Below are positions 1 through 64,000 of a DNA stretch of 64,000 bases, piece by piece. The DNA is from Parachryseolinea silvisoli (GTDB taxonomy: Bacteria > Bacteroidota > Bacteroidia > Cytophagales > Cyclobacteriaceae). Below the pieces are notes generated by a model that saw only the letters and a list, made by a program, of their open reading frames with translations, had not been told where the DNA came from and did no database searches. The stretch spans positions 434,001-498,000 of the forward strand of contig NZ_JAIOAO010000005.1 in the NCBI RefSeq assembly GCF_021190955.1, read 5' to 3'. Position numbers and translations under genes: made by a program. Every line of letters starts with the position of its first letter. Position 1 is the stretch's first letter.

Positions 1-255
1 GGGCTTTTCTGATAGAAATTTGTTCTTTGTTTCATGGTATTATGAGATTATATACATCACCATAATGACCCGACATGGTGGAATTGGACATTGCTGTTGC
101 TTTTTTCTCGCCATACACCGCCCGTACCTGACAGCCCGTATTAAACAAGCTACCCGCCTGCCTATGCTTGTGCGGGAAATCACAATAATTTTTTACGTTA
201 ACAGTCACTTTGCGATGGAATTCTGTATTCACGACCGGTTTTTACTCGATGCGCT

Positions 256-1083
256 ATGGACATTGGAATTGTCGGTCTGATCATTATTCTTATAACCATT
301 ATCGTCTCGTACAAAGGGTTAAAAGACGATCATTTCTTTACTACCTATGCCTTCAATACCAGCCATATTCTCGTCCAGAAGGACTATAAAGGCTTGGTAA
401 CATCGGGCTTCCTGCACGGCAGCTGGAAACACCTGCTGTTTAACATGTTTTCGCTTTATTCGTTTTCAAGTCTTGAATATGCTGTCGGCCCTGTAGATTT
501 CCTGCTGCTCTACATGACCAGTCTCATCGGTGGAAACCTGCTGTCGCTTTATATGAACCGCCTCAATAGCCAATATACCGCCGTGGGGGCGTCGGGGGCT
601 GTTTGCGGTATAATCTTCGCTTCCGTTGCCTATGACCCGGGCATCGAACTGGGACTGATCATGGTTCCGGGGGTATCTATTCCAGGGTGGCTTTTTGGAC
701 TGATCTATGTAGTTATCACAATCTACGGTATCGGTGCCAAGAACGACAACGTCGGCCACGAGGCCCATCTCGGTGGAGCAATAACCGGTGAATTGTTGTT
801 GATCGGTCTCTACCCTGAAAAGATGTTCAACAACACCCTGCCGATTTTGCTAACGCTGGTTCCTGCACTCATTTTTTTATTCCTGGTCCACCGACGACCA
901 GCCTATGTCGTAACCGGAAGCTTTGTACACCGCAACTTCGGCGAAACGAAAGACGACCTTTACAACCGTCAGAAGCGGCAACGGCAAGCCGAGCTTGATA
1001 GTATCTTGGAGAAAATACACACCTCTGGTTTTGACAGCCTTACTATAAAAGAAAAAAACCGACTGGATAAGCTCTCCCGCTAA
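256..1083 (+). CDS. Rhomboid family intramembrane serine protease
   Basis: A 275-residue polytopic membrane protein that should cleave transmembrane substrates within the inner membrane. The rhomboid catalytic dyad is visible: Ser113 in GASG (residues 111-114) and His171 in AHLGGAITG. The conserved H-x4-H-x3-N of the second membrane helix is present as His54, His59 and Asn63. About six hydrophobic segments span residues 1-210. They are followed by a charged cytoplasmic tail (about 225-275) ending in a KEKN...LDKLSR segment like that of other Bacteroidota rhomboids. The gene stands alone; the next gene is on the opposite strand. The ATG at 256 starts directly into the first hydrophobic segment. 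The substrate is unknown. The family call is firm. Confidence 0.93.
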   Translation: MDIGIVGLIIILITIIVSYKGLKDDHFFTTYAFNTSHILVQKDYKGLVTSGFLHGSWKHLLFNMFSLYSFSSLEYAVGPVDFLLLYMTSLIGGNLLSLYMNRLNSQYTAVGASGAVCGIIFASVAYDPGIELGLIMVPGVSIPGWLFGLIYVVITIYGIGAKNDNVGHEAHLGGAITGELLLIGLYPEKMFNNTLPILLTLVPALIFLFLVHRRPAYVVTGSFVHRNFGETKDDLYNRQKRQRQAELDSILEKIHTSGFDSLTIKEKNRLDKLSR

Positions 1084-1354
1084 CATCACCACAAACCCTT
1101 TTTCTCTATCTCCGTCGTGAAAACCATACTCACCCTGGGTTCGGCAAAGCCATGAAAACGACAGATAAGAAGAACAGAAACGGCTTGCAAGATCTGTGCA
1201 ACAAAATCACATCCTTCATTAAGCCCTAATCGAAACCGCCCTTGGACGAATGTTCTCTGGGCCACCATCTTGGCCGTACAAGTATTGAAGGGCGGGGGGA
1301 AAGTATCTGCGCAATAAGTTAAGGTGAATGGTAACAATGACATGTTAAAAAAAC

Positions 1355-2251
1355 CTACTCACGAGGCGCTCCTATGCGAACTGACGTCATGTTCAGCGAT
1401 CCGGCAACGAGCGCATCGTTGAAAAAACTGACATCGTCGTCCTTCTCCTGGAGCGCTAATGTATAGAGCAGCGGCAAGTAATGTTCTGGCGTTGGAATGG
1501 ATAAATCAAAAGCCTTACCCTGTTTACGGAATTGCACAAGTGAGGTATGATCACCCTCGAGGATAAACTGCTTCATCTTCGCATTTGCCTCCTGGGCCCA
1601 GTCATATCCATAGCCAGGCACATCCATTTTGTCCCACGCTACCATGCGCAGGTTGTGCACCATGTTGCCGCTACCGAGGATCAGCACCCCTTTGCGGCGC
1701 AGTGCCGTCAGCTCTTTGGCCAGGGCATAGTGGTACTCCGCCGGTTTGCTGTAGTCCAGGCTAAGCTGGATCACGGGCACGTCGGCTGCCGGATACAGGT
1801 GCTTCAGCACGCTCCAGGCGCCGTGGTCGAGGCCCCACTGCTGGTCCAGGCCGACCGTTGTTTGGGTAATAGTTTTCTGTGTTTCAACGGCCAGTGCGGG
1901 ACTGCCGGGCGCAGGGTACTGCACGTCAAAGAGTGCCTGCGGAAACCCACCGAAGTCGTGGATCGTCTGGGGTTTGTCCATGGCAGTAACAAATGTGCCT
2001 CGGGTCTCCCAGTGCGCCGACACACATACAATCGCGCGCGGGCGGGGCAATGTGCGGGCGATGTTCCGGAAGCCCTGTACAAATGTATTTTCTTCAATGG
2101 CATTCATGGGCGAACCGTGGCCCAGGAATGCGACCGGCATTTTTTCCGTGGGACCGAAGTTTTCGGTCAGCGTGTGTAGTACATTCGTTTTCATTGCTGC
2201 GCCCGTCAGGGGCCATAAAGCCAGCGTTCGTAAAAAGTCTTTTCTGTCCAT
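1355..2251 (-). CDS. LigB-family extradiol dioxygenase (4,5-DOPA dioxygenase-like, YgiD type)
   Basis: A 298-residue class III ring-cleavage dioxygenase fold. Candidate metal-binding and catalytic histidines sit at His45 (FLGHGSPMNA), His80 (SAHWET), His143 (LDHGAW) and His199 (GSGNMVHNL). This is the YgiD/4,5-DOPA-extradiol-dioxygenase pattern. The frame stays open to an ATG at 2380 that overlaps the upstream stop codon. I chose the ATG at 2251 because the MDRKDFLRTLAL start resembles family members and the extra 43 residues look non-coding. The gene follows an AraC regulator on the same strand. The physiological substrate in bacteria is uncertain, so DOPA is only a family label. Confidence 0.88.
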   Translation of the reverse strand: MDRKDFLRTLALWPLTGAAMKTNVLHTLTENFGPTEKMPVAFLGHGSPMNAIEENTFVQGFRNIARTLPRPRAIVCVSAHWETRGTFVTAMDKPQTIHDFGGFPQALFDVQYPAPGSPALAVETQKTITQTTVGLDQQWGLDHGAWSVLKHLYPAADVPVIQLSLDYSKPAEYHYALAKELTALRRKGVLILGSGNMVHNLRMVAWDKMDVPGYGYDWAQEANAKMKQFILEGDHTSLVQFRKQGKAFDLSIPTPEHYLPLLYTLALQEKDDDVSFFNDALVAGSLNMTSVRIGAPRE

Positions 2252-2379
2252 ACCCAATAGGTTTGTACAACCCCCCGGCACATAGGCCAGGCGGGTACTC
2301 AAAGGTCGTAGAAAACAATGGGTGGCAGGTACAGGTTTTCGGAAGTTCTGTTGCACTTTCCGGAAAGGACGCCCTGACA

Positions 2380-3210
2380 TCAGGCCATCAGCCGGCGCAT
2401 ATCCTCCCGAAAGTCGGTCGGCGTCTGGCCCGCCTTTTTCTTAAAGGCACGTGTAAAGTAGGCCTTGTCGTTGTAGCCCAATTCAAATCCGATTTCGGCC
2501 ACGGTCTTGTCGGTGGTGACCAACAAGTTCTTGGCTTCGATCAGCTTACGGGTTTCGATGATCTCCGAAATGCTTTGCTGTAAGATCTGCTGACAGATAA
2601 GGTTAAGATTGCGCGCGCTCATAAATAACTTCTCTGCATAGAAGTTCACGCCTTCGGGTCGGCGAAAGTTCTCTTCCAGGATAGCCAGGAAGTTTCGAAA
2701 GGTTTGACTGTGACTGGTTTGCCATTGCACTTCTTCCGGCAACTGCTTCCGCCGCTCGGACTCGATCATGGTAAACAACGTGCTGAGCAACTGGCGCACT
2801 ACGGCCAGGTCGGGCGACGGCCGGGTCATCTCTCCTACCATCATTTCGCACAAGGTTACCAGCCGCGCGAAGCAGTGATCGCGCGTGAAGCACAGGTTGG
2901 CATTGTCATGGTAGAATGAATAAAGCTGAAAGATCGTCTCGGGTATAAATTCGCTGCGAAAGCGTATTACCCACATCGTGCACGCACCGTTCTGCAACCC
3001 CGGCACCACACGGTGTATCTTGCCTTTGGTAACAAAACTCACGAAGGGTGCTTCCATGATCTTTTCGTGGAAATCGATAAAGTGCTTCAGCGTGCCTTCC
3101 GCACCAACCAGTAGCTCTTCGTAATCGTGCCCATGAGGCTCGTTGCGTGAAGCCTCTATATGACTGATCTCCGACGGGTTGAATTTGTATATTTTAAAGA
3201 GGTCTGTCAC
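2380..3210 (-). CDS. AraC family transcriptional regulator
   Basis: A 276-residue regulator. The N-terminal half is a cupin-like sensor with a histidine-bearing stretch (EPHGHDYEELL) near residue 26. The C-terminal ~100 residues (about 175-276) form two helix-turn-helix motifs. The second ends in the characteristic IGFELGYNDKAYFTRAFKKKAGQTP pattern (positions about 245-268), followed by FRE. It lies 26 bp downstream of the methyltransferase gene. Its stop codon region overlaps the earliest possible start of the dioxygenase gene, so the three genes are probably co-transcribed. It may control this cluster in response to a small molecule (inference). Confidence 0.92.
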   Translation of the reverse strand: MTDLFKIYKFNPSEISHIEASRNEPHGHDYEELLVGAEGTLKHFIDFHEKIMEAPFVSFVTKGKIHRVVPGLQNGACTMWVIRFRSEFIPETIFQLYSFYHDNANLCFTRDHCFARLVTLCEMMVGEMTRPSPDLAVVRQLLSTLFTMIESERRKQLPEEVQWQTSHSQTFRNFLAILEENFRRPEGVNFYAEKLFMSARNLNLICQQILQQSISEIIETRKLIEAKNLLVTTDKTVAEIGFELGYNDKAYFTRAFKKKAGQTPTDFREDMRRLMA

Positions 3211-3236
3211 AGCCGGTTCATATCTACTTATGCTAA

Positions 3237-4079
3237 TTATTGTCCCAACACCTGCGTCAGGTCGATCATCCCACCTATTTGCGCCGAATTATTGGTCACT
3301 CCCAATTTCACCGCGATAATCGTAGCCATGCGGTGAATGGTCTCGTGCAGCCGAATGGCCATCTGGTTGCCTTCCAGCGCCGCCACGACCTCTGCCGGCG
3401 AAATCCGTACCTTCTGGTATGAGCTGACCTGCTGTTGCCAGCCTTCGGTGGTTTTCGTGTGGAGCAAATCGGTCACGCGCACGGTCTCGGGTTCGTAGTC
3501 GAGCACGCATGTCAGTATGCGGGTGTCGTCGCTTTTGACGGGAATGAAGCGGCTGTCGCCGGTAAGCGGCGTGGTGTAGTCGCGAAAGGAAAGCATGAGC
3601 AGGCCGCCGGGAACGAGCATAGAGCAGGCACTTTGAAGTAGCGTGGTGATGTCGTCGCAGCTGTCGAGGTGTGTGAGGGTGTCGCCCCAGCAAATGATCA
3701 GCTCGGGCTGCAAGTGGGCAAAGCGGTGTACCTGGCGAAGATCCTCTTTTACGATCCCGACTGTAAGACCCTGTGTGTTGTGCGCAAGTGCCTGTAACAG
3801 TTGATCGTTAAAATCAATGGCCGTTACAGCAAAACCCTGCCGCGCCAACGACACCGCTTGCAGTCCGTGGCCGGCGCCCAAATCCAGGGCGATACCCGTT
3901 GAGACGGGCACGATCTGGTGGTCGACCAGAAAATCCTGGAACGCTTGCTGGCGGCCGGCAAAGTCGCCGACCATCCAGGCGTAAAAATTCCCGAGATGAT
4001 TGTCGTAATGCTCGCGTACGGTCATGAAGCCAAGATACGGAATGTCGCCGGGAACGCGCAAGGGCGCTGCCTCTGACAT
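3237..4079 (-). CDS. Class I SAM-dependent methyltransferase
   Basis: A 280-residue cytoplasmic methyltransferase with a Rossmann-like SAM domain. Motif I is LDLGAGHG at residues 65-72. An acidic residue ends strand 2 (AIDFND, about 87-92), and a motif IV-like WGDTLTHLDS follows at 131-140. A C-terminal beta-rich segment (about 190-250) may hold the substrate. The methyl acceptor cannot be read from sequence. It is preceded by a 62-codon gene (35 bp gap) and followed closely by the AraC gene, which suggests one transcription unit. Confidence 0.88.
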   Translation of the reverse strand: MSEAAPLRVPGDIPYLGFMTVREHYDNHLGNFYAWMVGDFAGRQQAFQDFLVDHQIVPVSTGIALDLGAGHGLQAVSLARQGFAVTAIDFNDQLLQALAHNTQGLTVGIVKEDLRQVHRFAHLQPELIICWGDTLTHLDSCDDITTLLQSACSMLVPGGLLMLSFRDYTTPLTGDSRFIPVKSDDTRILTCVLDYEPETVRVTDLLHTKTTEGWQQQVSSYQKVRISPAEVVAALEGNQMAIRLHETIHRMATIIAVKLGVTNNSAQIGGMIDLTQVLGQ

Positions 4080-4114
4080 GCCGGAGGGTTCCGGATCAGT
4101 CCGGGGGGCGGCAC

Positions 4115-4303
4115 TTAACCGTTACGAGGTGCCCCGGTTTCTGCTACGATCTTCGACAGCCGTTCTCGTTCCACCGAGAGAATCGACTTGCCAGGGATTT
4201 CCACATTGTAGACAGTCTTGGAACGATTCACAACTTTCAACGCGATAACGTCAGTCTTGCCATCCAGCAGGTAGTGCTGGCCAAGTTCAATTTCGAAATT
4301 CAT
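4115..4303 (-). CDS. Small hypothetical protein (62 aa)
   Basis: A short acidic/basic mixed protein with predicted beta content and no signal peptide or membrane segment. I do not recognise a family. Support for it being real: normal amino-acid composition, same strand, and close spacing upstream of the methyltransferase gene. It would be the first gene of the cluster 4303-to-1355. No strong Shine-Dalgarno sequence is visible, which is common in this phylum. It could be a spurious frame. Confidence 0.5.
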   Translation of the reverse strand: MNFEIELGQHYLLDGKTDVIALKVVNRSKTVYNVEIPGKSILSVERERLSKIVAETGAPRNG

Positions 4304-4500
4304 GTACGATTAAGGATGCTGAGTGAATAAGTTAAACGAGGGTAGTCTTTTAAAAGGCGAGCGTCTTGCTGTTAGTATACTGTATCATTGTCGGAGACGT
4401 GTGCGCTGCGACGAACGGTCTGGGTTTTGTCGTAAGGCTTGCAATAATACGGGAATCGGTTCAAAAAAATCAAGTCCCGGCCAGGATTTTGTTGGAACAC

Positions 4501-4533
4501 AAAAAAAAGGAGGACCATGTGGATGGCCCTCCT
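4501..4533 (-). terminator. Rho-independent terminator of the lipoprotein gene
   Basis: On the minus strand an AGGAGG-G-CC ... GG-A-CCTCCT hairpin (4508-4533) is followed by eight to nine T residues (4501-4508). It lies 55 bp beyond the stop codon of the 4588-5205 gene, the usual arrangement for an intrinsic terminator. Confidence 0.85.
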
Positions 4534-4587
4534 ACCCCAAACCTAAACAACCTAAGTCAATTTCTTTACCAGCGTACAATGCGGTGA

Positions 4588-5205
4588 CTATTTGTTCCAA
4601 CGGTTAACGACCTCGGCGAACACTGGTTCGGTTCCCGAGTTGAAGCGCCCCCGAATTCTTAGAGGGCGGTTTGTCGAATTGTCGTTTTGGCCGTTGCCAT
4701 CGTATACAAAATCAAAGCGCATAACACCTGTCTTCTTATCGTGATCGTAGCGGGTGATCTTCAGATCACTCGAATAGTTTCGTCCGTAGTACTCGGCATA
4801 CAGATAGAGCTGCATGGTAGCCGACAGTGCCTTGCTAAACTCAAATACCAGATAGACCGGCACAAGCATTTCTTGTTGCGTGCCACGGTGCTGAATGGCT
4901 ACATCCAGCTGCAGGTATGGCGCGTGCGCTTCATTGCTCAGACGGCGGTTTAATTTCAGAGAGTCGCCCCCTATCCATACATTCGGGCGGTAGGCATATT
5001 GAAACGTTTCCGAAAACGGTGTACCATCAACACCTATACCTTCAATAACACCTTCAAAGTAGCCCGACGTAGGGTTATCTTGTAGATGTTCAGTTCGCTG
5101 CTGCCCGACGGGGCCATCATCGCCAGAGCAAGATGCTACTGATAGCAGCAGACATGTAAAAAATGTATGACTGGCCCCCTGAAAAATCCGACATGTACGT
5201 GTCAT
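4588..5205 (-). CDS. Hypothetical lipoprotein
   Basis: A 205-residue protein with a lipoprotein signal: a hydrophobic stretch ending in LLLSVASC, where Cys is the likely lipidated residue at about position 26. The mature part is beta-rich, with YFEGVIEGIGVDGTPFSETF near its start. It looks like a small all-beta extracytoplasmic domain, and I recognise no named family. The frame is open to 5232, but the ATG at 5205 places the signal peptide properly. It also lies about 30 bp below a TACCTTTG promoter element on this strand. It is a single-gene unit with its own terminator. Confidence 0.7.
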   Translation of the reverse strand: MTRTCRIFQGASHTFFTCLLLSVASCSGDDGPVGQQRTEHLQDNPTSGYFEGVIEGIGVDGTPFSETFQYAYRPNVWIGGDSLKLNRRLSNEAHAPYLQLDVAIQHRGTQQEMLVPVYLVFEFSKALSATMQLYLYAEYYGRNYSSDLKITRYDHDKKTGVMRFDFVYDGNGQNDNSTNRPLRIRGRFNSGTEPVFAEVVNRWNK

Positions 5206-5234
5206 ATCCGGAGGGGTTTTTTCTTTACACACTA

Positions 5235-5295
5235 CAAAGGTAGCATGTCAAAGATGCCGCATACATCTGTATATCTACGTAATATATACGTAGAT
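5235..5295 (-). promoter_or_regulatory. Promoter with upstream palindrome for the lipoprotein gene
   Basis: Read on the minus strand, TACCTTTG (complement of 5235-5242) matches the Bacteroidota -7 element TAnnTTTG exactly, about 30 bp before the ATG at 5205. No TTG is seen at -33. A perfect 9-bp inverted repeat, ATCTACGTA-ATATA-TACGTAGAT (5273-5295), lies about 30-53 bp upstream of the -7 box, where an activator could bind. The rest of the 5206-5611 gap holds only a weak terminator-like hairpin near 5531-5554. I see no gene in it. Confidence 0.5.
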
Positions 5296-5530
5296 TTCCT
5301 ATGTACCTGTATTATCAGGGTGGTAATCGTTATAACGACTATTCTGTGAATTTCTTTCCACACAACAGTATATAAACAAAGCCGGGCCGATCGAGGGACG
5401 AGCAGCCCATCATCAACTATACGCAGACAGCGACTACGTTGTAACCGCGGGTAGCTGTATTCTGCCTCGGAAAGACGGCACTTTTCGAGAAGCGGCACCC
5501 ATTCCCTGAAAACTGGATATTGAAACCCAC

Positions 5531-5554
5531 AAATAAAACAGGCACCCGGTGCCC
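5531..5554 (-). terminator. Weak terminator-like hairpin after the GH-D gene
   Basis: On the minus strand a short GC-rich stem (GGCA/TGCC with a CCGGG loop) is followed by TGTTTTATTT. It lies about 60 bp after the stop codon of the 5612-7888 gene. The stem is short, so this is a tentative call. Confidence 0.35.
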
Positions 5555-5611
5555 GTTCGGATGGAACGTTACCGGCATGCCTGCTTACCCTCAACCTAAT
5601 TCTCTATTCGA

Positions 5612-7888
5612 TCAGTCGCGCACCACTTTGAAGACTTTTGTTGTGCCGTCTGTGTGCGCCAGCGTAACAATATAAATTCCTTTGTGGAAGCTTGCTATGC
5701 TAAAGCTATACTCCTTGCTCTTCACGTTTTTCACTTCGTTGATCACCTTTCCTTCTGCTGACAACACTTTTAGTGTGCGGATGGTCTTCGCGCTCTGGAT
5801 CTTGACAATGTCCGTTGCCGGATTGGGAGAAAGTGTGGCCGTATCATTGGCGCTTTCAGTTAATGCGCCTGTAACGGTACCGGGTGTCAGGCGAAAGATA
5901 GCAGCATCACTCGCCGGCATTTCACGTAAAAGATTGGAACCCTGCAAACTTGTTACCTTACCGGTAAAGAGCTCTTTTACGACATACTCACCCGGCGCAA
6001 TGCCCAGACGGCTCAGGCTCAGGTCGTATGTTTTCTTATCCTTATAATTGACGATCGCCACATACTGGCTCGATCCGATAGTCTGTACAAATACCTCGCT
6101 CGCGCTCTGCTCAGCATTTCCCTCCACCGGTGTAAACGCCACGCCGTTCCGGGCGATGGCAAGCAAGTCCTCGTTTTGCAGCAGCAGACGCGCCGTCGAC
6201 GTCCAGGCGCCGGAAGTCGAATAATCATCGCCGGTAATAAGTGATCCCGTAATCAGCCCCGAGGTGAATCGCGCCCGATTCACACCGATGGCTTCGTTTT
6301 TAAACACGAGGTGGTCGGCATCGATGTAATTATATACATGGGTCTGCCACCAGCCATAGGTTGTGCTGTTAAGCGTATATTCCGTCGCATTCATGTCGGA
6401 ATATGCATCACAGGCAATCCGACGCATGTGTCCATAGCGCCCGGTGGCCAGGTTTGGCGAAATCGCCACGTATACCAGCATCTTGCTATCGAGTCGATCG
6501 ATCAAGTACTCCATCCCTTTGCGGAAGGCCTGCATACCGGTCTTGATCGTTGGATCATAATAGCTATCGGCTTCGACTGCTGCGTGACCGATAAAATCTA
6601 TCTTGATCATCGTAAAACCACATTCTTTAAATTTATTGATCACCAATTCAATACGCTTTTTCGTAGCCGGGTGCGTGGGGTCCATGGCACGCGTACCGTC
6701 CAGATCGTGGTAGGCGCCATTTGCCTTCGTCCAGACCTGGCTATAGGTGTACTGACCACCGGTACCTTCTACTCCCGCACCACCATTCTTGCCCCAGTCG
6801 ACAAACGGTGCCCAGTAGACACCGGGTTGCAGGCCCTTTTCCTTACAGTAATTGGCAAAGATCTTTAGCTGGCTGAAGTCGCCCGCCAGACCTCCGCTGG
6901 CAAGCATATCCCAATACGAATCGAGATCAATATAGGCTGTGCCTCCACTGCGATACGCCGGCACGCTGGACGCAAAGAAATTCGCCACAGCCTTGCCTTT
7001 ATCGAGGTTAATATTGGTCTGAATGGCACCCCAGCTGTTCCAGCCAAAAGGCGTGGGTTTATCCCAGTTAAAAATATACCGAGGCTCAGCCAACACATTG
7101 GCTTTACCGTACTCGTCCAGGCCTTTGCGCCAATCGGTAAACAGCCCGACGAAAATCTTCGGCGATTTTACCTCCGTGCCGCTCAGCATACCATGCGCAC
7201 GCACGTCGCGGGTAACGCCCACCTCCGTATAACCACCCCACACGGCAAACTCTTTCAGTTGACCACCCGTGCCGACAGTTCTCACACCGGTCTTCCACGT
7301 CATGTGTTCAACGGACCCCGTCACCAGGCCGGTGCGGCCAATGTTGTCGTAATACGCCGTCACTTCCGAGCTCGTGTTGGTAACTTCTTTCGACAGCGAG
7401 AAGGACTGGTAGCGAATAAACGTATCGTTGTCAAAAGGCACCTTCAATACACGGTTGTCGCCGGTAGCGCCCAACGCCACGTTGGACGACACAAGCGGGG
7501 CCATGTAGTTGCTGCTGACCGAAGCCCCGCGCAGGTATACTTCCGTGAGAAAATATTCCTTCCCCGTATAGGCATAAAAAATCTGCTGCAGATCGGGCAG
7601 GCCGCTGCCGGAAAGGCTTACCACCAGTTTACGCCCTGTGCCAAACGCGTCGCTGATATCGCTCTGCTCGGCATTCCGGTTGGTATAGTCCGTGCTGCTG
7701 ATTTCAGCAGCACCGTTGTGCACCACGGCCCGGGCGTCGGTTATAAAGGCACGGTCGCCGGCAAAGACCGTGACCTGGCCGGTTTGCAGGTTATAGACAA
7801 TCCTGCCGTCAGTACCAAACGGCAGCGTTTCCTGTGCCGCGAGCAATCCGGGCAAGGCAAGCGCAAAAAGAAAAAGTATATACTTCAT
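5612..7888 (-). CDS. Secreted clan GH-D glycoside hydrolase (GH27/GH36-like) with T9SS sorting tail
   Basis: A 758-residue exported glycosidase, probably acting on alpha-galactosidic or related alpha-linked sugars. Signal peptide at about 1-18; N-terminal beta-sandwich about 20-270; (beta/alpha)8 barrel about 275-600 opening with FGWNSWG (281-287), the clan GH-D signature. The likely nucleophile is Asp431 in MIKIDFIGH. The acid/base is probably Asp494 or Asp498 in CDAYSDMNATEY. A C-terminal beta domain is followed by a type A T9SS sorting domain (about 685-758, starting LSPNPATD). It is the last gene of the FecR-SusC-SusD-GH cluster, separated from SusD by a hairpin. Exact family and substrate are not certain from sequence. 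Confidence 0.82.
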   Translation of the reverse strand: MKYILFLFALALPGLLAAQETLPFGTDGRIVYNLQTGQVTVFAGDRAFITDARAVVHNGAAEISSTDYTNRNAEQSDISDAFGTGRKLVVSLSGSGLPDLQQIFYAYTGKEYFLTEVYLRGASVSSNYMAPLVSSNVALGATGDNRVLKVPFDNDTFIRYQSFSLSKEVTNTSSEVTAYYDNIGRTGLVTGSVEHMTWKTGVRTVGTGGQLKEFAVWGGYTEVGVTRDVRAHGMLSGTEVKSPKIFVGLFTDWRKGLDEYGKANVLAEPRYIFNWDKPTPFGWNSWGAIQTNINLDKGKAVANFFASSVPAYRSGGTAYIDLDSYWDMLASGGLAGDFSQLKIFANYCKEKGLQPGVYWAPFVDWGKNGGAGVEGTGGQYTYSQVWTKANGAYHDLDGTRAMDPTHPATKKRIELVINKFKECGFTMIKIDFIGHAAVEADSYYDPTIKTGMQAFRKGMEYLIDRLDSKMLVYVAISPNLATGRYGHMRRIACDAYSDMNATEYTLNSTTYGWWQTHVYNYIDADHLVFKNEAIGVNRARFTSGLITGSLITGDDYSTSGAWTSTARLLLQNEDLLAIARNGVAFTPVEGNAEQSASEVFVQTIGSSQYVAIVNYKDKKTYDLSLSRLGIAPGEYVVKELFTGKVTSLQGSNLLREMPASDAAIFRLTPGTVTGALTESANDTATLSPNPATDIVKIQSAKTIRTLKVLSAEGKVINEVKNVKSKEYSFSIASFHKGIYIVTLAHTDGTTKVFKVVRD

Positions 7889-7920
7889 GTGGTCGTAAAT
7901 GATTCAAACGTCTGAAAATA

Positions 7921-7954
7921 GAAAAAGCGATGCCTCTACATGCACCGCTTTTTC
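7921..7954 (-). terminator. Intercistronic hairpin between susD and the glycosidase gene
   Basis: GAAAAAGCG and CGCTTTTTC form a 9-bp perfect stem around a 16-nt loop, with the T-run inside the 3' arm. It sits in the 74-bp gap between the SusD stop and the glycosidase start. It could act as a partial terminator or as a 3' stabilising structure for the susCD message, lowering expression of the enzyme relative to the importer. Confidence 0.6.
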
Positions 7955-7962
7955 TGTTTATG

Positions 7963-9459
7963 TTACCGATAACCTTCGTTCTGGTCTTTTTCGTCGATAT
8001 CGTCGTTCACTTTGATCTCGGTATCAGGGATCGGGAAACGATAGTGGTGGTCGTCGATGCTCGTCGCCCAGGGGTTACGTTCCTTCACCAGTGACACCAG
8101 CTTGCCTGTACGGATGAGGTCCATGCGACGCCATCCTTCAAACGCCAGCTCGCGCATACGCTCGTCGAGAATGTTGACCTTAAAGTCGGCCTGCGACATG
8201 CCAGCCGACCAGGTCTGCTCTTCGGTAAGCGATCCGCCGAAGGCGCGCGTACGCACGGTCGTGTTAACCAGTTCTACCGCCGCGCTGGTCTGGCCTAGCT
8301 CGTTCAGACACTCGGCCTTGCACAACAGGATGTCCGCCAGGCGCAAGTAGGGCATAGGGAAACCACCATTCCAGAAACCGATCACACCTTGTGTACGGAT
8401 ATCTTCAAACTTACGGGTGTGCGGACCCAACTCATCTGCCTGGCCTGTCCAGGTCATCTGCGGCACACGGCCGTCGGGCAATGTCAGATCATACCGGATG
8501 CTGGCGTTCTTACGTGTATCGCCAGGTTCCCAGACACCACCATCGGCTTTGTCCTTGTAGTAATATGCCGTCGGCAAGGCCAGGTCGTATCCGCCGAAAT
8601 AGGTCTTTCCATCAAGATCGGCTACAGGGCGTGAGCCTGCATGGTGCTGGGCCATGCTGTTGTCGGGTTGTATGTTCCGGAATTGAAACGAGTAGATCGA
8701 CTCCGACAGGTTTTGGTTTGCCTCTGCGTTAAAGATCGTGGCATAGTTCGGCACCAGTGTAAAGTGCGGAATGACCGCGTCGAACTGTTCGATGGCCTTG
8801 GCATAGTCGCGTACATTCGCGGCTTCCGGCGCATACATATATACTTTACCCAGCAGGGCCTGCGCAACATAGCGGGTGGGCCGCTTCAGATCAGTCTGTG
8901 TTTCGGGTAGATTCTCAGCAGCAAACGTCAGGTCTTTGATGACCTGCGCATAGACGTCGGGTATCGGCTGCCGACCCAAGCGCGGGTTGTCCGCGTCGAT
9001 GAGAGGCACTTCACCCCAAAACATCGCCACTTCAAACGTCATGGCTCCGCGTAGGAAAGCGCCGTATGCCTTGAGCTCGTTGGCGGTGGCATAACGGTAT
9101 ATCTGGCTGGCAGAGAAGATAATCGGCCACCGTGCATTCCACATGCCGGCAATCGTGGTGTTGGGTGCATTCAGGGCGCCATCATATTTATCCAGCGCTC
9201 CCTGGTCTGTGCTTTCCTTCACCTGTTGTCCGCCCTGCTGTGTTTCGTCGGTACCCAGGCTCAGGTAGAGCGCACCACGATCCTGACGGGTGTTGCGCCA
9301 CTGCGTAAGCGCACCGTCAACCGCCAGGCCGATACGCTTATCGTCGGAAAACAAATCTTCTGCAATCAATTGGGTCTTGGGCTTTTCGTCCAGGAAATCT
9401 GAACACGACGCCAGGACAGCCAGTGTCACAAGTATATAAAGTATCTTAATCTTTTTCAT
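7963..9459 (-). CDS. SusD/RagB family nutrient-binding outer membrane lipoprotein
   Basis: A 498-residue SusD homologue: a surface lipoprotein that captures substrate and caps the partner SusC barrel. The lipobox LAVLASC is followed by SDFLDEKPK, the usual SusD N-terminus. TPR-like helices cover the first half, and a C-terminal RagB/SusD domain contains RMRELAFEGWRRMDLIRTG and ends FPIPDTEIKVND. The frame is open to 9501, but the ATG at 9459 gives a proper signal peptide. It starts 31 bp after SusC and belongs to locus 1. Confidence 0.93.
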   Translation of the reverse strand: MKKIKILYILVTLAVLASCSDFLDEKPKTQLIAEDLFSDDKRIGLAVDGALTQWRNTRQDRGALYLSLGTDETQQGGQQVKESTDQGALDKYDGALNAPNTTIAGMWNARWPIIFSASQIYRYATANELKAYGAFLRGAMTFEVAMFWGEVPLIDADNPRLGRQPIPDVYAQVIKDLTFAAENLPETQTDLKRPTRYVAQALLGKVYMYAPEAANVRDYAKAIEQFDAVIPHFTLVPNYATIFNAEANQNLSESIYSFQFRNIQPDNSMAQHHAGSRPVADLDGKTYFGGYDLALPTAYYYKDKADGGVWEPGDTRKNASIRYDLTLPDGRVPQMTWTGQADELGPHTRKFEDIRTQGVIGFWNGGFPMPYLRLADILLCKAECLNELGQTSAAVELVNTTVRTRAFGGSLTEEQTWSAGMSQADFKVNILDERMRELAFEGWRRMDLIRTGKLVSLVKERNPWATSIDDHHYRFPIPDTEIKVNDDIDEKDQNEGYR

Positions 9460-9490
9460 AATACATGTTTTTGGATCCACGATACATCTC

Positions 9491-12400
9491 TTAGAAACCA
9501 AGGTTTACACCTACCACGAACATCCGGGCGGTCGGGTAACCATCGCCGTTCTCGGGATCATAGCCTTTGTATTTTGTCCACGTCTTCAGGTTGTTGCCCG
9601 TAACATAGATTCGGGCGTCTGACAGGCCGGTGCGGCCGATGACCGTTTTCGGGAGCGTATACGCCAGGGTCACAGTCGACAACCGCAGATACGATGCGTT
9701 CTGTACACCCCACGAAGTCTCACCGCTGGAATAACGCTCGTTGGTATCGAATGTAGCACGGGGTATGTTGGTGTCCGTGTTCTCAGGCGTCCAACGGTCC
9801 AGCATGTCTTTATGCGCCGCCGTATAGCCCGTACCATTGGTCAACTGTTCGTAGTACCAGCTGAGCGCCTTGGCACCATAGGAATAGGTGAACAACGCGT
9901 TAAGTGAAAAACCTCTCCACGATACGTTCGAAGAGAACCCGCCGTAGAATTTCGGATCTTTTTTGCCGATCACTACTTTATCATCCTGATCGATGATGCC
10001 ATAACCGGGTTCGCCCGGTTTCTGCTGATCCCTTGGCAGGATATCACCGGGTTGCAAGTGTTTGCCGTTTGTCTGCAGACCTGCTACATAGTCCTTGTCT
10101 CCCGTCTGCATGATGCGGTCGAACTGCAACATATAGATAGTATTGATCGACTGGCCCACAAAGTAATTGCCTTCGCGTTGGATCTCGTTGTTGTTATACC
10201 CACCGAGCTTGTAAATCGCGTCTACGTCGCCGTAAAGCCGTGTCACTTTGTTTTTGTCGGCCGAGATATTAGCCGATACGTTCCACAGAACAGCGTCTGT
10301 CTGAACGACCGCGGCATTGACCGAAGCCTCTACACCACGGTTGGTCATCTCGCCGATGTTCTCGATTGTCTTCGCAAAACCAGAGGTTGTCGACAATGAC
10401 CGCTCCATGAGCAGATTGGAGTTTTTGATGTGGAAATAATCCAGGCTCACCTGGATGCGGTTGTTTAACACCGCCAGGTCTGTACCAATGTTCAGCTGGT
10501 CTTGCTTTTCCCAGGTAAGGTCGCGGTTGCCACGTGTGTCACTCGGACGGAACTCGACAGCACCGTTGGAATAGGCCGCGTTGTATTTGGTATAGTAAGC
10601 ATAGTCGGGAATATTCTGATTACCCGCACGGCCCCAGCCCGCACGCAGCTTGATCACGTCAAACAGTTCCTGATCGGCCAGGAAACCTTCGTTGGCAATA
10701 TTCCAGGCCAGGGAGATAGACGGGAACCAACCCCAGCGATTCTCCGGAGCAAATTTCGACGAGCCGTCGTAGCGGGCCGTGATCGTAGCCATATAACGGT
10801 CGCCATACTCGTAGTTTACACGTCCCAGATAGGACATGAGCGAAGACCGGGTATAGTCCGATCCGATCGCAAAATTCGCTTTGTCATAAGCAGCGCCAAG
10901 ATTATCGTAACCAAAGTCGTTGATCGGGAAACCACGGCCCATGGTGTTGGTCCATTTGAACTGATTCCGGCTTACACTCGTAGAAGCCAGGAAGGTAAGT
11001 GCGTGCTCGCCAAACTGTTTAGCATAGGTAATCGAATTGTCCCACTGGAAGTTGAAGACATGATCGGCATTTTGTTTTGCCTGACCTTGCCAGTTGTCCC
11101 GTATGGACTGCTGTATATCATTCGGAATATACTCGTAGAATTGCTGGTCGATGAAATCGACAGTCAGGTTGGTGCGAACCGTCAGACTTTTGATCGGATT
11201 TACGCTGAGGTAGTTCGAAGAAAAGAAACGATTCTTAGAACGATCTTGCGCAATGCGAAGCGAATTAACCGGGTTTTCGTTATCCTGGTTCCAGTTGTCG
11301 CCCCACGCCAGTCTCAGGGAAGTCGTATCGCTATTCAGCATCGGGTTGGCGCCACGCGCCTCTTCGAATACCTGACCGTCGACCAAATCTTCTTCTGTGC
11401 GGCTGAACGATGTGTTCGTGCCAACCTTAAGCCACGGCTTAATCGACTGCTCGGCGTTGATGCGGCCTGTGTATCGCTTAAAGCCGGAGCTTTGCACCAG
11501 GCCTTGTTGATTGAGGTAGCCCAGACTGATGTAATAGTTGCCTTTGTCGGTACCACCCGAAAAGCCCAGCACGTGGTTCTGCTGTACAGCCGACGAGCGG
11601 GTTACTTTGTCAAGCCAGTTATAGCTACGGCCCTGCGCAATGGTGCGCAACTCGTAGGGAGCAAACCGACCACCGCCGATAACCACGTCATTGACAAAGT
11701 TCTGGTGGGTGGCGTTGGGATTGGCCGCATAATACGCACCTCCGATGGAGGGCGCATTTTCCAGCGCGTCGATACGCAGATTGTACATATCCTGGGCGCC
11801 TAACGTCAGGTTTTCATTCAGAAAATCCTGAACACCCATCCAGCCATCGTACGTCACCTTTCCTTCTCCGTTCTTGCCCTTCTTGGTCGTGATGATCACT
11901 ACGCCATTGGCACCGCGTGATCCGTATAGCGCCGTAGAAGAAGCATCTTTCAGTACGTTGATCGAAGCAACGTCACTGAGGTTTATCATGTTGAAGTCAC
12001 GTTCCATCACCACACCGTCTACCACGTAGATAGGGCTGGCACCGTATTGCATAGAGTTGTTACCCCGCACGCGGATGGAAGCATTGCCGCCCGGTTCGGG
12101 GCTATTGCGAATGTATACACCCGTAGCGCGACCCTGCAGGGCTTCGTTGATCGTTCCTACCGGTCGCTCGCTGAGCGTAGATTGGTTGACGCTTACCACC
12201 GCACCCGTCAGGTCTTTTTCTTTCAGGGAAGCTCCTACGACCACAACCTCTTCCAACGAGCGAATGTCGGGTATCATCTGGATGTCCAGCTGTGTACGCT
12301 CGGAGAGTTGTATTTCTTGCGTGGCATAGCCGATGAACGACACCAACAGCACGTCGTTTTCATACGCAGTCGGGATGGACAGTGTATACTTGCCGTCGGC

Positions 12401-12904
12401 GTCCGTTACAGTACCGATGGACGTGCCCTTCACCAGCACGCTTACCCCCGGCAGTGCGGCGTTCGTCTCATCGGTGACCGTACCCGTTATCGTGCGATCG
12501 ACGGGCTGTAAAGGCGGTGCGGGAACTACTGCACGCAGTACCTCTTTGCGCAATACGATCTGATCTTCGACCGCTTCAAATGCGATGGCGTACGGCGAAA
12601 ATAATCGCTGCAGCACCTCGTCGAGCTCGTCGTTCGTGGCTTTCAGGCTTACCTTTTCGTGCACGGGCACTACTTCGGGGCTATAGATAAACCGTACGCC
12701 GGCAGCTTCTTCGATTTTGTTCAGGAGCGTGATCATCTCCTGGTTTTCAACATCAAGCGAAATTCGGCGATTTAGGGCTTCTTGTCCGTGGGTCTCGGTG
12801 GCCAATGCCATTCCTGAGCACGTCAGGACGATTAGAACCGGAATCATGGCTACTCTCATAATGAACATGAAAAATGAGCGATGGACATGTAAAGATTTTT
12901 CCAT
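9491..12904 (-). CDS. SusC/RagA family TonB-dependent receptor with STN domain
   Basis: A 1137-residue outer-membrane transporter. Order: signal region about 1-40; STN (secretin/TonB short N-terminal) domain about 45-115; CarboxypepD_reg-like domain about 135-210 (ITGTVTDETNAALPGVSV); plug about 225-330 with SusC hallmarks VVVGAS, IRVRGNNS and LYGSRGANGVVIITTKKG; then a 22-strand barrel ending in aromatic Phe (VVGVNLGF). The STN domain is the part that contacts FecR in transducer-type receptors, which fits the FecR gene 121 bp upstream and the divergent ECF sigma gene. It imports the oligosaccharide bound by the adjacent SusD. Confidence 0.95.
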   Translation of the reverse strand: MEKSLHVHRSFFMFIMRVAMIPVLIVLTCSGMALATETHGQEALNRRISLDVENQEMITLLNKIEEAAGVRFIYSPEVVPVHEKVSLKATNDELDEVLQRLFSPYAIAFEAVEDQIVLRKEVLRAVVPAPPLQPVDRTITGTVTDETNAALPGVSVLVKGTSIGTVTDADGKYTLSIPTAYENDVLLVSFIGYATQEIQLSERTQLDIQMIPDIRSLEEVVVVGASLKEKDLTGAVVSVNQSTLSERPVGTINEALQGRATGVYIRNSPEPGGNASIRVRGNNSMQYGASPIYVVDGVVMERDFNMINLSDVASINVLKDASSTALYGSRGANGVVIITTKKGKNGEGKVTYDGWMGVQDFLNENLTLGAQDMYNLRIDALENAPSIGGAYYAANPNATHQNFVNDVVIGGGRFAPYELRTIAQGRSYNWLDKVTRSSAVQQNHVLGFSGGTDKGNYYISLGYLNQQGLVQSSGFKRYTGRINAEQSIKPWLKVGTNTSFSRTEEDLVDGQVFEEARGANPMLNSDTTSLRLAWGDNWNQDNENPVNSLRIAQDRSKNRFFSSNYLSVNPIKSLTVRTNLTVDFIDQQFYEYIPNDIQQSIRDNWQGQAKQNADHVFNFQWDNSITYAKQFGEHALTFLASTSVSRNQFKWTNTMGRGFPINDFGYDNLGAAYDKANFAIGSDYTRSSLMSYLGRVNYEYGDRYMATITARYDGSSKFAPENRWGWFPSISLAWNIANEGFLADQELFDVIKLRAGWGRAGNQNIPDYAYYTKYNAAYSNGAVEFRPSDTRGNRDLTWEKQDQLNIGTDLAVLNNRIQVSLDYFHIKNSNLLMERSLSTTSGFAKTIENIGEMTNRGVEASVNAAVVQTDAVLWNVSANISADKNKVTRLYGDVDAIYKLGGYNNNEIQREGNYFVGQSINTIYMLQFDRIMQTGDKDYVAGLQTNGKHLQPGDILPRDQQKPGEPGYGIIDQDDKVVIGKKDPKFYGGFSSNVSWRGFSLNALFTYSYGAKALSWYYEQLTNGTGYTAAHKDMLDRWTPENTDTNIPRATFDTNERYSSGETSWGVQNASYLRLSTVTLAYTLPKTVIGRTGLSDARIYVTGNNLKTWTKYKGYDPENGDGYPTARMFVVGVNLGF

Positions 12905-13025
12905 ACATTGGATAGTTTTTTATTATTATTTATTACACCGGACCGGTGGTGCTGCGAACATCATCGGTCCTCTTGTTTGTAGGGTATTACAGTTATTTCA
13001 TAGGCGTGGGGTTGGTTAGCTTGGG

Positions 13026-14120
13026 TTAGTTTCTACAGCCATGTCCTTCGATGGCCACGCGGTCGTTCGCCAACGTGTAGCGCACACCGATGGACCGGCA
13101 GATAAGATCAAGTTTAAGGGCGAAAGGCTCGTCGGTAAAACGGGCCGTTACCGAGCATCCTGCGACCTGTTGAGGGTCGTAGGCAATCGTCACGCCATAC
13201 GCTTTCTCCAATGCCTTGAATGCCGCCGCGACGGGCGTTCCGGTGAACTGCAAATACGTATCGGGCACGTCGAGGGCATCGACCGCCGCCGCTTCCAGTC
13301 GAGTATGCTGCAGCTGTTTGCTCACTTCGCCATAAGTTAGTTGCTCGTTTTGCGTCAGTACCACATTGGGCTTCTGTTGAGGGTCCTGCGGCGAAGCAGC
13401 CCCGTCGGTATAAATTCCCACTGTACCGGTTCGTACGAGCACCCGTACCTGACGTCCGGGCGCCTGGGTGTTGATCTCGAAGCTCGTGCCCAACACTTTG
13501 GCAACGAGGTGGCCCGCGTTGACATAGAAAGGCTTTTTCGCATTCTTCGTTACTTCAAAAAATGCCTGTCCTTCTAAGACAACTTCGCGCGTGTTGCCAT
13601 CAAATGCCTTCGGGTATAGGATTCGACTATTCTGCGAAAGCAACACGGAACTATTGTCGGGCAAGGTGATGAGGATGGGCTCCTCGCTTTCGTTTACGCG
13701 CTCGATGCGATAGTTGTCGGCAGTATACGTTGCTTGTTCAGTGTCTGATGATGTGAGCGTGGTAAAAAGATACCAGCTGGCGATAAACAATACAGCAGCC
13801 GATGCAGCGATCGTTAACCAGTATAAGGGCCGGCGCGAAGTTTTCTCTTCCAGTACAAGTTGGTGTTCTTCTTCATCGAGGATGTTGAGTATCTGCGCTA
13901 CTTCCTGGCGAATTTCCGCATCGCTGATCGTTTCGGTATGTACGGGATGCACCGCAAGCACCATCGCCCGCGCACGTTCTACCGTCACGCGCTGTTGCGG
14001 GTTCTCATCCATCCACCGCCGCCAGGCCAGGTCTTCGCTGGCGCTGGGGTGCCGCACCCAGGCTCGAAACCGGCTGTCTTCGATGAAGTTCTCTACTGTA
14101 TATTGTCTATAATGATCCAT
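13026..14120 (-). CDS. FecR family anti-sigma factor
   Basis: A 364-residue single-pass inner-membrane regulator. The cytoplasmic N-terminal part (about 1-95) includes the W-rich segment DLAWRRWMDENPQ, which binds the ECF sigma factor. The transmembrane helix is at about 98-122 (YWLTIAASAAVLFIASWYLF). The periplasmic FecR domain follows (about 135-265, with TLPDNSSVLL, REVVLEGQAFFEV and LGTSFEIN), and then an STN-like C-terminal domain (about 290-364). It should relay the state of the STN domain of the downstream SusC to the divergent sigma factor. I prefer the ATG at 14120 over one at 14129. Confidence 0.93.
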   Translation of the reverse strand: MDHYRQYTVENFIEDSRFRAWVRHPSASEDLAWRRWMDENPQQRVTVERARAMVLAVHPVHTETISDAEIRQEVAQILNILDEEEHQLVLEEKTSRRPLYWLTIAASAAVLFIASWYLFTTLTSSDTEQATYTADNYRIERVNESEEPILITLPDNSSVLLSQNSRILYPKAFDGNTREVVLEGQAFFEVTKNAKKPFYVNAGHLVAKVLGTSFEINTQAPGRQVRVLVRTGTVGIYTDGAASPQDPQQKPNVVLTQNEQLTYGEVSKQLQHTRLEAAAVDALDVPDTYLQFTGTPVAAAFKALEKAYGVTIAYDPQQVAGCSVTARFTDEPFALKLDLICRSIGVRYTLANDRVAIEGHGCRN

Positions 14121-14129
14121 TGACCGCAA

Positions 14130-14339
14130 TCGTGTGTATAATGAGGATAGACAACGATTGCATTTTTCTACTCTTCTTCCTGAAAAAGATTTTTCTAAAA
14201 ACTTTTAAAACAAGGGCGACAGCCCTAAAAACGATGTTTTGGCTATCAAAAAACGTTTGCACATCGGACCTACACTTTTATATCCCACAAAAAAGTCCAA
14301 CCTTTAAGCCACTTAATACAGGCTTAATATCGAGTACGC
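14130..14339. promoter_or_regulatory. Divergent regulatory region between FecR and ECF sigma genes
   Basis: An AT-rich 210-bp spacer between divergent regulatory genes. It holds a small AGGGC-GACA-GCCCT hairpin (14212-14225). The closest housekeeping-like -7 match for the sigma gene is AACGTTTG (one mismatch to TAnnTTTG). No clear -33 element is visible. The ECF target promoter is presumably here or before susC but cannot be delimited by eye. Confidence 0.35.
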
Positions 14340-14915
14340 TTGAAATCACAACCATCCACGGATCAAGACGGTAGTCTTTGGGAGGAGTTTAGAAGGGGAA
14401 GTAAGGCTAGCTTTGAGACGCTCATTACGACGCATTATCGAAGCTTATTCAGCTACGGAACCAAATTCTCCAGAGATGCCGAGTTTGTAAAAGATTGCTT
14501 GCAAGAGCTGTTCCTGGAGCTTTGGCGTAACCGCCAAACGATTGGCGCTACTGACTATGTGAAGTCATACCTCTTTAAAAGCGTGCGGCACAAGATCTTC
14601 CGCGAGCTGCACAAGAATCGGTGGCACCTGAACGTCGAAACCATCGAAGACAACTATTACTTCGACGTGGAATTCTCCATCGAGCACCACCTCATTCGCG
14701 AACAAACGCTGCGCGAGACGTCCAACAAATTTGCCGAATTACTCAACACGCTCCCCAAGCGACAGAAAGAAATCATCTACCTGCGTTTTTACCAGGACCT
14801 CGAAGTATCCGAGATCGTACAGATCATGGAGATCAACGCGCAGTCTGTTTATAATCTGCTACACAAAGCCCTCGCCAACCTGCGTGAACCCTTCCAGGCC
14901 CGTAGGATAGTGTGA
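14340..14915 (+). CDS. ECF RNA polymerase sigma factor (FecI/RpoE-like)
   Basis: A 191-residue sigma-70 family ECF factor. Region 2 spans about 20-90 (FETLITTHYRSLFSYGTKFS, DAEFVKDCLQELFLELWRNR). Region 4 spans about 130-182 (NTLPKRQKEIIYLRFYQDLEVSEIV, ending SVYNLLHKALANLR). The only plausible start in frame is TTG at 14340, because a stop codon lies five codons upstream and no ATG occurs before the conserved region. It is divergent from the FecR gene and should drive the FecR-SusC-SusD-glycosidase cluster when released. Confidence 0.92.
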   Translation: MKSQPSTDQDGSLWEEFRRGSKASFETLITTHYRSLFSYGTKFSRDAEFVKDCLQELFLELWRNRQTIGATDYVKSYLFKSVRHKIFRELHKNRWHLNVETIEDNYYFDVEFSIEHHLIREQTLRETSNKFAELLNTLPKRQKEIIYLRFYQDLEVSEIVQIMEINAQSVYNLLHKALANLREPFQARRIV

Positions 14916-14968
14916 GAGCGAGAACGAAGAGAGAAGACAGAATCCCGTATTCGCTTTCACGCTCACAC

Positions 14969-15763
14969 TCACACTGTCTCCTTCTCTCCCATCACACGCT
15001 GGATCTTCAACACCAACCCAATCTGCCCCAGGTGGTATATATCATGTTGAATCGTTCCGGCAACGGCCTGCTCATAGGTATATCCCGGCTGGTATTCTTC
15101 CGCCAGGTATCGATCGTCTTTCTGCAAAAGTATTGTTCGTAGGGTGCTTTGTGTATTTTGCAATTCGCGGCGAAGTGCTTCCCAGCCTCTTTCTTTTAGT
15201 GCATCGACCGGCAGAAAGTTAAGGCGCTCGCGTGTTTCGTCACGGTAGCGGTTGTCGCCCTGCAACCAATGGATCAATACGGTGCGCCAGTAAATGCAAT
15301 GCCATACAATCTCGGCCACGCTGTGTACGCCAGGGACGGGCGTAGCAAAGGCCTGTTCCACAGTAAGTCCGTTCAGCTTGCCCAGCAGGCTCTCGTCGAG
15401 CCAGTTGCCGCCGTGGTATGTTTGCTCCAGCTGGTATAGATAGTGATGGATCTTCGTGCGCGATACATCAAAACACTCGTAGTGCCGGACATGCTCTTCG
15501 AATTCCAGCAAGATGCCCTGGTCGTCCGGATAATATTTTGCCCGCTGGAAATCGTCGCCCGCGAAGGCTTTTATGGAGGGTAGATCCTCCCATTCTGTAA
15601 CAGTCCAGAAGTGACAGCCGTCATCCTCCTGCTTGCGCCATATTTTGGCCGACAGGTTGCCGGGCGTCTGCCGGTATTCTTCTGTGCCTGCGACCACAAG
15701 TTGTTCCAGGTACCGGTCGCCGTCCTCCGCGCGTGTTCGTCCATGCCAGATGCGTGTGATCAT
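14969..15763 (-). CDS. ABM-DinB fusion protein
   Basis: A 264-residue cytoplasmic two-domain protein. Residues 1-97 look like an antibiotic-biosynthesis-monooxygenase-type ferredoxin fold (MITRIWHGRT, WTVTEWEDLPSIKAF). Residues about 105-264 form a DinB-like four-helix bundle with the usual three-histidine metal site: His155 (VWHCIYWR), His240 and His244 (QHDIYHLGQ). Each domain is common alone in Bacteroidota. The function is unknown; DinB-fold proteins include thiol-dependent S-transferases and stress proteins. The frame is open to 15910, but the ATG at 15763 matches the start of the ABM domain. It converges with the sigma gene across a 53-bp gap. Confidence 0.75.
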   Translation of the reverse strand: MITRIWHGRTRAEDGDRYLEQLVVAGTEEYRQTPGNLSAKIWRKQEDDGCHFWTVTEWEDLPSIKAFAGDDFQRAKYYPDDQGILLEFEEHVRHYECFDVSRTKIHHYLYQLEQTYHGGNWLDESLLGKLNGLTVEQAFATPVPGVHSVAEIVWHCIYWRTVLIHWLQGDNRYRDETRERLNFLPVDALKERGWEALRRELQNTQSTLRTILLQKDDRYLAEEYQPGYTYEQAVAGTIQHDIYHLGQIGLVLKIQRVMGEKETV

Positions 15764-16051
15764 AAAGTGCGTTTTCCAAATCAATATCGCTAAAAAACGG
15801 TGCCGACCAATGCGCTGAAATGCACGACAAAATGCCCGCCACCAAGCCGTTTTCAAACAACCATTCGAACCTTTCGACGCTTTCCGGTGTCTAAGATTTT
15901 GTAAGCCCATCAGCGGCGGAGGATTGTAGCGATTGATAAAACTTTTACTCTAGCGTATTACCAGATGCCCGACTGTGCTGGAAACAGTACTGGAAGCTCC
16001 TTGTCTTCTGGCGTAGCGCTGTATTGATTCAAGTAAAAACAACCAACACAA

Positions 16052-16762
16052 ATGATGAAGACCAGAAAAACGTTTCGGATGGGAATGGTGGGTTTGATAG
16101 CCGCCGTGTCCCTGGTGGTAGGAGGCTGTTTAGATGACGACTCCAACAACAATATCGTAAACATACCCGTGTCGTATGTCTCGTTGTACAATGCATCGCC
16201 GAACGCGCCGGCGTTGAACATCGTCGTTGACAATCGGCTGATCAACGGCAATGCCCCGCTGCGATATGCAGACTACACCGGCTACCTGCGATTTTATACC
16301 GGCGAACGCACGCTGGAAGTGGGCCCGTACGGTGCCAACAATGTAACCCTGGACACGGCCATTACGCTGGTGAACGACCGAGCCTACTCAATTTTTGTCG
16401 TCGACAACTATGAGAACGCCGAGTTGCTGGTGCTGAACGACTCATCGGCTGCCGAGCCGGCCACAGGCAAAGCCATGATACGTTTTGTCAACCTGTCGCC
16501 GGATGCCGCTCCGCTGACATTAAAAGTAAAAGATGCAGCAGGCAACCTGACGGATGCGCAGTCTTTCAAGGGCGCGACGCCGTTCCAGGAGGTGGATGCC
16601 CAGTCGTACAACTTTGAAGTTGTCGCGGGCGGCGAGTCAGTATTGAGCATTCCCAACGTATCGCTGCCGGCCAGGGCTTACAAAACGGTGCTGGTGCGCG
16701 GGTACAAAACACCCCCTGCCGGCAACACCAATGTGCTGAGCGGCGAAGTGATCGTACATTAA
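16052..16762 (+). CDS. DUF4397 domain lipoprotein
   Basis: A 236-residue surface or periplasmic lipoprotein. The signal peptide ends in a lipobox, LVVGGC (Cys about 26), followed by an acidic linker LDDDSNNN. Two consecutive DUF4397-type beta-sandwich repeats are recognisable, with VSLYNASPNAPALNIVVD near the start of the first and IRFVNLSPDAAPLTLKV near the start of the second. The function of the family is unknown. It is a single gene with its own terminator. Confidence 0.85.
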   Translation: MMKTRKTFRMGMVGLIAAVSLVVGGCLDDDSNNNIVNIPVSYVSLYNASPNAPALNIVVDNRLINGNAPLRYADYTGYLRFYTGERTLEVGPYGANNVTLDTAITLVNDRAYSIFVVDNYENAELLVLNDSSAAEPATGKAMIRFVNLSPDAAPLTLKVKDAAGNLTDAQSFKGATPFQEVDAQSYNFEVVAGGESVLSIPNVSLPARAYKTVLVRGYKTPPAGNTNVLSGEVIVH

Positions 16763-16772
16763 AAAAAACAAT

Positions 16773-16810
16773 CCGGGCGCTTGTGTTTTATATACAAGCC
16801 CCGGTTATTT
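16773..16810 (+). terminator. Rho-independent terminator of the DUF4397 gene
   Basis: CCGGG-C-GCTTGT pairs with ACAAGC-CCCGG around a GTTTTATAT loop (16773-16804, one bulged C). A T-rich TTATTT follows, 10 bp after the stop codon. Confidence 0.75.
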
Positions 16811-16949
16811 CTACGGCGCCCGCCATCGGTATTCTCTTCCATCTGTTATTCTCCACCTCTTGCTTACGAGGTAATGTTTTGCTCGATTTTACGGCCTTTC
16901 CAACCCTCTTTTTACGACGCCTACCGTATCTTGTCAGCTTTTACGCCGC

Positions 16950-18395
16950 ATGAAATACATTCTCCTCTCCTTGTTTTTCCTGCTCGCGCCGACACTATAC
17001 GCGCAGTGGACGGTCGAGTCGGTTCCCAACCAAAAGCTCGTCAACGGCAGCTACGTGTCAAACCCCGACGGCATTCTAACCGAGGCCACAACGGCCAACC
17101 TCGATGCCCTGCTTAAGAGCCTGGAAGACAGCACGACAGTGCAGGTAGCCGTCGTGGCAGTAAACTCCATTGGAGGCGTCGACATCTTTTCTTTTTCACA
17201 GGATCTTTTCACGCATTGGGGCGTCGGCCAGAAGACCAACGACAACGGCCTGCTCATCCTGCTCGTGGAAGACACTCACACCATCCGTTTTCACACGGGC
17301 TACGGACTGGAAGGGGTGCTGACCGATGCACGTTGCAAGCGCATTCAACAGGAATACATGGTACCCCTATTTAAGGAGGGTGATTACAACGGCGGCATGC
17401 TGGCGGGCATCGAGGCGGTTGTAAAGGTCATCAACGATCCGGCGTATGCCGATGAATTGGAAGCCGAGGAAACCAACAACGCCGTGGGCGATTACGCCGG
17501 CGCGGTCGCCTTTCTGTGTTTCTTTGTATTACCCGTCCTGCTGGTGTCGTTTGTCATCAAGCTGGTTAATAAATCTTTCAGCAATTCGAAAAACCCATCC
17601 CATACCGACTATCCCGAAATGCGGGTAACCAAGCTCGCATGGGTCGCGGAGTTCCTGCTGGCGCCTGCGCTGATCGTTGCCCTCATTGGCGTGAGCGGCA
17701 CCGACCAGCCCTTTATCATTGCCATGCTTGGGTTGTATCTGTACTTCCTGATAACGTTGCTGCACCGCCAGTGGCGCATGAAGCGCGTCATGCGACGGTT
17801 GGTGAAAGACGGTGACTATCACGGCGTGGTCGGGTTCCTACGCAGCAACCAGGTCTATTGGTTCTTTATGGGACTGATATTTCCCCTGCCCTTCTTACCT
17901 TACTTCTTCTACCACCTCGTCCGTAAACGCCGCTATCGCAACCATCCACGCACCTGCGCCGGCTGCCAGGGGAATATGATCAAGCTCGACGAGAAGGCCG
18001 ACGACGCATACCTGTCAAAAGCCCAGCTGATCGAAGAGAACATTCGTTCGGTGGACTACGACGTATGGCAATGCACAGCCTGCCAGAACACCGAAGCCTG
18101 GAATTATCCAAATCGTTCATCCCGGTATAAAAACTGCTCGTACTGCGGTTCACAGACGTCATACCTCATTAGCCGGAAAACATTGCGGGCAGCGACCTAC
18201 TCGTCGTCAGGACAGGGTGAAGAGATCTATGGCTGCGTCCATTGCGGAAAACGCAAGCGCAGTACCTATAGCATTGCCCGGTTGGAGCGCTCGTCCAGCA
18301 GTAGCAGCAGCTCAGGCGGAAGCAGCTCCTCGTCCAGCGGCGGTAGCTGGGGTGGTGGCAGCTCGGGGGGTGGTGGGGCCAGCAGCAGCTGGTAA
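16950..18395 (+). CDS. TPM-domain membrane protein with zinc-ribbon cysteines and Ser/Gly-rich tail
   Basis: A 481-residue exported or membrane protein. Signal peptide about 1-18; TPM domain (YgcG/MOLO-1 type) about 20-165 with VSNPDGILTEA and GLLILLVEDTHTIRFHTGYGLEG; four hydrophobic segments about 180-320. A cysteine-rich part follows (about 330-435) with four pairs: CAGC, CTAC, CSYC and CVHC. The last ~35 residues are almost all Ser and Gly. The TPM plus membrane plus Gly/Ser tail layout is seen in YgcG-like proteins of unknown function; the zinc-ribbon insert is less usual. The ATG at 16950 gives a clean signal peptide. The next gene starts 102 bp downstream on the same strand. Confidence 0.82.
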   Translation: MKYILLSLFFLLAPTLYAQWTVESVPNQKLVNGSYVSNPDGILTEATTANLDALLKSLEDSTTVQVAVVAVNSIGGVDIFSFSQDLFTHWGVGQKTNDNGLLILLVEDTHTIRFHTGYGLEGVLTDARCKRIQQEYMVPLFKEGDYNGGMLAGIEAVVKVINDPAYADELEAEETNNAVGDYAGAVAFLCFFVLPVLLVSFVIKLVNKSFSNSKNPSHTDYPEMRVTKLAWVAEFLLAPALIVALIGVSGTDQPFIIAMLGLYLYFLITLLHRQWRMKRVMRRLVKDGDYHGVVGFLRSNQVYWFFMGLIFPLPFLPYFFYHLVRKRRYRNHPRTCAGCQGNMIKLDEKADDAYLSKAQLIEENIRSVDYDVWQCTACQNTEAWNYPNRSSRYKNCSYCGSQTSYLISRKTLRAATYSSSGQGEEIYGCVHCGKRKRSTYSIARLERSSSSSSSSGGSSSSSSGGSWGGGSSGGGGASSSW

Positions 18396-18497
18396 ACGCT
18401 CCCCGGCAAAAACAGCAATTTCAACAGAATACTTACGCGGTCGAAGGACTAACCGGCGATCCTGCTATATTTCGTTGTATATAGTATATACCCTTCT

Positions 18498-19184
18498 ATG
18501 AAAGTAATGCTGCTTTTGTTTATCCTGCCCTTCCTGACGACGGTCACCGTCAGGGCAGCGATGCGCGCCAAGGACATCAGCCCACTGGCCATCGAGTACT
18601 TTGTTTCGTCCGACCTCAAGGCCCTCCTCCGCCGCCTGGACGCCAGCCTTCAGAAAAACGATCCAACCCTTTACGCCACACTCCAGGCACCCCTCACCGA
18701 CGCGGAGATACAAGCCCTCGAGAAAAAATACGACACAAAAGTGCCAGCCGAGCTGCGGGAGCTCTACCGTTGGAAGAACGGCCAGCGCGTTGACGGCAAG
18801 ACACGAAGCCTTTTTGGCAGTAAGACTTTTATGACGCTGGAGGAAGCGCTCCTCAACCGCGACGAGTTGAACGACCTCACGACCTCTGAACAAACCGAAG
18901 ATCAATTCAAGATCAGGAATTGGTGGCGGGTAAGCTGGATTCCCATTTTTGAAAACGGCGGCGGTGACTATCTGTGTTATGACACGGAAGGAACCTTTAC
19001 CGGCAAGCCCAACCAGATCGTAGACTACTATCACGGCGAAAATTACCGCCGCGTTGTCGCGCCTACCCTGACGGCCATGTTGGAAGCCATCACAACCATA
19101 GTCGACAAACAGATCGAAGACGAAGACGACTACACCCGCGCGCACCACCCCGGCTACCCACGCCGCTTCGACCTGACCGAATAA
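18498..19184 (+). CDS. Secreted SMI1/KNR4-like protein
   Basis: A 228-residue protein with an N-terminal signal peptide (hydrophobic about 1-18, then VRAAMRA) and one SMI1/KNR4 (SUKH-type) domain. Signs are the ADLTDAEIQALEKKY-like helix near 75-90, PAELRELYRWKNGQ (about 97-110), WIPIFENGGGDYLCYD (about 152-167) and a final aromatic/acidic helix. SUKH proteins in bacteria are often immunity proteins against nuclease toxins, or cytoplasmic hubs. Here the export signal and the lack of any toxin gene nearby argue for another, unknown role. Confidence 0.78.
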   Translation: MKVMLLLFILPFLTTVTVRAAMRAKDISPLAIEYFVSSDLKALLRRLDASLQKNDPTLYATLQAPLTDAEIQALEKKYDTKVPAELRELYRWKNGQRVDGKTRSLFGSKTFMTLEEALLNRDELNDLTTSEQTEDQFKIRNWWRVSWIPIFENGGGDYLCYDTEGTFTGKPNQIVDYYHGENYRRVVAPTLTAMLEAITTIVDKQIEDEDDYTRAHHPGYPRRFDLTE

Positions 19185-19204
19185 CACCTCTCCCTCCGAT
19201 CAAC

Positions 19205-19227
19205 GCCTACCGTGCTGTGCGGTAGGC
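19205..19227 (+). terminator. Hairpin after the SMI1-like gene
   Basis: GCCTACCG and CGGTAGGC form a perfect 8-bp stem with a 7-nt loop, 20 bp beyond the stop codon. No T-tract follows, so termination is uncertain; it may only protect the 3' end. Confidence 0.45.
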
Positions 19228-19617
19228 AATACGGCTTATCGCCGACGCGCGTTCGCATACCCGTGTTAACGTTTCGATTATTGTTTATGCGACGTGTCTA
19301 CAATTATGTGCACACGATTTCAACTTATCAATTATTCTCTTATCTTCATTACGTTATTCCATTTCTGTTGATGGGCCGAGATTGTCGGCTGCCATTTGTT
19401 TGTTTGCTTTCTGGTTTTTACGAGACGATATACGATCGGTATATCGCACAGCTTTGTATTGCCTTTTTTTCCGGCTCTCTGTGCAGATTGTTCTGTGAGA
19501 TGGGGTATTTCCGTAGGTAGTTCTATAGGGGTTTTGCTATCGGTAAACATGTATATGTATTGCTATACCTGACTATGTCCGCTATGAATCTTTCTATCAA
19601 TATAACCCCTAAACACT
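19228..19617 (+). promoter_or_regulatory. Long AT-rich leader/promoter region of the stand-alone susC
   Basis: A 390-bp T-rich intergenic region without a convincing gene. No exact TAnnTTTG box is present; CAGCTTTG near 19450 is one mismatch away. TAGGGGTT (19526-19533) and AACCCCTA (19604-19611) are complementary, and the second arm ends 6 bp before the start codon, so the mRNA could fold over its ribosome entry site. Confidence 0.4.
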
Positions 19618-22600
19618 ATGCGCATACCACTACACAACCACTGGTGCGGTATGGCCCTGGTGGCAGGCCTTTGCCTGTCGCCGGCCCACGCCTTTGCCCA
19701 TGCGGCAACACCTCCTTCAAATGCTAACCACATTCATGCCCGGCTGCCGATCGACATCACGATCACGGGCCGTGTAACCGACGACACAAACAGCCCGTTG
19801 CCCGGCGTAAACGTTCTGGTAAAAGGTACCGCGAATGGTACGACCTCGGATGCCGATGGGAACTACCGTATCTCGGCTCCGGAAACCGCTACGCTGGTTT
19901 TCTCTTTCATTGGCTATACTGTCCAGGAGGTTCCGGTCAACAACCAAACGATCATCAACGTATCCCTGGTACCCGACGTTGTATCCCTCTCCGAAGTGGT
20001 CGTTACCGGCTACGGCTCCCAATCGAAGCGCGACATCACCGGTGCCGTGGCGACCATTGATGCCAACCGGTTATTAACGACACCCTCCACAAACTTCGGG
20101 CAGGCCATGCAAGGAAAAGTGGCCGGTGTAACAGTCGGCAACGAGAACAGTCCGGGTGGCGGCGTGATGGTCCGTATCCGCGGCTTTGGTACCATCAATG
20201 ACAACTCGCCCCTCTATGTCGTCGACGGTGTGCCGACCAAGGGCAACATCAATACACTCAATCCCAACGACATCGAGTCCATGCAGATCCTGAAAGATGC
20301 TTCCGCCGCGTCGATCTATGGTTCGCGTGCCGGCAACGGTGTAATCATCATCACCACGAAGAAAGGCAAAGTGGGCAAGCCGGTCTTTACGTACGACATG
20401 TACATTGGCACACAACGACCGGGCAAATTGCTCGACTTGCTTAACACACAGGAGTACGCCCAGCTGACGTGGGAATCCCGCATCAATGCCGGCGTAGTAT
20501 CGGATGTGAACGGCTACCCCAGGCACGCGCAGTTTGGCAATGGCCCCACGCCCGTTATACCCGACTACATTTTCCCCGCGGGCGCCATGGAAGGTGATCC
20601 GCGTGTGGCGCAGGATGCTAACGGCAACTACATCAATTACAGTCGTGACATCGACAACGCCAGCTTTAACCGCGACAAGTGGCTGATCACCAAAGCCAAC
20701 AAACAAGGCACCGATTGGCTGAATGAAATCTTCGACCCGGCGCCCATTCAAAACCATCAAATCGGTGTGTCGGGTGGTAATGAGAGCGGCCGGTATGCCA
20801 TGTCGGTAAACTACTTCAACCAGGAAGGCATCATGATCTATACCAACTACAAACGCTACTCGCTTCGCGCCAACACAGAATTCAACATCAACAAGCGCGT
20901 GCGTGTGGGTGAGAACTTACAAGTGGCCTTTGGCCAACGCGTAAACCAACCCAACGGCAACAGCAACGAAAGCAACCCGACCTCCTTTGCTTTCCGCATT
21001 CAGCCTATTGTGCCGGTATACGATGTATCGGGCATCACCTTTGCCGGTACGCGCGGCACCGACCTCGACAACTCGCGCAACCCCGTCGCGGACCTCTGGC
21101 GTAACAAGGACAATATGCAAAAAGAGCTGCGCCTGTTTGGTAATATCTATACCGAAGTCGATATTCTCGACAACCTCACGGCCAAGACCAGCTTCGGCGT
21201 AGACTACAATACCTTCAACTTCCGCGATTATATCATCCGTGACATCGAGTCGTCGGAAGCGCGCGGCTCCAATTCTCTCAAGACCACGAACAACTACGAG
21301 TGGACCTGGACCTGGTTTAATACGCTAACGTATAATGTTACTGTTAACGACATCCACCGCCTCAACTTCATCATCGGTACCGAGTCCATTAAAGATTACT
21401 ACGAAACGTTTGACGCCAGCCGCACGAACTTCTCGTCTGACGATCTCGAAAACCGGTATCTCAGCAGCGGCACAGGCGCACAAACCAACAACGGCGGCGC
21501 CAGCGACTGGATGCTGGCGTCCGAGTTCGCGAAGATCAATTACACCCTCTCGGACAGATATCTGCTGGAGGGCACGTTGCGTCGCGACCGCTCCTCGCGG
21601 TTCTCCGCGAACAACCTGGTGGCCTACTTCCCGGCAGCAAGCGCCGGGTGGATATTTTCGGAAGAGCGTTTTGCGCAAGGCGCGAGTAACTGGCTCGACC
21701 GGGCGAAGCTGCGGATAGGCTGGGGCCAAACCGGCAACCAGGAGATTGGCTACTATAACTCGTCTACAATCTTCTCTACCAGCCCGGCAGCATCAGGTTA
21801 CGACCTCAGCGGCTCGCGTACGTCGGTAATCCCGGGGTATGAAATAACACAGTTCGGTAACCCCAACGCCAAGTGGGAAACTACTACGTCCACCAACGTG
21901 GGGCTTGATCTTACGCTGTTGGGCAATAAGCTGGATATTAACCTCGACTGGTATAATCGTGTTACGTCGGACATGCTGTTTCCGGTGGCCAGTCCGCTTA
22001 CATCGGGCGTAGCGATAGTGCCTTTCCGCAACATCGGCTCGATGCGCAACCGCGGCATCGACCTGGCGGTGGCCTACCACGGCCAAGCCATGGGCGGCGA
22101 AGTTTTCTACGACGTCGAAGGTAATTTCAGCACGTATCGCAACGTCGTAACGAAAACTACCGGCGATGCCAACACGCAATACTTCGGCATCAACGACGAG
22201 CGCATTCAGAACTTCGTCGTGACGCAACAGGACTACCCCATCTCATCGTTCTTTGGCTACATCATCGATGGCATCTTCCAGAGCGATGACCAGGCGGCAG
22301 CCGCCCCCAAGAACAACCTGGGCACAAACCAAAATCGCGCCGGTCGATTTATCTTCCGCGACGTAAGCGGCCCGGATGGCGTACCCGACGGTGTGATCAA
22401 CACACGCGACCTGACGATCATCGGCAATCCACACCCTGACTTTACGTATGGCATTAACCTGAATGTGCGGTATAAAAACTTTGGCTTGACGCTCTTCGGT
22501 CAGGGTGTCGCGGGCAATGACATTTTCAACTATGTCAAATACTGGACGGACTTCCCCACGTTCGCGGGTAACCGCAGCAAGCGGATGTTATACGAATCGT

Positions 22601-22983
22601 GGCGTCCGGGTAAAACAGACGCGGTATTGCCGCAGCTCACCTCCAGTGACCAGGTGAGCATTTCCCCCTCGACATACTATATTGAATCAGGTTCGTACTT
22701 CCGGTTTAAGAATATCCAACTTACCTATTCCCTGCCGCAGACGCTGGTGTCTAAGATCGGACTGTCGTCAGTGCGTGTTTATGTCCAGGGACAGAACCTG
22801 ATCACGCTCACCAACTACTCCGGCATGGACCCGGAGATCAACCTGCGGAACTATGTTGCGGGCAACGACCGCGTAGCGGGAACCTATACCTATACGTCTG
22901 GCACGGACCGTCAACTGGGTGTGGACGGTGGCGCATATCCCGCTGCTAAACAATACCTGGTTGGCCTTAATCTCACCTTCTAA
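19618..22983 (+). CDS. SusC/RagA family TonB-dependent receptor without STN domain
   Basis: A 1121-residue outer-membrane transporter. Signal peptide about 1-28; CarboxypepD_reg-like domain about 48-130 (ITGRVTDDTNSPLPGVNVLVKG); plug about 135-240 with VVVTGYGSQ, VRIRGFGTINDNSPLYVVDG and IYGSRAGNGVIIITTKKG; barrel ending LVGLNLTF. No STN domain precedes the carboxypeptidase-like domain, and no sigma/FecR genes are nearby, so regulation must differ from the other two SusC genes here. SusD follows 12 bp downstream. The substrate cannot be inferred because no enzyme genes are linked. Confidence 0.95.
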   Translation: MRIPLHNHWCGMALVAGLCLSPAHAFAHAATPPSNANHIHARLPIDITITGRVTDDTNSPLPGVNVLVKGTANGTTSDADGNYRISAPETATLVFSFIGYTVQEVPVNNQTIINVSLVPDVVSLSEVVVTGYGSQSKRDITGAVATIDANRLLTTPSTNFGQAMQGKVAGVTVGNENSPGGGVMVRIRGFGTINDNSPLYVVDGVPTKGNINTLNPNDIESMQILKDASAASIYGSRAGNGVIIITTKKGKVGKPVFTYDMYIGTQRPGKLLDLLNTQEYAQLTWESRINAGVVSDVNGYPRHAQFGNGPTPVIPDYIFPAGAMEGDPRVAQDANGNYINYSRDIDNASFNRDKWLITKANKQGTDWLNEIFDPAPIQNHQIGVSGGNESGRYAMSVNYFNQEGIMIYTNYKRYSLRANTEFNINKRVRVGENLQVAFGQRVNQPNGNSNESNPTSFAFRIQPIVPVYDVSGITFAGTRGTDLDNSRNPVADLWRNKDNMQKELRLFGNIYTEVDILDNLTAKTSFGVDYNTFNFRDYIIRDIESSEARGSNSLKTTNNYEWTWTWFNTLTYNVTVNDIHRLNFIIGTESIKDYYETFDASRTNFSSDDLENRYLSSGTGAQTNNGGASDWMLASEFAKINYTLSDRYLLEGTLRRDRSSRFSANNLVAYFPAASAGWIFSEERFAQGASNWLDRAKLRIGWGQTGNQEIGYYNSSTIFSTSPAASGYDLSGSRTSVIPGYEITQFGNPNAKWETTTSTNVGLDLTLLGNKLDINLDWYNRVTSDMLFPVASPLTSGVAIVPFRNIGSMRNRGIDLAVAYHGQAMGGEVFYDVEGNFSTYRNVVTKTTGDANTQYFGINDERIQNFVVTQQDYPISSFFGYIIDGIFQSDDQAAAAPKNNLGTNQNRAGRFIFRDVSGPDGVPDGVINTRDLTIIGNPHPDFTYGINLNVRYKNFGLTLFGQGVAGNDIFNYVKYWTDFPTFAGNRSKRMLYESWRPGKTDAVLPQLTSSDQVSISPSTYYIESGSYFRFKNIQLTYSLPQTLVSKIGLSSVRVYVQGQNLITLTNYSGMDPEINLRNYVAGNDRVAGTYTYTSGTDRQLGVDGGAYPAAKQYLVGLNLTF

Positions 22984-22995
22984 CCGACATGCCTT

Positions 22996-24729
22996 ATGAA
23001 AACCAAGATCATCATACTTTGCTGCATAGCACTGATCAGCCTCTGGACAGGCTGTTCTGACTCTTTCCTGGAAACCAAGCCCAAGGCCGCGCTGCTCACG
23101 CCCTCCTTACGCAGCTATTCCGGGGCCAACGCGCTCCTGACCGGGGCGTATGCCCTGCTCGACGGCTGGGCTACAACCGAAGGAGCGTATCGCTCCTATC
23201 AGGTCGGCGCCGACAACTGGGTGTACGGTAGCGTCGCGTCCGATGACGCCTATAAAGGCACGATTGCCGGCGACCAGCCGCCCATTTCACTGATTGAGCA
23301 AGCCAACATCTCATCCGACAATATATACTTCCGCGGCAAGTGGCGGGGCATGTATGACGGCATTGCGCGCTGCAACGACTTGCTGCAGCTGTTACCCCAG
23401 ATTACCGAGAATATTACCGACGATCAGCGCACGCAATTGATAGCCGAAGCGCGATTCCTGCGCGGCCACTATCACTTCGAGCTGAAAAAGATGTTCAACA
23501 TGGTGCCCTACATCGATGAAACGATCTACAATCCGAACGACCTGGAAAGCACCAAAGTACCGAACGACGAAGACATCTGGCCCCGTATTGAAGAAGACCT
23601 GCAGGCCGCCTACAACGCCTTGCCTGCTACACAACGCCAGCGTGGCCGCGCCACTAAGTGGGCTGCCGCCGCTACACTGGCGAAAGCGTACCTGTTCCAG
23701 GAAAAATATCCCGAAGCCAAAGTACTGCTGGACGCGATCGTCGCCAGCAATCAGTATCAACTTGTTGACCGCTTCCACGATAACTTCCGCGCGGTGACCA
23801 ACAACAACCAGGAGTCAATCTTTGAAGTACAATACTCGGTGAACGATGGTGCACCCGGGGGTGAGAATGGTAACATTGGCTCTACGCTCAACTACCCCTA
23901 CGGCGGTGGGGGTGTGACAACGTGCTGTGGTTTCTTCCAACCGTCCCAGAACTTAGTAAACGCTTTTAAGACGGACGCCAACGGGCTACCCTTGCTCGAC
24001 GATTTTAATGACGAAGATGTCGAGAATGATCAGGGCATTGAAGCCACCGCTGCCTTTACTCCCTATGCAGGCACACTGGACCCGCGGCTCGACTGGACCG
24101 TCGGCCGCCGTGGTATACCGTATCTCGATTGGGGCGTACATCCCGGCAAGACGTATGTTCGTGACCAGTCATACGCGGGTCCTTATTCTCCCAAAAAGCA
24201 CGTCATGTATCGCTCGGATGTTGGTACCTATACATTTGTTGGCAACCCACGTCTGAACGCTAACAACTATCGCATGATTCGATATGCGCATGTGTTGCTC
24301 TGGCTGGCAGAGATTGCCGTGCGGCAAGCCGACCTGGAGACAGCCCGCGATTATGTAAATCAGGTACGAGCCCGTGCCGCCAATCCGGACGGATGGGTAA
24401 AAAATGCGGATGGGACACCCGCGGCCAACTATGTCATTAACGAATATACCGATCCCTGGACAGACGCCGATATGGCATTGAAGGCTGTACAATTCGAGCA
24501 ACGGCTGGAATTTGCGATGGAGGGACATCGTCGATTTGATTTAGTGCGCTGGAAAATTGCAGAGGAGACACTGAATGCATACTACGAGGTCGAAGGAACA
24601 AAACGAGCTTATTTGAACGGTGTGCGATTCGTGCCAAATAAGCATGAATATTTTCCGATTCCCCTGCAAGAAATATTAAATACGCAGGTGAATGGAAAAG
24701 CTACGCTGGAGCAGAATCAGAACTACTGA
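22996..24729 (+). CDS. SusD/RagB family nutrient-binding outer membrane lipoprotein
   Basis: A 577-residue SusD homologue. Lipobox LWTGC (Cys about 20) is followed by SDSFLETKPK. TPR-like helices lie in the N-terminal part (RDARFLRGHYHFELKK-type helix: LIAEARFLRGHYHFELKK). The C-terminal domain contains RLEFAMEGHRRFDLVRW and FPIPLQEI, ending LEQNQNY. It is the partner of the SusC encoded immediately upstream. It is longer than the other SusD proteins here, with a mid-protein Gly/Asn-rich stretch (about 280-310) that may shape the binding face. Confidence 0.94.
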   Translation: MKTKIIILCCIALISLWTGCSDSFLETKPKAALLTPSLRSYSGANALLTGAYALLDGWATTEGAYRSYQVGADNWVYGSVASDDAYKGTIAGDQPPISLIEQANISSDNIYFRGKWRGMYDGIARCNDLLQLLPQITENITDDQRTQLIAEARFLRGHYHFELKKMFNMVPYIDETIYNPNDLESTKVPNDEDIWPRIEEDLQAAYNALPATQRQRGRATKWAAAATLAKAYLFQEKYPEAKVLLDAIVASNQYQLVDRFHDNFRAVTNNNQESIFEVQYSVNDGAPGGENGNIGSTLNYPYGGGGVTTCCGFFQPSQNLVNAFKTDANGLPLLDDFNDEDVENDQGIEATAAFTPYAGTLDPRLDWTVGRRGIPYLDWGVHPGKTYVRDQSYAGPYSPKKHVMYRSDVGTYTFVGNPRLNANNYRMIRYAHVLLWLAEIAVRQADLETARDYVNQVRARAANPDGWVKNADGTPAANYVINEYTDPWTDADMALKAVQFEQRLEFAMEGHRRFDLVRWKIAEETLNAYYEVEGTKRAYLNGVRFVPNKHEYFPIPLQEILNTQVNGKATLEQNQNY

Positions 24730-24759
24730 TACCGATAGCGGCAGACTTAAGAAATAAAC

Positions 24760-24845
24760 CCTATCGCAGGACCGGCGCGCGTGCATACCGTGTAACCTAA
24801 ACTAACCCGGGGAGCGTTTCCCCCGCGGCCGTGTCCTGCGATAGG
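24760..24845. repeat. Long inverted-repeat element between convergent genes
   Basis: A perfect 13-bp inverted repeat, CCTATCGCAGGAC (24760-24772) and GTCCTGCGATAGG (24833-24845), encloses a GC-rich 60-nt region with an inner GGGGA/TCCCC hairpin. It lies between the convergent SusD and hydrolase genes. No T-tract follows on either strand. It could end or protect both messages, or be a mobile or structured repeat. Confidence 0.5.
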
Positions 24846-24873
24846 ATCTAAATGTCTTTACTTGAAATAGATG

Positions 24874-26016
24874 TTACCGGGTACGTTGGATGATCCAGTC
24901 CGAGACAATATTCAGCACCTCGGGTGAAATGGTTTCGGTCAGTTTCGTATACTCTTGTTGGGTACAGGTCTCGCAGTGCTGGAACATGTGGTTGAGGCCG
25001 GGCATCTTGCGTTCGGTATGGTCAGCATTGCCCACCAGGTTTACGCGGAACGCCTCCAGGTTGGAGTCGGCATCGACCATCACATCGCGATCGCCATTCA
25101 GAGCCAATACCGGCACGCGTATACGCCGGATGTCGGCCGATGGGTCAAGCATAATCATGTGCCGATACCACGGCGCCTGCGGCAGGATCAGGAAGCGGGC
25201 GATATACCGGTCGCCGATATAGTCGTCGAAGCGCATCTTGTGAAGCAGCGCAGTGGACTGCTCTTTTTTCCATGCACGGAATTCGCGCATCATCAAGGTA
25301 TCCACCCGCGGATCGTCCACGTGATCGTGAATAATACGGAACAATCGGCGGTTCAACGAGTTGTAGGCGGTCATTTCGTCCGGCGTAATCGGCGACTGGT
25401 TGACGATGCCCTCGTTCTGCAGGGTGACACTCTGCAGGCCATCGATCGCCACGCCTGCCAGGCTTACCAGAAAGGCAACGTCTGCACAATTCGCCGTGGC
25501 AATGCTGGCCATGGTACCGCCTTCGCTATGCCCGATAATGCCGATATGGCGACGGTCGACCTGCTTCATGGTCTGGAGAAACTTTACACCTGCGATCACG
25601 TCATGGGCAAAGTCGGTGGTCGTTGCAGAATCGAAGCTGCCGGTCGACTCGCCTACCCCGCGGTCGTCGGCCCACAGCACAGCCACCCCGTGGCGGCACA
25701 GGTGGTCGACGATCACGTTGTAGTACGGGTGCCGACCCATCGTGGAAGTACGGTCCTGTCTGCCCGTGCCCGGCACCAGGATCGCCACGGGCGGCTTTTT
25801 AACTCCGGCAGGTAGGTACAGCGTGGCGGCCAGGGTCACGCCTGTCGCCCCACCCGGATAGAGTACCTCCTGCTGTATACAGGGAAGCGGAAGCCGGGGC
25901 GCTTGCGCCACCGACTCCGCAGCAGACGGGCTGCCCTCCTCGCGGTACGTTTGGCCCAGAACCGACCCCACGAGCAGGCTCATCAGGACCAGAATGAAAT
26001 ATACCGTCTTGCTCAT
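24874..26016 (-). CDS. Secreted alpha/beta hydrolase (S9/dienelactone-hydrolase type)
   Basis: A 380-residue exported serine hydrolase. Signal peptide about 1-22 (VLMSLLVGSVLGQ). The alpha/beta hydrolase fold has the nucleophile elbow GHSEGG with Ser164, an oxyanion-side VPGTGRQDR segment (81-89), a likely catalytic Asp in ALNGDRDVMVDADSN (about 305-319) and His in MPGLNHMFQ. It is the last gene of the SusC-to-hydrolase cluster; its start overlaps the stop of the TlpA-like gene by 4 bp (ATGA), which indicates translational coupling. The substrate is unknown (an ester, or a short peptide as in S9-related hydrolases). Confidence 0.85.
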   Translation of the reverse strand: MSKTVYFILVLMSLLVGSVLGQTYREEGSPSAAESVAQAPRLPLPCIQQEVLYPGGATGVTLAATLYLPAGVKKPPVAILVPGTGRQDRTSTMGRHPYYNVIVDHLCRHGVAVLWADDRGVGESTGSFDSATTTDFAHDVIAGVKFLQTMKQVDRRHIGIIGHSEGGTMASIATANCADVAFLVSLAGVAIDGLQSVTLQNEGIVNQSPITPDEMTAYNSLNRRLFRIIHDHVDDPRVDTLMMREFRAWKKEQSTALLHKMRFDDYIGDRYIARFLILPQAPWYRHMIMLDPSADIRRIRVPVLALNGDRDVMVDADSNLEAFRVNLVGNADHTERKMPGLNHMFQHCETCTQQEYTKLTETISPEVLNIVSDWIIQRTR

Positions 26017-28004
26017 ATCGCTTTACGCGTAAGCTCTACCATCGTCGCGATCTCGTCGGCCAGCTCCGTCGGGCTGCCCATATACCCCACGGTAATAAAG
26101 CGCAGGTTTCCGTTGGCGTCGATGATCAGTTTTTGCGGTATACCCGAGATCGTAAAATCCTCGCAAATCTTGGTGAATACGGCGTCATTATACTTGCCGC
26201 TGCCTTTTACATCAAACAGGATGTTGAAGGGATAGTTGTTCTTCGTAATATAGCTCATCACGTTTTCCTTGTAACCAGCGTTACGCTCCTGCGTGTCGAC
26301 GAAATAGAACACCACGTCGGGATCATTCTTATACTTCTCTACCGCCAGCTTCATGCCCGGGAACGACGCCTTGCAGGGCGTACACCACGTGGCCCAAAAG
26401 TCGAGGATCACGATCTTGCCTTTGAGCGACGCCAGCGTCACCGGCTTGCCCTTGGCGTCCACCAGCTTGAAGTCGGTCATCTTGCGGTTGATCATCGTCT
26501 TGCCGATCCGGTCGTGCTCGGCCTGCACCTCGGTCGCATTCTTCAGCGACTGGATATACGCATCGAAGCCCCCGTCGTTGCCGTGCTGCTTCACATAACC
26601 TTCGCGCAGCTTGTCAAGTATCCAGGGCGTACTCTGATTTTCATGCACGCTGGCGAGCATCACACGATCACGCTTCTCGGTCTGGCCGGCATTGTCCAGC
26701 AGGAAGGCATGAGCCCCGTTCAGCTCGGCATGCTTATAGTGCAGCGCCTCTTGCGCAACATTGGCATACCGAAGCGCCTCGGCATTGTTGCCGGTCTTCT
26801 TCAGAATATCGACATACGTAACCACATACCCGATGTAGCTGCGCCGGGTGTCTGCCAGCCATTCCGACGGCGCCAGATGCCGGTGCGACGCTGGACGCTC
26901 AGTCTGCAAAACCTCCATGCGCTGAATGATCTGGATAGCGTACGGCAACAATTGCTCGTCGGTCATAAAACCCGTATTGTGCCCGATCTGAATGGCCTTG
27001 TAATACATCAGCACCAGCATGTCGTACGACGCGTTGGGCACCAACGGAATCAGTGCCGCGTAGTTCTTCTTAGGAAGCTCGACGCCAAAAATGGGCGCGT
27101 AGATACGGCTATAGTTAACCATATTCTCGTAATCGAATGCTCGGTCTGCCTGCGTTTCGGGATAGTCGCGCAGGAACGTATGGCACATCGCGCACTTCTT
27201 CGCCACGTCGCGCTCTTGCTCAATCTGTTTGTAAATTTGCAGCTTGGCCTGATTTCCTTTCGGGAATTTGGCGACAACCGCTTTGCGCACGGAGTCGGCA
27301 TGCACTTGATCTTGCAATTGCTGCTGATACACCTTCGCCACCTGGATCATCTCTTGTTCGGTTACGTCCGGCTGCGAAAGAATATAGTCCACCTCTTGCT
27401 GTATGCGGGGCTTCTTCGCATCGCCCTCTACTTTCGCCAGCAGCACCATGGCCGGGTAAAAAACGCGGCGGCGGCTTGTCGGGTGATGCATCAGTTCCTG
27501 CCTGATCCAGTACAAAGCGACCTCATCGGCAATGGCCGCCTCCGGATTGTCATAGCCCGGCAAACCAAAACTGCCGCCCGTGGGATTACGCAGGAATGCC
27601 CATCCAATGAATGCGCTGGGCATCTGCCCTCCTTTCGGGTCGGTGATCATATAAGCATAAGTAGTCTTTCCACCGTAGTCGACCACCGTATCGGCCTGAA
27701 ACACGCAGACGGTCAGCGCACCGTCCGCAGGCACTGTATACGAAGAGGTCCATTCACGGCCGTTCTTGCGCAGCGTCAGGTCGTTGCCCTCCCATTGAAA
27801 ATCATGGAATAGATACAAACGGCCGGTAACACCGTCTTTTCCTTCCAGGGGGGTGCCCGCCGGATTGTAGTGTACGGTAATAGTCGTGCCCGGCGTTGGG
27901 AGCTCGGGTGTAATGTAAAATGTTTTGGTGGAGTCCTGTCCCCAGGCAATACCGTGTAAGAGCAGGAACATAAATGTTCCTGCTAATAGTGTTATATACT
28001 TCAT
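26013..28004 (-). CDS. TlpA-like thioredoxin-fold protein with long N-terminal extension
   Basis: A 663-residue exported protein. Signal peptide about 1-22; N-terminal beta domain about 25-125; helical TPR-like region about 155-500; C-terminal TlpA/AhpC-like thioredoxin domain about 515-655 with active-site WCTPC (Cys541 and Cys544) and the cis-proline segment SGIPQ. Such proteins act as thiol-disulfide reductases outside the cytoplasm. A CAMCH motif (271-275) in the helical part has the CxxCH spacing of a c-type haem site; it may be chance. It lies between the PKD-like lipoprotein gene (31 bp upstream) and the hydrolase gene (4-bp overlap). Confidence 0.85.
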   Translation of the reverse strand: MKYITLLAGTFMFLLLHGIAWGQDSTKTFYITPELPTPGTTITVHYNPAGTPLEGKDGVTGRLYLFHDFQWEGNDLTLRKNGREWTSSYTVPADGALTVCVFQADTVVDYGGKTTYAYMITDPKGGQMPSAFIGWAFLRNPTGGSFGLPGYDNPEAAIADEVALYWIRQELMHHPTSRRRVFYPAMVLLAKVEGDAKKPRIQQEVDYILSQPDVTEQEMIQVAKVYQQQLQDQVHADSVRKAVVAKFPKGNQAKLQIYKQIEQERDVAKKCAMCHTFLRDYPETQADRAFDYENMVNYSRIYAPIFGVELPKKNYAALIPLVPNASYDMLVLMYYKAIQIGHNTGFMTDEQLLPYAIQIIQRMEVLQTERPASHRHLAPSEWLADTRRSYIGYVVTYVDILKKTGNNAEALRYANVAQEALHYKHAELNGAHAFLLDNAGQTEKRDRVMLASVHENQSTPWILDKLREGYVKQHGNDGGFDAYIQSLKNATEVQAEHDRIGKTMINRKMTDFKLVDAKGKPVTLASLKGKIVILDFWATWCTPCKASFPGMKLAVEKYKNDPDVVFYFVDTQERNAGYKENVMSYITKNNYPFNILFDVKGSGKYNDAVFTKICEDFTISGIPQKLIIDANGNLRFITVGYMGSPTELADEIATMVELTRKAI

Positions 28005-28035
28005 GAAATAGTTGGTTGTTTTTACTTTCTCTCCG

Positions 28036-29592
28036 TCATCCTCTTACCTTCCGGCACATGTCCATGATCTTACCGTCGAAACCTTCGAAGACATTCAGCG
28101 GCGTTGGTGTGATCGTCCCGCCATTGGCGTCGATGGCAAACTCATAGAGCTTCGCCGTCTGACTCGCCTCGTCCCACGTCGCTACATACAGCAGCCGGTT
28201 GTTGACATCTTGTAAGTTGTTGAACAATTTTGGTTTGTAAATCTTCATACTGGTGATAACCTCACCACCGGCAAAGCCGTCGTAGGCCACCCGGGTCAGA
28301 CCCGAGCCACTATAGTCAAACGAGTAAATCGTTCGGTCTGTGGCATAGTATAGCAGGTTGCTAAGGTCACCGCACTGGTAGAACTTCGCATTGGCAATAT
28401 CGGGCAGACCGGTCATATCATAGACTGCCTTGCCAACGACGCCGGCATCGCTGTTGTAAAAGTCAGCGATATACAGCCAGCGGCCATCGCCCGTCACATC
28501 CCGAAAGAATGCGTAGGTCCGGTCCTGGTACGCGCGTTCCATATAAAGCAAATCTTTGCCGACATTGTTCACGTCGAAAGCAGCGCCCACTTGTGTTGTG
28601 AAGGCGGTAATGACCGGCTGCGAAAACGCTAATGGCACACGCACAAACTTCCGGTTCTGGGTATCGTAAAATACACCGCCATTGGCGCCCGACGCTCCCG
28701 TTGTGCCGGCGGCCGTCGTCAGATCGACCACAAAGGGAGCCAGCGTGCTGGCATACGCCACGGGCGCATAGTACCCGATCGTCGCCGGCGCTCGGATGGC
28801 GCCAATGCCATAGTGAATCATGTACAGCGACCCGTTGGAAATATACCCTTCAAAATAACCGTACGCCGCGTGGGCCTGCGAGCTCACCGCCATCGGGCCG
28901 CGCAGGAAAATATCCGACGGGTCGTTGACCTTAAACAGGTCGGTACCCGATGCGCGTACGAACGACGACGACGTGCCGATGTTGACGTAATTCAGATAGT
29001 AAATCGAGTTGCGCGTCTGCGTGATAAAGCGGCCTTCACCGGCCAGTGCTTCGCCGTTGGCACCCGAATACATATTCCGCAACCACTTCTCGGCCGCGGC
29101 CGTGGGGAATGCGTTTTTGGTGACGATAAAATCGACGTCGCTATGTCCGTCGCGTGAGTGCAACACCAACCAGCCGATATCGACCGCTGCCTGGATCGTT
29201 ACGGTAAAACGCATGTTGTTCTTGATACCCGTCCGGGTGTCGGTCACGACCAGCTCGACATAGTAGCCACCCGGTGTTTCGTTCATCGGCCGATCGAGTG
29301 TACGCGTCGAGGCAACAACGCTCGACGGCGGGGCCTGCGACGATGTATTGTTTGTATAGAGCAGCCACTCGTACGAGAGGTTCTCCGTGTCACCCCCGTA
29401 TTGAATAGGAGGATCGATGACCAGGTTCTGAAATTGTTCGACGGCATAGGTCACCACAAACCCCGTGGTATCGATCAGTGGTGTATTAATGTCGGTGTAG
29501 TCGTAGTTTCCCTTGTCGTCGTAGCACCCTGCCACACCCAGCATGACGCCGATGCAAAACAGGATAGAGGAAAGTCGTATGGTTTGCTTCAT
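28036..29592 (-). CDS. PKD-like family lipoprotein
   Basis: A 518-residue lipoprotein. Lipobox GVAGC (Cys about 23) is followed by YDDKGNYDYTDIN. An N-terminal PKD-like immunoglobulin fold (about 40-140, with YEWLLYTNN) is followed by a large beta-rich domain, perhaps a propeller (about 150-515, e.g. NRLLYVATWDEASQTAKLYEF at about 465-485). Proteins of this type are typically encoded beside DUF4843 and SusC/SusD genes, as here, and are thought to be accessory surface proteins of the importer. Ligand unknown. Confidence 0.85.
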   Translation of the reverse strand: MKQTIRLSSILFCIGVMLGVAGCYDDKGNYDYTDINTPLIDTTGFVVTYAVEQFQNLVIDPPIQYGGDTENLSYEWLLYTNNTSSQAPPSSVVASTRTLDRPMNETPGGYYVELVVTDTRTGIKNNMRFTVTIQAAVDIGWLVLHSRDGHSDVDFIVTKNAFPTAAAEKWLRNMYSGANGEALAGEGRFITQTRNSIYYLNYVNIGTSSSFVRASGTDLFKVNDPSDIFLRGPMAVSSQAHAAYGYFEGYISNGSLYMIHYGIGAIRAPATIGYYAPVAYASTLAPFVVDLTTAAGTTGASGANGGVFYDTQNRKFVRVPLAFSQPVITAFTTQVGAAFDVNNVGKDLLYMERAYQDRTYAFFRDVTGDGRWLYIADFYNSDAGVVGKAVYDMTGLPDIANAKFYQCGDLSNLLYYATDRTIYSFDYSGSGLTRVAYDGFAGGEVITSMKIYKPKLFNNLQDVNNRLLYVATWDEASQTAKLYEFAIDANGGTITPTPLNVFEGFDGKIMDMCRKVRG

Positions 29593-29606
29593 AGCTGTTT
29601 TACAGT

Positions 29607-30362
29607 TTAGGGGAATGTTACCAGGGCGCCGGTTTCGTCCGTCATGTCGGGGTCGTGCGAGTCATTATATGCCTGCAGCGCCTCCTTTAGACGCGACCGG
29701 AAGTCATACATATCACCCGTTGTAAATTCACCCGTGGGATTGAAACGCGAGTATATCGTAAACTCCGCAACCCCCAGCACATCAATGACGAACTGGTATT
29801 TGGCAGTGCTATAGGGACCGAAGAAAAAGGAAAGCGATGTATCCCAGTTGGCGGGCTTCACCAGGCGGTCGCTCCAGTATACGGTAAAGGAAAGATTGCC
29901 GGGCGTACCGGCCCGGAGGTCATAACCCTCGGTGTCGACGATCTTCAGCGTTACCTGAAGGGTGGTGTCCTGGATCCACGCGGTGCGATAGATCAACAGG
30001 GGCAGGTAGCCATTCACCTCGCCGGCCGGAATGATGCCGTCCAGCACCTCGTAGTACACGGTATCGTCCCGCACGGGAACGGCGGAAGAATCGCCCACCA
30101 CGATGGCCTTAAAGCGGCGGTCGGTATCGGCCGCATAGCCGATCACCTTCGAGGCCAGCCACACAGTATCTTGTAAGACCGACGACGACCGGCCGGCAAA
30201 CGAGTAGCCGCGTTCGGAAATCTCCGTAAGCTGGCCATTCACCATTATTTGCTCGTTAAAGTACACACTCGGCTCACCGGAGAACGGCAGGCGCTCATTC
30301 TCTTCACAGGCGGTCAGCATCAACGCTGCCAGGCAGCCCCATATATAGAATATAGCTTTCAT
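29607..30362 (-). CDS. DUF4843 domain lipoprotein
   Basis: A 251-residue lipoprotein with lipobox LMLTAC (Cys about 19) and the DUF4843 N-terminal pattern EENERLPFSGEPSVYFNE, followed by beta-rich sequence. The central part includes DTVWLASKVIGYAADTDR, and YWSDRLVKPANWD lies near 180-195. This family is found almost only next to SusC/SusD pairs and is assumed to be a surface accessory subunit. It sits 18 bp after SusD and 14 bp before the PKD-like gene, tight enough for one operon. Confidence 0.87.
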   Translation of the reverse strand: MKAIFYIWGCLAALMLTACEENERLPFSGEPSVYFNEQIMVNGQLTEISERGYSFAGRSSSVLQDTVWLASKVIGYAADTDRRFKAIVVGDSSAVPVRDDTVYYEVLDGIIPAGEVNGYLPLLIYRTAWIQDTTLQVTLKIVDTEGYDLRAGTPGNLSFTVYWSDRLVKPANWDTSLSFFFGPYSTAKYQFVIDVLGVAEFTIYSRFNPTGEFTTGDMYDFRSRLKEALQAYNDSHDPDMTDETGALVTFP

Positions 30363-30380
30363 AAGAATGCTCGAGGTGGG

Positions 30381-31814
30381 TTAGTTACCGAATTCAATTT
30401 CGTTATCAGGACGGGGCAACACATAAACAGCATCGCCCGCCACCGTGCCACTGAATCGCATAGACATGGCGTTGACACGTTTGTAGTAATAGAAAAGCTG
30501 CCCTTCCAATAGGAACTCCTTTTCATATTCCTTAAAGATCTCCTCTTGGATCTGCTCCGCGCTAAGCGCGGGCGACAGGTTGTCCAGTATGCCGCGTGCC
30601 GTGCGCACCGCGTTCAGGTAGCCGATGGCCTGGCCGGGATCGTTATCTTTTAAACACTCCGCCGCGATGTAATACATCTCCGACACGCGCAGCACCGGCA
30701 TACGGTTGGCGTATGCGGTCGGTATACCTTCCGGCTGGTCCAGCTTCACGGCATAACGTTCTGTGTTGACCAGACTGGTCAGCACCCGGAACCGGTAGTC
30801 GGCCGCCGTGGCATCATCCTGCACTTCGTACACAGTGCGATACTCATCGGGTGTCTTGCCGAGCTGCTCGAGCGAGCCATCGATCAGCCACGACGCCGAC
30901 AGAGTACCCAGGTTGGTCACGTTCAGCGTAAAGATCAGCTCCGGGGTAAACACCCGGTTGGCCGACGCCGGCACACCCACCACCACCTGCGAAGCAGGCA
31001 CGAACGGAAATGCATTGGATTCGATCACTTCCCTTGCACGGGCCAGGGCAGTAGATTTGTCGTTGGCATACAGGGCGACACGCGCCTGCAGCGCCTTCGC
31101 GGCATAGTAGTTGAACTTATAGGACCGGTCGCGCAGGTAGTTGTCAGACGTCGTCGTCGTTTTACCCGGAATCACCGGATCTTCCGCCAGCGCGGCCACC
31201 GCCACGTCAAGGTCGTCCTGGATCATATTCAACACCTCGCCGACCGTAGACGAAGGCGTCACCGTCAGCCCAAACGTATTGACGTAAGGAATGCCCATCG
31301 CCCCCGTTCCGCCCGACGAAGGCGCCGTCGCGAACAACCGCAGCAGGTCGAAGTGCAGGAACGCCCGTAACCCGTATGCTTCACCACGGATGATGTTATA
31401 GTTTTCGTTTTCGAACATCAACGGATCGGCTATATCAATATTTTCGATCAGGTTGTTGACGTTGGCGATGGCGTTGTATTGCGACGTCCAGACATCGTCG
31501 ATCGCTGTTTCCGCCGTATCGGATTCATAGTTGAACACCGACAGCTGGTAGTAGTTCCGATCGTTGGCAGTGAAGCTGCTGTATTGATTGCCCAATACGT
31601 CCACCATACCAAAGGTCAGCTGACGGCCGTAAACAGGCTCGCCGGTCATCAGAACATAGATACCCGTCAGGGCATCTTTAAAGCCTTGCTCGCTTTGAAA
31701 GTTATCGTCGGAGCCGATCTGCGTCTTGGGGTCCACCGCCAGCCAGTCGTCACACGACGTGAGCGAAGACAGCGCCACCAGCAGGGCCGTTATGGATAGT
31801 ATAATTCTTTTCAT
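30381..31814 (-). CDS. SusD/RagB family lipoprotein (locus 3)
   Basis: A 477-residue SusD homologue. Lipobox LSSLTSC (Cys about 20) is followed by DDWLAVDPKTQIGSD. Helical SusD fold, with GEAYGLRAFLHFDLLRLF at about 120-137 and MPVLRVSEMYYIAAECLKD at about 355-373 in a TPR. The C-terminus contains KEYEKEFLLEGQLFYYYKR and ends LPRPDNEIEFGN. The frame opens at 31826, but the ATG at 31814 suits the signal peptide. It starts 17 bp after SusC. The CAZyme-free surroundings make a non-glycan substrate possible. Confidence 0.93.
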   Translation of the reverse strand: MKRIILSITALLVALSSLTSCDDWLAVDPKTQIGSDDNFQSEQGFKDALTGIYVLMTGEPVYGRQLTFGMVDVLGNQYSSFTANDRNYYQLSVFNYESDTAETAIDDVWTSQYNAIANVNNLIENIDIADPLMFENENYNIIRGEAYGLRAFLHFDLLRLFATAPSSGGTGAMGIPYVNTFGLTVTPSSTVGEVLNMIQDDLDVAVAALAEDPVIPGKTTTTSDNYLRDRSYKFNYYAAKALQARVALYANDKSTALARAREVIESNAFPFVPASQVVVGVPASANRVFTPELIFTLNVTNLGTLSASWLIDGSLEQLGKTPDEYRTVYEVQDDATAADYRFRVLTSLVNTERYAVKLDQPEGIPTAYANRMPVLRVSEMYYIAAECLKDNDPGQAIGYLNAVRTARGILDNLSPALSAEQIQEEIFKEYEKEFLLEGQLFYYYKRVNAMSMRFSGTVAGDAVYVLPRPDNEIEFGN

Positions 31815-31831
31815 AATCATGGTCATCTTCG

Positions 31832-34800
31832 TTAAAAGGTTGCCTGAACGGAGAAAGAAAGCGTGCGTGCAAAAGGATAGCTCAGACCGCGCTCGGTCTT
31901 CATCGAGCTGATGCGGGCCAGGTCGTTCATGTTAAAGCCGACACGCACGTTGTTGATCTTCTGCCGCGCCAGCACGCTGCGCAGGTCATACATCACGCTC
32001 ACCGAGGAGAACACCAACTCGTTGAGATCCTCCACAAAACGCGTGGTGGGCTTGGTCACGGTCAGGTCGGCAATGTTCTTGTAGAAGCTTGCCTGGCCCG
32101 GCTCCTTCCAACGTTCGCTCAGGAAGCGGGCGTCGACGTTCCAGGAAATGTCCGCATTCTCCACACGCTGTACCAACGTGGTATTGTAGGCTTGTCCGCC
32201 TGCCTTGAAAGTGAAAGCCACGTTGGCCGTCAGGCTGCGGTACTGGAAGTTGGCACCGAAGCTGCCCATCACGTTGGGCGCAGCATCGCCCGCGGCGATC
32301 TGATCTTCCGAAGACCACAGGTAGGTAAGCGTGCCGTCTTTCTTGCGGAAGATTTCCTTGCCGTTGGCAGGATCTATACCGAGTGATTGTACCGCCCAGA
32401 TGGTCTCGGTCGACATACCCTCCTCCAGACGGATGGAAGGCGTCTGCCGCTGCTCAGGTGTGATATTGCCGGAGTTGCCGTCTTTGTCGGCATCCTGCTC
32501 TGCATTGAGCTGCTTAAAACCGTTCGATACTTCCTTGATCTTATTGGCGTTGTGCGCAATATTCACAAACAGGTTGAGGTAGCTCTTCTTCTCGGCACTG
32601 ACATAGGCCTTGTAGCTCACCCCCAACTGGTACCCGACGTTCTCGGTCCGGCCGATGTTTGCCTTGTACGACGTAAAGCCCGAAGACGGTGGTGTGGTGA
32701 CATCGGACAGCAGGCTGTTAGTGCGCGACAGGTAGTAGTCGGCGCGTAGAATCAGGCGACCGAACAAGCCCATATCAACGCCCACGTTATTATCCTGCGT
32801 CTGCTGCCACTGCAGGTATGGGTTCGGCAGGGCCTGCAGCGTAAGGCCGATATCGCCATTGTACGTCTGCCCGGTGTTGTAGCTGTACGACGCGACCGAC
32901 ATATACGAGTTGAAATTCTGCGAGCCGGTATAGCCGGTCGACGCGCGCAGCTTGAGCTGGTCTACGTGGCGCAGCTGCTTGATGAAGTTCTCATTGTGCA
33001 GGTTCCAACCGGCGCCGACACCCCAGAAACCACCCCAGCGGTTACGCGCGCCGAACTGCGACGAGCCGCTGAGCCGGTAGGAAAAGTCGGCCAGAAAGCG
33101 GCTGTCATACGCATAGTTGGCGGCAAAGGTCACACCCAGGTTACGGGTGGTATTTTCGGATCCGGTAGGCGAGCTACCTTCCAGGTATTGGTTGGCCATC
33201 GAGATATCGTTCATCCGATCGTTGGGGAAACCCACCGCCATCACCTGCGTAACGGACGAGCTCTGCTGGCCGATGCTATAGAATGCGTTCGTGTAAAGCG
33301 CGTGCTTCTTGCGCTCGACGTTATACGCGATACCGATGTCGGACGTCACGTTGTTGTCCACGCCCGTGCCGATAGTATATTCGCCGCGATTTACATATTC
33401 TGCCGAGGCGGACGAGATGGTGGCATACCGCGAGTGTGTAGCCGGCAGGAAGTATTCCGTGCGGCGGCTGGCGTGGTTAACACCAAGCCTGGCCGTGGCG
33501 CGCAGGTTTTTGGTAATGGCCCACTCGCCGTAAAAATTCTCCGTCACCGTCAGGTATTTGCTGAAGTCCTTTGTATTCAATGTGGCATCGTACAGCGGGT
33601 TGAAAACGCCGTTGCCATAGCTGCGGATCAGGCGTCCGTTTTCATCATGGATGCGCCAATAGGGGTTCATACGGGCGTACAGGCTGAAGTCTCCGTAGGG
33701 CGAGTTGACAGACTTGTTGTTGTCGATTGTCAGCAGGTTACGGAACGACAGGTTCTTATAGCGGTAGGAAAGCCCCGCGGTGCCCGACAGCGTGGTGCGG
33801 TCAGAGCCTTTCATGACACCTTTAATATTGTTGTAGCTTACGTTGACGGAATAGATCATAGCGTCGTCGCCACCGTCGAGATACACGTTGTGCTTCTGCC
33901 CTACGCCGGTGCGCAGTGGCTGCGACAGCCAGTACGTATTCACGCCGCGCTCCGCTTCCGCCAGCCGCTCGCCGTACAGGGTGGTGAGCTCCGCCTGTTG
34001 CATGGGAGCGCTGCTGGTATAAACTCCCGCGAGCAACTCGGCCTGAATCTTCTCGTGCGAGTTGGTCAGATCGTAGCTGGTCAGGTCGGGCGCCTGAATG
34101 TCGACGCTGCCATTATAATTGATGCGCATCTTGCCTTCCTCCGGACGCTTGGTTTCGATCACCACCACACCGTTGGCGGCACGCGAGCCGTAAATGGCTT
34201 TGGCGGCAGCGTCTTTTAAGATCGTGATGCTTTCCACAAAGTTCATGTTCAGATCGTACACCTGCTCCATGGTAGCCTGGAAGCCGTTCAGGATAAAGAG
34301 CGGCTGGTTGGGATTGGTTTGATAGTCGCCCCGTAAGTCAGGCACGCCGGCCTGACCACGGACCTGTACGTTCGGCAACTGATTTGGATCGGAGCCGATG
34401 TCAAGATTATCGACAATGCGAAAGGAAGGATCGAGAATAGCCAGGCTTTGCAGCACATTTTGATTACCCACCACGCGCAGCTCGTCTTTGGAGATCGTAA
34501 TAGCCGCTCCCGTAAAGCTCTCAGCCTTGCGGGTATAATACCCCGTCACCACCACGTCGCTGAGTTGCGTAACGTTCTCGTGCAGCACGACATTCACCAC
34601 GTCGCCGTTCACTAACATGTCCTCGGGGTCAAACCCGATGAAGGAAAATGTGAGGACATCGCCGTCACGCGCTTCGATGGTATAACTACCGTCACCGTCG
34701 GTCGCGGTACCGATGTTCGTGCCCACGATCATGACATTCACGCCGGGTAGCGGCTGACCATCCTTGTCCGTCACGCGCCCCCGCACACTCCGCGCTTCCG

Positions 34801-35212
34801 GCGGCGCCGTCAAGGTACCGGGTTCGGTCGCCGGCAGGTCGACCGACGTGTCTTTCTCTTTTTTGAGTACGATATAAGCGTTGTTCTTGACTACGAACTG
34901 GATCGCGCGCGGCTTCAGCACCGCGTTCAACACGGCACCGAGCTTTTCGTCCGATGCGTCGACCGTGATGCTCTCGGTCAGGTCGAGGGCACTTGTACTG
35001 TACACAAACTTCACCTGCGCTTCATTCTCCAGTGTCGTCAGCACGTCTTTCAACGAGCGAGCGGTGAGCTTCACCGACACCTTGCGATCCAGAAGGCCCT
35101 GCGCAAAATTGTCGCCGGCAAACGCGACGCTAAGCGTGAGGACAAGCAGTATGAATTGAGCAGCAGTAATTCGCATAATCTTACAGGTATTCTCCGTAAA
35201 GAATTTTTGCAT
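31832..35212 (-). CDS. SusC/RagA family TonB-dependent receptor with STN domain (locus 3)
   Basis: A 1126-residue outer-membrane transporter from the ATG at 35212; the frame is open to 35320 but that extension looks non-coding. Signal region about 1-40; STN domain about 45-115 (KDVLTTLENEAQVKFVYS); CarboxypepD_reg-like domain about 140-225 (VRGRVTDKDGQPLPGVNVM); plug about 225-350 with VVVTGYYTRKAESFTGA and IYGSRAANGVVVIETKRP; barrel ending LSFSVQATF. The TGYYTRKAESFTGA variant of the TonB-proximal box differs from the commoner TGYGSQ. FecR lies 216 bp upstream, consistent with transducer-type regulation. First gene of a six-gene cluster. Confidence 0.95.
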   Translation of the reverse strand: MQKFFTENTCKIMRITAAQFILLVLTLSVAFAGDNFAQGLLDRKVSVKLTARSLKDVLTTLENEAQVKFVYSTSALDLTESITVDASDEKLGAVLNAVLKPRAIQFVVKNNAYIVLKKEKDTSVDLPATEPGTLTAPPEARSVRGRVTDKDGQPLPGVNVMIVGTNIGTATDGDGSYTIEARDGDVLTFSFIGFDPEDMLVNGDVVNVVLHENVTQLSDVVVTGYYTRKAESFTGAAITISKDELRVVGNQNVLQSLAILDPSFRIVDNLDIGSDPNQLPNVQVRGQAGVPDLRGDYQTNPNQPLFILNGFQATMEQVYDLNMNFVESITILKDAAAKAIYGSRAANGVVVIETKRPEEGKMRINYNGSVDIQAPDLTSYDLTNSHEKIQAELLAGVYTSSAPMQQAELTTLYGERLAEAERGVNTYWLSQPLRTGVGQKHNVYLDGGDDAMIYSVNVSYNNIKGVMKGSDRTTLSGTAGLSYRYKNLSFRNLLTIDNNKSVNSPYGDFSLYARMNPYWRIHDENGRLIRSYGNGVFNPLYDATLNTKDFSKYLTVTENFYGEWAITKNLRATARLGVNHASRRTEYFLPATHSRYATISSASAEYVNRGEYTIGTGVDNNVTSDIGIAYNVERKKHALYTNAFYSIGQQSSSVTQVMAVGFPNDRMNDISMANQYLEGSSPTGSENTTRNLGVTFAANYAYDSRFLADFSYRLSGSSQFGARNRWGGFWGVGAGWNLHNENFIKQLRHVDQLKLRASTGYTGSQNFNSYMSVASYSYNTGQTYNGDIGLTLQALPNPYLQWQQTQDNNVGVDMGLFGRLILRADYYLSRTNSLLSDVTTPPSSGFTSYKANIGRTENVGYQLGVSYKAYVSAEKKSYLNLFVNIAHNANKIKEVSNGFKQLNAEQDADKDGNSGNITPEQRQTPSIRLEEGMSTETIWAVQSLGIDPANGKEIFRKKDGTLTYLWSSEDQIAAGDAAPNVMGSFGANFQYRSLTANVAFTFKAGGQAYNTTLVQRVENADISWNVDARFLSERWKEPGQASFYKNIADLTVTKPTTRFVEDLNELVFSSVSVMYDLRSVLARQKINNVRVGFNMNDLARISSMKTERGLSYPFARTLSFSVQATF

Positions 35213-35428
35213 ATTTTTACACTGTTTTTTGTTAGTTCTTACTAGGAATTGGGCAAAAGGCAGCCATGTTCCCCGCCTGGCGGAGAATGCTGGTATTGAA
35301 GACAGGGGTGGTAATGACACCTCTGTTTTCTTTTATAGTGGGGAAAGAATCAGGCTATGCTTTCATAGGCGCTGGTATTAGGATAGGTTAGGTATATGTT
35401 TTCGTTAGGTGGTACTGTGTTGTAATCG

Positions 35429-36391
35429 TCATTGACACCCGCTGCCTCGCAGCACAACGACATCCTCTTCGATTGTATAGGTAGCCGTGACAGTTTCGGC
35501 AATAATATCAAGCGTATTCGACAATGACTGGTCCGTAAAGTCTGCTGTGATCATACAGCCCTCCAGCGGTCCTTCCAGGGTCATTCGCACATTGAACTTA
35601 CCTTCAATGCGCCGGGCGATCTCGCCAATAGTAATATTCTCGAACAGCATGCTATACTCGGTTCCCTTGATATATACCTCGGCTTGTTTCTCTTGCTGCT
35701 TGCCGATCTTCTGCAATTGCCGCGTGGCATGCGCGTAAACAACCGACTCGCGGGGCAGCAGCTCGACATTTTCGCGTGTGGGCTGCGAGGTCACCGACAC
35801 CTTGCCGGTCAGTACGAATACTTCGGTGTGCTCCGGTGTACTTCGAATGTTAAAGCTTGTTCCGAGCACGGCTGTCGTCAGCTCGCCGCAGTGAATCAGG
35901 AACGGATGCCCTGCGTCCTTGGCCACTTCGAACAGCGCCTCCCCTTCCAGCGACACTTCGCGCGTGCTACCAGTAAAGCGGTCGGGATACGTCAGGCGGC
36001 TGCCGGGCTTTAACCACACCAGGGTCCCGTCGGCAAGCATGACCTTTTCGATCGCGTCAGGCTTGCTCGCGCGCATATGCGTCGCCTCCACACGCATGCC
36101 AGGGCCAGCGTAATACCAGACACCATAGCCCGCAGCAACCAATAGCAGCAGCGACGCCGCGACGCGCCAGACCGTCCACATCGGAATCGTGCGGGATGTA
36201 CGCATAGAAGTCGACTGCCGGATGCGTGTTAACAATAGACTTTCGGTCGCGGCGCGTTCTGCCTCATCGGCAAAAGCGCTGGGCTTGCCAGTGCGGCCAT
36301 CCAGCCAACGTTCCAGGCGAATGCGTTCTTCAGGCGTACAGGTGCCATGCTCATAGCGCGCCAACAATGCTTCAAATTCGGAGGTGGTCAT
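35429..36391 (-). CDS. FecR family anti-sigma factor
   Basis: A 320-residue inner-membrane anti-sigma protein. The cytoplasmic N-terminus (about 1-70) contains TPEERIRLERWLDGR. One transmembrane helix lies at about 71-93 (VWRVAASLLLLVAAGYGVWY). The periplasmic FecR domain follows at about 100-205 (KVMLADGTLVWLKPGSRL, REVSLEGEALFEV, LGTSFNIR), with a C-terminal STN-like domain at about 245-320. It should pair with the ECF sigma gene upstream and the STN domain of the SusC encoded downstream. The gap after sigma is 184 bp. Confidence 0.93.
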   Translation of the reverse strand: MTTSEFEALLARYEHGTCTPEERIRLERWLDGRTGKPSAFADEAERAATESLLLTRIRQSTSMRTSRTIPMWTVWRVAASLLLLVAAGYGVWYYAGPGMRVEATHMRASKPDAIEKVMLADGTLVWLKPGSRLTYPDRFTGSTREVSLEGEALFEVAKDAGHPFLIHCGELTTAVLGTSFNIRSTPEHTEVFVLTGKVSVTSQPTRENVELLPRESVVYAHATRQLQKIGKQQEKQAEVYIKGTEYSMLFENITIGEIARRIEGKFNVRMTLEGPLEGCMITADFTDQSLSNTLDIIAETVTATYTIEEDVVVLRGSGCQ

Positions 36392-36575
36392 CGGGGTATA
36401 ATTCCTGTTCTACCCCTGAAGTACTGCCGGCCACCCCAAACACACATACAGATCAGCATTTTTTTTAGAAAAAACAGAATTAAATAACAGGAATGGCGCT
36501 GGAAAACACGATAAAATTGGGATCAAACAGGATTCAAACGATAGCAGGCCGAGCCAAAAAATAAGCAATAGCTAC

Positions 36576-37166
36576 TCAGGAAGCCGCCAGGATAACAGCT
36601 ACCGCCAGCGACATGTTACCAAGCGACATGCGCAGGTGTTTCAGCGCATGGGTAAGCTGATTCTCCACCGTCCGGTGTGAGATGTTGAGCTGCAGGGCGA
36701 TCTCGCGGATCGACTTATGTTCACGGCGGCTCAGACGGAAAATCTCCTGGCAACGCGCCGGGAGCTGTTGCAGGCTGTCTTCAATAGCTTTCTCCAGCTC
36801 GCGCAGGTGGATGCCTTCTTCCGTGGCGTTCCCTTCCACGGGCACGAATGAAAGATAGTCTTTGAGGTACGCGGCCTGCTGCTTGCTGCCTTGGATGTGT
36901 TTAATGATCTGGTACCGTACAGCAGCAAAGAGATATCCTGACAGGGACGTTTCCACCTGCAAGGTTTCGCGGCGCGTCCAAAATGAAACAAAGATTTCGT
37001 GGACGATCTCGAAGGCAAGGTCCTTCGATTGCAAATTGTGAAAGGCGTAATGGTAGAGACGCTCCCAGTAGCGGGCGTAGATCTCATCAAAGGCTTCCGC
37101 CTTTCCGCCTTGGTACAGCGCGAAAAGCTGTCCATCGTCGTACGCACGCAGCCGCCCTCCTTGCAT
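36576..37166 (-). CDS. ECF RNA polymerase sigma factor (FecI-like)
   Basis: A 196-residue ECF sigma factor. Region 2 about 20-90 (FDEIYARYWERLYHYAFHNL, LAFEIVHEIFVSFW). Region 4 about 125-180 (LQQLPARCQEIFRLSRREHKSI, LNISHRTVENQLTHALKHLR). The last ~15 residues are hydrophobic (MSLAVAVILAAS). It lies in the same direction as FecR and the SusC cluster, unlike locus 1 where sigma is divergent. Confidence 0.93.
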   Translation of the reverse strand: MQGGRLRAYDDGQLFALYQGGKAEAFDEIYARYWERLYHYAFHNLQSKDLAFEIVHEIFVSFWTRRETLQVETSLSGYLFAAVRYQIIKHIQGSKQQAAYLKDYLSFVPVEGNATEEGIHLRELEKAIEDSLQQLPARCQEIFRLSRREHKSIREIALQLNISHRTVENQLTHALKHLRMSLGNMSLAVAVILAAS

Positions 37167-37299
37167 CTTATGAATCTTTGATCCTCTAAAATTAATATTT
37201 GGTTAACGATTATGAAAGCTCCCCGTGCATCTCTAACGCCTTCCGCACCCCCGGGAGCCATTCAATCGTTTACGCCTGAAGCAGCGGCCTGCCGGTCGT

Positions 37300-38298
37300 C
37301 TATGCCTGATATTCGATAGGAGTTTTACCAGTCCAACGTTTGAAGGCGCGGCTGAAGGCGCTAAGCTCATTGTAGCCGAGAATAGCCGAGATTTCCTTCA
37401 CGGGATGGCTGCGTGTTGACAGGTAGCGTAACGCAAGCGACTTTCGTACAGCATCTGCGAGTTGTTGGAAAGACACGTTTTCTTCTTGAAGCCGACGCTG
37501 CACGCTGCGGGGGCTCATGTTGAAATTGGCAGCGACATCTTCGAGGGTGAAGATGCCCAGATAGCTATGACCTTCCAGGCAGGCTAATACACGGTCTTTG
37601 AAGTCAGGTGTTGTCGTAGCCGACAAATCATCTATACCCGCTCGTTGCAGCAGTATTTGCTGCAACGCATGGTTCGCCGTAATGATAGGCTCGTCCCAGT
37701 AATGGGCATCAAAAGTAATCGTACACGGCCCAGCCTTTCTCGTAGGCGCACAGCGAAGCACGCGTGTATATTCGCTTGCCGGCACAACAGCGTCGGGAAA
37801 CGTAGCAGAAAGCGGCTGCACCTTCTTCAGCAGCAAGCCATCGAGCTCGTGAATCATAAACACCATTAAAAAGTCGCGCAAATGCCGCGTAGTCGGCGAA
37901 AGCTCTTTTACCGGCACAACGGGTTTCAAGCAGGTAGTAAACGCCGCACGCGTCCGCTTAATCTCGACAGTATATTGGTCCGTCACCAACGCCGTAAGCG
38001 GCGCCACGGTTGTCAACGCCTCGCCCACCGTACGGCTCGTCTGTATAATCTGTCCCACGATACCCAGTGCTGTCAATTGAATGGACTCGCCGAAGTGCAA
38101 TCCAAAGAGCGGGTCCTGGCACAACTGTGCGGCGTGAAACCACAGATCGTCATATTGCCGGGAGGTGATCGTAGCGGTGCCGTTTTGCATAGCCGACAAG
38201 TCCACATGTGCTGCCTGGGTAATCGTTTCCGGCGCTACACCGCGTTGCACGGCGTAAGCCAACAAGGTCATCAATAGAGAATGGCGTCGTTCTTCCAT
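37300..38298 (-). CDS. AraC family regulator with arabinose-binding-like N-terminal domain (OruR/ArgR type)
   Basis: A 332-residue transcription factor. The N-terminal domain (about 5-190) resembles the ligand-binding half of OruR/VirS-type AraC regulators. The C-terminal AraC helix-turn-helix pair (about 230-332) includes FTLEDVAANFNMSPRSVQRRL and VKEISAILGYNELSAFSRAFKRWTG (about 300-324). I prefer the ATG at 38298 (MEERRHS) over 38343. It is divergent from the small membrane protein gene at 38446, a common layout for such a regulator and its target. Confidence 0.9.
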   Translation of the reverse strand: MEERRHSLLMTLLAYAVQRGVAPETITQAAHVDLSAMQNGTATITSRQYDDLWFHAAQLCQDPLFGLHFGESIQLTALGIVGQIIQTSRTVGEALTTVAPLTALVTDQYTVEIKRTRAAFTTCLKPVVPVKELSPTTRHLRDFLMVFMIHELDGLLLKKVQPLSATFPDAVVPASEYTRVLRCAPTRKAGPCTITFDAHYWDEPIITANHALQQILLQRAGIDDLSATTTPDFKDRVLACLEGHSYLGIFTLEDVAANFNMSPRSVQRRLQEENVSFQQLADAVRKSLALRYLSTRSHPVKEISAILGYNELSAFSRAFKRWTGKTPIEYQA

Positions 38299-38408
38299 AA
38301 GCGTAAAGGTAAAAGCAAAAACATGGCATGCTACAATCCGCAAACCCGGTGGCGTAAAATGATAAACGCTTGGCGCATAAAGGTAAGCCTCCGGCCCCGA
38401 GCGAAGGA

Positions 38409-38416
38409 TACCTTTG
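38409..38416 (+). promoter_or_regulatory. -7 promoter element for the small membrane protein gene
   Basis: TACCTTTG matches TAnnTTTG exactly and lies 30 bp before the ATG at 38446. No TTG is found about 20 bp upstream, so an activator such as the divergent AraC protein may be required (inference). Confidence 0.5.
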
Positions 38417-38445
38417 AATCATCAAAAACAAAAACACATATACAT

Positions 38446-38829
38446 ATGAATAGCCTGTTTAATCTCCGCAATGTTCTTTTTCTGAATGGTATCAGCTCGG
38501 GCGCTACCGGTGCACTGCTAGCCGTGTTCGCCGGTACGTTCGCATCCTGGTTTGGCGTAACCACTCCCACACCTTTTGTTGAAGTAGGCCTTTTTCTGGT
38601 GGCGTTCGCCGCGCTGGTCGTCGCTGCGGCGTTGCTACAACCGTCGGCCCCGGGGCTGGTGCGCCTCATTATTGTGCTCGACATAGCGTGGGTACTGGTG
38701 AGCATCCTGGTGATCGTTTTACAGCCTTTTGCTCTTTCCCTGATCGGAAACCTGCTCATTCTGGGCGTGGCAGCCTGGGTGGCGGCCATGGCGGGCCTGC
38801 AATGGCGCGGCCTGCGCCAACCCGCGTAA
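38446..38829 (+). CDS. Small four-helix integral membrane protein
   Basis: A 127-residue hydrophobic protein with about four transmembrane helices: FLNGISSGATGALLAVFAG, VGLFLVAFAALVVAAALL, IIVLDIAWVLVSILVIVL and LIGNLLILGVAAWVAAMAG, with the tail GLQWRGLRQPA. It resembles short uncharacterised membrane proteins often controlled by AraC-type regulators. The ATG at 38446 is chosen because a promoter-like element lies 30 bp upstream and the longer frame (from 38281) would be a charged non-coding extension. Function unknown. Confidence 0.75.
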   Translation: MNSLFNLRNVLFLNGISSGATGALLAVFAGTFASWFGVTTPTPFVEVGLFLVAFAALVVAAALLQPSAPGLVRLIIVLDIAWVLVSILVIVLQPFALSLIGNLLILGVAAWVAAMAGLQWRGLRQPA

Positions 38830-38844
38830 GATTGATGAGCAGGG

Positions 38845-38875
38845 TTGCATCTGAACGTTCCCCTCGTTACTTTTG
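38845..38875 (+). promoter_or_regulatory. Promoter of the GH92 gene
   Basis: TTG (38845-38847), 20 bp, then TACTTTTG (38868-38875), a full match to the Bacteroidota consensus TTG-N19/20-TAnnTTTG. Transcription would begin near 38881, giving a leader of about 114 nt before the ATG at 38995. This is the best-formed promoter I found in the window. Confidence 0.6.
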
Positions 38876-38881
38876 ACGCGT

Positions 38882-38957
38882 AGCTAAACCCTTTTAGCTT
38901 AGCGCTGAGGCCATTTTTCTACGCCCCGAGCCCTTCCTTCGGAAGGTTCGGGGCCTC
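38882..38957 (+). promoter_or_regulatory. Two hairpins in the predicted GH92 leader
   Basis: Hairpin 1: AGCTAAA-CCCT-TTTAGCT (38882-38899), at the predicted 5' end. Hairpin 2: GCCCCGA..CCTTCC-TTC-GGAAGG.TCGGGGC (38923-38954), 13 bp with a small internal loop. GAGGCC (38907-38912) can also pair with GGCCTC (38952-38957), which would compete with the base of hairpin 2. No T-tract follows hairpin 2, so it is not a plain terminator. Confidence 0.45.
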
Positions 38958-38994
38958 ATCATTTCAGTAGGGAACAGTTTAAACGTGCAGGGTC

Positions 38995-41226
38995 ATGACC
39001 AGAATTTCCATTTTCACTTTCGTATGTTTCATATTTTTTACGGCCGCCCATGCGCAGGAGCCGCTCACGCCGTACGTAAACCCCTTGATCGGCTCAGCCG
39101 GCCATGGCCACGTGTTTGTGGGGGCAAACCTGCCCTTTGGCGCGGCCCAACTCGGCCCCGTCAACATCTTCGAGGGCTGGGACTGGTGCAGCGGCTACAA
39201 CTACTCCAGCAACACCATCATCGGCTTCGCCCACACCCACCTTAGCGGTACGGGTATCGGAGACCTGAACGACATCGTCATCATGCCCGGCACCGGCGCC
39301 CCGGTATTGGAAAAGGGAACAAAAGAAAATCCCAACCAGGGCTACCTGTCTACATTTTCGCACGCAAACGAAGTGTGCCGCCCGGGATACTATAAAGTGC
39401 TCCTGGACAAATACAATATCCAGGCCGAGCTCACCACCACGGCGCGTGTAGGCCTGCACCAGTATACATTTAAAAAGCCCTACGAAAAACCTCACGTGCT
39501 TGTCGACCTGATCGAAGGCATTGGTTGGGATGCGCCGGTAGAAGCCTATATCCGCCAGGTGGACGATAAAACGCTTGTTGGTTATCGTTTTTCAAAAGGC
39601 TGGTCTTCTGACCAACGTCAATACTTTGCCATTAAGCTCTCCCATCCCGTCGCATCGGTAGCGTTATACGACAGCGCCGTGGCTGCGGGCAACAAAGCGG
39701 AAACAAAAGGCAAACGCATTCAGGCGGTTCTGAATTTCCGCGATATACCGGGCGAAGTGCTGAAGATCAAAGTTGGTCTCTCGCCGGTGAGCTTCGAAAA
39801 CGCCTTGCAGAACATCGAGTCGGAGCTACCGGGATGGGACTTTGCTGCCACCGCAAAAGCCGCCGATACACAATGGAACAATGAGCTGAGCAAAGTGCGC
39901 ATCAAAGGTCCGGATGAAACCAAGAAAGTTTTTTATACCGCTCTTTACCACACCATGATCGCCCCTTCCCTCTTTAACGATGCCAACGGCGACTACCGCG
40001 GCACCGACAAGAAGGTATATACAAAAGCACCTTTCACAAACTATACTACATTCTCCCTCTGGGACACCTACCGCGCGTACCACCCCCTCTACACCCTGGT
40101 GCACGGCGACCGCGTATCGGATATCATCAACAGCTTCCTAGCCATCTATCAACAACAAGGCAAACTGCCCGTATGGCACCTGATGGGCAGCGAAACAAAC
40201 ACGATGCTAGGCTACCACGCCGTACCGGTCATCGTCGACGCCTACCTGAAGGGATATCGCGGCTTTGATGTGAACCTGGCGTACGAGGCCGTGAAGCAGT
40301 CGGCCATGCAAAAGACAGAAGGCATCAACTATGTACAAAAGCTACGCTACATTCCGGCGGACAGCATGGTGGAATCTGTGGCAAAAGGATTAGAATATGC
40401 CATCGACGACGGCTGCATTGCCCGCATGGCCAAAGCGTTGGGTAAGAAAGAAGACTACGAATACTTTTCGAAACGCGCAAAACTATACACACAATACTTC
40501 GATCCGCAAACACGGTTTATGCGCGGTAAATTGAGCAATGGCCAATGGCGCACACCCTTCGACCCCATCGCGTCTAAACACCGCGAAGACGACTACGCCG
40601 AAGGAAACGCCTGGCAGTACACCTGGCTGGTATCGCACGACGCCCCTGGTCTTATTAAGCTCTTCGGCAGCCGGGAAGCATTCCTGAGCAAGCTTGATTC
40701 GCTGTTCACAATCGACTCAGACCTGGGCCACGGCAGCTCACCCGACATCAGCGGCCTGATCGGCCAATATGCGCACGGCAACGAGCCCGGCCATCATACC
40801 ACATACCTGTATGCCTATGCCGGTGTACCGTATAAAACTGCACCACTCATCCGCAAGATCACCAGCACCTTCTATACGTCCAAGCCCGACGGCCTGTGTG
40901 GTAACGAAGACGTTGGTCAAATGTCGGCCTGGTATGTACTGTCGGCACTCGGCTTCTACTCTGTAAATCCCGCAGATGGCCAGTATGTCTTTGGCTCACC
41001 ACTGATCGACCATGCAGTCATTCAAACATCCGGCAAACCGTTTACGATTGACGTAGCCGGCAACAGCGCCGAGAACATCTATATCCAGAAGATGGAGCTG
41101 AATGGCAAAGCCTATACAAAATCGTTCATCCGCCACACAGACCTTACAGCAGGCGGCACCCTAAAAATCTACATGGGCAAAACCCCCTCAAAGTGGGGAA
41201 CCGGCAAAAACGACATCCCCCAATAA
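38995..41226 (+). CDS. GH92 family alpha-mannosidase
   Basis: A 743-residue exported exo-alpha-mannosidase of family GH92, calcium-dependent and inverting. Signal peptide about 1-18 (FFTAAHAQ). The N-terminal beta-sandwich starts with YVNPLIGSAGHGH and GANLPFGAAQLGPV (about 24-55). The (alpha/alpha)6 catalytic domain carries GNEPGHH with Glu597, the presumed general acid, and GNEDVGQMSAWY (636-647) with Asp639 near the base site. The length is typical. GH92 enzymes trim alpha-1,2/1,3-mannose from N-glycans or yeast mannan; which linkage cannot be told here. It has its own promoter and shares a bidirectional terminator with the next gene. Confidence 0.93.
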   Translation: MTRISIFTFVCFIFFTAAHAQEPLTPYVNPLIGSAGHGHVFVGANLPFGAAQLGPVNIFEGWDWCSGYNYSSNTIIGFAHTHLSGTGIGDLNDIVIMPGTGAPVLEKGTKENPNQGYLSTFSHANEVCRPGYYKVLLDKYNIQAELTTTARVGLHQYTFKKPYEKPHVLVDLIEGIGWDAPVEAYIRQVDDKTLVGYRFSKGWSSDQRQYFAIKLSHPVASVALYDSAVAAGNKAETKGKRIQAVLNFRDIPGEVLKIKVGLSPVSFENALQNIESELPGWDFAATAKAADTQWNNELSKVRIKGPDETKKVFYTALYHTMIAPSLFNDANGDYRGTDKKVYTKAPFTNYTTFSLWDTYRAYHPLYTLVHGDRVSDIINSFLAIYQQQGKLPVWHLMGSETNTMLGYHAVPVIVDAYLKGYRGFDVNLAYEAVKQSAMQKTEGINYVQKLRYIPADSMVESVAKGLEYAIDDGCIARMAKALGKKEDYEYFSKRAKLYTQYFDPQTRFMRGKLSNGQWRTPFDPIASKHREDDYAEGNAWQYTWLVSHDAPGLIKLFGSREAFLSKLDSLFTIDSDLGHGSSPDISGLIGQYAHGNEPGHHTTYLYAYAGVPYKTAPLIRKITSTFYTSKPDGLCGNEDVGQMSAWYVLSALGFYSVNPADGQYVFGSPLIDHAVIQTSGKPFTIDVAGNSAENIYIQKMELNGKAYTKSFIRHTDLTAGGTLKIYMGKTPSKWGTGKNDIPQ

Positions 41227-41272
41227 CACGCGCTCTGCGCCTGGCGCAAGTCTTCCGACCGAAGGGAGGGCG

Positions 41273-41290
41273 TTCCGATAGCTATCGGAA
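41273..41290. repeat. Perfect 18-bp palindrome
   Basis: TTCCGATAGCTATCGGAA, self-complementary over all 18 bases, lies between the convergent GH92 and DUF4965 genes, 46 bp after the GH92 stop. I saw only one copy in the window. It may be an iterated genomic palindrome or a protein-binding site. Confidence 0.6.
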
Positions 41291-41335
41291 TGTGCCTACC
41301 ATGGTGCCAGTCTGGCGAGGAGCCCTATCAAAAAC

Positions 41336-41366
41336 AAAAGGCCATCCCACACCGGGATGGCCTTTT
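41336..41366. terminator. Bidirectional rho-independent terminator
   Basis: AAAAGGCCATCCC-ACACC-GGGATGGCCTTTT: a perfect 13-bp stem with A-tract and T-tract at its base, serving the convergent genes that end at 41226 (+) and 41386 (-). Confidence 0.9.
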
Positions 41367-41385
41367 AACTTCATATTCCTAAAAC

Positions 41386-43926
41386 TTATTGCTTAACCTT
41401 CGGAGCTTCCTCCAGCAACTTAATAAAATACCCCCCTACAACAGAGCGAGCCTGAAAGCCCACCTGCTTCCCATCAGTAGTCTCATACCAATCCGACATC
41501 GGCACCCGCGTAGGCGTCTCCGTCACATACATATAAAGCGGATCAATAATCTTCTTGAACGTCGTGCTGTCATTCGCCAGTGTAGCGGTCCAAACAATCC
41601 AATCGGATTTAGTATACGTACGACGACTGTCAAGCGGCAAACCGTACGTATTCTGCTTCGTGAGATAATACTTCAACTCGCGTTCAGCCACTTCCTTTGG
41701 GAAGATATTGAAGCCAAGCAGCTTATCCCACACCATGTTATACTTCTGACTCCAGGTGCCCGGCTGATCGAACGTGAGGCGGTAATGATCACCGTCGTTC
41801 GCCATCTTCACCCACTCTTCGGCCATACGCGCAGCTTCTTCTTTGTACAGCTTGGCGGTATCTTGCTTGTTCAGCATCTCCGCCAGCATGCCGTACGAGG
41901 CAATACCCATGATGGCTTTGATCGACAGGTTAGTATTGTGCGCCAGGTGACCGGCGAAGTCGTCGGTACAAAGCTGGTTTGCCGGATCGAGGCCATTCTC
42001 GCGCAGGTAGCCCGCCCACGTCGTGAGCACCTTCCAGTGCGCCTTGGCGTAGTTTGCATTACCCTCACGCTTGGCGATAGCGCCCGTCAGCACGAGCATG
42101 TTACCGCACTCTTCCACCGGCATGTCTTCACCATAGGTCTGGCCGTTGGCCAGCGGGTACGTGCCAACGTCGTGCGCCGCGAAGGGCTTCGTCCACTTGC
42201 CACTTTCCGAGTAATAGAAGATCGGGTTCATCATGCCCTTGAGCAGCTCGGGATTGTATTTCAGGAACAGCGGTGCGGAAGGATATGTTACGTCCACTGT
42301 ACCGATCGAGCCATTGCTGAAGTTCTCTTTCGAAAGAAAGAGAATGTTGCCGGCGGAGTCCTGGGTCAGCTTGTGCGCCGCAATGGACTGGCGGAAAGCC
42401 AGTACACAAATATCGGCATATTGCTTACCACCGGCTTGCAGCGTCTCCTCATATACTTGTTTATCGAATGCATTACACTTCTCCTTTACCTCCTGGTAGT
42501 CGGCTTGTGCCTCGTTCAGGATGTCGTCGATGGTGGCGTTTTTCGTTTGTTTCCACCAGGCCGGACGGTTGTCGCCAAAATATTGAATGGACGATACGTC
42601 GTCGTAGGCGATCATGATGTAACCCGACGATGCCTTGGTACCTACCTTACCAAGATTGTGCACGTAGCTCATCGCGGGTGTGCTCTCGGTCAGTTTGGCC
42701 TTCGTCTCGCCGGCGCTGGCCGCCAGGTCTCCGTTGTTACTGAATTGCTCTTTCGCGGCGACAGCCGACGCGCCGATTCCCAGTTTCGTTTGTGCCGGCT
42801 GTGCCGATACCAGGTAAGCATACCCCCAGTCTATACGCACGTTGTCGCCTTTACGCTTTAATACCGGTTGTTCGGTTGTGCCTGCACGCAGATACGCTAC
42901 ATTGCCGGCTTTACCCTCCGTTACGACAACCTCCTGATTCAGGCTGTTCACCGCCCAGCTCGGCGTCATTTCAAAATATACTTCTACCGCGTGTTCCTGA
43001 CCGTCGTTCGACGTCACGCTGTAATCCACGAAGCTGATCGGACGCGACAGCAGGTTGAGGTCGGTGGGCAGCAGCGGCGAGCGGAATGTCACTTGCAATC
43101 CAACCCCACCGCAGGTAAAGTTATAGCGCGTTTGAGTGGCCGATACCACTACGCCATCCTGTTTCGCAGTTTGTTTAAATACTTCCGGTTGAGCGGAATT
43201 GGTATACAAACCAAAATCAAGATACGCCAGGCCACCGGTATCTTTGCAATGGCCTGCCAGGACGTTGGGGCCGTCTTTGCGCAACAACGAAGCGTCAATC
43301 TTTAACAGCACGTCCATGCGCGCCGCGGCGCCGGTATTAACAATCTCCTGGCCGTTGAGATACAATTCGAAATTATCGTCGTGCGAATAGATCAGATATA
43401 CAGCCGAGTCGATCTCAGACAATGTAAACGTACGCCGCACCCAGATATCGTCGACGTCCCAGAGTGTGGCACTGGAATTAAAATCCTTCGTGCCAAAAGC
43501 CGCTTTGCCACTTTTCCAGCCGCCGGTCGGTTTATACTCGGGTTTTTCCCATCCCGCAGCGGGGGCTTTGGTGGTGTACTGGCCTTCCCAAACCTGATCT
43601 TTGGCCATGGGAACAAGGGCCTTTAAGGGATATTTTTCCTTACCCAAAAAGCGATATACCGTACCGTCTACGCGCACGGCACCGGTTAACGCGTGGATTT
43701 CCCCGGTCCAGTGGCGCACAGCATCATCATACAAGTTGTCGGCCATCGACCACGCACTGGTATAGGGATCGATCGTCACCAACGGATAGGCCGGTGCGTG
43801 AGCGCTGGTAAATTGTGCGGACGCGCCGTCCGTAGGTGTTGTAGGCTTGGATTTGTCGCAGGAGATCAACCCCCACGTCAGGCAGCACATGGCTACCCAT
43901 ACATACTTCGTCTGGTATCTCATCAA
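41386..43926 (-). CDS. DUF4965/DUF5127/DUF1793 (glutaminase A-like) lipoprotein
   Basis: An 846-residue exported protein of the family often named glutaminase A after a fungal member, common in glycan-utilisation loci of Bacteroidota. Signal with lipobox WGLISC (Cys about 23). Start of the family pattern: YPLVTIDPYTSAWSMADNLYD (about 47-67). A jelly-roll segment (about 95-215, with DFNSSATLWDVDDIWVRRTF and FELYLNGQEIV) follows, then DUF5127-like, DUF4965-like (GYIMIAYDDV, FGDNRPAWW) and the helical C-terminal domain (SIGTVDVTYPSAPLFLKYNP, EDMPVEECGNML, DDFAGHLAHN, GLPLDSRRTYTKSDW). True substrate unverified; a glycosidase-like role is as likely as glutaminase. Confidence 0.87.
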   Translation of the reverse strand: MMRYQTKYVWVAMCCLTWGLISCDKSKPTTPTDGASAQFTSAHAPAYPLVTIDPYTSAWSMADNLYDDAVRHWTGEIHALTGAVRVDGTVYRFLGKEKYPLKALVPMAKDQVWEGQYTTKAPAAGWEKPEYKPTGGWKSGKAAFGTKDFNSSATLWDVDDIWVRRTFTLSEIDSAVYLIYSHDDNFELYLNGQEIVNTGAAARMDVLLKIDASLLRKDGPNVLAGHCKDTGGLAYLDFGLYTNSAQPEVFKQTAKQDGVVVSATQTRYNFTCGGVGLQVTFRSPLLPTDLNLLSRPISFVDYSVTSNDGQEHAVEVYFEMTPSWAVNSLNQEVVVTEGKAGNVAYLRAGTTEQPVLKRKGDNVRIDWGYAYLVSAQPAQTKLGIGASAVAAKEQFSNNGDLAASAGETKAKLTESTPAMSYVHNLGKVGTKASSGYIMIAYDDVSSIQYFGDNRPAWWKQTKNATIDDILNEAQADYQEVKEKCNAFDKQVYEETLQAGGKQYADICVLAFRQSIAAHKLTQDSAGNILFLSKENFSNGSIGTVDVTYPSAPLFLKYNPELLKGMMNPIFYYSESGKWTKPFAAHDVGTYPLANGQTYGEDMPVEECGNMLVLTGAIAKREGNANYAKAHWKVLTTWAGYLRENGLDPANQLCTDDFAGHLAHNTNLSIKAIMGIASYGMLAEMLNKQDTAKLYKEEAARMAEEWVKMANDGDHYRLTFDQPGTWSQKYNMVWDKLLGFNIFPKEVAERELKYYLTKQNTYGLPLDSRRTYTKSDWIVWTATLANDSTTFKKIIDPLYMYVTETPTRVPMSDWYETTDGKQVGFQARSVVGGYFIKLLEEAPKVKQ

Positions 43927-44030
43927 TTATGTTGTTGTAGTATCGCAAAATAAGAAGATCGCCGAACTTTCATAGCCTGTACTGTCATGTTCGCTCACGT
44001 CAGGCCAATATTTAGGGCATTCGCACTTCG

Positions 44031-44783
44031 TCACCGAAGCTGGGGCACACGCTTTCCCACTTGCCGCAGCCATTCACGCGCCATCAGCTCATGTCCGGGC
44101 ACCGTGGGATGTATACCATCCCAGATCCAATAGTCGGCCGGCGCCTTTTTACAAGCATCCTGGAACACCTGCTGATAGCCTACAAACACGGCGTTAAAAC
44201 GCTTCGCCAGATTGCGTACAATTGTTTGGTGTTTCGCGACCGCGGGCTGCCACGCCGACAGATTTTCTTTAACCGGGTCTACGGGTAGTATAAACGGTTC
44301 CCCCAGCACGAACACGGCGTTGGGCAATGCCCGCTGCGTTGCGGTGAGCAGCGTTGAATAGTGCTCGCCAAAGCCACTGCCCTCGGGGTCCTGCTGATTC
44401 CGCAAGGAAAACAGTACGTCATTCACACCGACGAGGATACTCACCACGTCAGGTTTAAGGGCTAACGCCTCCGTCTCCCAGCGCGTGGCCAGGTCGGTAA
44501 TAGTGTTACCACTGATACCCTTGTTGATAAACCTGAGATTTCGTTCGGGATAATCGGCGCCCAGGCGGCTGGCAATGCTGAATGCATAGCCATGGCCCAT
44601 GATATGATTCGGGTCATCTGTCCGCCCACGGTTGCCGTCTGTAATAGAGTCGCCCTGGAACAGCACGGTAAACGGCTGACCGTCGCCCGCAGGTATATTC
44701 TCATTAAAAAAATGGCGCGGCAAGGGCAGTGCTGCAGTGGCCAGGGTGGCCTGGTGCAAAAAGAGCCTTCTGGTAAGTGGCAT
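44031..44783 (-). CDS. SGNH/GDSL hydrolase (esterase)
   Basis: A 250-residue lipase/esterase of the SGNH fold. Block I: FQGDSITDG with nucleophile Ser46. Block II Gly in GISGNTITDL, block III Asn in GVNDVLF. Block V: DGIHPTVPGH with Asp222 and His225. The N-terminus MPLTRRLFLHQATLATAALPLP resembles a twin-arginine export signal. Such enzymes commonly deacetylate or deacylate glycans. It follows the DUF4965 gene on the same strand with a 104-bp gap, so it may be co-regulated. Confidence 0.9.
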   Translation of the reverse strand: MPLTRRLFLHQATLATAALPLPRHFFNENIPAGDGQPFTVLFQGDSITDGNRGRTDDPNHIMGHGYAFSIASRLGADYPERNLRFINKGISGNTITDLATRWETEALALKPDVVSILVGVNDVLFSLRNQQDPEGSGFGEHYSTLLTATQRALPNAVFVLGEPFILPVDPVKENLSAWQPAVAKHQTIVRNLAKRFNAVFVGYQQVFQDACKKAPADYWIWDGIHPTVPGHELMAREWLRQVGKRVPQLR

Positions 44784-44795
44784 CGTGGTGGCGTC

Positions 44796-44803
44796 TAAAT
44801 TTG
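44796..44803 (+). promoter_or_regulatory. -7 element for the small membrane protein/ABC pair
   Basis: TAAATTTG fits TAnnTTTG exactly and lies about 85 bp upstream of the ATG at 44888. No clear -33 TTG. It falls in the 104-bp divergent gap before the SGNH hydrolase gene. Confidence 0.35.
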
Positions 44804-44887
44804 CCCCAATATGCTATAATTCGGTGGTCCATAAAAGCCGGTGGAGCCACACTATAAATTGGCATATACTTTGCCCTTTCATCTTCC

Positions 44888-45181
44888 ATGCTTGCCATCT
44901 TTACCTTCTACCGAAACTTTCTGTACCCTTCGACAGCCGTCAATCTTTTTAGTTGTTACATAATCCTCGACAACGGATCGGGCTTCTACGGATTGGCGCT
45001 GTTCTGGTTGAAGGTCTTTACCATTCCTCTACTCGGTGCCTTGTTTCACCTCTCTCATGCCGGGCGACTCTATTTCTTTCACAACCTGGTATACTCAACA
45101 CCCCGATTATATACGCTTACCGCATTATTTGATCTGACTATTTGGCTTTTTCTCATTATCCTAACCGCACAGTGCGTATGA
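44888..45181 (+). CDS. Small membrane protein translationally coupled to an ABC ATPase
   Basis: A 97-residue protein with two or three transmembrane stretches (about 40-55 and 75-96: LTALFDLTIWLFLIILTAQ). I recognise no family. Its stop codon overlaps the start of the ABC ATPase gene (ATGA at 45178-45181), so the two are almost certainly made together. It is too small for a classical permease but could anchor or regulate the ATPase. Confidence 0.65.
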   Translation: MLAIFTFYRNFLYPSTAVNLFSCYIILDNGSGFYGLALFWLKVFTIPLLGALFHLSHAGRLYFFHNLVYSTPRLYTLTALFDLTIWLFLIILTAQCV

Positions 45182-45840
45182 GTGATCTATTAGAATTCGA
45201 CGGCATCGAGCTAAGCTACGGTCCGCAAAGGATTCTCTCGGGCATTTACATGAAATGCCCGGTAGGCAGTATCACCGGTATATTGGGACGCAATGGCTGC
45301 GGTAAGTCCAGTTTGCTAAAGGTCGTATTTGGCAGTCTGCCGGTACCCGTCCGGTCGGTACGCATCAACGGGCAATACTTGGCCGGCGACTATATGAAGA
45401 AGCGGATCATTGCCTATCTGCCGCAAGAGGATCTGATCCCCGCGAATATGCAACTCCAGCAGGCCCTCCGGCTATTTGCTGTAGACCCGCGGTCCATTCT
45501 CGAATACTTCCCCGAAGCAGAACGGTTTTTGCCGCTCCGGTCCCGCGAGCTTTCCGGCGGCTACCGCCGCATCATCGAAGCCATGATGGTTCTGCATTCC
45601 CGGGCCACCTTCTGCCTGTTAGACGAACCTTTTACCGGCGTAATGCCCGTGCATGTGGATACACTCCGGTACGTATTGACAAAAGCGAAAGAACGGAAAG
45701 GTATTATCCTTACCGACCATCTTTATCGCCAAGTATTATCCGTGGCGGATCACCTCTATGTATTATCCGATGGACGTACGTTTGCCATAAAAGATCATGA
45801 AGACCTCGTTACGCGGGGTTATATCCACACGATGGACTAG
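45178..45840 (+). CDS. Orphan ABC transporter ATP-binding protein
   Basis: A 220-residue single nucleotide-binding domain. Walker A GRNGCGKSS (37-45), Q-loop Gln83 in YLPQEDL, signature LSGGYRR (125-131, Tyr in place of the usual Gln), Walker B FCLLDEPF (145-152, Asp149/Glu150), H-loop His181 in LTDHLYR. The D-loop region TGVMPVH departs from the usual SALD. The frame is open to 45142, but the ATG at 45178, overlapping the upstream stop, starts the domain properly. No permease gene is adjacent other than the 97-residue membrane protein. Substrate unknown. Confidence 0.88.
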   Translation: MSDLLEFDGIELSYGPQRILSGIYMKCPVGSITGILGRNGCGKSSLLKVVFGSLPVPVRSVRINGQYLAGDYMKKRIIAYLPQEDLIPANMQLQQALRLFAVDPRSILEYFPEAERFLPLRSRELSGGYRRIIEAMMVLHSRATFCLLDEPFTGVMPVHVDTLRYVLTKAKERKGIILTDHLYRQVLSVADHLYVLSDGRTFAIKDHEDLVTRGYIHTMD

Positions 45841-45848
45841 CAGTTCAG

Positions 45849-46721
45849 CTATCGTACCGCTTCCACCGATGCCATCACGCGTGCGCAGTAATCCCAAACC
45901 TTTTTCCGATTCTCTATTGAGTCGTACTTCCTGCTAACCACCGCGGGCTTCAGGTCAATAAAATATTTCCCACGTACGCCTTTCACGACGGCATCGGCTG
46001 CCAGGTACACCAACGTCTCCGCGCCTTTCTCCGGTGTCCGGAAAAACAACCGCGCTACTTTCGACAACGCATTCAACACCGGCCCCAGGTCACTCTGAAC
46101 ACCAAAGCCCGTAGCCACCGCTCCGGGGTGCATGGTATTGACCGTAACATTCTCAATACCTTTCCCACGTAAGTCCTCCGACAACATTTCCGTCACGAAC
46201 ATAATAAACAGTTTGGAATTACCATAAGCCCGCAAAGGATTGTATCCATTCACCAATTCTAAATCGCTAAAATCCGGCTTCGCATTAATCCGATGCGACG
46301 ATGACGAAACATTGACGATCCGTCCATCCTCACTTTTCCTGAGCAGCGGCAACAGCTCCTGCATCAGAACAAACGGCGTAAGCAAGTTGAGCGCAATAGT
46401 CGTCTCGTGCCCCTCAGCCGTCAACGCGCAGATATTACTCATGATCCCGCCTGCATTATTAATCAACACATCTAGGCGCTCATAGCGGTCTATCAGCGCA
46501 TGCGCAACCCGGCGTGCTTCTGCTAGCAAGAAAAGATCGCCCACGATATAGTCGACATGTTTATTCCTCGTCGCCTCCATGATCTCCTGCTGCACACGCT
46601 GCGTGCGGCCTTTATCCCGACCGTGTATAATAACGCGGTGTCCCTGACGCGCCAGGGCAAACGCTGCCGCCTTACCGATACCACCCGTGGCACCGGTAAT
46701 AAAGATTACCTTCTCCTGCAT
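45849..46721 (-). CDS. Short-chain dehydrogenase/reductase (retinol dehydrogenase-like SDR)
   Basis: A 290-residue NAD(P)-dependent oxidoreductase with Rossmann fold. TGATGGIG cofactor motif at 9-16, HGRDKGR (about 34-40) suggesting NADP preference, NNAGG (about 88-92), a serine strand VNVSSSSHR, and YGNSK catalytic Tyr/Lys. The C-terminal part has VNTMHPGAVATGF. It converges with the ABC gene (8-bp gap) and is divergent from an HxlR regulator gene, a typical regulator-target layout for redox or electrophile response. Substrate unknown. Confidence 0.9.
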   Translation of the reverse strand: MQEKVIFITGATGGIGKAAAFALARQGHRVIIHGRDKGRTQRVQQEIMEATRNKHVDYIVGDLFLLAEARRVAHALIDRYERLDVLINNAGGIMSNICALTAEGHETTIALNLLTPFVLMQELLPLLRKSEDGRIVNVSSSSHRINAKPDFSDLELVNGYNPLRAYGNSKLFIMFVTEMLSEDLRGKGIENVTVNTMHPGAVATGFGVQSDLGPVLNALSKVARLFFRTPEKGAETLVYLAADAVVKGVRGKYFIDLKPAVVSRKYDSIENRKKVWDYCARVMASVEAVR

Positions 46722-46763
46722 GATCTTCTAAAAGTTTTATGTAAAAGTACAGCCTGAGTGGTA

Positions 46764-46771
46764 TACATTTG
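46764..46771 (+). promoter_or_regulatory. -7 element for the HxlR gene
   Basis: TACATTTG fits TAnnTTTG exactly and lies 27 bp before the ATG at 46799. It overlaps an earlier in-frame ATG (46769), which is therefore unlikely to be used. Confidence 0.5.
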
Positions 46772-46798
46772 ATGCCAGTTACCTACAGGATACCAGCG

Positions 46799-47143
46799 AT
46801 GAAACCAAAAGACCTACCCATCGAACAGAAAATCAAGTATGTACAAGACACATTGTACGTCATCAGTGGCAAGTGGAAATTGCCGATCCTGCTGGCCATG
46901 AACTTTGGCGCCCGTCGTTTCCGCGACATTCAACGGGCGGTGCCAAAAATCACGACCAAAGTATTATCAAAAGAGCTGAAAGACCTGGAAACAAACCTGC
47001 TGGTGATTCGTACGGTCTATGACACATCGCCGGTAACGGTTGAATATACGGTCTCACCGTACTGCAAAAGCCTCAAGCCCCTCGTGGATGAGATGATCCT
47101 CTGGGGGTACAACCATCGGAAAAAGCTGATCACCCAGCCTTAA
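46799..47143 (+). CDS. HxlR family transcriptional regulator
   Basis: A 114-residue winged-helix regulator (MKPKDLPIEQ start). HxlR features: ISGKWKLPILLAMNFGARRFRDIQRAVPKI spread over about 23-53, TTKVLSKELKDLE recognition helix, and the wing with VEYTVSPYCKSL. I chose the ATG at 46799 because a promoter-like TACATTTG covers the alternative start at 46769 and an AGGA lies 12 bp upstream. It is divergent from the SDR gene and probably controls it. Confidence 0.9.
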   Translation: MKPKDLPIEQKIKYVQDTLYVISGKWKLPILLAMNFGARRFRDIQRAVPKITTKVLSKELKDLETNLLVIRTVYDTSPVTVEYTVSPYCKSLKPLVDEMILWGYNHRKKLITQP

Positions 47144-47159
47144 AAGACCCATCATAGGC

Positions 47160-47192
47160 GCGAGTCTCCGTCCGAAACAGGCTGAGACTCGC
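47160..47192. terminator. Hairpin between convergent HxlR and NHL genes
   Basis: GCGAGTCTC and GAGACTCGC form a perfect 9-bp stem around a 15-nt loop, 16 bp after the HxlR stop. A short T-rich stretch appears 14-20 bp later on the plus strand. Likely a terminator or 3' protecting structure. Confidence 0.5.
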
Positions 47193-47210
47193 ACCCCGGT
47201 GGGCTCTATT

Positions 47211-48632
47211 TCAATTGCTATAAGACAAATCCGCCGACCAGGAAAAGCCCGCGGGCTTGGTAATAATCCCATCAAATATCTCACCGGGGATATTATCCTC
47301 ATACAGCAGCGCATTAAATCCGTGCGAGCTATGTGTATCGTTCGCATTTACGCTGCTTTGCAGTAAGTATACATTTCCATGAGAATCGACCGTCATAGGC
47401 AACCCGAAATCGTGGGCACCCGGCTCAAACGTCACGCCATCGTTGGTGTGCAAAGTCGACACCTGTGTATGCGCGGCATTGATGATGCGCACGCGTTTGT
47501 TACCACGGTCGTATACGTATAGGGTGCCATCGTCGCCCACAGCAATAGCCGCCAGGTCTTCGAAGCGCGCATCGCCCAGTGCACCATCACGGTTGCCCGC
47601 CTCAGTAGAACCGGCGAACGTCGTCACTACACCGGCAGGTGTTATTTTACAAATACGGTTGCTGTCGGCTACGTAAAGATTGTCCTGACCGTCGATGGCA
47701 ATGCCCTGTAAGGTCTGAAAGGTGGCTGCCGCGCCTGTTCCTTCCGTGCTCCCACCTACATCGCTACCGGCAAACCGTGTAACGACACCTCCGGAAACTT
47801 TATGAATATAGTGACGTTGATGCTCAACGGTAAACAAATTCCCCTTCGAATCACTTGCGAGGCTGGATACCCGGCCGAGTTGCTCGTAATTAGCCGACGA
47901 TGCATAAAATTCCGGCGTATAATGATCGTTTGTCAACGTCGCTGCCGGCACCATCATGATGTTATTCCACTTTCCGATGCCTGACTTGTCACCCGCACGC
48001 AGGAAGTAATAAAGCGTTTCACCATCCGGACTGGCGACCATGCCCGCGCCGCCATGTTCATAGTCCATCATCTCCATCGAATTTTCAAACTCCGTCTGAT
48101 TGATCATTGATCCGGTCACGTCGAAAACGGCCTGGTGCACGTTAGACGTTGACGTAAATCCTGAGTATTTCAGCAATTTCATACCCATGTCCGTGCCGTC
48201 AAAGAATGCCATCACATCATTCGGCAATCTTGTCATTTCACTTCCCAGGTAATACTGACTCAAAAACACGCGCACATACTGTTTGTTATAGGTAATGGTA
48301 GGCCCCTGTTTCTCTCCATCAGCATTTTTTAATACCAGGCGACCGGAGCCGACACGCGGCGGGATCACAATGCGGACGGTCGTGTTGCCGTCCTTTGTTT
48401 CTAAGACCTCTGGTTTAATCGTGACGTCGTTGAGCGATAACACATGGAGTGTCGCATCAAAATCCTTGATCTTTATTTCAAAGCTGTCGCCCGCATAGGC
48501 ATTGAAAGTGGCGCCAGCATCGGAGAATTCCGCGTCGCCCACCGCGGGAGTTGGATCTTCGTCCGAACTATCGCTACACGAAGACAAGGCGAACACCGTC
48601 AGTGCCGCCAAAGAAAGTACAAATTTATTCAT
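47211..48632 (-). CDS. NHL-repeat lipoprotein with IPT/TIG-like domain
   Basis: A 473-residue lipoprotein. Lipobox FALSSC (Cys about 19) followed by an acidic linker (SDSSDEDPT). An N-terminal IPT/TIG-like beta-sandwich (about 30-125, PPRVGSGRLVLKN) is followed by an NHL-type beta-propeller with repeats such as LQGIAIDGQDNLYVADSNRI, GVVTTFAGSTEAGNRDGALG and LAAIAVGDDGTLYVYDRGN. Related proteins in Bacteroidota sit at the cell surface and are often linked to SusC/SusD genes, but none is adjacent here. The ATG at 48632 gives the signal peptide; an ATG at 48662 would add 10 residues. Confidence 0.85.
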   Translation of the reverse strand: MNKFVLSLAALTVFALSSCSDSSDEDPTPAVGDAEFSDAGATFNAYAGDSFEIKIKDFDATLHVLSLNDVTIKPEVLETKDGNTTVRIVIPPRVGSGRLVLKNADGEKQGPTITYNKQYVRVFLSQYYLGSEMTRLPNDVMAFFDGTDMGMKLLKYSGFTSTSNVHQAVFDVTGSMINQTEFENSMEMMDYEHGGAGMVASPDGETLYYFLRAGDKSGIGKWNNIMMVPAATLTNDHYTPEFYASSANYEQLGRVSSLASDSKGNLFTVEHQRHYIHKVSGGVVTRFAGSDVGGSTEGTGAAATFQTLQGIAIDGQDNLYVADSNRICKITPAGVVTTFAGSTEAGNRDGALGDARFEDLAAIAVGDDGTLYVYDRGNKRVRIINAAHTQVSTLHTNDGVTFEPGAHDFGLPMTVDSHGNVYLLQSSVNANDTHSSHGFNALLYEDNIPGEIFDGIITKPAGFSWSADLSYSN

Positions 48633-48886
48633 AAAACCTTGGGTATAGTTACAACGACGCAAGATACGTCGACCCGACAGATGTCATCGCGGAATATACA
48701 AGCAAAACATACGTTGTATTATTCGATAACAGAGCCGGCCCCTACAACCATATACCGATTACCCAGCCATATGTCCGCACCGTCCGAATCCGGAAAAACA
48801 TGCCCCCGATATACACGACTTGCCGTCAAACACAACCTTTCCGCAGCCCCACACAACCCAATGACCATTGGTACGAGCAACAGCAC

Positions 48887-48922
48887 AAATGCACAATGAC
48901 CGCCTACGGTCATTGTGCATTT
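48887..48922. terminator. Long perfect hairpin in the 48633-49013 gap
   Basis: AAATGCACAATGACCG and its exact complement CGGTCATTGTGCATTT form a 16-bp stem with a CCTA loop. TTTTCTTTG follows on the plus strand and TTTGTGCTGTTG on the minus strand. The upstream gene on the minus strand is the MocR gene ending at 49014, so it most likely terminates that message. I see nothing else in this 380-bp gap. Confidence 0.65.
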
Positions 48923-49013
48923 TCTTTGTAAACTCACACTGCTACCCATCGCCTGGAAATCGTACAAAAAAGTGCCTCCACGACGATTTAAATTACATGT
49001 CCCCTGACTTCCA

Positions 49014-50486
49014 TTATACCCTATCCAACACCTCTTTCAAAATCCCCACCGCCTGCCGCTGCTCTTTCAAATCAAGCGAAGCAAACCCCAGTCGCACAGC
49101 ATTATACTTTATCCTGCCCGTATCGTAGCTCGTCCCATCTTTAATAACAAGCCCCTTCTCCAACGCCCGCGGCGACACCATCTTCAGGTCAGCATGAAAC
49201 CGTGCCCATACAGACATTCCCCCGTCTGGAATCGTAAAATCAAGGTGCCCCGGCAGCTCGGTCTTCAGCAAATCGCAAAAGTGGTCACGGCGGTCACGAT
49301 AAAGCTTCACAGATTTCTTAATATGCCGCGCCAACGTACCATCCCGGTATAGTTCAGCAATGGCATGTTCCATAAAACTATCCCCCTGAGTATCGACCGT
49401 CTTGCGGAAGTAAGTAGCGGTTTGAATAAAGTCCATCGGCGCCACAACAAAGCCAAAGCGCACGGCCGGCGCAAACGTCTTAGTCAGTGTACCAACGTAG
49501 ACGACATTGCCCCGCCCATCATGACTGGCCATGGGCATGATCGGGCGGCTGGCATAATGAAAGTCGTAATCATAGTCGTCCTCCAAAATGGCAAATTTAT
49601 ACTGTGCCGCCAGGTGCAGCAGGTGCATCCTCCGTTCAGGCGATAGCGTGACCGTGGTAGGGTTGTGATGGTGGGGAATGACATAGAGCAGCCGGATCTT
49701 TTTCCTTTTACACAGTTGTTCTACTTTGGCCGTATCGATTCCTTCGGCATCGACGGGTACTTCGTTCAGCCGTGCGCCTAACTGCCGGAAGGTAATGTTC
49801 GCCATATCATAGCCGGGTGATCCAACAATGACCTCGTCACCAGGTTTTAAGATAACGGAGCCCGCAATAAAAATACCCATCTGGGCGCCTTTCGTAATGA
49901 GTATATTCTCGGGGGTCACCGCCAGGCCACGCGTATCGCATAAAAGCTCTGCCAGCGTTTGCCGCAGCAGCAGCGTACCCTGCGCCCCACCATACTGCAG
50001 ATACTTCCGGTTAATGCTCCGGCGGGAAAGATTGCGAATCGCCGCTCCAAGCGCTTCAATGGGCGCCAGCCGGATGTCCGGAAAACCATCGTTGAATACC
50101 AATTTATGAGCAGACTGAAAGTCGGAAGTAGCAACGGGAAGGATCCGTTTTTTGTCATAACTAAAGCCCACCACCTCGGGAAAACCTATAGGCGTCGCCT
50201 GCCGCATGATCTGCGCCGGCGCTAACAACGGCGGCACAGCCTTAACAAAAGTACCCTGGCGTGCGCGCAGCTCGATCCAGCCCTGTGCGTCGAGTTCCTG
50301 AAATGCCGCGACAACCGTCATACGATTGACCTCCAGCAAACCGCCCATCTCCCGCGTTCCGGGCAGCTTTAATCCTCTGCGCAATTTACCCTGCCGGATA
50401 CCGGCGATGATCGCATTGCTGATCTGCAGGTATACCGGCACCGACGATGCCGGGTCGATCTCAATCAATTCTTTTAGCAGTTCCAT
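49014..50486 (-). CDS. MocR-type GntR/aminotransferase-fold transcriptional regulator
   Basis: A 490-residue fusion of a GntR winged helix (about 10-80: VPVYLQISNAIIAGIRQGKLRRG, LEVNRMTVVAAFQELDAQGW) and a fold-type I PLP-dependent aminotransferase-like domain (about 125-490). The PLP lysine lies in VYVGTLTKTFAPAVRFG (about 345-360), and VIPHHHNPTTVTLSPERR is the Asn/Pro-containing active-site strand. MocR proteins sense PLP or an amino compound. It is divergent from the DoxX-MBL genes, and inverted CTGGATGAG sites begin 3 bp upstream of its start codon. Confidence 0.93.
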   Translation of the reverse strand: MELLKELIEIDPASSVPVYLQISNAIIAGIRQGKLRRGLKLPGTREMGGLLEVNRMTVVAAFQELDAQGWIELRARQGTFVKAVPPLLAPAQIMRQATPIGFPEVVGFSYDKKRILPVATSDFQSAHKLVFNDGFPDIRLAPIEALGAAIRNLSRRSINRKYLQYGGAQGTLLLRQTLAELLCDTRGLAVTPENILITKGAQMGIFIAGSVILKPGDEVIVGSPGYDMANITFRQLGARLNEVPVDAEGIDTAKVEQLCKRKKIRLLYVIPHHHNPTTVTLSPERRMHLLHLAAQYKFAILEDDYDYDFHYASRPIMPMASHDGRGNVVYVGTLTKTFAPAVRFGFVVAPMDFIQTATYFRKTVDTQGDSFMEHAIAELYRDGTLARHIKKSVKLYRDRRDHFCDLLKTELPGHLDFTIPDGGMSVWARFHADLKMVSPRALEKGLVIKDGTSYDTGRIKYNAVRLGFASLDLKEQRQAVGILKEVLDRV

Positions 50487-50488
50487 GG

Positions 50489-50549
50489 CTGGATGAGGTC
50501 TTTTGTTAAAACTGGATTATTTCACTCATCCAGTAAACATATAGTTTTG
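50489..50549 (+). promoter_or_regulatory. MocR operator and DoxX promoter
   Basis: CTGGATGAG (50489-50497) and its exact inverted copy CTCATCCAG (50525-50533) flank a further half-site CTGGAT (50512-50517). TAGTTTTG (50542-50549), an exact TAnnTTTG box, follows for the DoxX gene. The arrangement of repeated half-sites between the MocR gene and its divergent neighbours is what the family uses as an operator. It would repress or activate DoxX-MBL and also cover the MocR start. Confidence 0.62.
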
Positions 50550-50573
50550 ATGCGTAACATTCAACGAAATCCT

Positions 50574-50975
50574 ATGCAACAACTTCTCTTACGCCTGGCA
50601 TTATCGGCTACGTTCCTTTCCGCCGTGGCCTCGCGGCTCGGCCTGTGGGGCGCACGCTCAAGCGGCTGGAAAGGTTTTCTGGACTACACAGCCCAAACCT
50701 GCTCCTGGGCACCCACCGGCTGGATTCCATTCCTGGCCGTGACGGCCACCGTCCTGGAAATAACACTTGCCCTGCTCCTGTTCGCCGGCTATCAGACCGC
50801 CTCGGCGGCCTTGTGCAGCGCGGCACTAACATTCCTCTTTGCGTTATCGATGGCCTGGTCGTTCGGCCTCAAAGAGCCGCTAGACTATAGCGTCTTTGTA
50901 TTTTCAGCAGCCGCCCTGCTGTTGGCCAGCCTGAAAGACTTTCCCTGGAGCATCGACCAACTTTTAACCCGCTGA
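50574..50975 (+). CDS. DoxX family membrane protein
   Basis: A 133-residue inner-membrane protein with four transmembrane helices (LLLRLALSATFLSAVASRLGLW, WIPFLAVTATVLEITLALLLFAGY, ASAALCSAALTFLFALSMAW, YSVFVFSAAALLLASL). Family members occur with redox and thiol metabolism genes; the biochemical role is not settled. I chose the ATG at 50574 because the predicted -7 element ends at 50549, making starts at 50493 and 50550 unlikely. The MBL-fold gene begins 3 bp after its stop. Confidence 0.82.
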   Translation: MQQLLLRLALSATFLSAVASRLGLWGARSSGWKGFLDYTAQTCSWAPTGWIPFLAVTATVLEITLALLLFAGYQTASAALCSAALTFLFALSMAWSFGLKEPLDYSVFVFSAAALLLASLKDFPWSIDQLLTR

Positions 50976-50978
50976 GCC

Positions 50979-51770
50979 ATGAACCCGCAAACCCTGTGCA
51001 GCACCTGCGGCACGTATTATCCAAATGACAGCGTGCCGGCGCTTTGCACGATCTGCAACGAAGAGCGCCAATACATTCCCGACGGCGGCCAGCGCTGGAC
51101 GACTACCGGGGAATTACACCGCAAACATAGCATGAAGGTGACCAGCCTCCGGGAAAACCTATACGAGCTCGAAGTCAATCCCACGTTCGCCATCGGCCAG
51201 CGGGCGCTGTTGGTACTCTCGGAACACGGCAATATCCTGTGGGATTGTATTCCCCTGCTCGACGAGGCCACCATTGCCTTCATTCATGCCCACGGCGGCT
51301 TGCAGGCCATTGCCTTCTCACACCCGCATTATTATAGCAACATGAACGACTGGGCCGACGTGTTTCAATGCCCGGTATATATCCACCGGCACGACGCGAT
51401 GCACATCGTGCAGCAAGGACCGCATATTCAACTTTGGGAAGGCGACGAGCTTGCCCTCTGGGATGGCATGAAGCTGTTCCTCATCGGCGGGCACTTCGAA
51501 GGTAGCAGCATATTGCACGTACCGTTCTTATCGCCCGAGGGCAGCGTTTTATGCGGTGATACCTTATTTCTCTCGCCCAGTAAAAAACATTTCTCGGTAC
51601 AGCGGAGCTATCCCAACAAAATACCGTTGCCCACACAGGAAATGCGTCGCATTCACGCGCGACTGGCGGCAATCCCCTTCGATGCTTTCTACGGCTATAT
51701 CAACACGCAAAACCTGTTTGAGGACGTAAAACCCACCCTGCACGATTCCATGCAACGTTATTTTGCCTAA
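50979..51770 (+). CDS. MBL-fold hydrolase-like protein with N-terminal zinc ribbon
   Basis: A 263-residue cytoplasmic protein. N-terminal zinc-ribbon-like knuckles C7-x2-C10 and C23-x2-C26 (CSTC, CTIC) are followed by a metallo-beta-lactamase fold. The usual HxHxDH is reduced to SHPHYYSN (His115 and His117 kept, Asp and third His lost). Later ligand candidates remain in GGHFEGSSIL and LCGDTLFL. It may bind one metal only or have a changed activity. Coupled to DoxX in a MocR-controlled unit. Substrate unknown. Confidence 0.8.
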   Translation: MNPQTLCSTCGTYYPNDSVPALCTICNEERQYIPDGGQRWTTTGELHRKHSMKVTSLRENLYELEVNPTFAIGQRALLVLSEHGNILWDCIPLLDEATIAFIHAHGGLQAIAFSHPHYYSNMNDWADVFQCPVYIHRHDAMHIVQQGPHIQLWEGDELALWDGMKLFLIGGHFEGSSILHVPFLSPEGSVLCGDTLFLSPSKKHFSVQRSYPNKIPLPTQEMRRIHARLAAIPFDAFYGYINTQNLFEDVKPTLHDSMQRYFA

Positions 51771-51819
51771 TGTTATGCCTCTATTCGCGCTCGCCCTCCA
51801 CACACACACTGTTTTTTGC

Positions 51820-51861
51820 TTTTCGTCTTGCGAAATAAAATTGTAAACTAGCAAGACAAAA
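51820..51861 (+). promoter_or_regulatory. Stem-loop just upstream of the GH127-type gene
   Basis: TTTT-C-GTCTTGC (51820-51831) pairs with GCAAGACAAAA (51851-51861): 11 bp with one bulged C and a 19-nt loop. It ends 8 bp before the ATG at 51870 and so could modulate translation. Confidence 0.4.
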
Positions 51862-51869
51862 CACGCATC

Positions 51870-54401
51870 ATGAGATCGAAGACCATTGTCCTGCTGGCCG
51901 GGGCCTGCCTGTGCCTGTATGCAGCGCACGCCCAAAACGCGAACTACATCTCCAACCGGGCGCCGCTGCAACCTACGCCATTCGTAGCCCTACCGTTGGG
52001 TAGCATTACCCCCAAGGGGTGGCTGGCGACGCAGCTAACACTGCAAAAGGACGGTCTGACGGGCCATTCCGAAGCGCTTTATGCCGAGCTGAAATCAGAC
52101 GCCGCCTGGCTGGGTGGCAAAGCGCCCGACTCTGACTGGGAGCGCCCTACCTATTATTTGCGGGGGCTGGTCGGGCTCGCATATTCCCTGCACAACGCCG
52201 AACTAAAACAACGCGCGCAAAAGTGGATCGATTGGGCACTGAACAGCCAAGCCGCCAACGGCAGCTTTGGCCCCACCACCAACAGCGACTGGTGGGCCCG
52301 CATGCCCCTGCTCTATGCCCTGTGCGACTACCAGGAAGCCACCCAGGACGCACGTGTTGTTCCCTTTCTGACGCGGTACTTCCAATACCAGCTGGCAGAG
52401 CTCGACCAGCGTCCGTTGAAAGAATGGGCCAGCGCGCGCGCCGCCGACAACGTCGACGTGATCTTCTGGCTCTACAACCGCACCGGCGATGCCTTTCTGC
52501 TGACACTGGCCAGCAAGATCAAAGCACAAGCCTATAATTATACCGATATCTTTTCGCAGAACACATTCCTCACGGACTTCCACAGCGACTTCTTCCCCAA
52601 GCACGGGGTAAACGTAGCACAGGCCTATAAATACGGACCGGTCTTTTACCAGCAAACACACGACGCCAAAGACAAAGATGCTTTCCTGAAAGGCATCAAA
52701 AACCTGCAGCCGTATCATACCCACATCACCGGCATGAACTCATGCACAGAGTTTCTTTCCGGCAACGCTTCTATACAAGGCGTAGAGCTTTGCAGCACAG
52801 CCGAGCGCATGTTCTGCGACGAGATCGCGCTGCGCGTTTTGGGCGATGCCGTCATTGGTGACGAGCTGGAAAAGATCACGTTCAACCAGCTGCCGGCGGG
52901 CATCAGCCCGGACTTCCGCCAACACCAGTATTACACGCTGCCCAACCAGGTGCAAAGCAAAGATGCCCCCAATGGCTTTGGCCAGGACTACGCGAACGGC
53001 GTCGTACCCGGCCCCTATTCGGGTTACCCCTGCTGCCGCTTCAACCTGCACATGGCATGGCCCAAATATACCCAGCACTGCTGGATGGCGACTCCCGATA
53101 ATGGCCTGGCAGCCACTGTATACGCACCCAGTAGTGTACAGGCGAAAGTGGCAAAAGGTATACCGGTAACAATTACCGAAGAGACCGCATATCCCTTCGA
53201 AGAGCAAATACGGTTTACCATTACAATCGACCGTGCCACGTCCTTCCCGCTGCAATTGCGTATACCGGCCTGGTGCGCCAAGCCGGTCGTAAAGGTTAAT
53301 GGTAAAGTACAGAAGGACGTCACTCCGGGAACGTATTATACCATTAAGAGAACCTGGGAGAACAACGACAAGGTTTCCCTCGACCTGCCCATGACATTGC
53401 AGACGTCAACCTGGGTTAACCACTCCATCGGTATTGAACGTGGTCCGTTGGTCTATACCTTACAGATGAAGGAGCAGTGGAAGCGCAAGAACGAGCACAC
53501 CTTTGACGGTATTGATTTTAGCGAATATGAAGTGCTACCCGCAAATGACTGGAACTATGGTTTGGTGATCGACCCGCAGTCGCCTGCCAAAAGCATCACA
53601 CTGGAGCGTGCCGCCATGCCGGAGAATCCTTTCCGCCCGGAGACCACGCCCGTACGGCTAAAAGTAAAAGCGCGGAAAGTAGCGGATTGGGGACTGGCCG
53701 CAAATGGTGTCCACGCCGCCGAGCCACCGCTCAACCCACAACCTACCGGCCCGGAAGAAATCGTCACCCTGGTACCTTTTGGAGCACAGCGTATTCGCGT
53801 CACCTACTTCCCGTTGATTGGCCCAACGGTCAAGCCGGAACAACAAACCTTCACCGACCCGTTTACAGCCGATGGAAAAAATCCCTGGGTCAACTTCGGT
53901 GGCGGCTGGCAGCAAGCCGGTGGCAAATACTTCTCGGAGTCCTATAATATCGACGGTGCCAAGTCGGTTGTCACGACAACAAGCTTCGACAACCTTACCA
54001 TGGATGCCACCGTCACCATCCTGAACGATGTGACCGAAGGTGGTGTGTTATTCCGGACATCCTCCCCTACTATGGGCGTCGATGCGTATAAGGGTTATTA
54101 CGCGGCCATCAGTACGAAAGGCAGCTTGATTCTGGGCAAGTCCAACAATGCCTGGCAATCGCTGCAGGAGATTCCGGCCACGATCATCAAAAACAAAGCC
54201 TACCACTTACGGGTTGTTGCCCAGGGCAATCGTATCCAGGTATACCTGGACGATATGAAAACACCACAGATCACGGTGTCAGACACTACGTATGCCTCAG
54301 GCGCCATTGGCCTGCGGCAGTACAGCGGCACCGACACGAGCGACCCGTCCGGTAAAACGGTGATCTACGAGAAAATATCGGTGCAGCGTGCCGGCCAATG
54401 A
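51870..54401 (+). CDS. GH127-type beta-L-arabinofuranosidase with C-terminal LamG-like domain
   Basis: An 843-residue exported enzyme. Signal peptide about 1-21 (LYAAHAQ). The (alpha/alpha)6 catalytic domain of the GH127 (former DUF1680) family spans about 35-410, followed by beta-sandwich domains to about 650. The zinc/thiolate active site is recognisable: Glu306 and Cys308 in VELCSTAERMF, and Cys388-Cys389 in GYPCCRFNLH, one of which would be the nucleophile. A LamG/DUF1080-like jelly roll (about 660-843, TFTDPFTADGKNPWVNFGGG start) is added at the C-terminus and may bind glycan. The likely role is release of beta-L-arabinofuranose or a related sugar from plant material. Confidence 0.88.
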   Translation: MRSKTIVLLAGACLCLYAAHAQNANYISNRAPLQPTPFVALPLGSITPKGWLATQLTLQKDGLTGHSEALYAELKSDAAWLGGKAPDSDWERPTYYLRGLVGLAYSLHNAELKQRAQKWIDWALNSQAANGSFGPTTNSDWWARMPLLYALCDYQEATQDARVVPFLTRYFQYQLAELDQRPLKEWASARAADNVDVIFWLYNRTGDAFLLTLASKIKAQAYNYTDIFSQNTFLTDFHSDFFPKHGVNVAQAYKYGPVFYQQTHDAKDKDAFLKGIKNLQPYHTHITGMNSCTEFLSGNASIQGVELCSTAERMFCDEIALRVLGDAVIGDELEKITFNQLPAGISPDFRQHQYYTLPNQVQSKDAPNGFGQDYANGVVPGPYSGYPCCRFNLHMAWPKYTQHCWMATPDNGLAATVYAPSSVQAKVAKGIPVTITEETAYPFEEQIRFTITIDRATSFPLQLRIPAWCAKPVVKVNGKVQKDVTPGTYYTIKRTWENNDKVSLDLPMTLQTSTWVNHSIGIERGPLVYTLQMKEQWKRKNEHTFDGIDFSEYEVLPANDWNYGLVIDPQSPAKSITLERAAMPENPFRPETTPVRLKVKARKVADWGLAANGVHAAEPPLNPQPTGPEEIVTLVPFGAQRIRVTYFPLIGPTVKPEQQTFTDPFTADGKNPWVNFGGGWQQAGGKYFSESYNIDGAKSVVTTTSFDNLTMDATVTILNDVTEGGVLFRTSSPTMGVDAYKGYYAAISTKGSLILGKSNNAWQSLQEIPATIIKNKAYHLRVVAQGNRIQVYLDDMKTPQITVSDTTYASGAIGLRQYSGTDTSDPSGKTVIYEKISVQRAGQ

Positions 54402-54415
54402 TCTATACTTTGTCG

Positions 54416-54446
54416 GCGTTGCGTGACCCTATTGGTCACGCAGCGC
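54416..54446. terminator. Hairpin between convergent genes, overlapping the FtsX-type stop codon
   Basis: GCGTT-GCGTGACC, loop CTATT, GGTCACGC-AGCGC: a 13-bp stem with one G-T pair. It is 15 bp after the GH127 stop, and its right arm encodes the last residues (ALRDQ) of the minus-strand permease. No T-tract. Likely a shared 3' end structure. Confidence 0.5.
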
Positions 54447-56849
54447 ATCGACAGGGTTACCTGACGCCGCCCGGATCGATTCGAAACTGATCGTCAATAC
54501 AGCGATGAGCAACGCCACCCCACCGGCCAGCGCAAACAAGGTCACATCCGGCGAAACTTTATAGGCAAAGCCTTCGAGCCATAAATTGATACCATACAAC
54601 GATAGCGGCACGGCCAATACAAACGCAATCAGCACCAGCCGCACAAACTCGCCCGACATCATCACCACAATCTGCCGCACGCTGGCGCCCAGCACCTTGC
54701 GCACCCCAATCTCGCGGAAGCGTTTCTCCGCCATAAAGCCCGACAAGCCATACAACCCCAGACAGGATATGACCATTGCGATAACAGTAAAAGTATTGAT
54801 GACCCCGGCGACACGCTTATCGTCGGCGTATTGTTTCTGAATATTCTCGTCGAGGAAGCTATACTCAAACGGCGCATCGGTAATGACCGACTTCCAGGCG
54901 CTTTCAAACGCGGCCAGCGACTGCTCCATGTTACCTCCCTTTACTTCGGCAATGAGAAAGTCGTGTTCAACTTCGGACTGTACGCGCAACAGGATCGGGT
55001 AGATCTTTTCACGCAAGCTGATATGATGATAATCCTTCATAACACCAATCACTTCAAACGTGTACTGTTCTCCCTGCCAGTCGAAATATAAGTTATCGCC
55101 TACAATCGATTCATTAGAGAGGCCGAGCTGTCGCACCGCTTCTTCGTTTACAATGACCTTCCGCCAGGACTCTTCATTGCGCGTGGTGGGAAAGTTATGC
55201 CCGGCAATCAACGATATCCCCATTACCTGGAGATAATTAGGCTCTACCCAGCTGTTGTGCACCAATACAGCTTTATCCATATTGCTCCCCGCCGGGTACA
55301 ATCCGAAGTCGGAGAAGATGGGACTGCCCGGTAAATACGTCGTACCCGTTACACCCGACACCCCCGCCATATTCTCAATCGCCTGGCTCAACGGCTCGAA
55401 GCGTTTCTTGCCGAGGTCCGTGCGCAAGGGCAGAACGATCTTATGATTTGTATCAAAGCCCAGGTCTTGCGCCTGCATAAAGCTCAACTGCCGCGATATG
55501 ACAATCATACCGCATACCAGCGTAATGGCAATGACAAATTGAAACACCACCAACGCCCGGCGCAGCAGGCTGCCCGTTGTCGGCAAAGCTGCACGGCCTT
55601 TGAGAATGCCTGCCGGTTGGAAGGAAGATAAATAAAATGCCGGGTAGCTCCCGGCCACCAACCCGGTAATGATCGTAATCGCCAGCAGGCAAAGAGCCGT
55701 CAACCCCAGGCCGGATGTTTCCAGGTGGATTGCCTTGCCCGTAAGCTGATTAAAGACCGGCAACACCAGCGGCACCAGCATGCAGCTGATGATCATGGCA
55801 ATCGCAACGATCAACAACGTCTCGCTCAGGAACTGGCGGATCAGCAGCCCGCGCGGCGCGCCAAGCGATTTACGCAGGCCCACTTCGATAGCACGTTGAG
55901 CGGCCTTGGCGGTCGAGAGGTTCATAAAGTTTATGCAGGCTATCAGCAGGATAAAGGCAGCGATAGATCCCACCACGTACAAGTAATGAATACGGGGCGT
56001 CTTATCGGTCGACGAGTACAGGTATATATTCTCCAGAGGTTCCAGGCTCAGGTTCTTTTGCACACCCAATTGCTTGAGGTCTGACGCCCCATGCTTCTGA
56101 AAAGCTGTATTCATCTTAGCAATAACATCTGACAACGAATACCCCGGCCGCAGCTTGACATAGGCATTCATAAAATTCTGCCCGGCCCATTCATCGGCCA
56201 CATCGTCCTGGCGTACATACGCACCCCAACCGTCGCTTGTCATGGAAGCGAAGAAGTTTACCCGCAGGTGACTGTTCGCCGGTGGCTGCATCACCCCCGT
56301 CACCGTGAAATCCACCGCCGGGCCGCCCTGATTGATGTTCAATACTTTACCAAGGGCAGACTCATTGCCAAACAGCTTGCGGGCCATGGTCCCACTAATA
56401 ACCACACTGTTGGGATGTGTCAGTGCTTTCGTGGGATTGCCTTCTATAAACGGAAACGTCAGCACCGACATAATGGTCGAGTCGGCCAGGTATCCGTCAG
56501 GCTCATAGAACATTTTATCCTCATACCGCACCAGGTTGAGCGTAACGTTGGGCGGGCTTACAATCCGTGCTACCGTCTCAAACTCCGGCACCTCGTCTTT
56601 TATCCCCCAGGCAATGGGCGGCGACGTACGCGGATAAGGTTTAAAATCGCTCAGGTTTGAGCTCGACGTGATACGAAATACGCGCCCGCCGTCGCGGTGA
56701 TAGGTATCGTAACGCAGCTCATCCTGCACATACAATACCAGTAACAGGCAGCAAGCCACGCCGACAGACAGGCCGACGATATTAATCAGGGAAAAGACCT
56801 TATTGCGCCGCAGGTTGCGTAGCGCCACGATGATGAAGTTACGGAGCAT
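54429..56849 (-). CDS. MacB/FtsX-type ABC transporter permease
   Basis: An 806-residue inner-membrane protein of the two-module type common in Bacteroidota. N-terminal transmembrane helix about 20-42 (NKVFSLINIVGLSVGVACCLLLVLYV), MacB_PCD periplasmic domain about 45-250, then three helices about 290-410 forming an FtsX domain with STAKAAQRAIEVGLRKSLGA. A second periplasmic domain spans about 430-670, and a second FtsX domain has EKRFREIGVRKVLGA (about 695-710), ending NPVDALRDQ. No ATPase is encoded next to it, as is frequent. Substrate unknown; the family includes lipoprotein, peptide and drug exporters. Confidence 0.9.
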   Translation of the reverse strand: MLRNFIIVALRNLRRNKVFSLINIVGLSVGVACCLLLVLYVQDELRYDTYHRDGGRVFRITSSSNLSDFKPYPRTSPPIAWGIKDEVPEFETVARIVSPPNVTLNLVRYEDKMFYEPDGYLADSTIMSVLTFPFIEGNPTKALTHPNSVVISGTMARKLFGNESALGKVLNINQGGPAVDFTVTGVMQPPANSHLRVNFFASMTSDGWGAYVRQDDVADEWAGQNFMNAYVKLRPGYSLSDVIAKMNTAFQKHGASDLKQLGVQKNLSLEPLENIYLYSSTDKTPRIHYLYVVGSIAAFILLIACINFMNLSTAKAAQRAIEVGLRKSLGAPRGLLIRQFLSETLLIVAIAMIISCMLVPLVLPVFNQLTGKAIHLETSGLGLTALCLLAITIITGLVAGSYPAFYLSSFQPAGILKGRAALPTTGSLLRRALVVFQFVIAITLVCGMIVISRQLSFMQAQDLGFDTNHKIVLPLRTDLGKKRFEPLSQAIENMAGVSGVTGTTYLPGSPIFSDFGLYPAGSNMDKAVLVHNSWVEPNYLQVMGISLIAGHNFPTTRNEESWRKVIVNEEAVRQLGLSNESIVGDNLYFDWQGEQYTFEVIGVMKDYHHISLREKIYPILLRVQSEVEHDFLIAEVKGGNMEQSLAAFESAWKSVITDAPFEYSFLDENIQKQYADDKRVAGVINTFTVIAMVISCLGLYGLSGFMAEKRFREIGVRKVLGASVRQIVVMMSGEFVRLVLIAFVLAVPLSLYGINLWLEGFAYKVSPDVTLFALAGGVALLIAVLTISFESIRAASGNPVDALRDQ

Positions 56850-56976
56850 GGGTTAAACGTTTGGGTACGATAAAACAATTACCCTGCATTTACGCCATGG
56901 TTACAGAAGCAACATAATTTATTTTGAAAATTTACCGGGTCGTTTTCAGACTACCGGGCCAGCCGCCACAGCCCCT

Positions 56977-57933
56977 TTAAACAAACATCTCCTCCACCTT
57001 GTCCTGTTTCTGAAAGATCTCCCGGATATGATAGGTCTTCTTATGCTGCGATTCGTAGTATACGCGCATAATCAACTCGGCAATAATCCCGAACGTCAGA
57101 AATTGGATGCCCGCCAGCACCAGCGTCACACCCAGGATCAGCAAGGGACGCCCCCAGATCTCGTTCCCCAGCAGCTTAAGGACAAGGAAGTATACACTAA
57201 TGGTCGATCCCGAGAAAAAACAAAGTATACCCAACGGACCAAAGAAATGGATCGGACGTTTGAAATAGAATTTAAAAAACCACATCAGGATAAGATCGCT
57301 CAACACCTTGAATGTGCGGCCCAACCCATATTTCGATTGACCAAAGCGCCGCGGGTGGTGTTTGACATCCACATCCGTAATTCTTCCACCTTCGAGCACC
57401 GCCAGGATGGGAATGAAGCGATGAAGCTCGCCGTAGAGTCCCAGGTTCTTGGCTATCTCTTTGCGAAATACCTTGAGTGTACAGCCATAGTCACGAATGG
57501 TAATACCGGTCATTTTGCGAATCAACCGGTTGGCCAATTTGCTGGGAAGTTTGCGCAGCAACTCGCCGTCCTGTCGATTCTTACGTGTGCCGGCGACCAT
57601 GTCCCAACCTTCCGATTTTAATTTCTCCAGCATAGCCGGGATATCGGTGGGGTCATTTTGCAAGTCGCCATCCATGGTGGCAATATATTCGCCGCAGGCT
57701 TCTTGTATACCCGCCGCCATAGCCGCCGTCTGACCGTAGTTGGCGTTAAAGATCACGAGCTTTACATGCGCATCGGCATGTAGTTTTACTTCGGCCACCG
57801 TACGGTCGGTGGAACCGTCGTCGACGATGATGACCTCGTATTCATAGCCCGGCAGCGCCGCGGCAAGCTGCTGTAACAACGGCCGAATATTTTCCTGCTC
57901 GTTGAAGACGGTGATGACGATGGATAATTCCAT
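56977..57933 (-). CDS. GT2 polyprenyl-phosphate glycosyltransferase (DPM1/ArnC-like)
   Basis: A 318-residue membrane-associated glycosyltransferase that should transfer a sugar from a nucleotide donor to undecaprenyl phosphate. GT-A fold about 1-225: VITVFNEQENI, VDDGSTD (37-43), the DxD motif in ATMDGDLQNDP, and HHPRRFGQSKYG (about 212-223), which is typical of DPM1/ArnC/GtrB. Two C-terminal transmembrane helices follow (about 232-258 and 268-295). It is divergent from an ArnT-like gene, the enzyme that would use its product. Confidence 0.92.
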   Translation of the reverse strand: MELSIVITVFNEQENIRPLLQQLAAALPGYEYEVIIVDDGSTDRTVAEVKLHADAHVKLVIFNANYGQTAAMAAGIQEACGEYIATMDGDLQNDPTDIPAMLEKLKSEGWDMVAGTRKNRQDGELLRKLPSKLANRLIRKMTGITIRDYGCTLKVFRKEIAKNLGLYGELHRFIPILAVLEGGRITDVDVKHHPRRFGQSKYGLGRTFKVLSDLILMWFFKFYFKRPIHFFGPLGILCFFSGSTISVYFLVLKLLGNEIWGRPLLILGVTLVLAGIQFLTFGIIAELIMRVYYESQHKKTYHIREIFQKQDKVEEMFV

Positions 57934-58071
57934 AGTTGCAAAGAAACAATGTTGATTTTTACCCTTCGTGAATTCGCTGTTGTGATGCCATTAAGTAATT
58001 TCACGATTCGGTAACGCAGCTGTTGCAGCGGTGTGGTAAGTTGGTGCTGAATTCTGGATTAATTCTGTATT

Positions 58072-59628
58072 ATGAACAATCGTCTCCTCCTGCTGGTGAT
58101 TCTGAGCGCCCTGGTGTTCTTTGCTAACCTTGGTGGCACCTCCATTTATATCCTCGACGAAGCCCGCAACGCCGGCTGCGCCATGGAGATGTGGCAGCGG
58201 CACGACCCGATCGTTCCTACATTCAACGACGTACTGCGCACCGACAAACCACCCTTGCATTATTTTTTTATGATGCTGGCATATACCATCGGTGGCGTTA
58301 CACCGTTTACAGCACGACTGTTCTCCGCGCTCGCCGGCGTTATGCTGGTGGTGTTTGTATACCGCAAAGTGCGCACCGCTTTAAACGAACCGGTCGCCTT
58401 TTATACTGGGCTGGTGTTGCTCAGCTCCCTGCAGCTGGCCATTCAGTTTCACCTGGCTGTGCCCGATCCGTATCTTATTCTGTGGATGGCCGTCTCGCTC
58501 CTCTCCTTTTATACAGGATTTGAGGAAAACCGCCGCGCGGACATGCGTTGGTTCTATGTTGCGGCGGCACTCGCGTTTCTCACCAAAGGCCTTATCGCGA
58601 TTGTCTTCCCCGGCATAATCATTTCGTTTTACTTACTCCTAACCCAGCGTGTCAACCTGACATCGTTCCGCAAGTTACGGCTGCACTGGGGAATAATGTT
58701 GTTCCTGATCATTGCCCTGCCGTGGTATATCGCGGTGGGATACCAAACGGATGGCGCCTGGTTGCGCGGTTTCTTTATCGAGCACAACCTGGACCGTTAC
58801 ACCCGCACCATGGAAGGCCATCGCGGCTTTCCATTGGCGCCCTTCGCAATCTTACTACTGGCGCTATTGCCCTTTTCCGTATTTATTATACAAGCCGTGA
58901 GGCTTGCACTGCGTCAGCGAAAAGAGCATCCTTTTTTACTATACTGCCTGATCGTTGTGGTAACCATTGCCGGCTTTTTCAGCTTCTCAAAAACTATTCT
59001 GCCCAGCTATCCGGCTCCGGCTATTCCTTTTCTGGCCGTCGTGCTGGGCTACTACCTGCACGCACTGGTGGAAGGCCGCCATACGCACGGGACACTCGCT
59101 TCCTTTATTGCCCATGGCCTGCTGTGCCTCGCGATTCCCATCGGGGTATATATCGCGCTGGGGCAAGAGAAACCCCTGGCTCCGCTACAATGGACGGCCT
59201 GGCTGTTTGTGGCGCTGCCCGTGGGCTGTCTGACGGGAATGCTCCTCTATTTCCGCGGCCGGCGCGCGGGACTGATATATGTATGGAGTGGCGCCTGGAT
59301 GCTGGCCACGCTGTTGTTTTTCTACGTTGCCTTCCCGGCCGTGGATCAAAAGAATCCGGTAACAGAATCACTCCCAATCTTAACATCGTATCCCGATCAT
59401 GAGTTTGTAGCGTACCGACGTTTCAACCCGGCATTTGTCTTTGCGCTGGGCCGAACCCTGCCGATGATCGATTCGCCGCAGCAAGTCGAAAACCTCCTGA
59501 AAAAAAAGATCATAATCTTCTCCCGCACCCAATACCTGGACGACTTTAAAGATTATCCTTCGCTGAAAGTGATTTACCGGGGGCGCGATCTATTTGAACG
59601 AGGTGAAACCGTCCTGCTCGCGAACTGA
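58072..59628 (+). CDS. ArnT-like GT39/GT83 membrane glycosyltransferase
   Basis: A 518-residue polytopic glycosyltransferase with about 12 transmembrane helices. The first periplasmic loop holds the acidic pair Asp29-Glu30 (YILDEARNAG), followed by RTDKPPLHYFF, the KPP motif of PMT/ArnT enzymes. ArnT proteins transfer a sugar from undecaprenyl phosphate to lipid A. Its neighbours (polyprenyl-phosphate GT2, PAP2 phosphatase, LAB_N protein) support a lipid A or envelope-lipid acceptor. Its 3' end overlaps the convergent PAP2 gene by 39 bp. The sugar transferred is unknown. Confidence 0.9.
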   Translation: MNNRLLLLVILSALVFFANLGGTSIYILDEARNAGCAMEMWQRHDPIVPTFNDVLRTDKPPLHYFFMMLAYTIGGVTPFTARLFSALAGVMLVVFVYRKVRTALNEPVAFYTGLVLLSSLQLAIQFHLAVPDPYLILWMAVSLLSFYTGFEENRRADMRWFYVAAALAFLTKGLIAIVFPGIIISFYLLLTQRVNLTSFRKLRLHWGIMLFLIIALPWYIAVGYQTDGAWLRGFFIEHNLDRYTRTMEGHRGFPLAPFAILLLALLPFSVFIIQAVRLALRQRKEHPFLLYCLIVVVTIAGFFSFSKTILPSYPAPAIPFLAVVLGYYLHALVEGRHTHGTLASFIAHGLLCLAIPIGVYIALGQEKPLAPLQWTAWLFVALPVGCLTGMLLYFRGRRAGLIYVWSGAWMLATLLFFYVAFPAVDQKNPVTESLPILTSYPDHEFVAYRRFNPAFVFALGRTLPMIDSPQQVENLLKKKIIIFSRTQYLDDFKDYPSLKVIYRGRDLFERGETVLLAN

Positions 59629-60297
59629 GAGCTCGCGGCCGGCACTCCCCCAACGAATAATGATCCAGCGCATCATCCACTCGGGCTTGCGCATATAGGC
59701 AACGCCGTAGTAAGCAGCGATCCCCACCACATTGCCGATCAGCGCTCCGGCAGCTACATCCCCGACAAAATGCTGCAACAGATAGACGCGCGAAAGCCCA
59801 ACCAGCACCGACAGGATCAACAACAGGACCGTAACAAAACGATTGCTCGAACACAACGCCAGAAATACACACAGTCCAAAGATGGTAACAGTATGGCCGG
59901 AAGGAAAGCTATACACTTGGTGCAATGCTACGCCTGGCACCAGGTGTACCGATTGGCCTTCGAGGAAGGCCGCGGGCCGCAGGGTTCGGGGGAACAACAC
60001 CCGTTTGAACAGACTGACAATCAAACCTTGCACTACACCGTTAGCCAGCATGGCGATGGAATTATACACCCGGTACAGCAAAAGCACGATGGCAGCCAAC
60101 ACGACAAAGGTACCATCTCCCATCAAGGTGATACCGGAAAACAATACATCGAGCCAGGGATGATGCAACCCATTGATAAGAAGAACGGATTCTATTGGCG
60201 CATAGACAATGGCAATCCCCGCCAGCACGAGCACGGGCACAAAAAACAACACCATCGTATCGACATTAAAGCGGTCCTGGGTTATAAACATAGGCAT
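59590..60297 (-). CDS. PAP2 family lipid phosphatase
   Basis: A 235-residue integral membrane phosphatase. The three PAP2 motifs are visible: Lys98 with Arg107-Pro108 (K-x8-RP), PSGH at 133-136, and SR-x5-H-x3-D with Ser170, Arg171, His177 and Asp181. Six transmembrane helices. Family members include undecaprenyl pyrophosphate phosphatases and the lipid A phosphatases LpxE/LpxF; the setting beside ArnT-like and LAB_N genes favours a lipid A or polyprenyl-phosphate substrate. A start at Met15 (60255) is possible because TAGCTTTG lies only 14 bp upstream of 60297. Confidence 0.9.
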   Translation of the reverse strand: MPMFITQDRFNVDTMVLFFVPVLVLAGIAIVYAPIESVLLINGLHHPWLDVLFSGITLMGDGTFVVLAAIVLLLYRVYNSIAMLANGVVQGLIVSLFKRVLFPRTLRPAAFLEGQSVHLVPGVALHQVYSFPSGHTVTIFGLCVFLALCSSNRFVTVLLLILSVLVGLSRVYLLQHFVGDVAAGALIGNVVGIAAYYGVAYMRKPEWMMRWIIIRWGSAGRELSVREQDGFTSFK

Positions 60298-60310
60298 AGT
60301 GGTTCTGCTC

Positions 60311-60318
60311 CAAAGCTA
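60311..60318 (-). promoter_or_regulatory. -7 element for the PAP2 gene
   Basis: On the minus strand this reads TAGCTTTG, an exact TAnnTTTG match. It lies 14 bp before the ATG at 60297, or 56 bp before the alternative ATG at 60255. No -33 TTG is evident. Confidence 0.35.
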
Positions 60319-60476
60319 CCGTTGGATTGCTTCTTTATCGTGACTGGAAGGTAAACGAAGATTTAAGTTCGTGGTGTATAAACGACAGGACTACAGATTT
60401 GCAACATGTTCCGATAATACTGCTTTCACGAATTCATAAAGGATAGCGCGGGCACACCTTTATACCGGTATACTTT

Positions 60477-61106
60477 TTATGAGTCGCTGGTGGCGTTTTT
60501 TCCCAACATGATATTGCGCGTGTAGATCACCACGCCCAATGCCTGCGCCAACAACAGCACAGGATCAACGCGATAGATGGCATATATTAGCACCAACCAG
60601 GCGCCGACCAGGCTGATACCCCAAAACCCCAGCGGAAACACGGAGGCGCGAGCCTTCTCGGAAAAATACCATTGGTATATAAAACGAAAACTTAAAAATC
60701 CTTGTCCTATCGCGCCGGCGATCATAAGTGGATGCAAGAAATCACTTTGCGTCAACAACAACGTTCCGTAGTCATGCCCCGCCAGCAGCAACCACACCGC
60801 GAGCACGACCGGCATCGCCACTACCAACACGCGGAAAGGTAGCGGAATGCGCCGCCAGGCATCTTTCAACTGCAGGTTGCGAATATAAATACCGTAAGAG
60901 GTGAGCTGCCCGGCAAAAATGACCACGTCACCGCGCAGAATGCCATAGAGCAATAACAGGAAGGACGCCACCAGACTGGTCTGCCAAAAAAAGGTAGGCG
61001 AGATCACCCGACCGGCCCGCTCCGACTGAATCCACTGCACAATCATGCGGGCGGCAAACAACGCCTGGGCGAAAAACCCTAAACCGAAAATAAGGTATGT
61101 CTGCAT
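60477..61106 (-). CDS. Double LAB_N (lipid-A-disaccharide-synthase N-terminal-like) membrane protein
   Basis: A 209-residue membrane protein made of two copies of the three-helix LAB_N module. Copy one (about 3-75): FGLGFFAQALFAARMIVQWIQSE...SPTFFWQTSLVASFLLLLYGI...YIRNLQL. Copy two (about 125-205): AGAIGQGFLSFRFIYQWYFSEK...PLGFWGISLVGAWLVLIYAI...YTRNIML. Such stand-alone LAB_N proteins are found with lipid A-modifying glycosyltransferase genes and may handle polyprenyl-linked sugars. It lies upstream of PAP2 on the same strand (179-bp gap). Exact function not established. Confidence 0.87.
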   Translation of the reverse strand: MQTYLIFGLGFFAQALFAARMIVQWIQSERAGRVISPTFFWQTSLVASFLLLLYGILRGDVVIFAGQLTSYGIYIRNLQLKDAWRRIPLPFRVLVVAMPVVLAVWLLLAGHDYGTLLLTQSDFLHPLMIAGAIGQGFLSFRFIYQWYFSEKARASVFPLGFWGISLVGAWLVLIYAIYRVDPVLLLAQALGVVIYTRNIMLGKNATSDS

Positions 61107-61462
61107 GCAATGGTTCTAAAAGTAGTAAAGCCCTGGCGGGTGGCCGTACGTGTGGATGTTATTTTATTATTACCGCAAAAACTTATCGGTCTTTGCACAA
61201 TCGATCGCGAAGCTTTTACAGATTAGCAATACCGGTTGGTCTTTATTTCGAAAATAACAATACACAATCTGTTTGTTGGTAATTCTGAAAAATGCAGTAG
61301 TGTTGACGTAGTACCGGCGTAGTGTTGTGCAGTCTACTTTTTTCGTTTCGGCCGCAGTAAAAAACATCTTTGACGGGGCAGCCATGCTGTGATGCAATAT
61401 ACCTGACTTATCCGGTATAGCGTGCGGCAAGCTTCCTGAAAAATTCTTAAACAACTACGCGT
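61107..61462. other. Intergenic region before the GH16 gene
   Basis: A 356-bp AT-rich divergent gap. I find no convincing gene. The nearest promoter match for the GH16 gene is CATCTTTG near 61367 (one mismatch to TAnnTTTG). A GTAGTGTTG motif recurs as AGTAGTGTTGACGTAGTAC and CGTAGTGTTGTGC (61292-61332), possibly a tandem regulatory site. Confidence 0.35.
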
Positions 61463-64000
61463 ATGAGACACTTTTATCGGATTCTATTTTTACTGCTGGC
61501 CGCCGGTGGGTCGCCAGCCTTTGCGCAGACCCTGGTGTGGTCGGACGAATTTTCGCAGCCGCGGCTTGACGCCGAAAAATGGACCTACGAAGTAGGTGGC
61601 AGTGGCTTTGGCAACGGCGAGTTGCAGTACTACACTTCGGGCGAATCGAACGTCTTTGTCGGTTCCAAAACCAATGCCGCCGACACCGGCTACCTGGTGA
61701 TCGAAGCCCGCCGCGAGAACTACGGCGTGCCCCCGGAAAATCGCCAGTTTACTTCCGGCCGTATTGTCACCTCCGGAAAATTCAACGTCAAGTACGGCAC
61801 CATCCAGGCACGCATCAAACTGCCCAACTTGCAGAACGGCCTGTGGCCTGCCTTCTGGATGCTGGGCGCCAACTATCCGACCGATGGCTGGCCACGCTCC
61901 GGTGAGATCGACATTCTCGAAGCCGGTTTTCAAACCGACTGGCAGACCAACGTCGCCAATCACAAGAGCCACTCGACGGTACACTGGTTCCAGGACAACT
62001 TCCAGGTAATAGACCCCAATGCACCGGGCAACGGCTGGTGGGGCAATGCATCCGCCACCGGCAGCAATACCATTGCGGGTAACTTCTACGACGATTTCCA
62101 CATCTTCAAAATAACGTGGACACCGACACAAATTCTCGGCTACGTCGACAACGTACAGTTTTATACCTTCAACATTCCTGTCGGCGATCCGAACTTCACC
62201 GAGTTCACCACGAATCCCTATTACGTCATCATGAACCTCGCGGTCGGCGGCAGTAACTTTGTAGGCATCACCGACCCTGCACAAATCACCGCGCCGATGC
62301 CGGCGCAAATGATCGTCGACTATGTGCGTGTATATGCAAACGCCAACACCCAAACATTCCAGGCCAAGAACCTGCCACGGCAGACCGGCACGTTTGGTGT
62401 CTTTACCGAAACGACACCGGTAACAGCCTCCCTCGGCGCCAGCCCGACGATCGATGTATGGAGCAACCTGACAGCTGCACCTACAACACCACAGGAAGGA
62501 TCGGCAGTGCTATCATTCACCGCCAACCCGGGTAACTGGTTTGGTCTGGGCATCCCTACAGGCGCGACAAACGTCAAGAACATGCAGAACTTCATTGACG
62601 GTACTATGCGCTTCCGGATGAAGACCACATCGTCGTGGCCCCTCTCGATCGGCGTGATCAGCACGGCCAACGGCAACGCCCAGGCGAGCACACAAAGTAA
62701 AACCGTACGCCTCGACCCGGCCGGCGCCAATCAGTATGGCCTGGTACGCGACGGACAGTGGCATGAAGTGGTGATCCCGATCAGCGCCTTTGGCAACGTC
62801 GAGTTCCGTTCCATCAACACCATGTTTTACCTCGTGGGTGATGCTCCTTCGTCTGCCGTCACGTTTGCCGTCGACAACATCTATTGGCAGGACGGCACCA
62901 AGGTCACCCCGCAAAACGGCAACTATATACTGTACAGCGACACGCAAACCGGTGTAGACCGTTTTGACCTCGGCACCGACGGCAACTTCTTTGTATGGGA
63001 AAATACATTGACCCCGCTGGCCACGACACCTTCGGAAGGCAGCAGTGTATTGTCGTTCACCCACAACAACAAAGGCTGGTTTGGCGCGGCCTTTACGCCG
63101 AACAACGTACACAACCTCACGGCGTACAAAAATACGTCGGCCCGGCTGGTGCTGTCATTAAAGACGTCGGATACCACCACGCCTTTTTACCTGGGCATGA
63201 AGAGTGGTACCCGCGACGGCGAAGGCCAGAAGTGGATTGCGTTTGAACCCGGACAAACACCGTATGGATTCGTACGCAACGGCACCTGGCAAACGATCCA
63301 AATTCCGCTGAGCCAATTCTATGAATCGGTCAACCTGATGGAAGTTACGCAGTTGTTGCAAATCCTGGGAACAGGCAACATCGCAAACATCGCGCTGGAC
63401 AACATTTACATCACGGGCGGCGGCACGGCCGAACCCGACAACGGTGGCAGCAACGTAGCCCCTGTCGCAAATGCCGGTGCCGACAAAGCCATTACGCTCC
63501 CCACAAGCAACACAACATTCAACGGTAGCGGTACCGACAGCGATGGTACCATCAGCAGCTATGCCTGGACACGCGTCAGCGGTCCCAACACACCCACCCT
63601 GAGCGGCGCTACGACAGCCACGTTATCGGTGAGTGGTACAATCGCCGGTACCTATGTGTTTCGCCTGACCGTAACCGACAACGGTGGACTAACGGCCAGC
63701 GACGATGTAACGCTTACAGTGAACCCCGCCGCGACCGTCAACCTGGCCTTATTGAAGCCTGTCACCGTTTCGTCTATCGAAGCCGTTGGCACACCCGGCA
63801 GCGCAGCCGTGGATGGCGTGGCGACGAGCCGCTGGAGCAGTGTATTTAGCGACCCGCAGTGGCTGTATGTAGACCTGGGTGCCACATACTCCATCTCACA
63901 AGTGAAGATCACCTGGGAGGCCGCCTATGGCCGCGACTATGTTGTTGAAGTATCGCCGAATGCATCGACCTGGACGCCGCTGCGCACCGTGACAGGCAAC
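61463..64000 (+). CDS. GH16 multidomain glycoside hydrolase (3' end outside window)
   Basis: At least 846 codons from the ATG at 61463, still open at the window edge. Signal peptide about 1-21. GH16 catalytic domain about 24-290 with the active-site motif GEIDILE (nucleophile Glu148, helper Asp150, acid/base Glu153), ending [11 protein letters not shown]. Two homologous beta-sandwich repeats of ~150 residues follow, sharing EGS(A/S)VLSFT, WFG and a terminal DNIY. Then a PKD domain ([16 protein letters not shown] start) and the beginning of an F5/8-type (discoidin, CBM32-like) domain ([12 protein letters not shown]). The layout suggests an extracellular laminarinase or similar beta-glucanase or galactanase; a T9SS tail may lie beyond the edge. 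Confidence 0.9.

Follow-up and report, generated by a model that had tools for sequence, protein, structure and literature searches.

Four neighbouring genes of Parachryseolinea silvisoli probably (at about 0.62) constitute a three-component polyprenyl-monophosphate-sugar glycosylation unit joined by a lipid phosphatase, in which a SWEET-like LAB_N membrane protein would replace the flippase-like partner. There is good support for assigning them to an envelope glycosylation unit that uses polyprenyl-phosphate-sugar donors. The LAB_N gene, to which the original prediction gave no role, is the most informative of the four and probably encodes the component that translocates or presents the sugar-loaded lipid. 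The genes lie at positions 56977-61106 of the window (the whole stretch of 64,000 nucleotides analysed), and all four open reading frames of the original prediction were found where it had placed them:

56977-57933, minus strand: GT2 glycosyltransferase of the ArnC/GtrB-like polyprenyl-phosphate-sugar synthase type, with hydrophobic C-terminal segments (318 aa; PF00535, 120 bits)
58072-59628, plus strand: ArnT-like GT-C glycosyltransferase (518 aa; PMT_2, 68.5 bits)
59590-60297, minus strand: PAP2-superfamily lipid phosphatase (235 aa; PF01569, 65.5 bits)
60477-61106, minus strand: double LAB_N (PF07578) protein (209 aa; 175.1 bits, two LAB_N stretches, gathering cut-off 26.7 bits)

The PAP2 gene lies between those of GT-C and LAB_N and is convergent with the GT-C gene, overlapping its 3' end by 39 bp; the strands (-,+,-,-) rule out a single operon of four genes. 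A promoter and terminator scan gave 4 and 7 sites, compared with 5.0 and 5.8 in shuffled sequences. Genes for GH127 and GH16 carbohydrate-active enzymes flank the unit, one on each side. A recent foreign origin of the LAB_N gene was rejected, as its composition (G+C 0.530, third-position 0.667) resembles that of its neighbours.

The known three-component undecaprenyl-phosphate-sugar systems GtrA/GtrB/Gtr and GtcA/CsbB/YfhO, as described in PMC8035078, comprise a GT2 loader, a presumed flippase and a GT-C acting on the outside. The window unit shares this layout of GT2, membrane protein and GT-C, but its third protein is the SWEET/PQ-loop-like LAB_N instead of GtrA or Wzx, and units of its type additionally include a PAP2 gene. 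By family homology, the GT2 would load a sugar from a nucleotide sugar onto undecaprenyl phosphate on the cytoplasmic side. The double-LAB_N protein, judging from the genomic comparisons below, would next move the sugar-bearing lipid across to the periplasmic face or present it there, standing in for LPG_synthase_TM, the protein carried by most relatives of the unit. The ArnT-like GT-C, again by family homology, would pass the sugar to an envelope acceptor with recycling of the freed undecaprenyl phosphate, and the PAP2 enzyme might conceivably dephosphorylate a periplasmic lipid, either lipid A in the manner of LpxE or a polyprenyl (di)phosphate.

From their nearest relatives, the GT2 and GT-C would correspond to the synthase and the outside-acting transferase components of a three-component polyprenyl-P-sugar system, respectively. 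Among solved proteins in the PDB, the GT2 is closest to ArnC (190 bits), followed by GtrB (115 bits) and dolichol-P-mannose synthase (72 bits). PDB sequence searches with the GT-C returned ArnT (5ezm, E 1.4e-24) and one other match at chance level, with no match to protein O-mannosyltransferases; a profile search of the PDB also led to ArnT, and a 14-row alignment places DE, (D/E)KP, DP and KG positions in common between the GT-C and E. coli ArnT. The earlier ArnC/ArnT-type reading thus holds for the nearest solved relatives, but it does not extend to the equivalog cut-offs, which are far from reached by either the GT2 (203.8 of 529 bits for ArnC) or the GT-C (122.5 of 567 bits for ArnT). The unit further differs from the Arn pathway (ArnC/ArnT/ArnEF), since a scan of ten proteins of the neighbourhood found no arnA, arnB, arnD or arnEF product. 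In the GT2 tree, the window protein shares one starred group with the family orthologues, while ArnC, GtrB and two paralogues from its own genome lie on long branches and are therefore of unsure placement; the GT2 proteins of three genomes (G474, G449 and G492) are 78-79% identical to that of the window. Orthologues of the GT-C at E <= 1e-60 are present in 78 of 295 family genomes, the window genome counted.

The resemblance of the PAP2 protein to LpxE is weak. Its profile finds LpxE as the nearest solved structure (102.7 vs 47.7 bits), and NCBIfam undecaprenyl-diphosphatase models match all 10 aligned PAP2 rows, compared with 5 of 10 for the LpxE model. The window protein itself scores far under the cut-offs of all four NCBIfam models, reaching 19 of 177 bits for LpxE. 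Of the three PAP2 motifs that had been reported as complete, PSGH and SRX5HX3D are exact, whereas the first, published as KX6RP (PMC2229476), reads K-x8-RP, which sets the protein apart from LpxE. This longer form is found in all 10 aligned rows, with K98, R107 and P108 invariant (window counted).

The original prediction had gone further and described an island for remodelling lipid A, with the ArnC/ArnT-like pair attaching a sugar to it and the PAP2 enzyme taking off a phosphate. This is compatible with the three-component unit but commits to an acceptor, and it was not supported as stated. Lipid A is a candidate acceptor, at distinctly less than even odds. The lack of any informative PDB match of the GT-C other than ArnT, the 55-bit lead of LpxE in the PAP2 profile search and the PAP2 gene near the GT-C at 40 of 51 loci all point towards it. 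In addition, 7 of 10 annotated plasmid LAB_N loci have two-component regulator genes nearby, as might be expected of a response to envelope stress. Against it stand the missed equivalog cut-offs of ArnC, ArnT and LpxE alike, the better fit of undecaprenyl-diphosphatase models to the PAP2 rows, the two extra residues in the first PAP2 motif, and one Paenibacillus, a member of the Bacillota, in which LAB_N is accompanied by a GT2 and a UDP-glucose dehydrogenase. Such bacteria are not known to have lipid A. A surface polysaccharide or protein, in place of lipid A, is a possible acceptor of equal standing: teichoic acids and polysaccharides are among the targets of the GT-C enzymes in three-component systems (PMC8035078 and PMC11127046), and the GH127 and GH16 enzymes on either side of the unit would be in keeping with such a target, while the PDB sequence matches to ArnT and not to protein O-mannosyltransferases argue against it.

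The conservation of the unit was surveyed at 51 GT-C orthologue loci (window counted), with genes taken as near when within 2.5 kb of the GT-C. The GT2 is near at 36 and PAP2 at 40 of these loci, making three of the four genes a conserved neighbourhood. The grouping proposed earlier exceeds chance. LAB_N adjoins the unit at only two of the 51 loci, the window and L262 (genome G503), on separate branches. The third membrane gene in the 36 loci with a GT2 is LPG_synthase_TM in 27, LAB_N in 2 and neither in 7, with no locus containing both, and both are absent from all 15 loci that lack the GT2. LPG_synthase_TM is related to the flippase region of MprF. In the GT-C tree, the window groups with three genomes that all carry LPG_synthase_TM (SH-aLRT 95), and the two LAB_N-bearing units require at least two separate changes. 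At L262, LAB_N lies directly beside the GT2 and is convergent with it, LPG_synthase_TM elsewhere being co-directional. The mutual exclusivity of the two genes is no more than suggestive: LPG_synthase_TM is missing from 9 of the 36 units, and by hand calculation both LAB_N genes would land in these 9 by chance with a probability of 0.057. That the window captures a natural replacement event demonstrating their interchange, taken jointly with the wider reading, is a tentative proposition, somewhat short of an even chance. Seven of the 36 units, including one close to a contig end, have no third gene, so a flippase encoded elsewhere can suffice. Two GtrA proteins and one other LPG_synthase_TM paralogue are encoded in the window genome; no GtrA gene lies beside the GT2/GT-C pair, the two matches being on contig C5 and, some 314 kb away from the unit, on contig C9.

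Outside such units, LAB_N frequently accompanies the same partners. Both GT2 and GT-C are near LAB_N at 8 of 11 double-LAB_N loci in a sample spread evenly over the phylum, from which the window genome and 14 weak single-domain matches were excluded, and at 10 of 13 opened plasmid loci (18 records), but at only 4 of 26 LAB_N loci in a separate search of genome contigs. Sets of GT2, LAB_N and GT-C occur across phyla, and in four genomes (G026, G027, G032 and G133) LAB_N and GT-C are joined within one open reading frame; the predicted model of one such fusion matches ArnT (E 4e-16). The window LAB_N groups with the LAB_N of a GT2-LAB_N-GT-C operon (99/86), and the other LAB_N copy of the same genome falls in a separate clade (97/91). 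When the long-branched L262 LAB_N was added, only the pairing of the window with L160 kept its star (98/85). Origin of the window gene as a duplicate of the other copy was accordingly rejected, as was its import together with its own GT2 and GT-C, since neither the operon-type GT2 group nor the operon-type GT-C group (100/100 each) includes the window protein.

The LAB_N::GT-C fusions are no less compatible with an accessory subunit than with a flippase. Such a subunit would hold, present or orient either the acceptor or the polyprenyl-P-sugar for the GT-C; membrane crossing would then be mediated by another protein or be spontaneous. Although units without any third gene also favour such a role, LAB_N takes the place of LPG_synthase_TM, the relative of the MprF flippase region, in two units, and we regard the subunit role as less likely than the main reading. 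Less likely still is a bystander, a SWEET-like sugar transporter by chance beside a conserved GT2/GT-C/PAP2 unit: LAB_N lies beyond PAP2, occurs here in only one of seven species of the genus searched (the other six having one LAB_N match each at a different place) and is without both partners nearby at 22 of 26 loci of the contig search, but its lineage is of the operon type, with a sister from a GT2-LAB_N-GT-C operon, a second genome has LAB_N next to the GT2 of this unit (L262), and the fusions and phylum-crossing sets also count against it. The window genome also contains a further GT2 adjoining a GT-C on contig C5 (L199), which is in line with a bystander, and LAB_N might instead serve that pair.

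The boldest lead is that LAB_N may be a bacterial counterpart of MPDU1, a PQ-loop factor for the use of dolichol-P-mannose and -glucose (PMC3281891). Both would be PQ-loop-type membrane proteins on which the use of polyprenyl-monophosphate-sugar donors depends, whereas the LAB_N sequence matches are to MtN3/SemiSWEET models. Searches of the open-access PMC literature turned up no paper recognisable as proposing LAB_N as a flippase or partner, or as an MPDU1 counterpart. A compact bacterial SWEET-like protein encoded with its partner enzymes, or in some genomes fused to them, would make the idea testable in simple bacteria and would assign a role to proteins that genome annotation names after lipid A synthesis.

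A relationship to SWEET proteins is suggested by profile matches. SemiSWEETs top the list of PDB matches to the LAB_N profile (E 8.2e-5), and 40 of 42 aligned LAB_N members match MtN3_slv within an E limit of 10, the best of them at 6.7e-6, the window protein staying under the cut-off (15.3 of 23.7 bits, E 0.021). Its AlphaFold2 model (pLDDT 86) has 3+1+3 helices, a count that fits SWEET. Structural comparisons with this model gave SWEET13 as the best Foldseek match, weak (E 0.38) and among helical bundles, and VIA-align Z scores of 6.4 and 6.3 for SWEET chains, with unrelated helical chains up to 9.9. LAB_N differs from SWEET and SemiSWEET in its frequent GT2 and GT-C partnership and in its own conserved motifs, SE(K/R), SPxxFW and GQxxxYxxRN. 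Single LAB_N proteins of 91-111 aa are encoded at plasmid loci, and the single and double forms parallel SemiSWEET and SWEET.

The stronger point to emerge, rated above the lipid A interpretation, is that polyprenyl-phosphate-sugar systems probably have in LAB_N an exchangeable third component that has gone unrecognised. As in the original prediction, the GT2, GT-C, PAP2 and double LAB_N genes do stand together in the window: all four ORFs were confirmed, each with a Pfam match.

Genes of the window unit (ORF and Pfam)
56977-57933, minus strand, GT2
58072-59628, plus strand, GT-C
59590-60297, minus strand, PAP2
60477-61106, minus strand, double LAB_N (PF07578)

GT2 and GT-C are divergent, with 138 bp between them, and GT-C and PAP2 are convergent, overlapping by 39 bp. 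By Pfam, one flank of the unit holds a MacB/FtsX-type permease and a GH127 protein and the other a GH16 protein; GH127 (51870-54401) and GH16 (61463-64000) place carbohydrate-active enzymes on both sides.

The nearest solved relatives are those originally proposed, with the GT2 matching ArnC (190 bits) ahead of GtrB (115) and dolichol-P-mannose synthase (72), and the GT-C having one meaningful match, ArnT (5ezm, E 1.4e-24), followed in the PDB by a cytochrome subunit at E 0.39. A GT-C profile built from the window, 12 orthologues and the E. coli ArnT row again found only ArnT, an outcome favoured by the ArnT row. For PAP2, LpxE is the best solved structure, both directly (51 bits, next 31) and with a 10-row profile (102.7 bits, next 47.7). 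NCBIfam disagrees with this ranking: undecaprenyl-diphosphatase models match all 10 rows and the LpxE model five, the window protein falling far under the cut-off of every such model. Equivalog cut-offs are reached by none of the window GT2, GT-C and PAP2 proteins.

GT-C orthologues (E 1e-60 or better) occur in 78 of 295 genomes of the family, the window's own included, at 80 places, of which 51 were read (the window, 12 from a first set, and 38 more, comprising 20 of the best-ranked and 18 spread down the list). By tblastn (E 1e-4), with GT2 and PAP2 within 2.5 kb of GT-C and the third gene within 4 kb, GT2 is present in 36 of the 51 loci and PAP2 in 40; these three genes form a conserved neighbourhood, with LAB_N in only 2 of the 51 loci. 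Contig ends cut one side of loci L110, L111, L246, L263 and L272. The 36 include L107 (genome G019), where GT2 is only a C-terminal remnant (95-aa ORF, L107:4981-5268) adjoining LPG_synthase_TM and GT-C, with GT-C and PAP2 still there. Locus L116 (G001:C162), the thirteenth of the first set and kept out of the count, lies at the end of its contig; the GT-C orthologue there is broken across two frames and adjoined by PAP2.

The third gene of the 36 GT2-bearing loci is LPG_synthase_TM (PF03706, Pfam run on four members) in 27, LAB_N in two, neither in seven and never both, and the 15 loci lacking GT2 have neither. This exclusivity is only suggestive, the chance that both LAB_N cases come from the nine units, out of 36, that lack LPG_synthase_TM being 0.057 (calculated by hand). 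In the second LAB_N-bearing unit (G503, L262), LAB_N directly adjoins GT2 on the usual LPG_synthase_TM side, yet is convergent with it (tblastn matches 47 bp apart, ORFs overlapping by 83 bp). The closest group of the window GT-C is formed with the proteins of G474, G449 and G492 (SH-aLRT 95), three genomes that all carry LPG_synthase_TM. The window GT2 is 78-79% identical to theirs, versus 68-70% to the GT2 of three members of its own genus (G003, G004, G005), whose units contain GT2, GT-C and PAP2 but no third gene. The starred branches of the GT-C tree (quick method) require two separate LAB_N changes; in the LAB_N tree, the G503 protein is a long branch, not sister to the window protein.

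Repeated motifs, SE(K/R), SPxxFW and GQxxxYxxRN, are common to 42 double-LAB_N proteins, whose profile finds SemiSWEETs as best PDB matches (E 8e-5). Of the 42 aligned proteins, 40 match MtN3_slv with E values no higher than 10 (6.7e-6 for the best, 0.021 for the window protein). An AlphaFold2 model of window LAB_N (pLDDT 86) has the helix order 3+1+3, with weak structural comparison. In genomes G026, G027, G032 and G133, double LAB_N and GT-C are joined in a single ORF, about 750 aa long, that immediately follows a GT2 gene.

LAB_N::GT-C fusion ORFs (two of them scanned with Pfam)
L117:1427-3691
L118:6799-9045
L119:6634-8898
L165:6309-8570

The predicted model of one fusion (pLDDT 85, pTM 0.78) matches ArnT at E 4e-16 and SWEETs lower (best E 0.54, probability 0.87).

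An even sample of 296 genomes across the phylum gave 11 double-LAB_N loci outside the window's genome, leaving out 14 matches to a single domain that were weaker (E of 5e-6 or above), with GT2 near nine, GT-C near nine and both near eight; the misses are G023 (neither), G222 (GT-C absent) and G048:C15 (GT2 absent). In G107 (L160) the GT2 match is broken into two parts, and the gene may be damaged. Among plasmids, 18 records have a LAB_N match; in the 13 opened, GT2 adjoins LAB_N in 11, GT-C is in view in 12 (L225 by a short, weak match to a gene annotated hypothetical), and both in 10. Two Hymenobacter records have no GT2 in view, with GT-C about 3.4 kb away, and a Paenibacillus record has no GT-C in view. 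Plasmid LAB_N has a single domain (91-111 aa) in Fusobacteriota and Alphaproteobacteria and is double in Bacteroidota, annotated as two genes in one Hymenobacter record.

Against such a partnership, GT2 and GT-C are both nearby in only 4 of the 26 genome_contigs loci nearest the window LAB_N used as query, these 26 being mostly from Cyclobacteriaceae and other Cytophagales. Twenty of the remaining 22 belong to one LAB_N clade with infB-type copies (28 rows, 97/91); of the last two, L015 falls outside that clade and L018 went unplaced. An ORF of an outer-membrane efflux protein cluster (Pfam on one member) lies near LAB_N in 12 of 27 loci of a neighbourhood set. Separately, in L014, L016, L019, L227 and L228 no GT2 adjoins the double LAB_N, but genes for outer-membrane efflux proteins or RND efflux lie near it.

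The six further species of the genus searched each have one LAB_N match, always at another place, preceded by an infB-like gene and followed by one resembling the PG_1098 methyltransferase that Pfam identifies in L034 and L008. The window's own 7.95-Mb genome also holds this infB-type copy (G000:C6, L034:8918-9574, double LAB_N), beside a PG_1098/THUMP-type methyltransferase gene. The window protein lies apart from the clade containing it (97/91) and is sister to the G107 (L160) protein (60% identity, 99/86), which sits in a GT2-LAB_N-GT-C set; adding the long L262 row leaves this pairing as the only starred one (98/85). Because the window GT2 and GT-C fall outside the operon-type groups of such sets (100/100 each), an operon-lineage LAB_N now accompanies a different GT2/GT-C pair. 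No operon-type pair was seen in the genome at any of the places opened, which cover all four PMT_2 matches and 7 of the 12 GT2 matches. Contig C5 carries another GT2 beside a PMT_2-type GT-C (L199:5644-6723 and 7371-8690); the stretch read around them contains no LAB_N, and the window LAB_N might serve this pair too.

Judged by sequence, the recurring neighbourhood combines a predicted polyprenyl-P-sugar synthase-type GT2, an ArnT-type GT-C, a PAP2 phosphatase and SWEET-related LAB_N, which would carry or present the loaded lipid. Sugar, acceptor and PAP2 substrate can be assigned only weakly. An SDR epimerase-type gene, reaching no epimerase model's cut-off, lies alongside several LAB_N sets, joined in Cetobacterium and Paenibacillus (L221, L226) by a UDP-glucose 6-dehydrogenase-type gene, suggesting that the sugar of those sets may be a hexuronic acid, for example galacturonic acid; neither gene type is among the ten window neighbours scanned. 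The lipid A interpretation of the window unit is plausible but unproven. LAB_N, GT2, epimerase-type and UDP-glucose dehydrogenase-type genes occur together on a plasmid of Paenibacillus cellulosilyticus (L226), and lipid A is not expected in Bacillota such as Paenibacillus. Of the 10 plasmid loci with annotation, seven (L220, L221, L222, L224, L227, L228, L232) have two-component regulator genes close to LAB_N, which hints at stress-regulated envelope modification.
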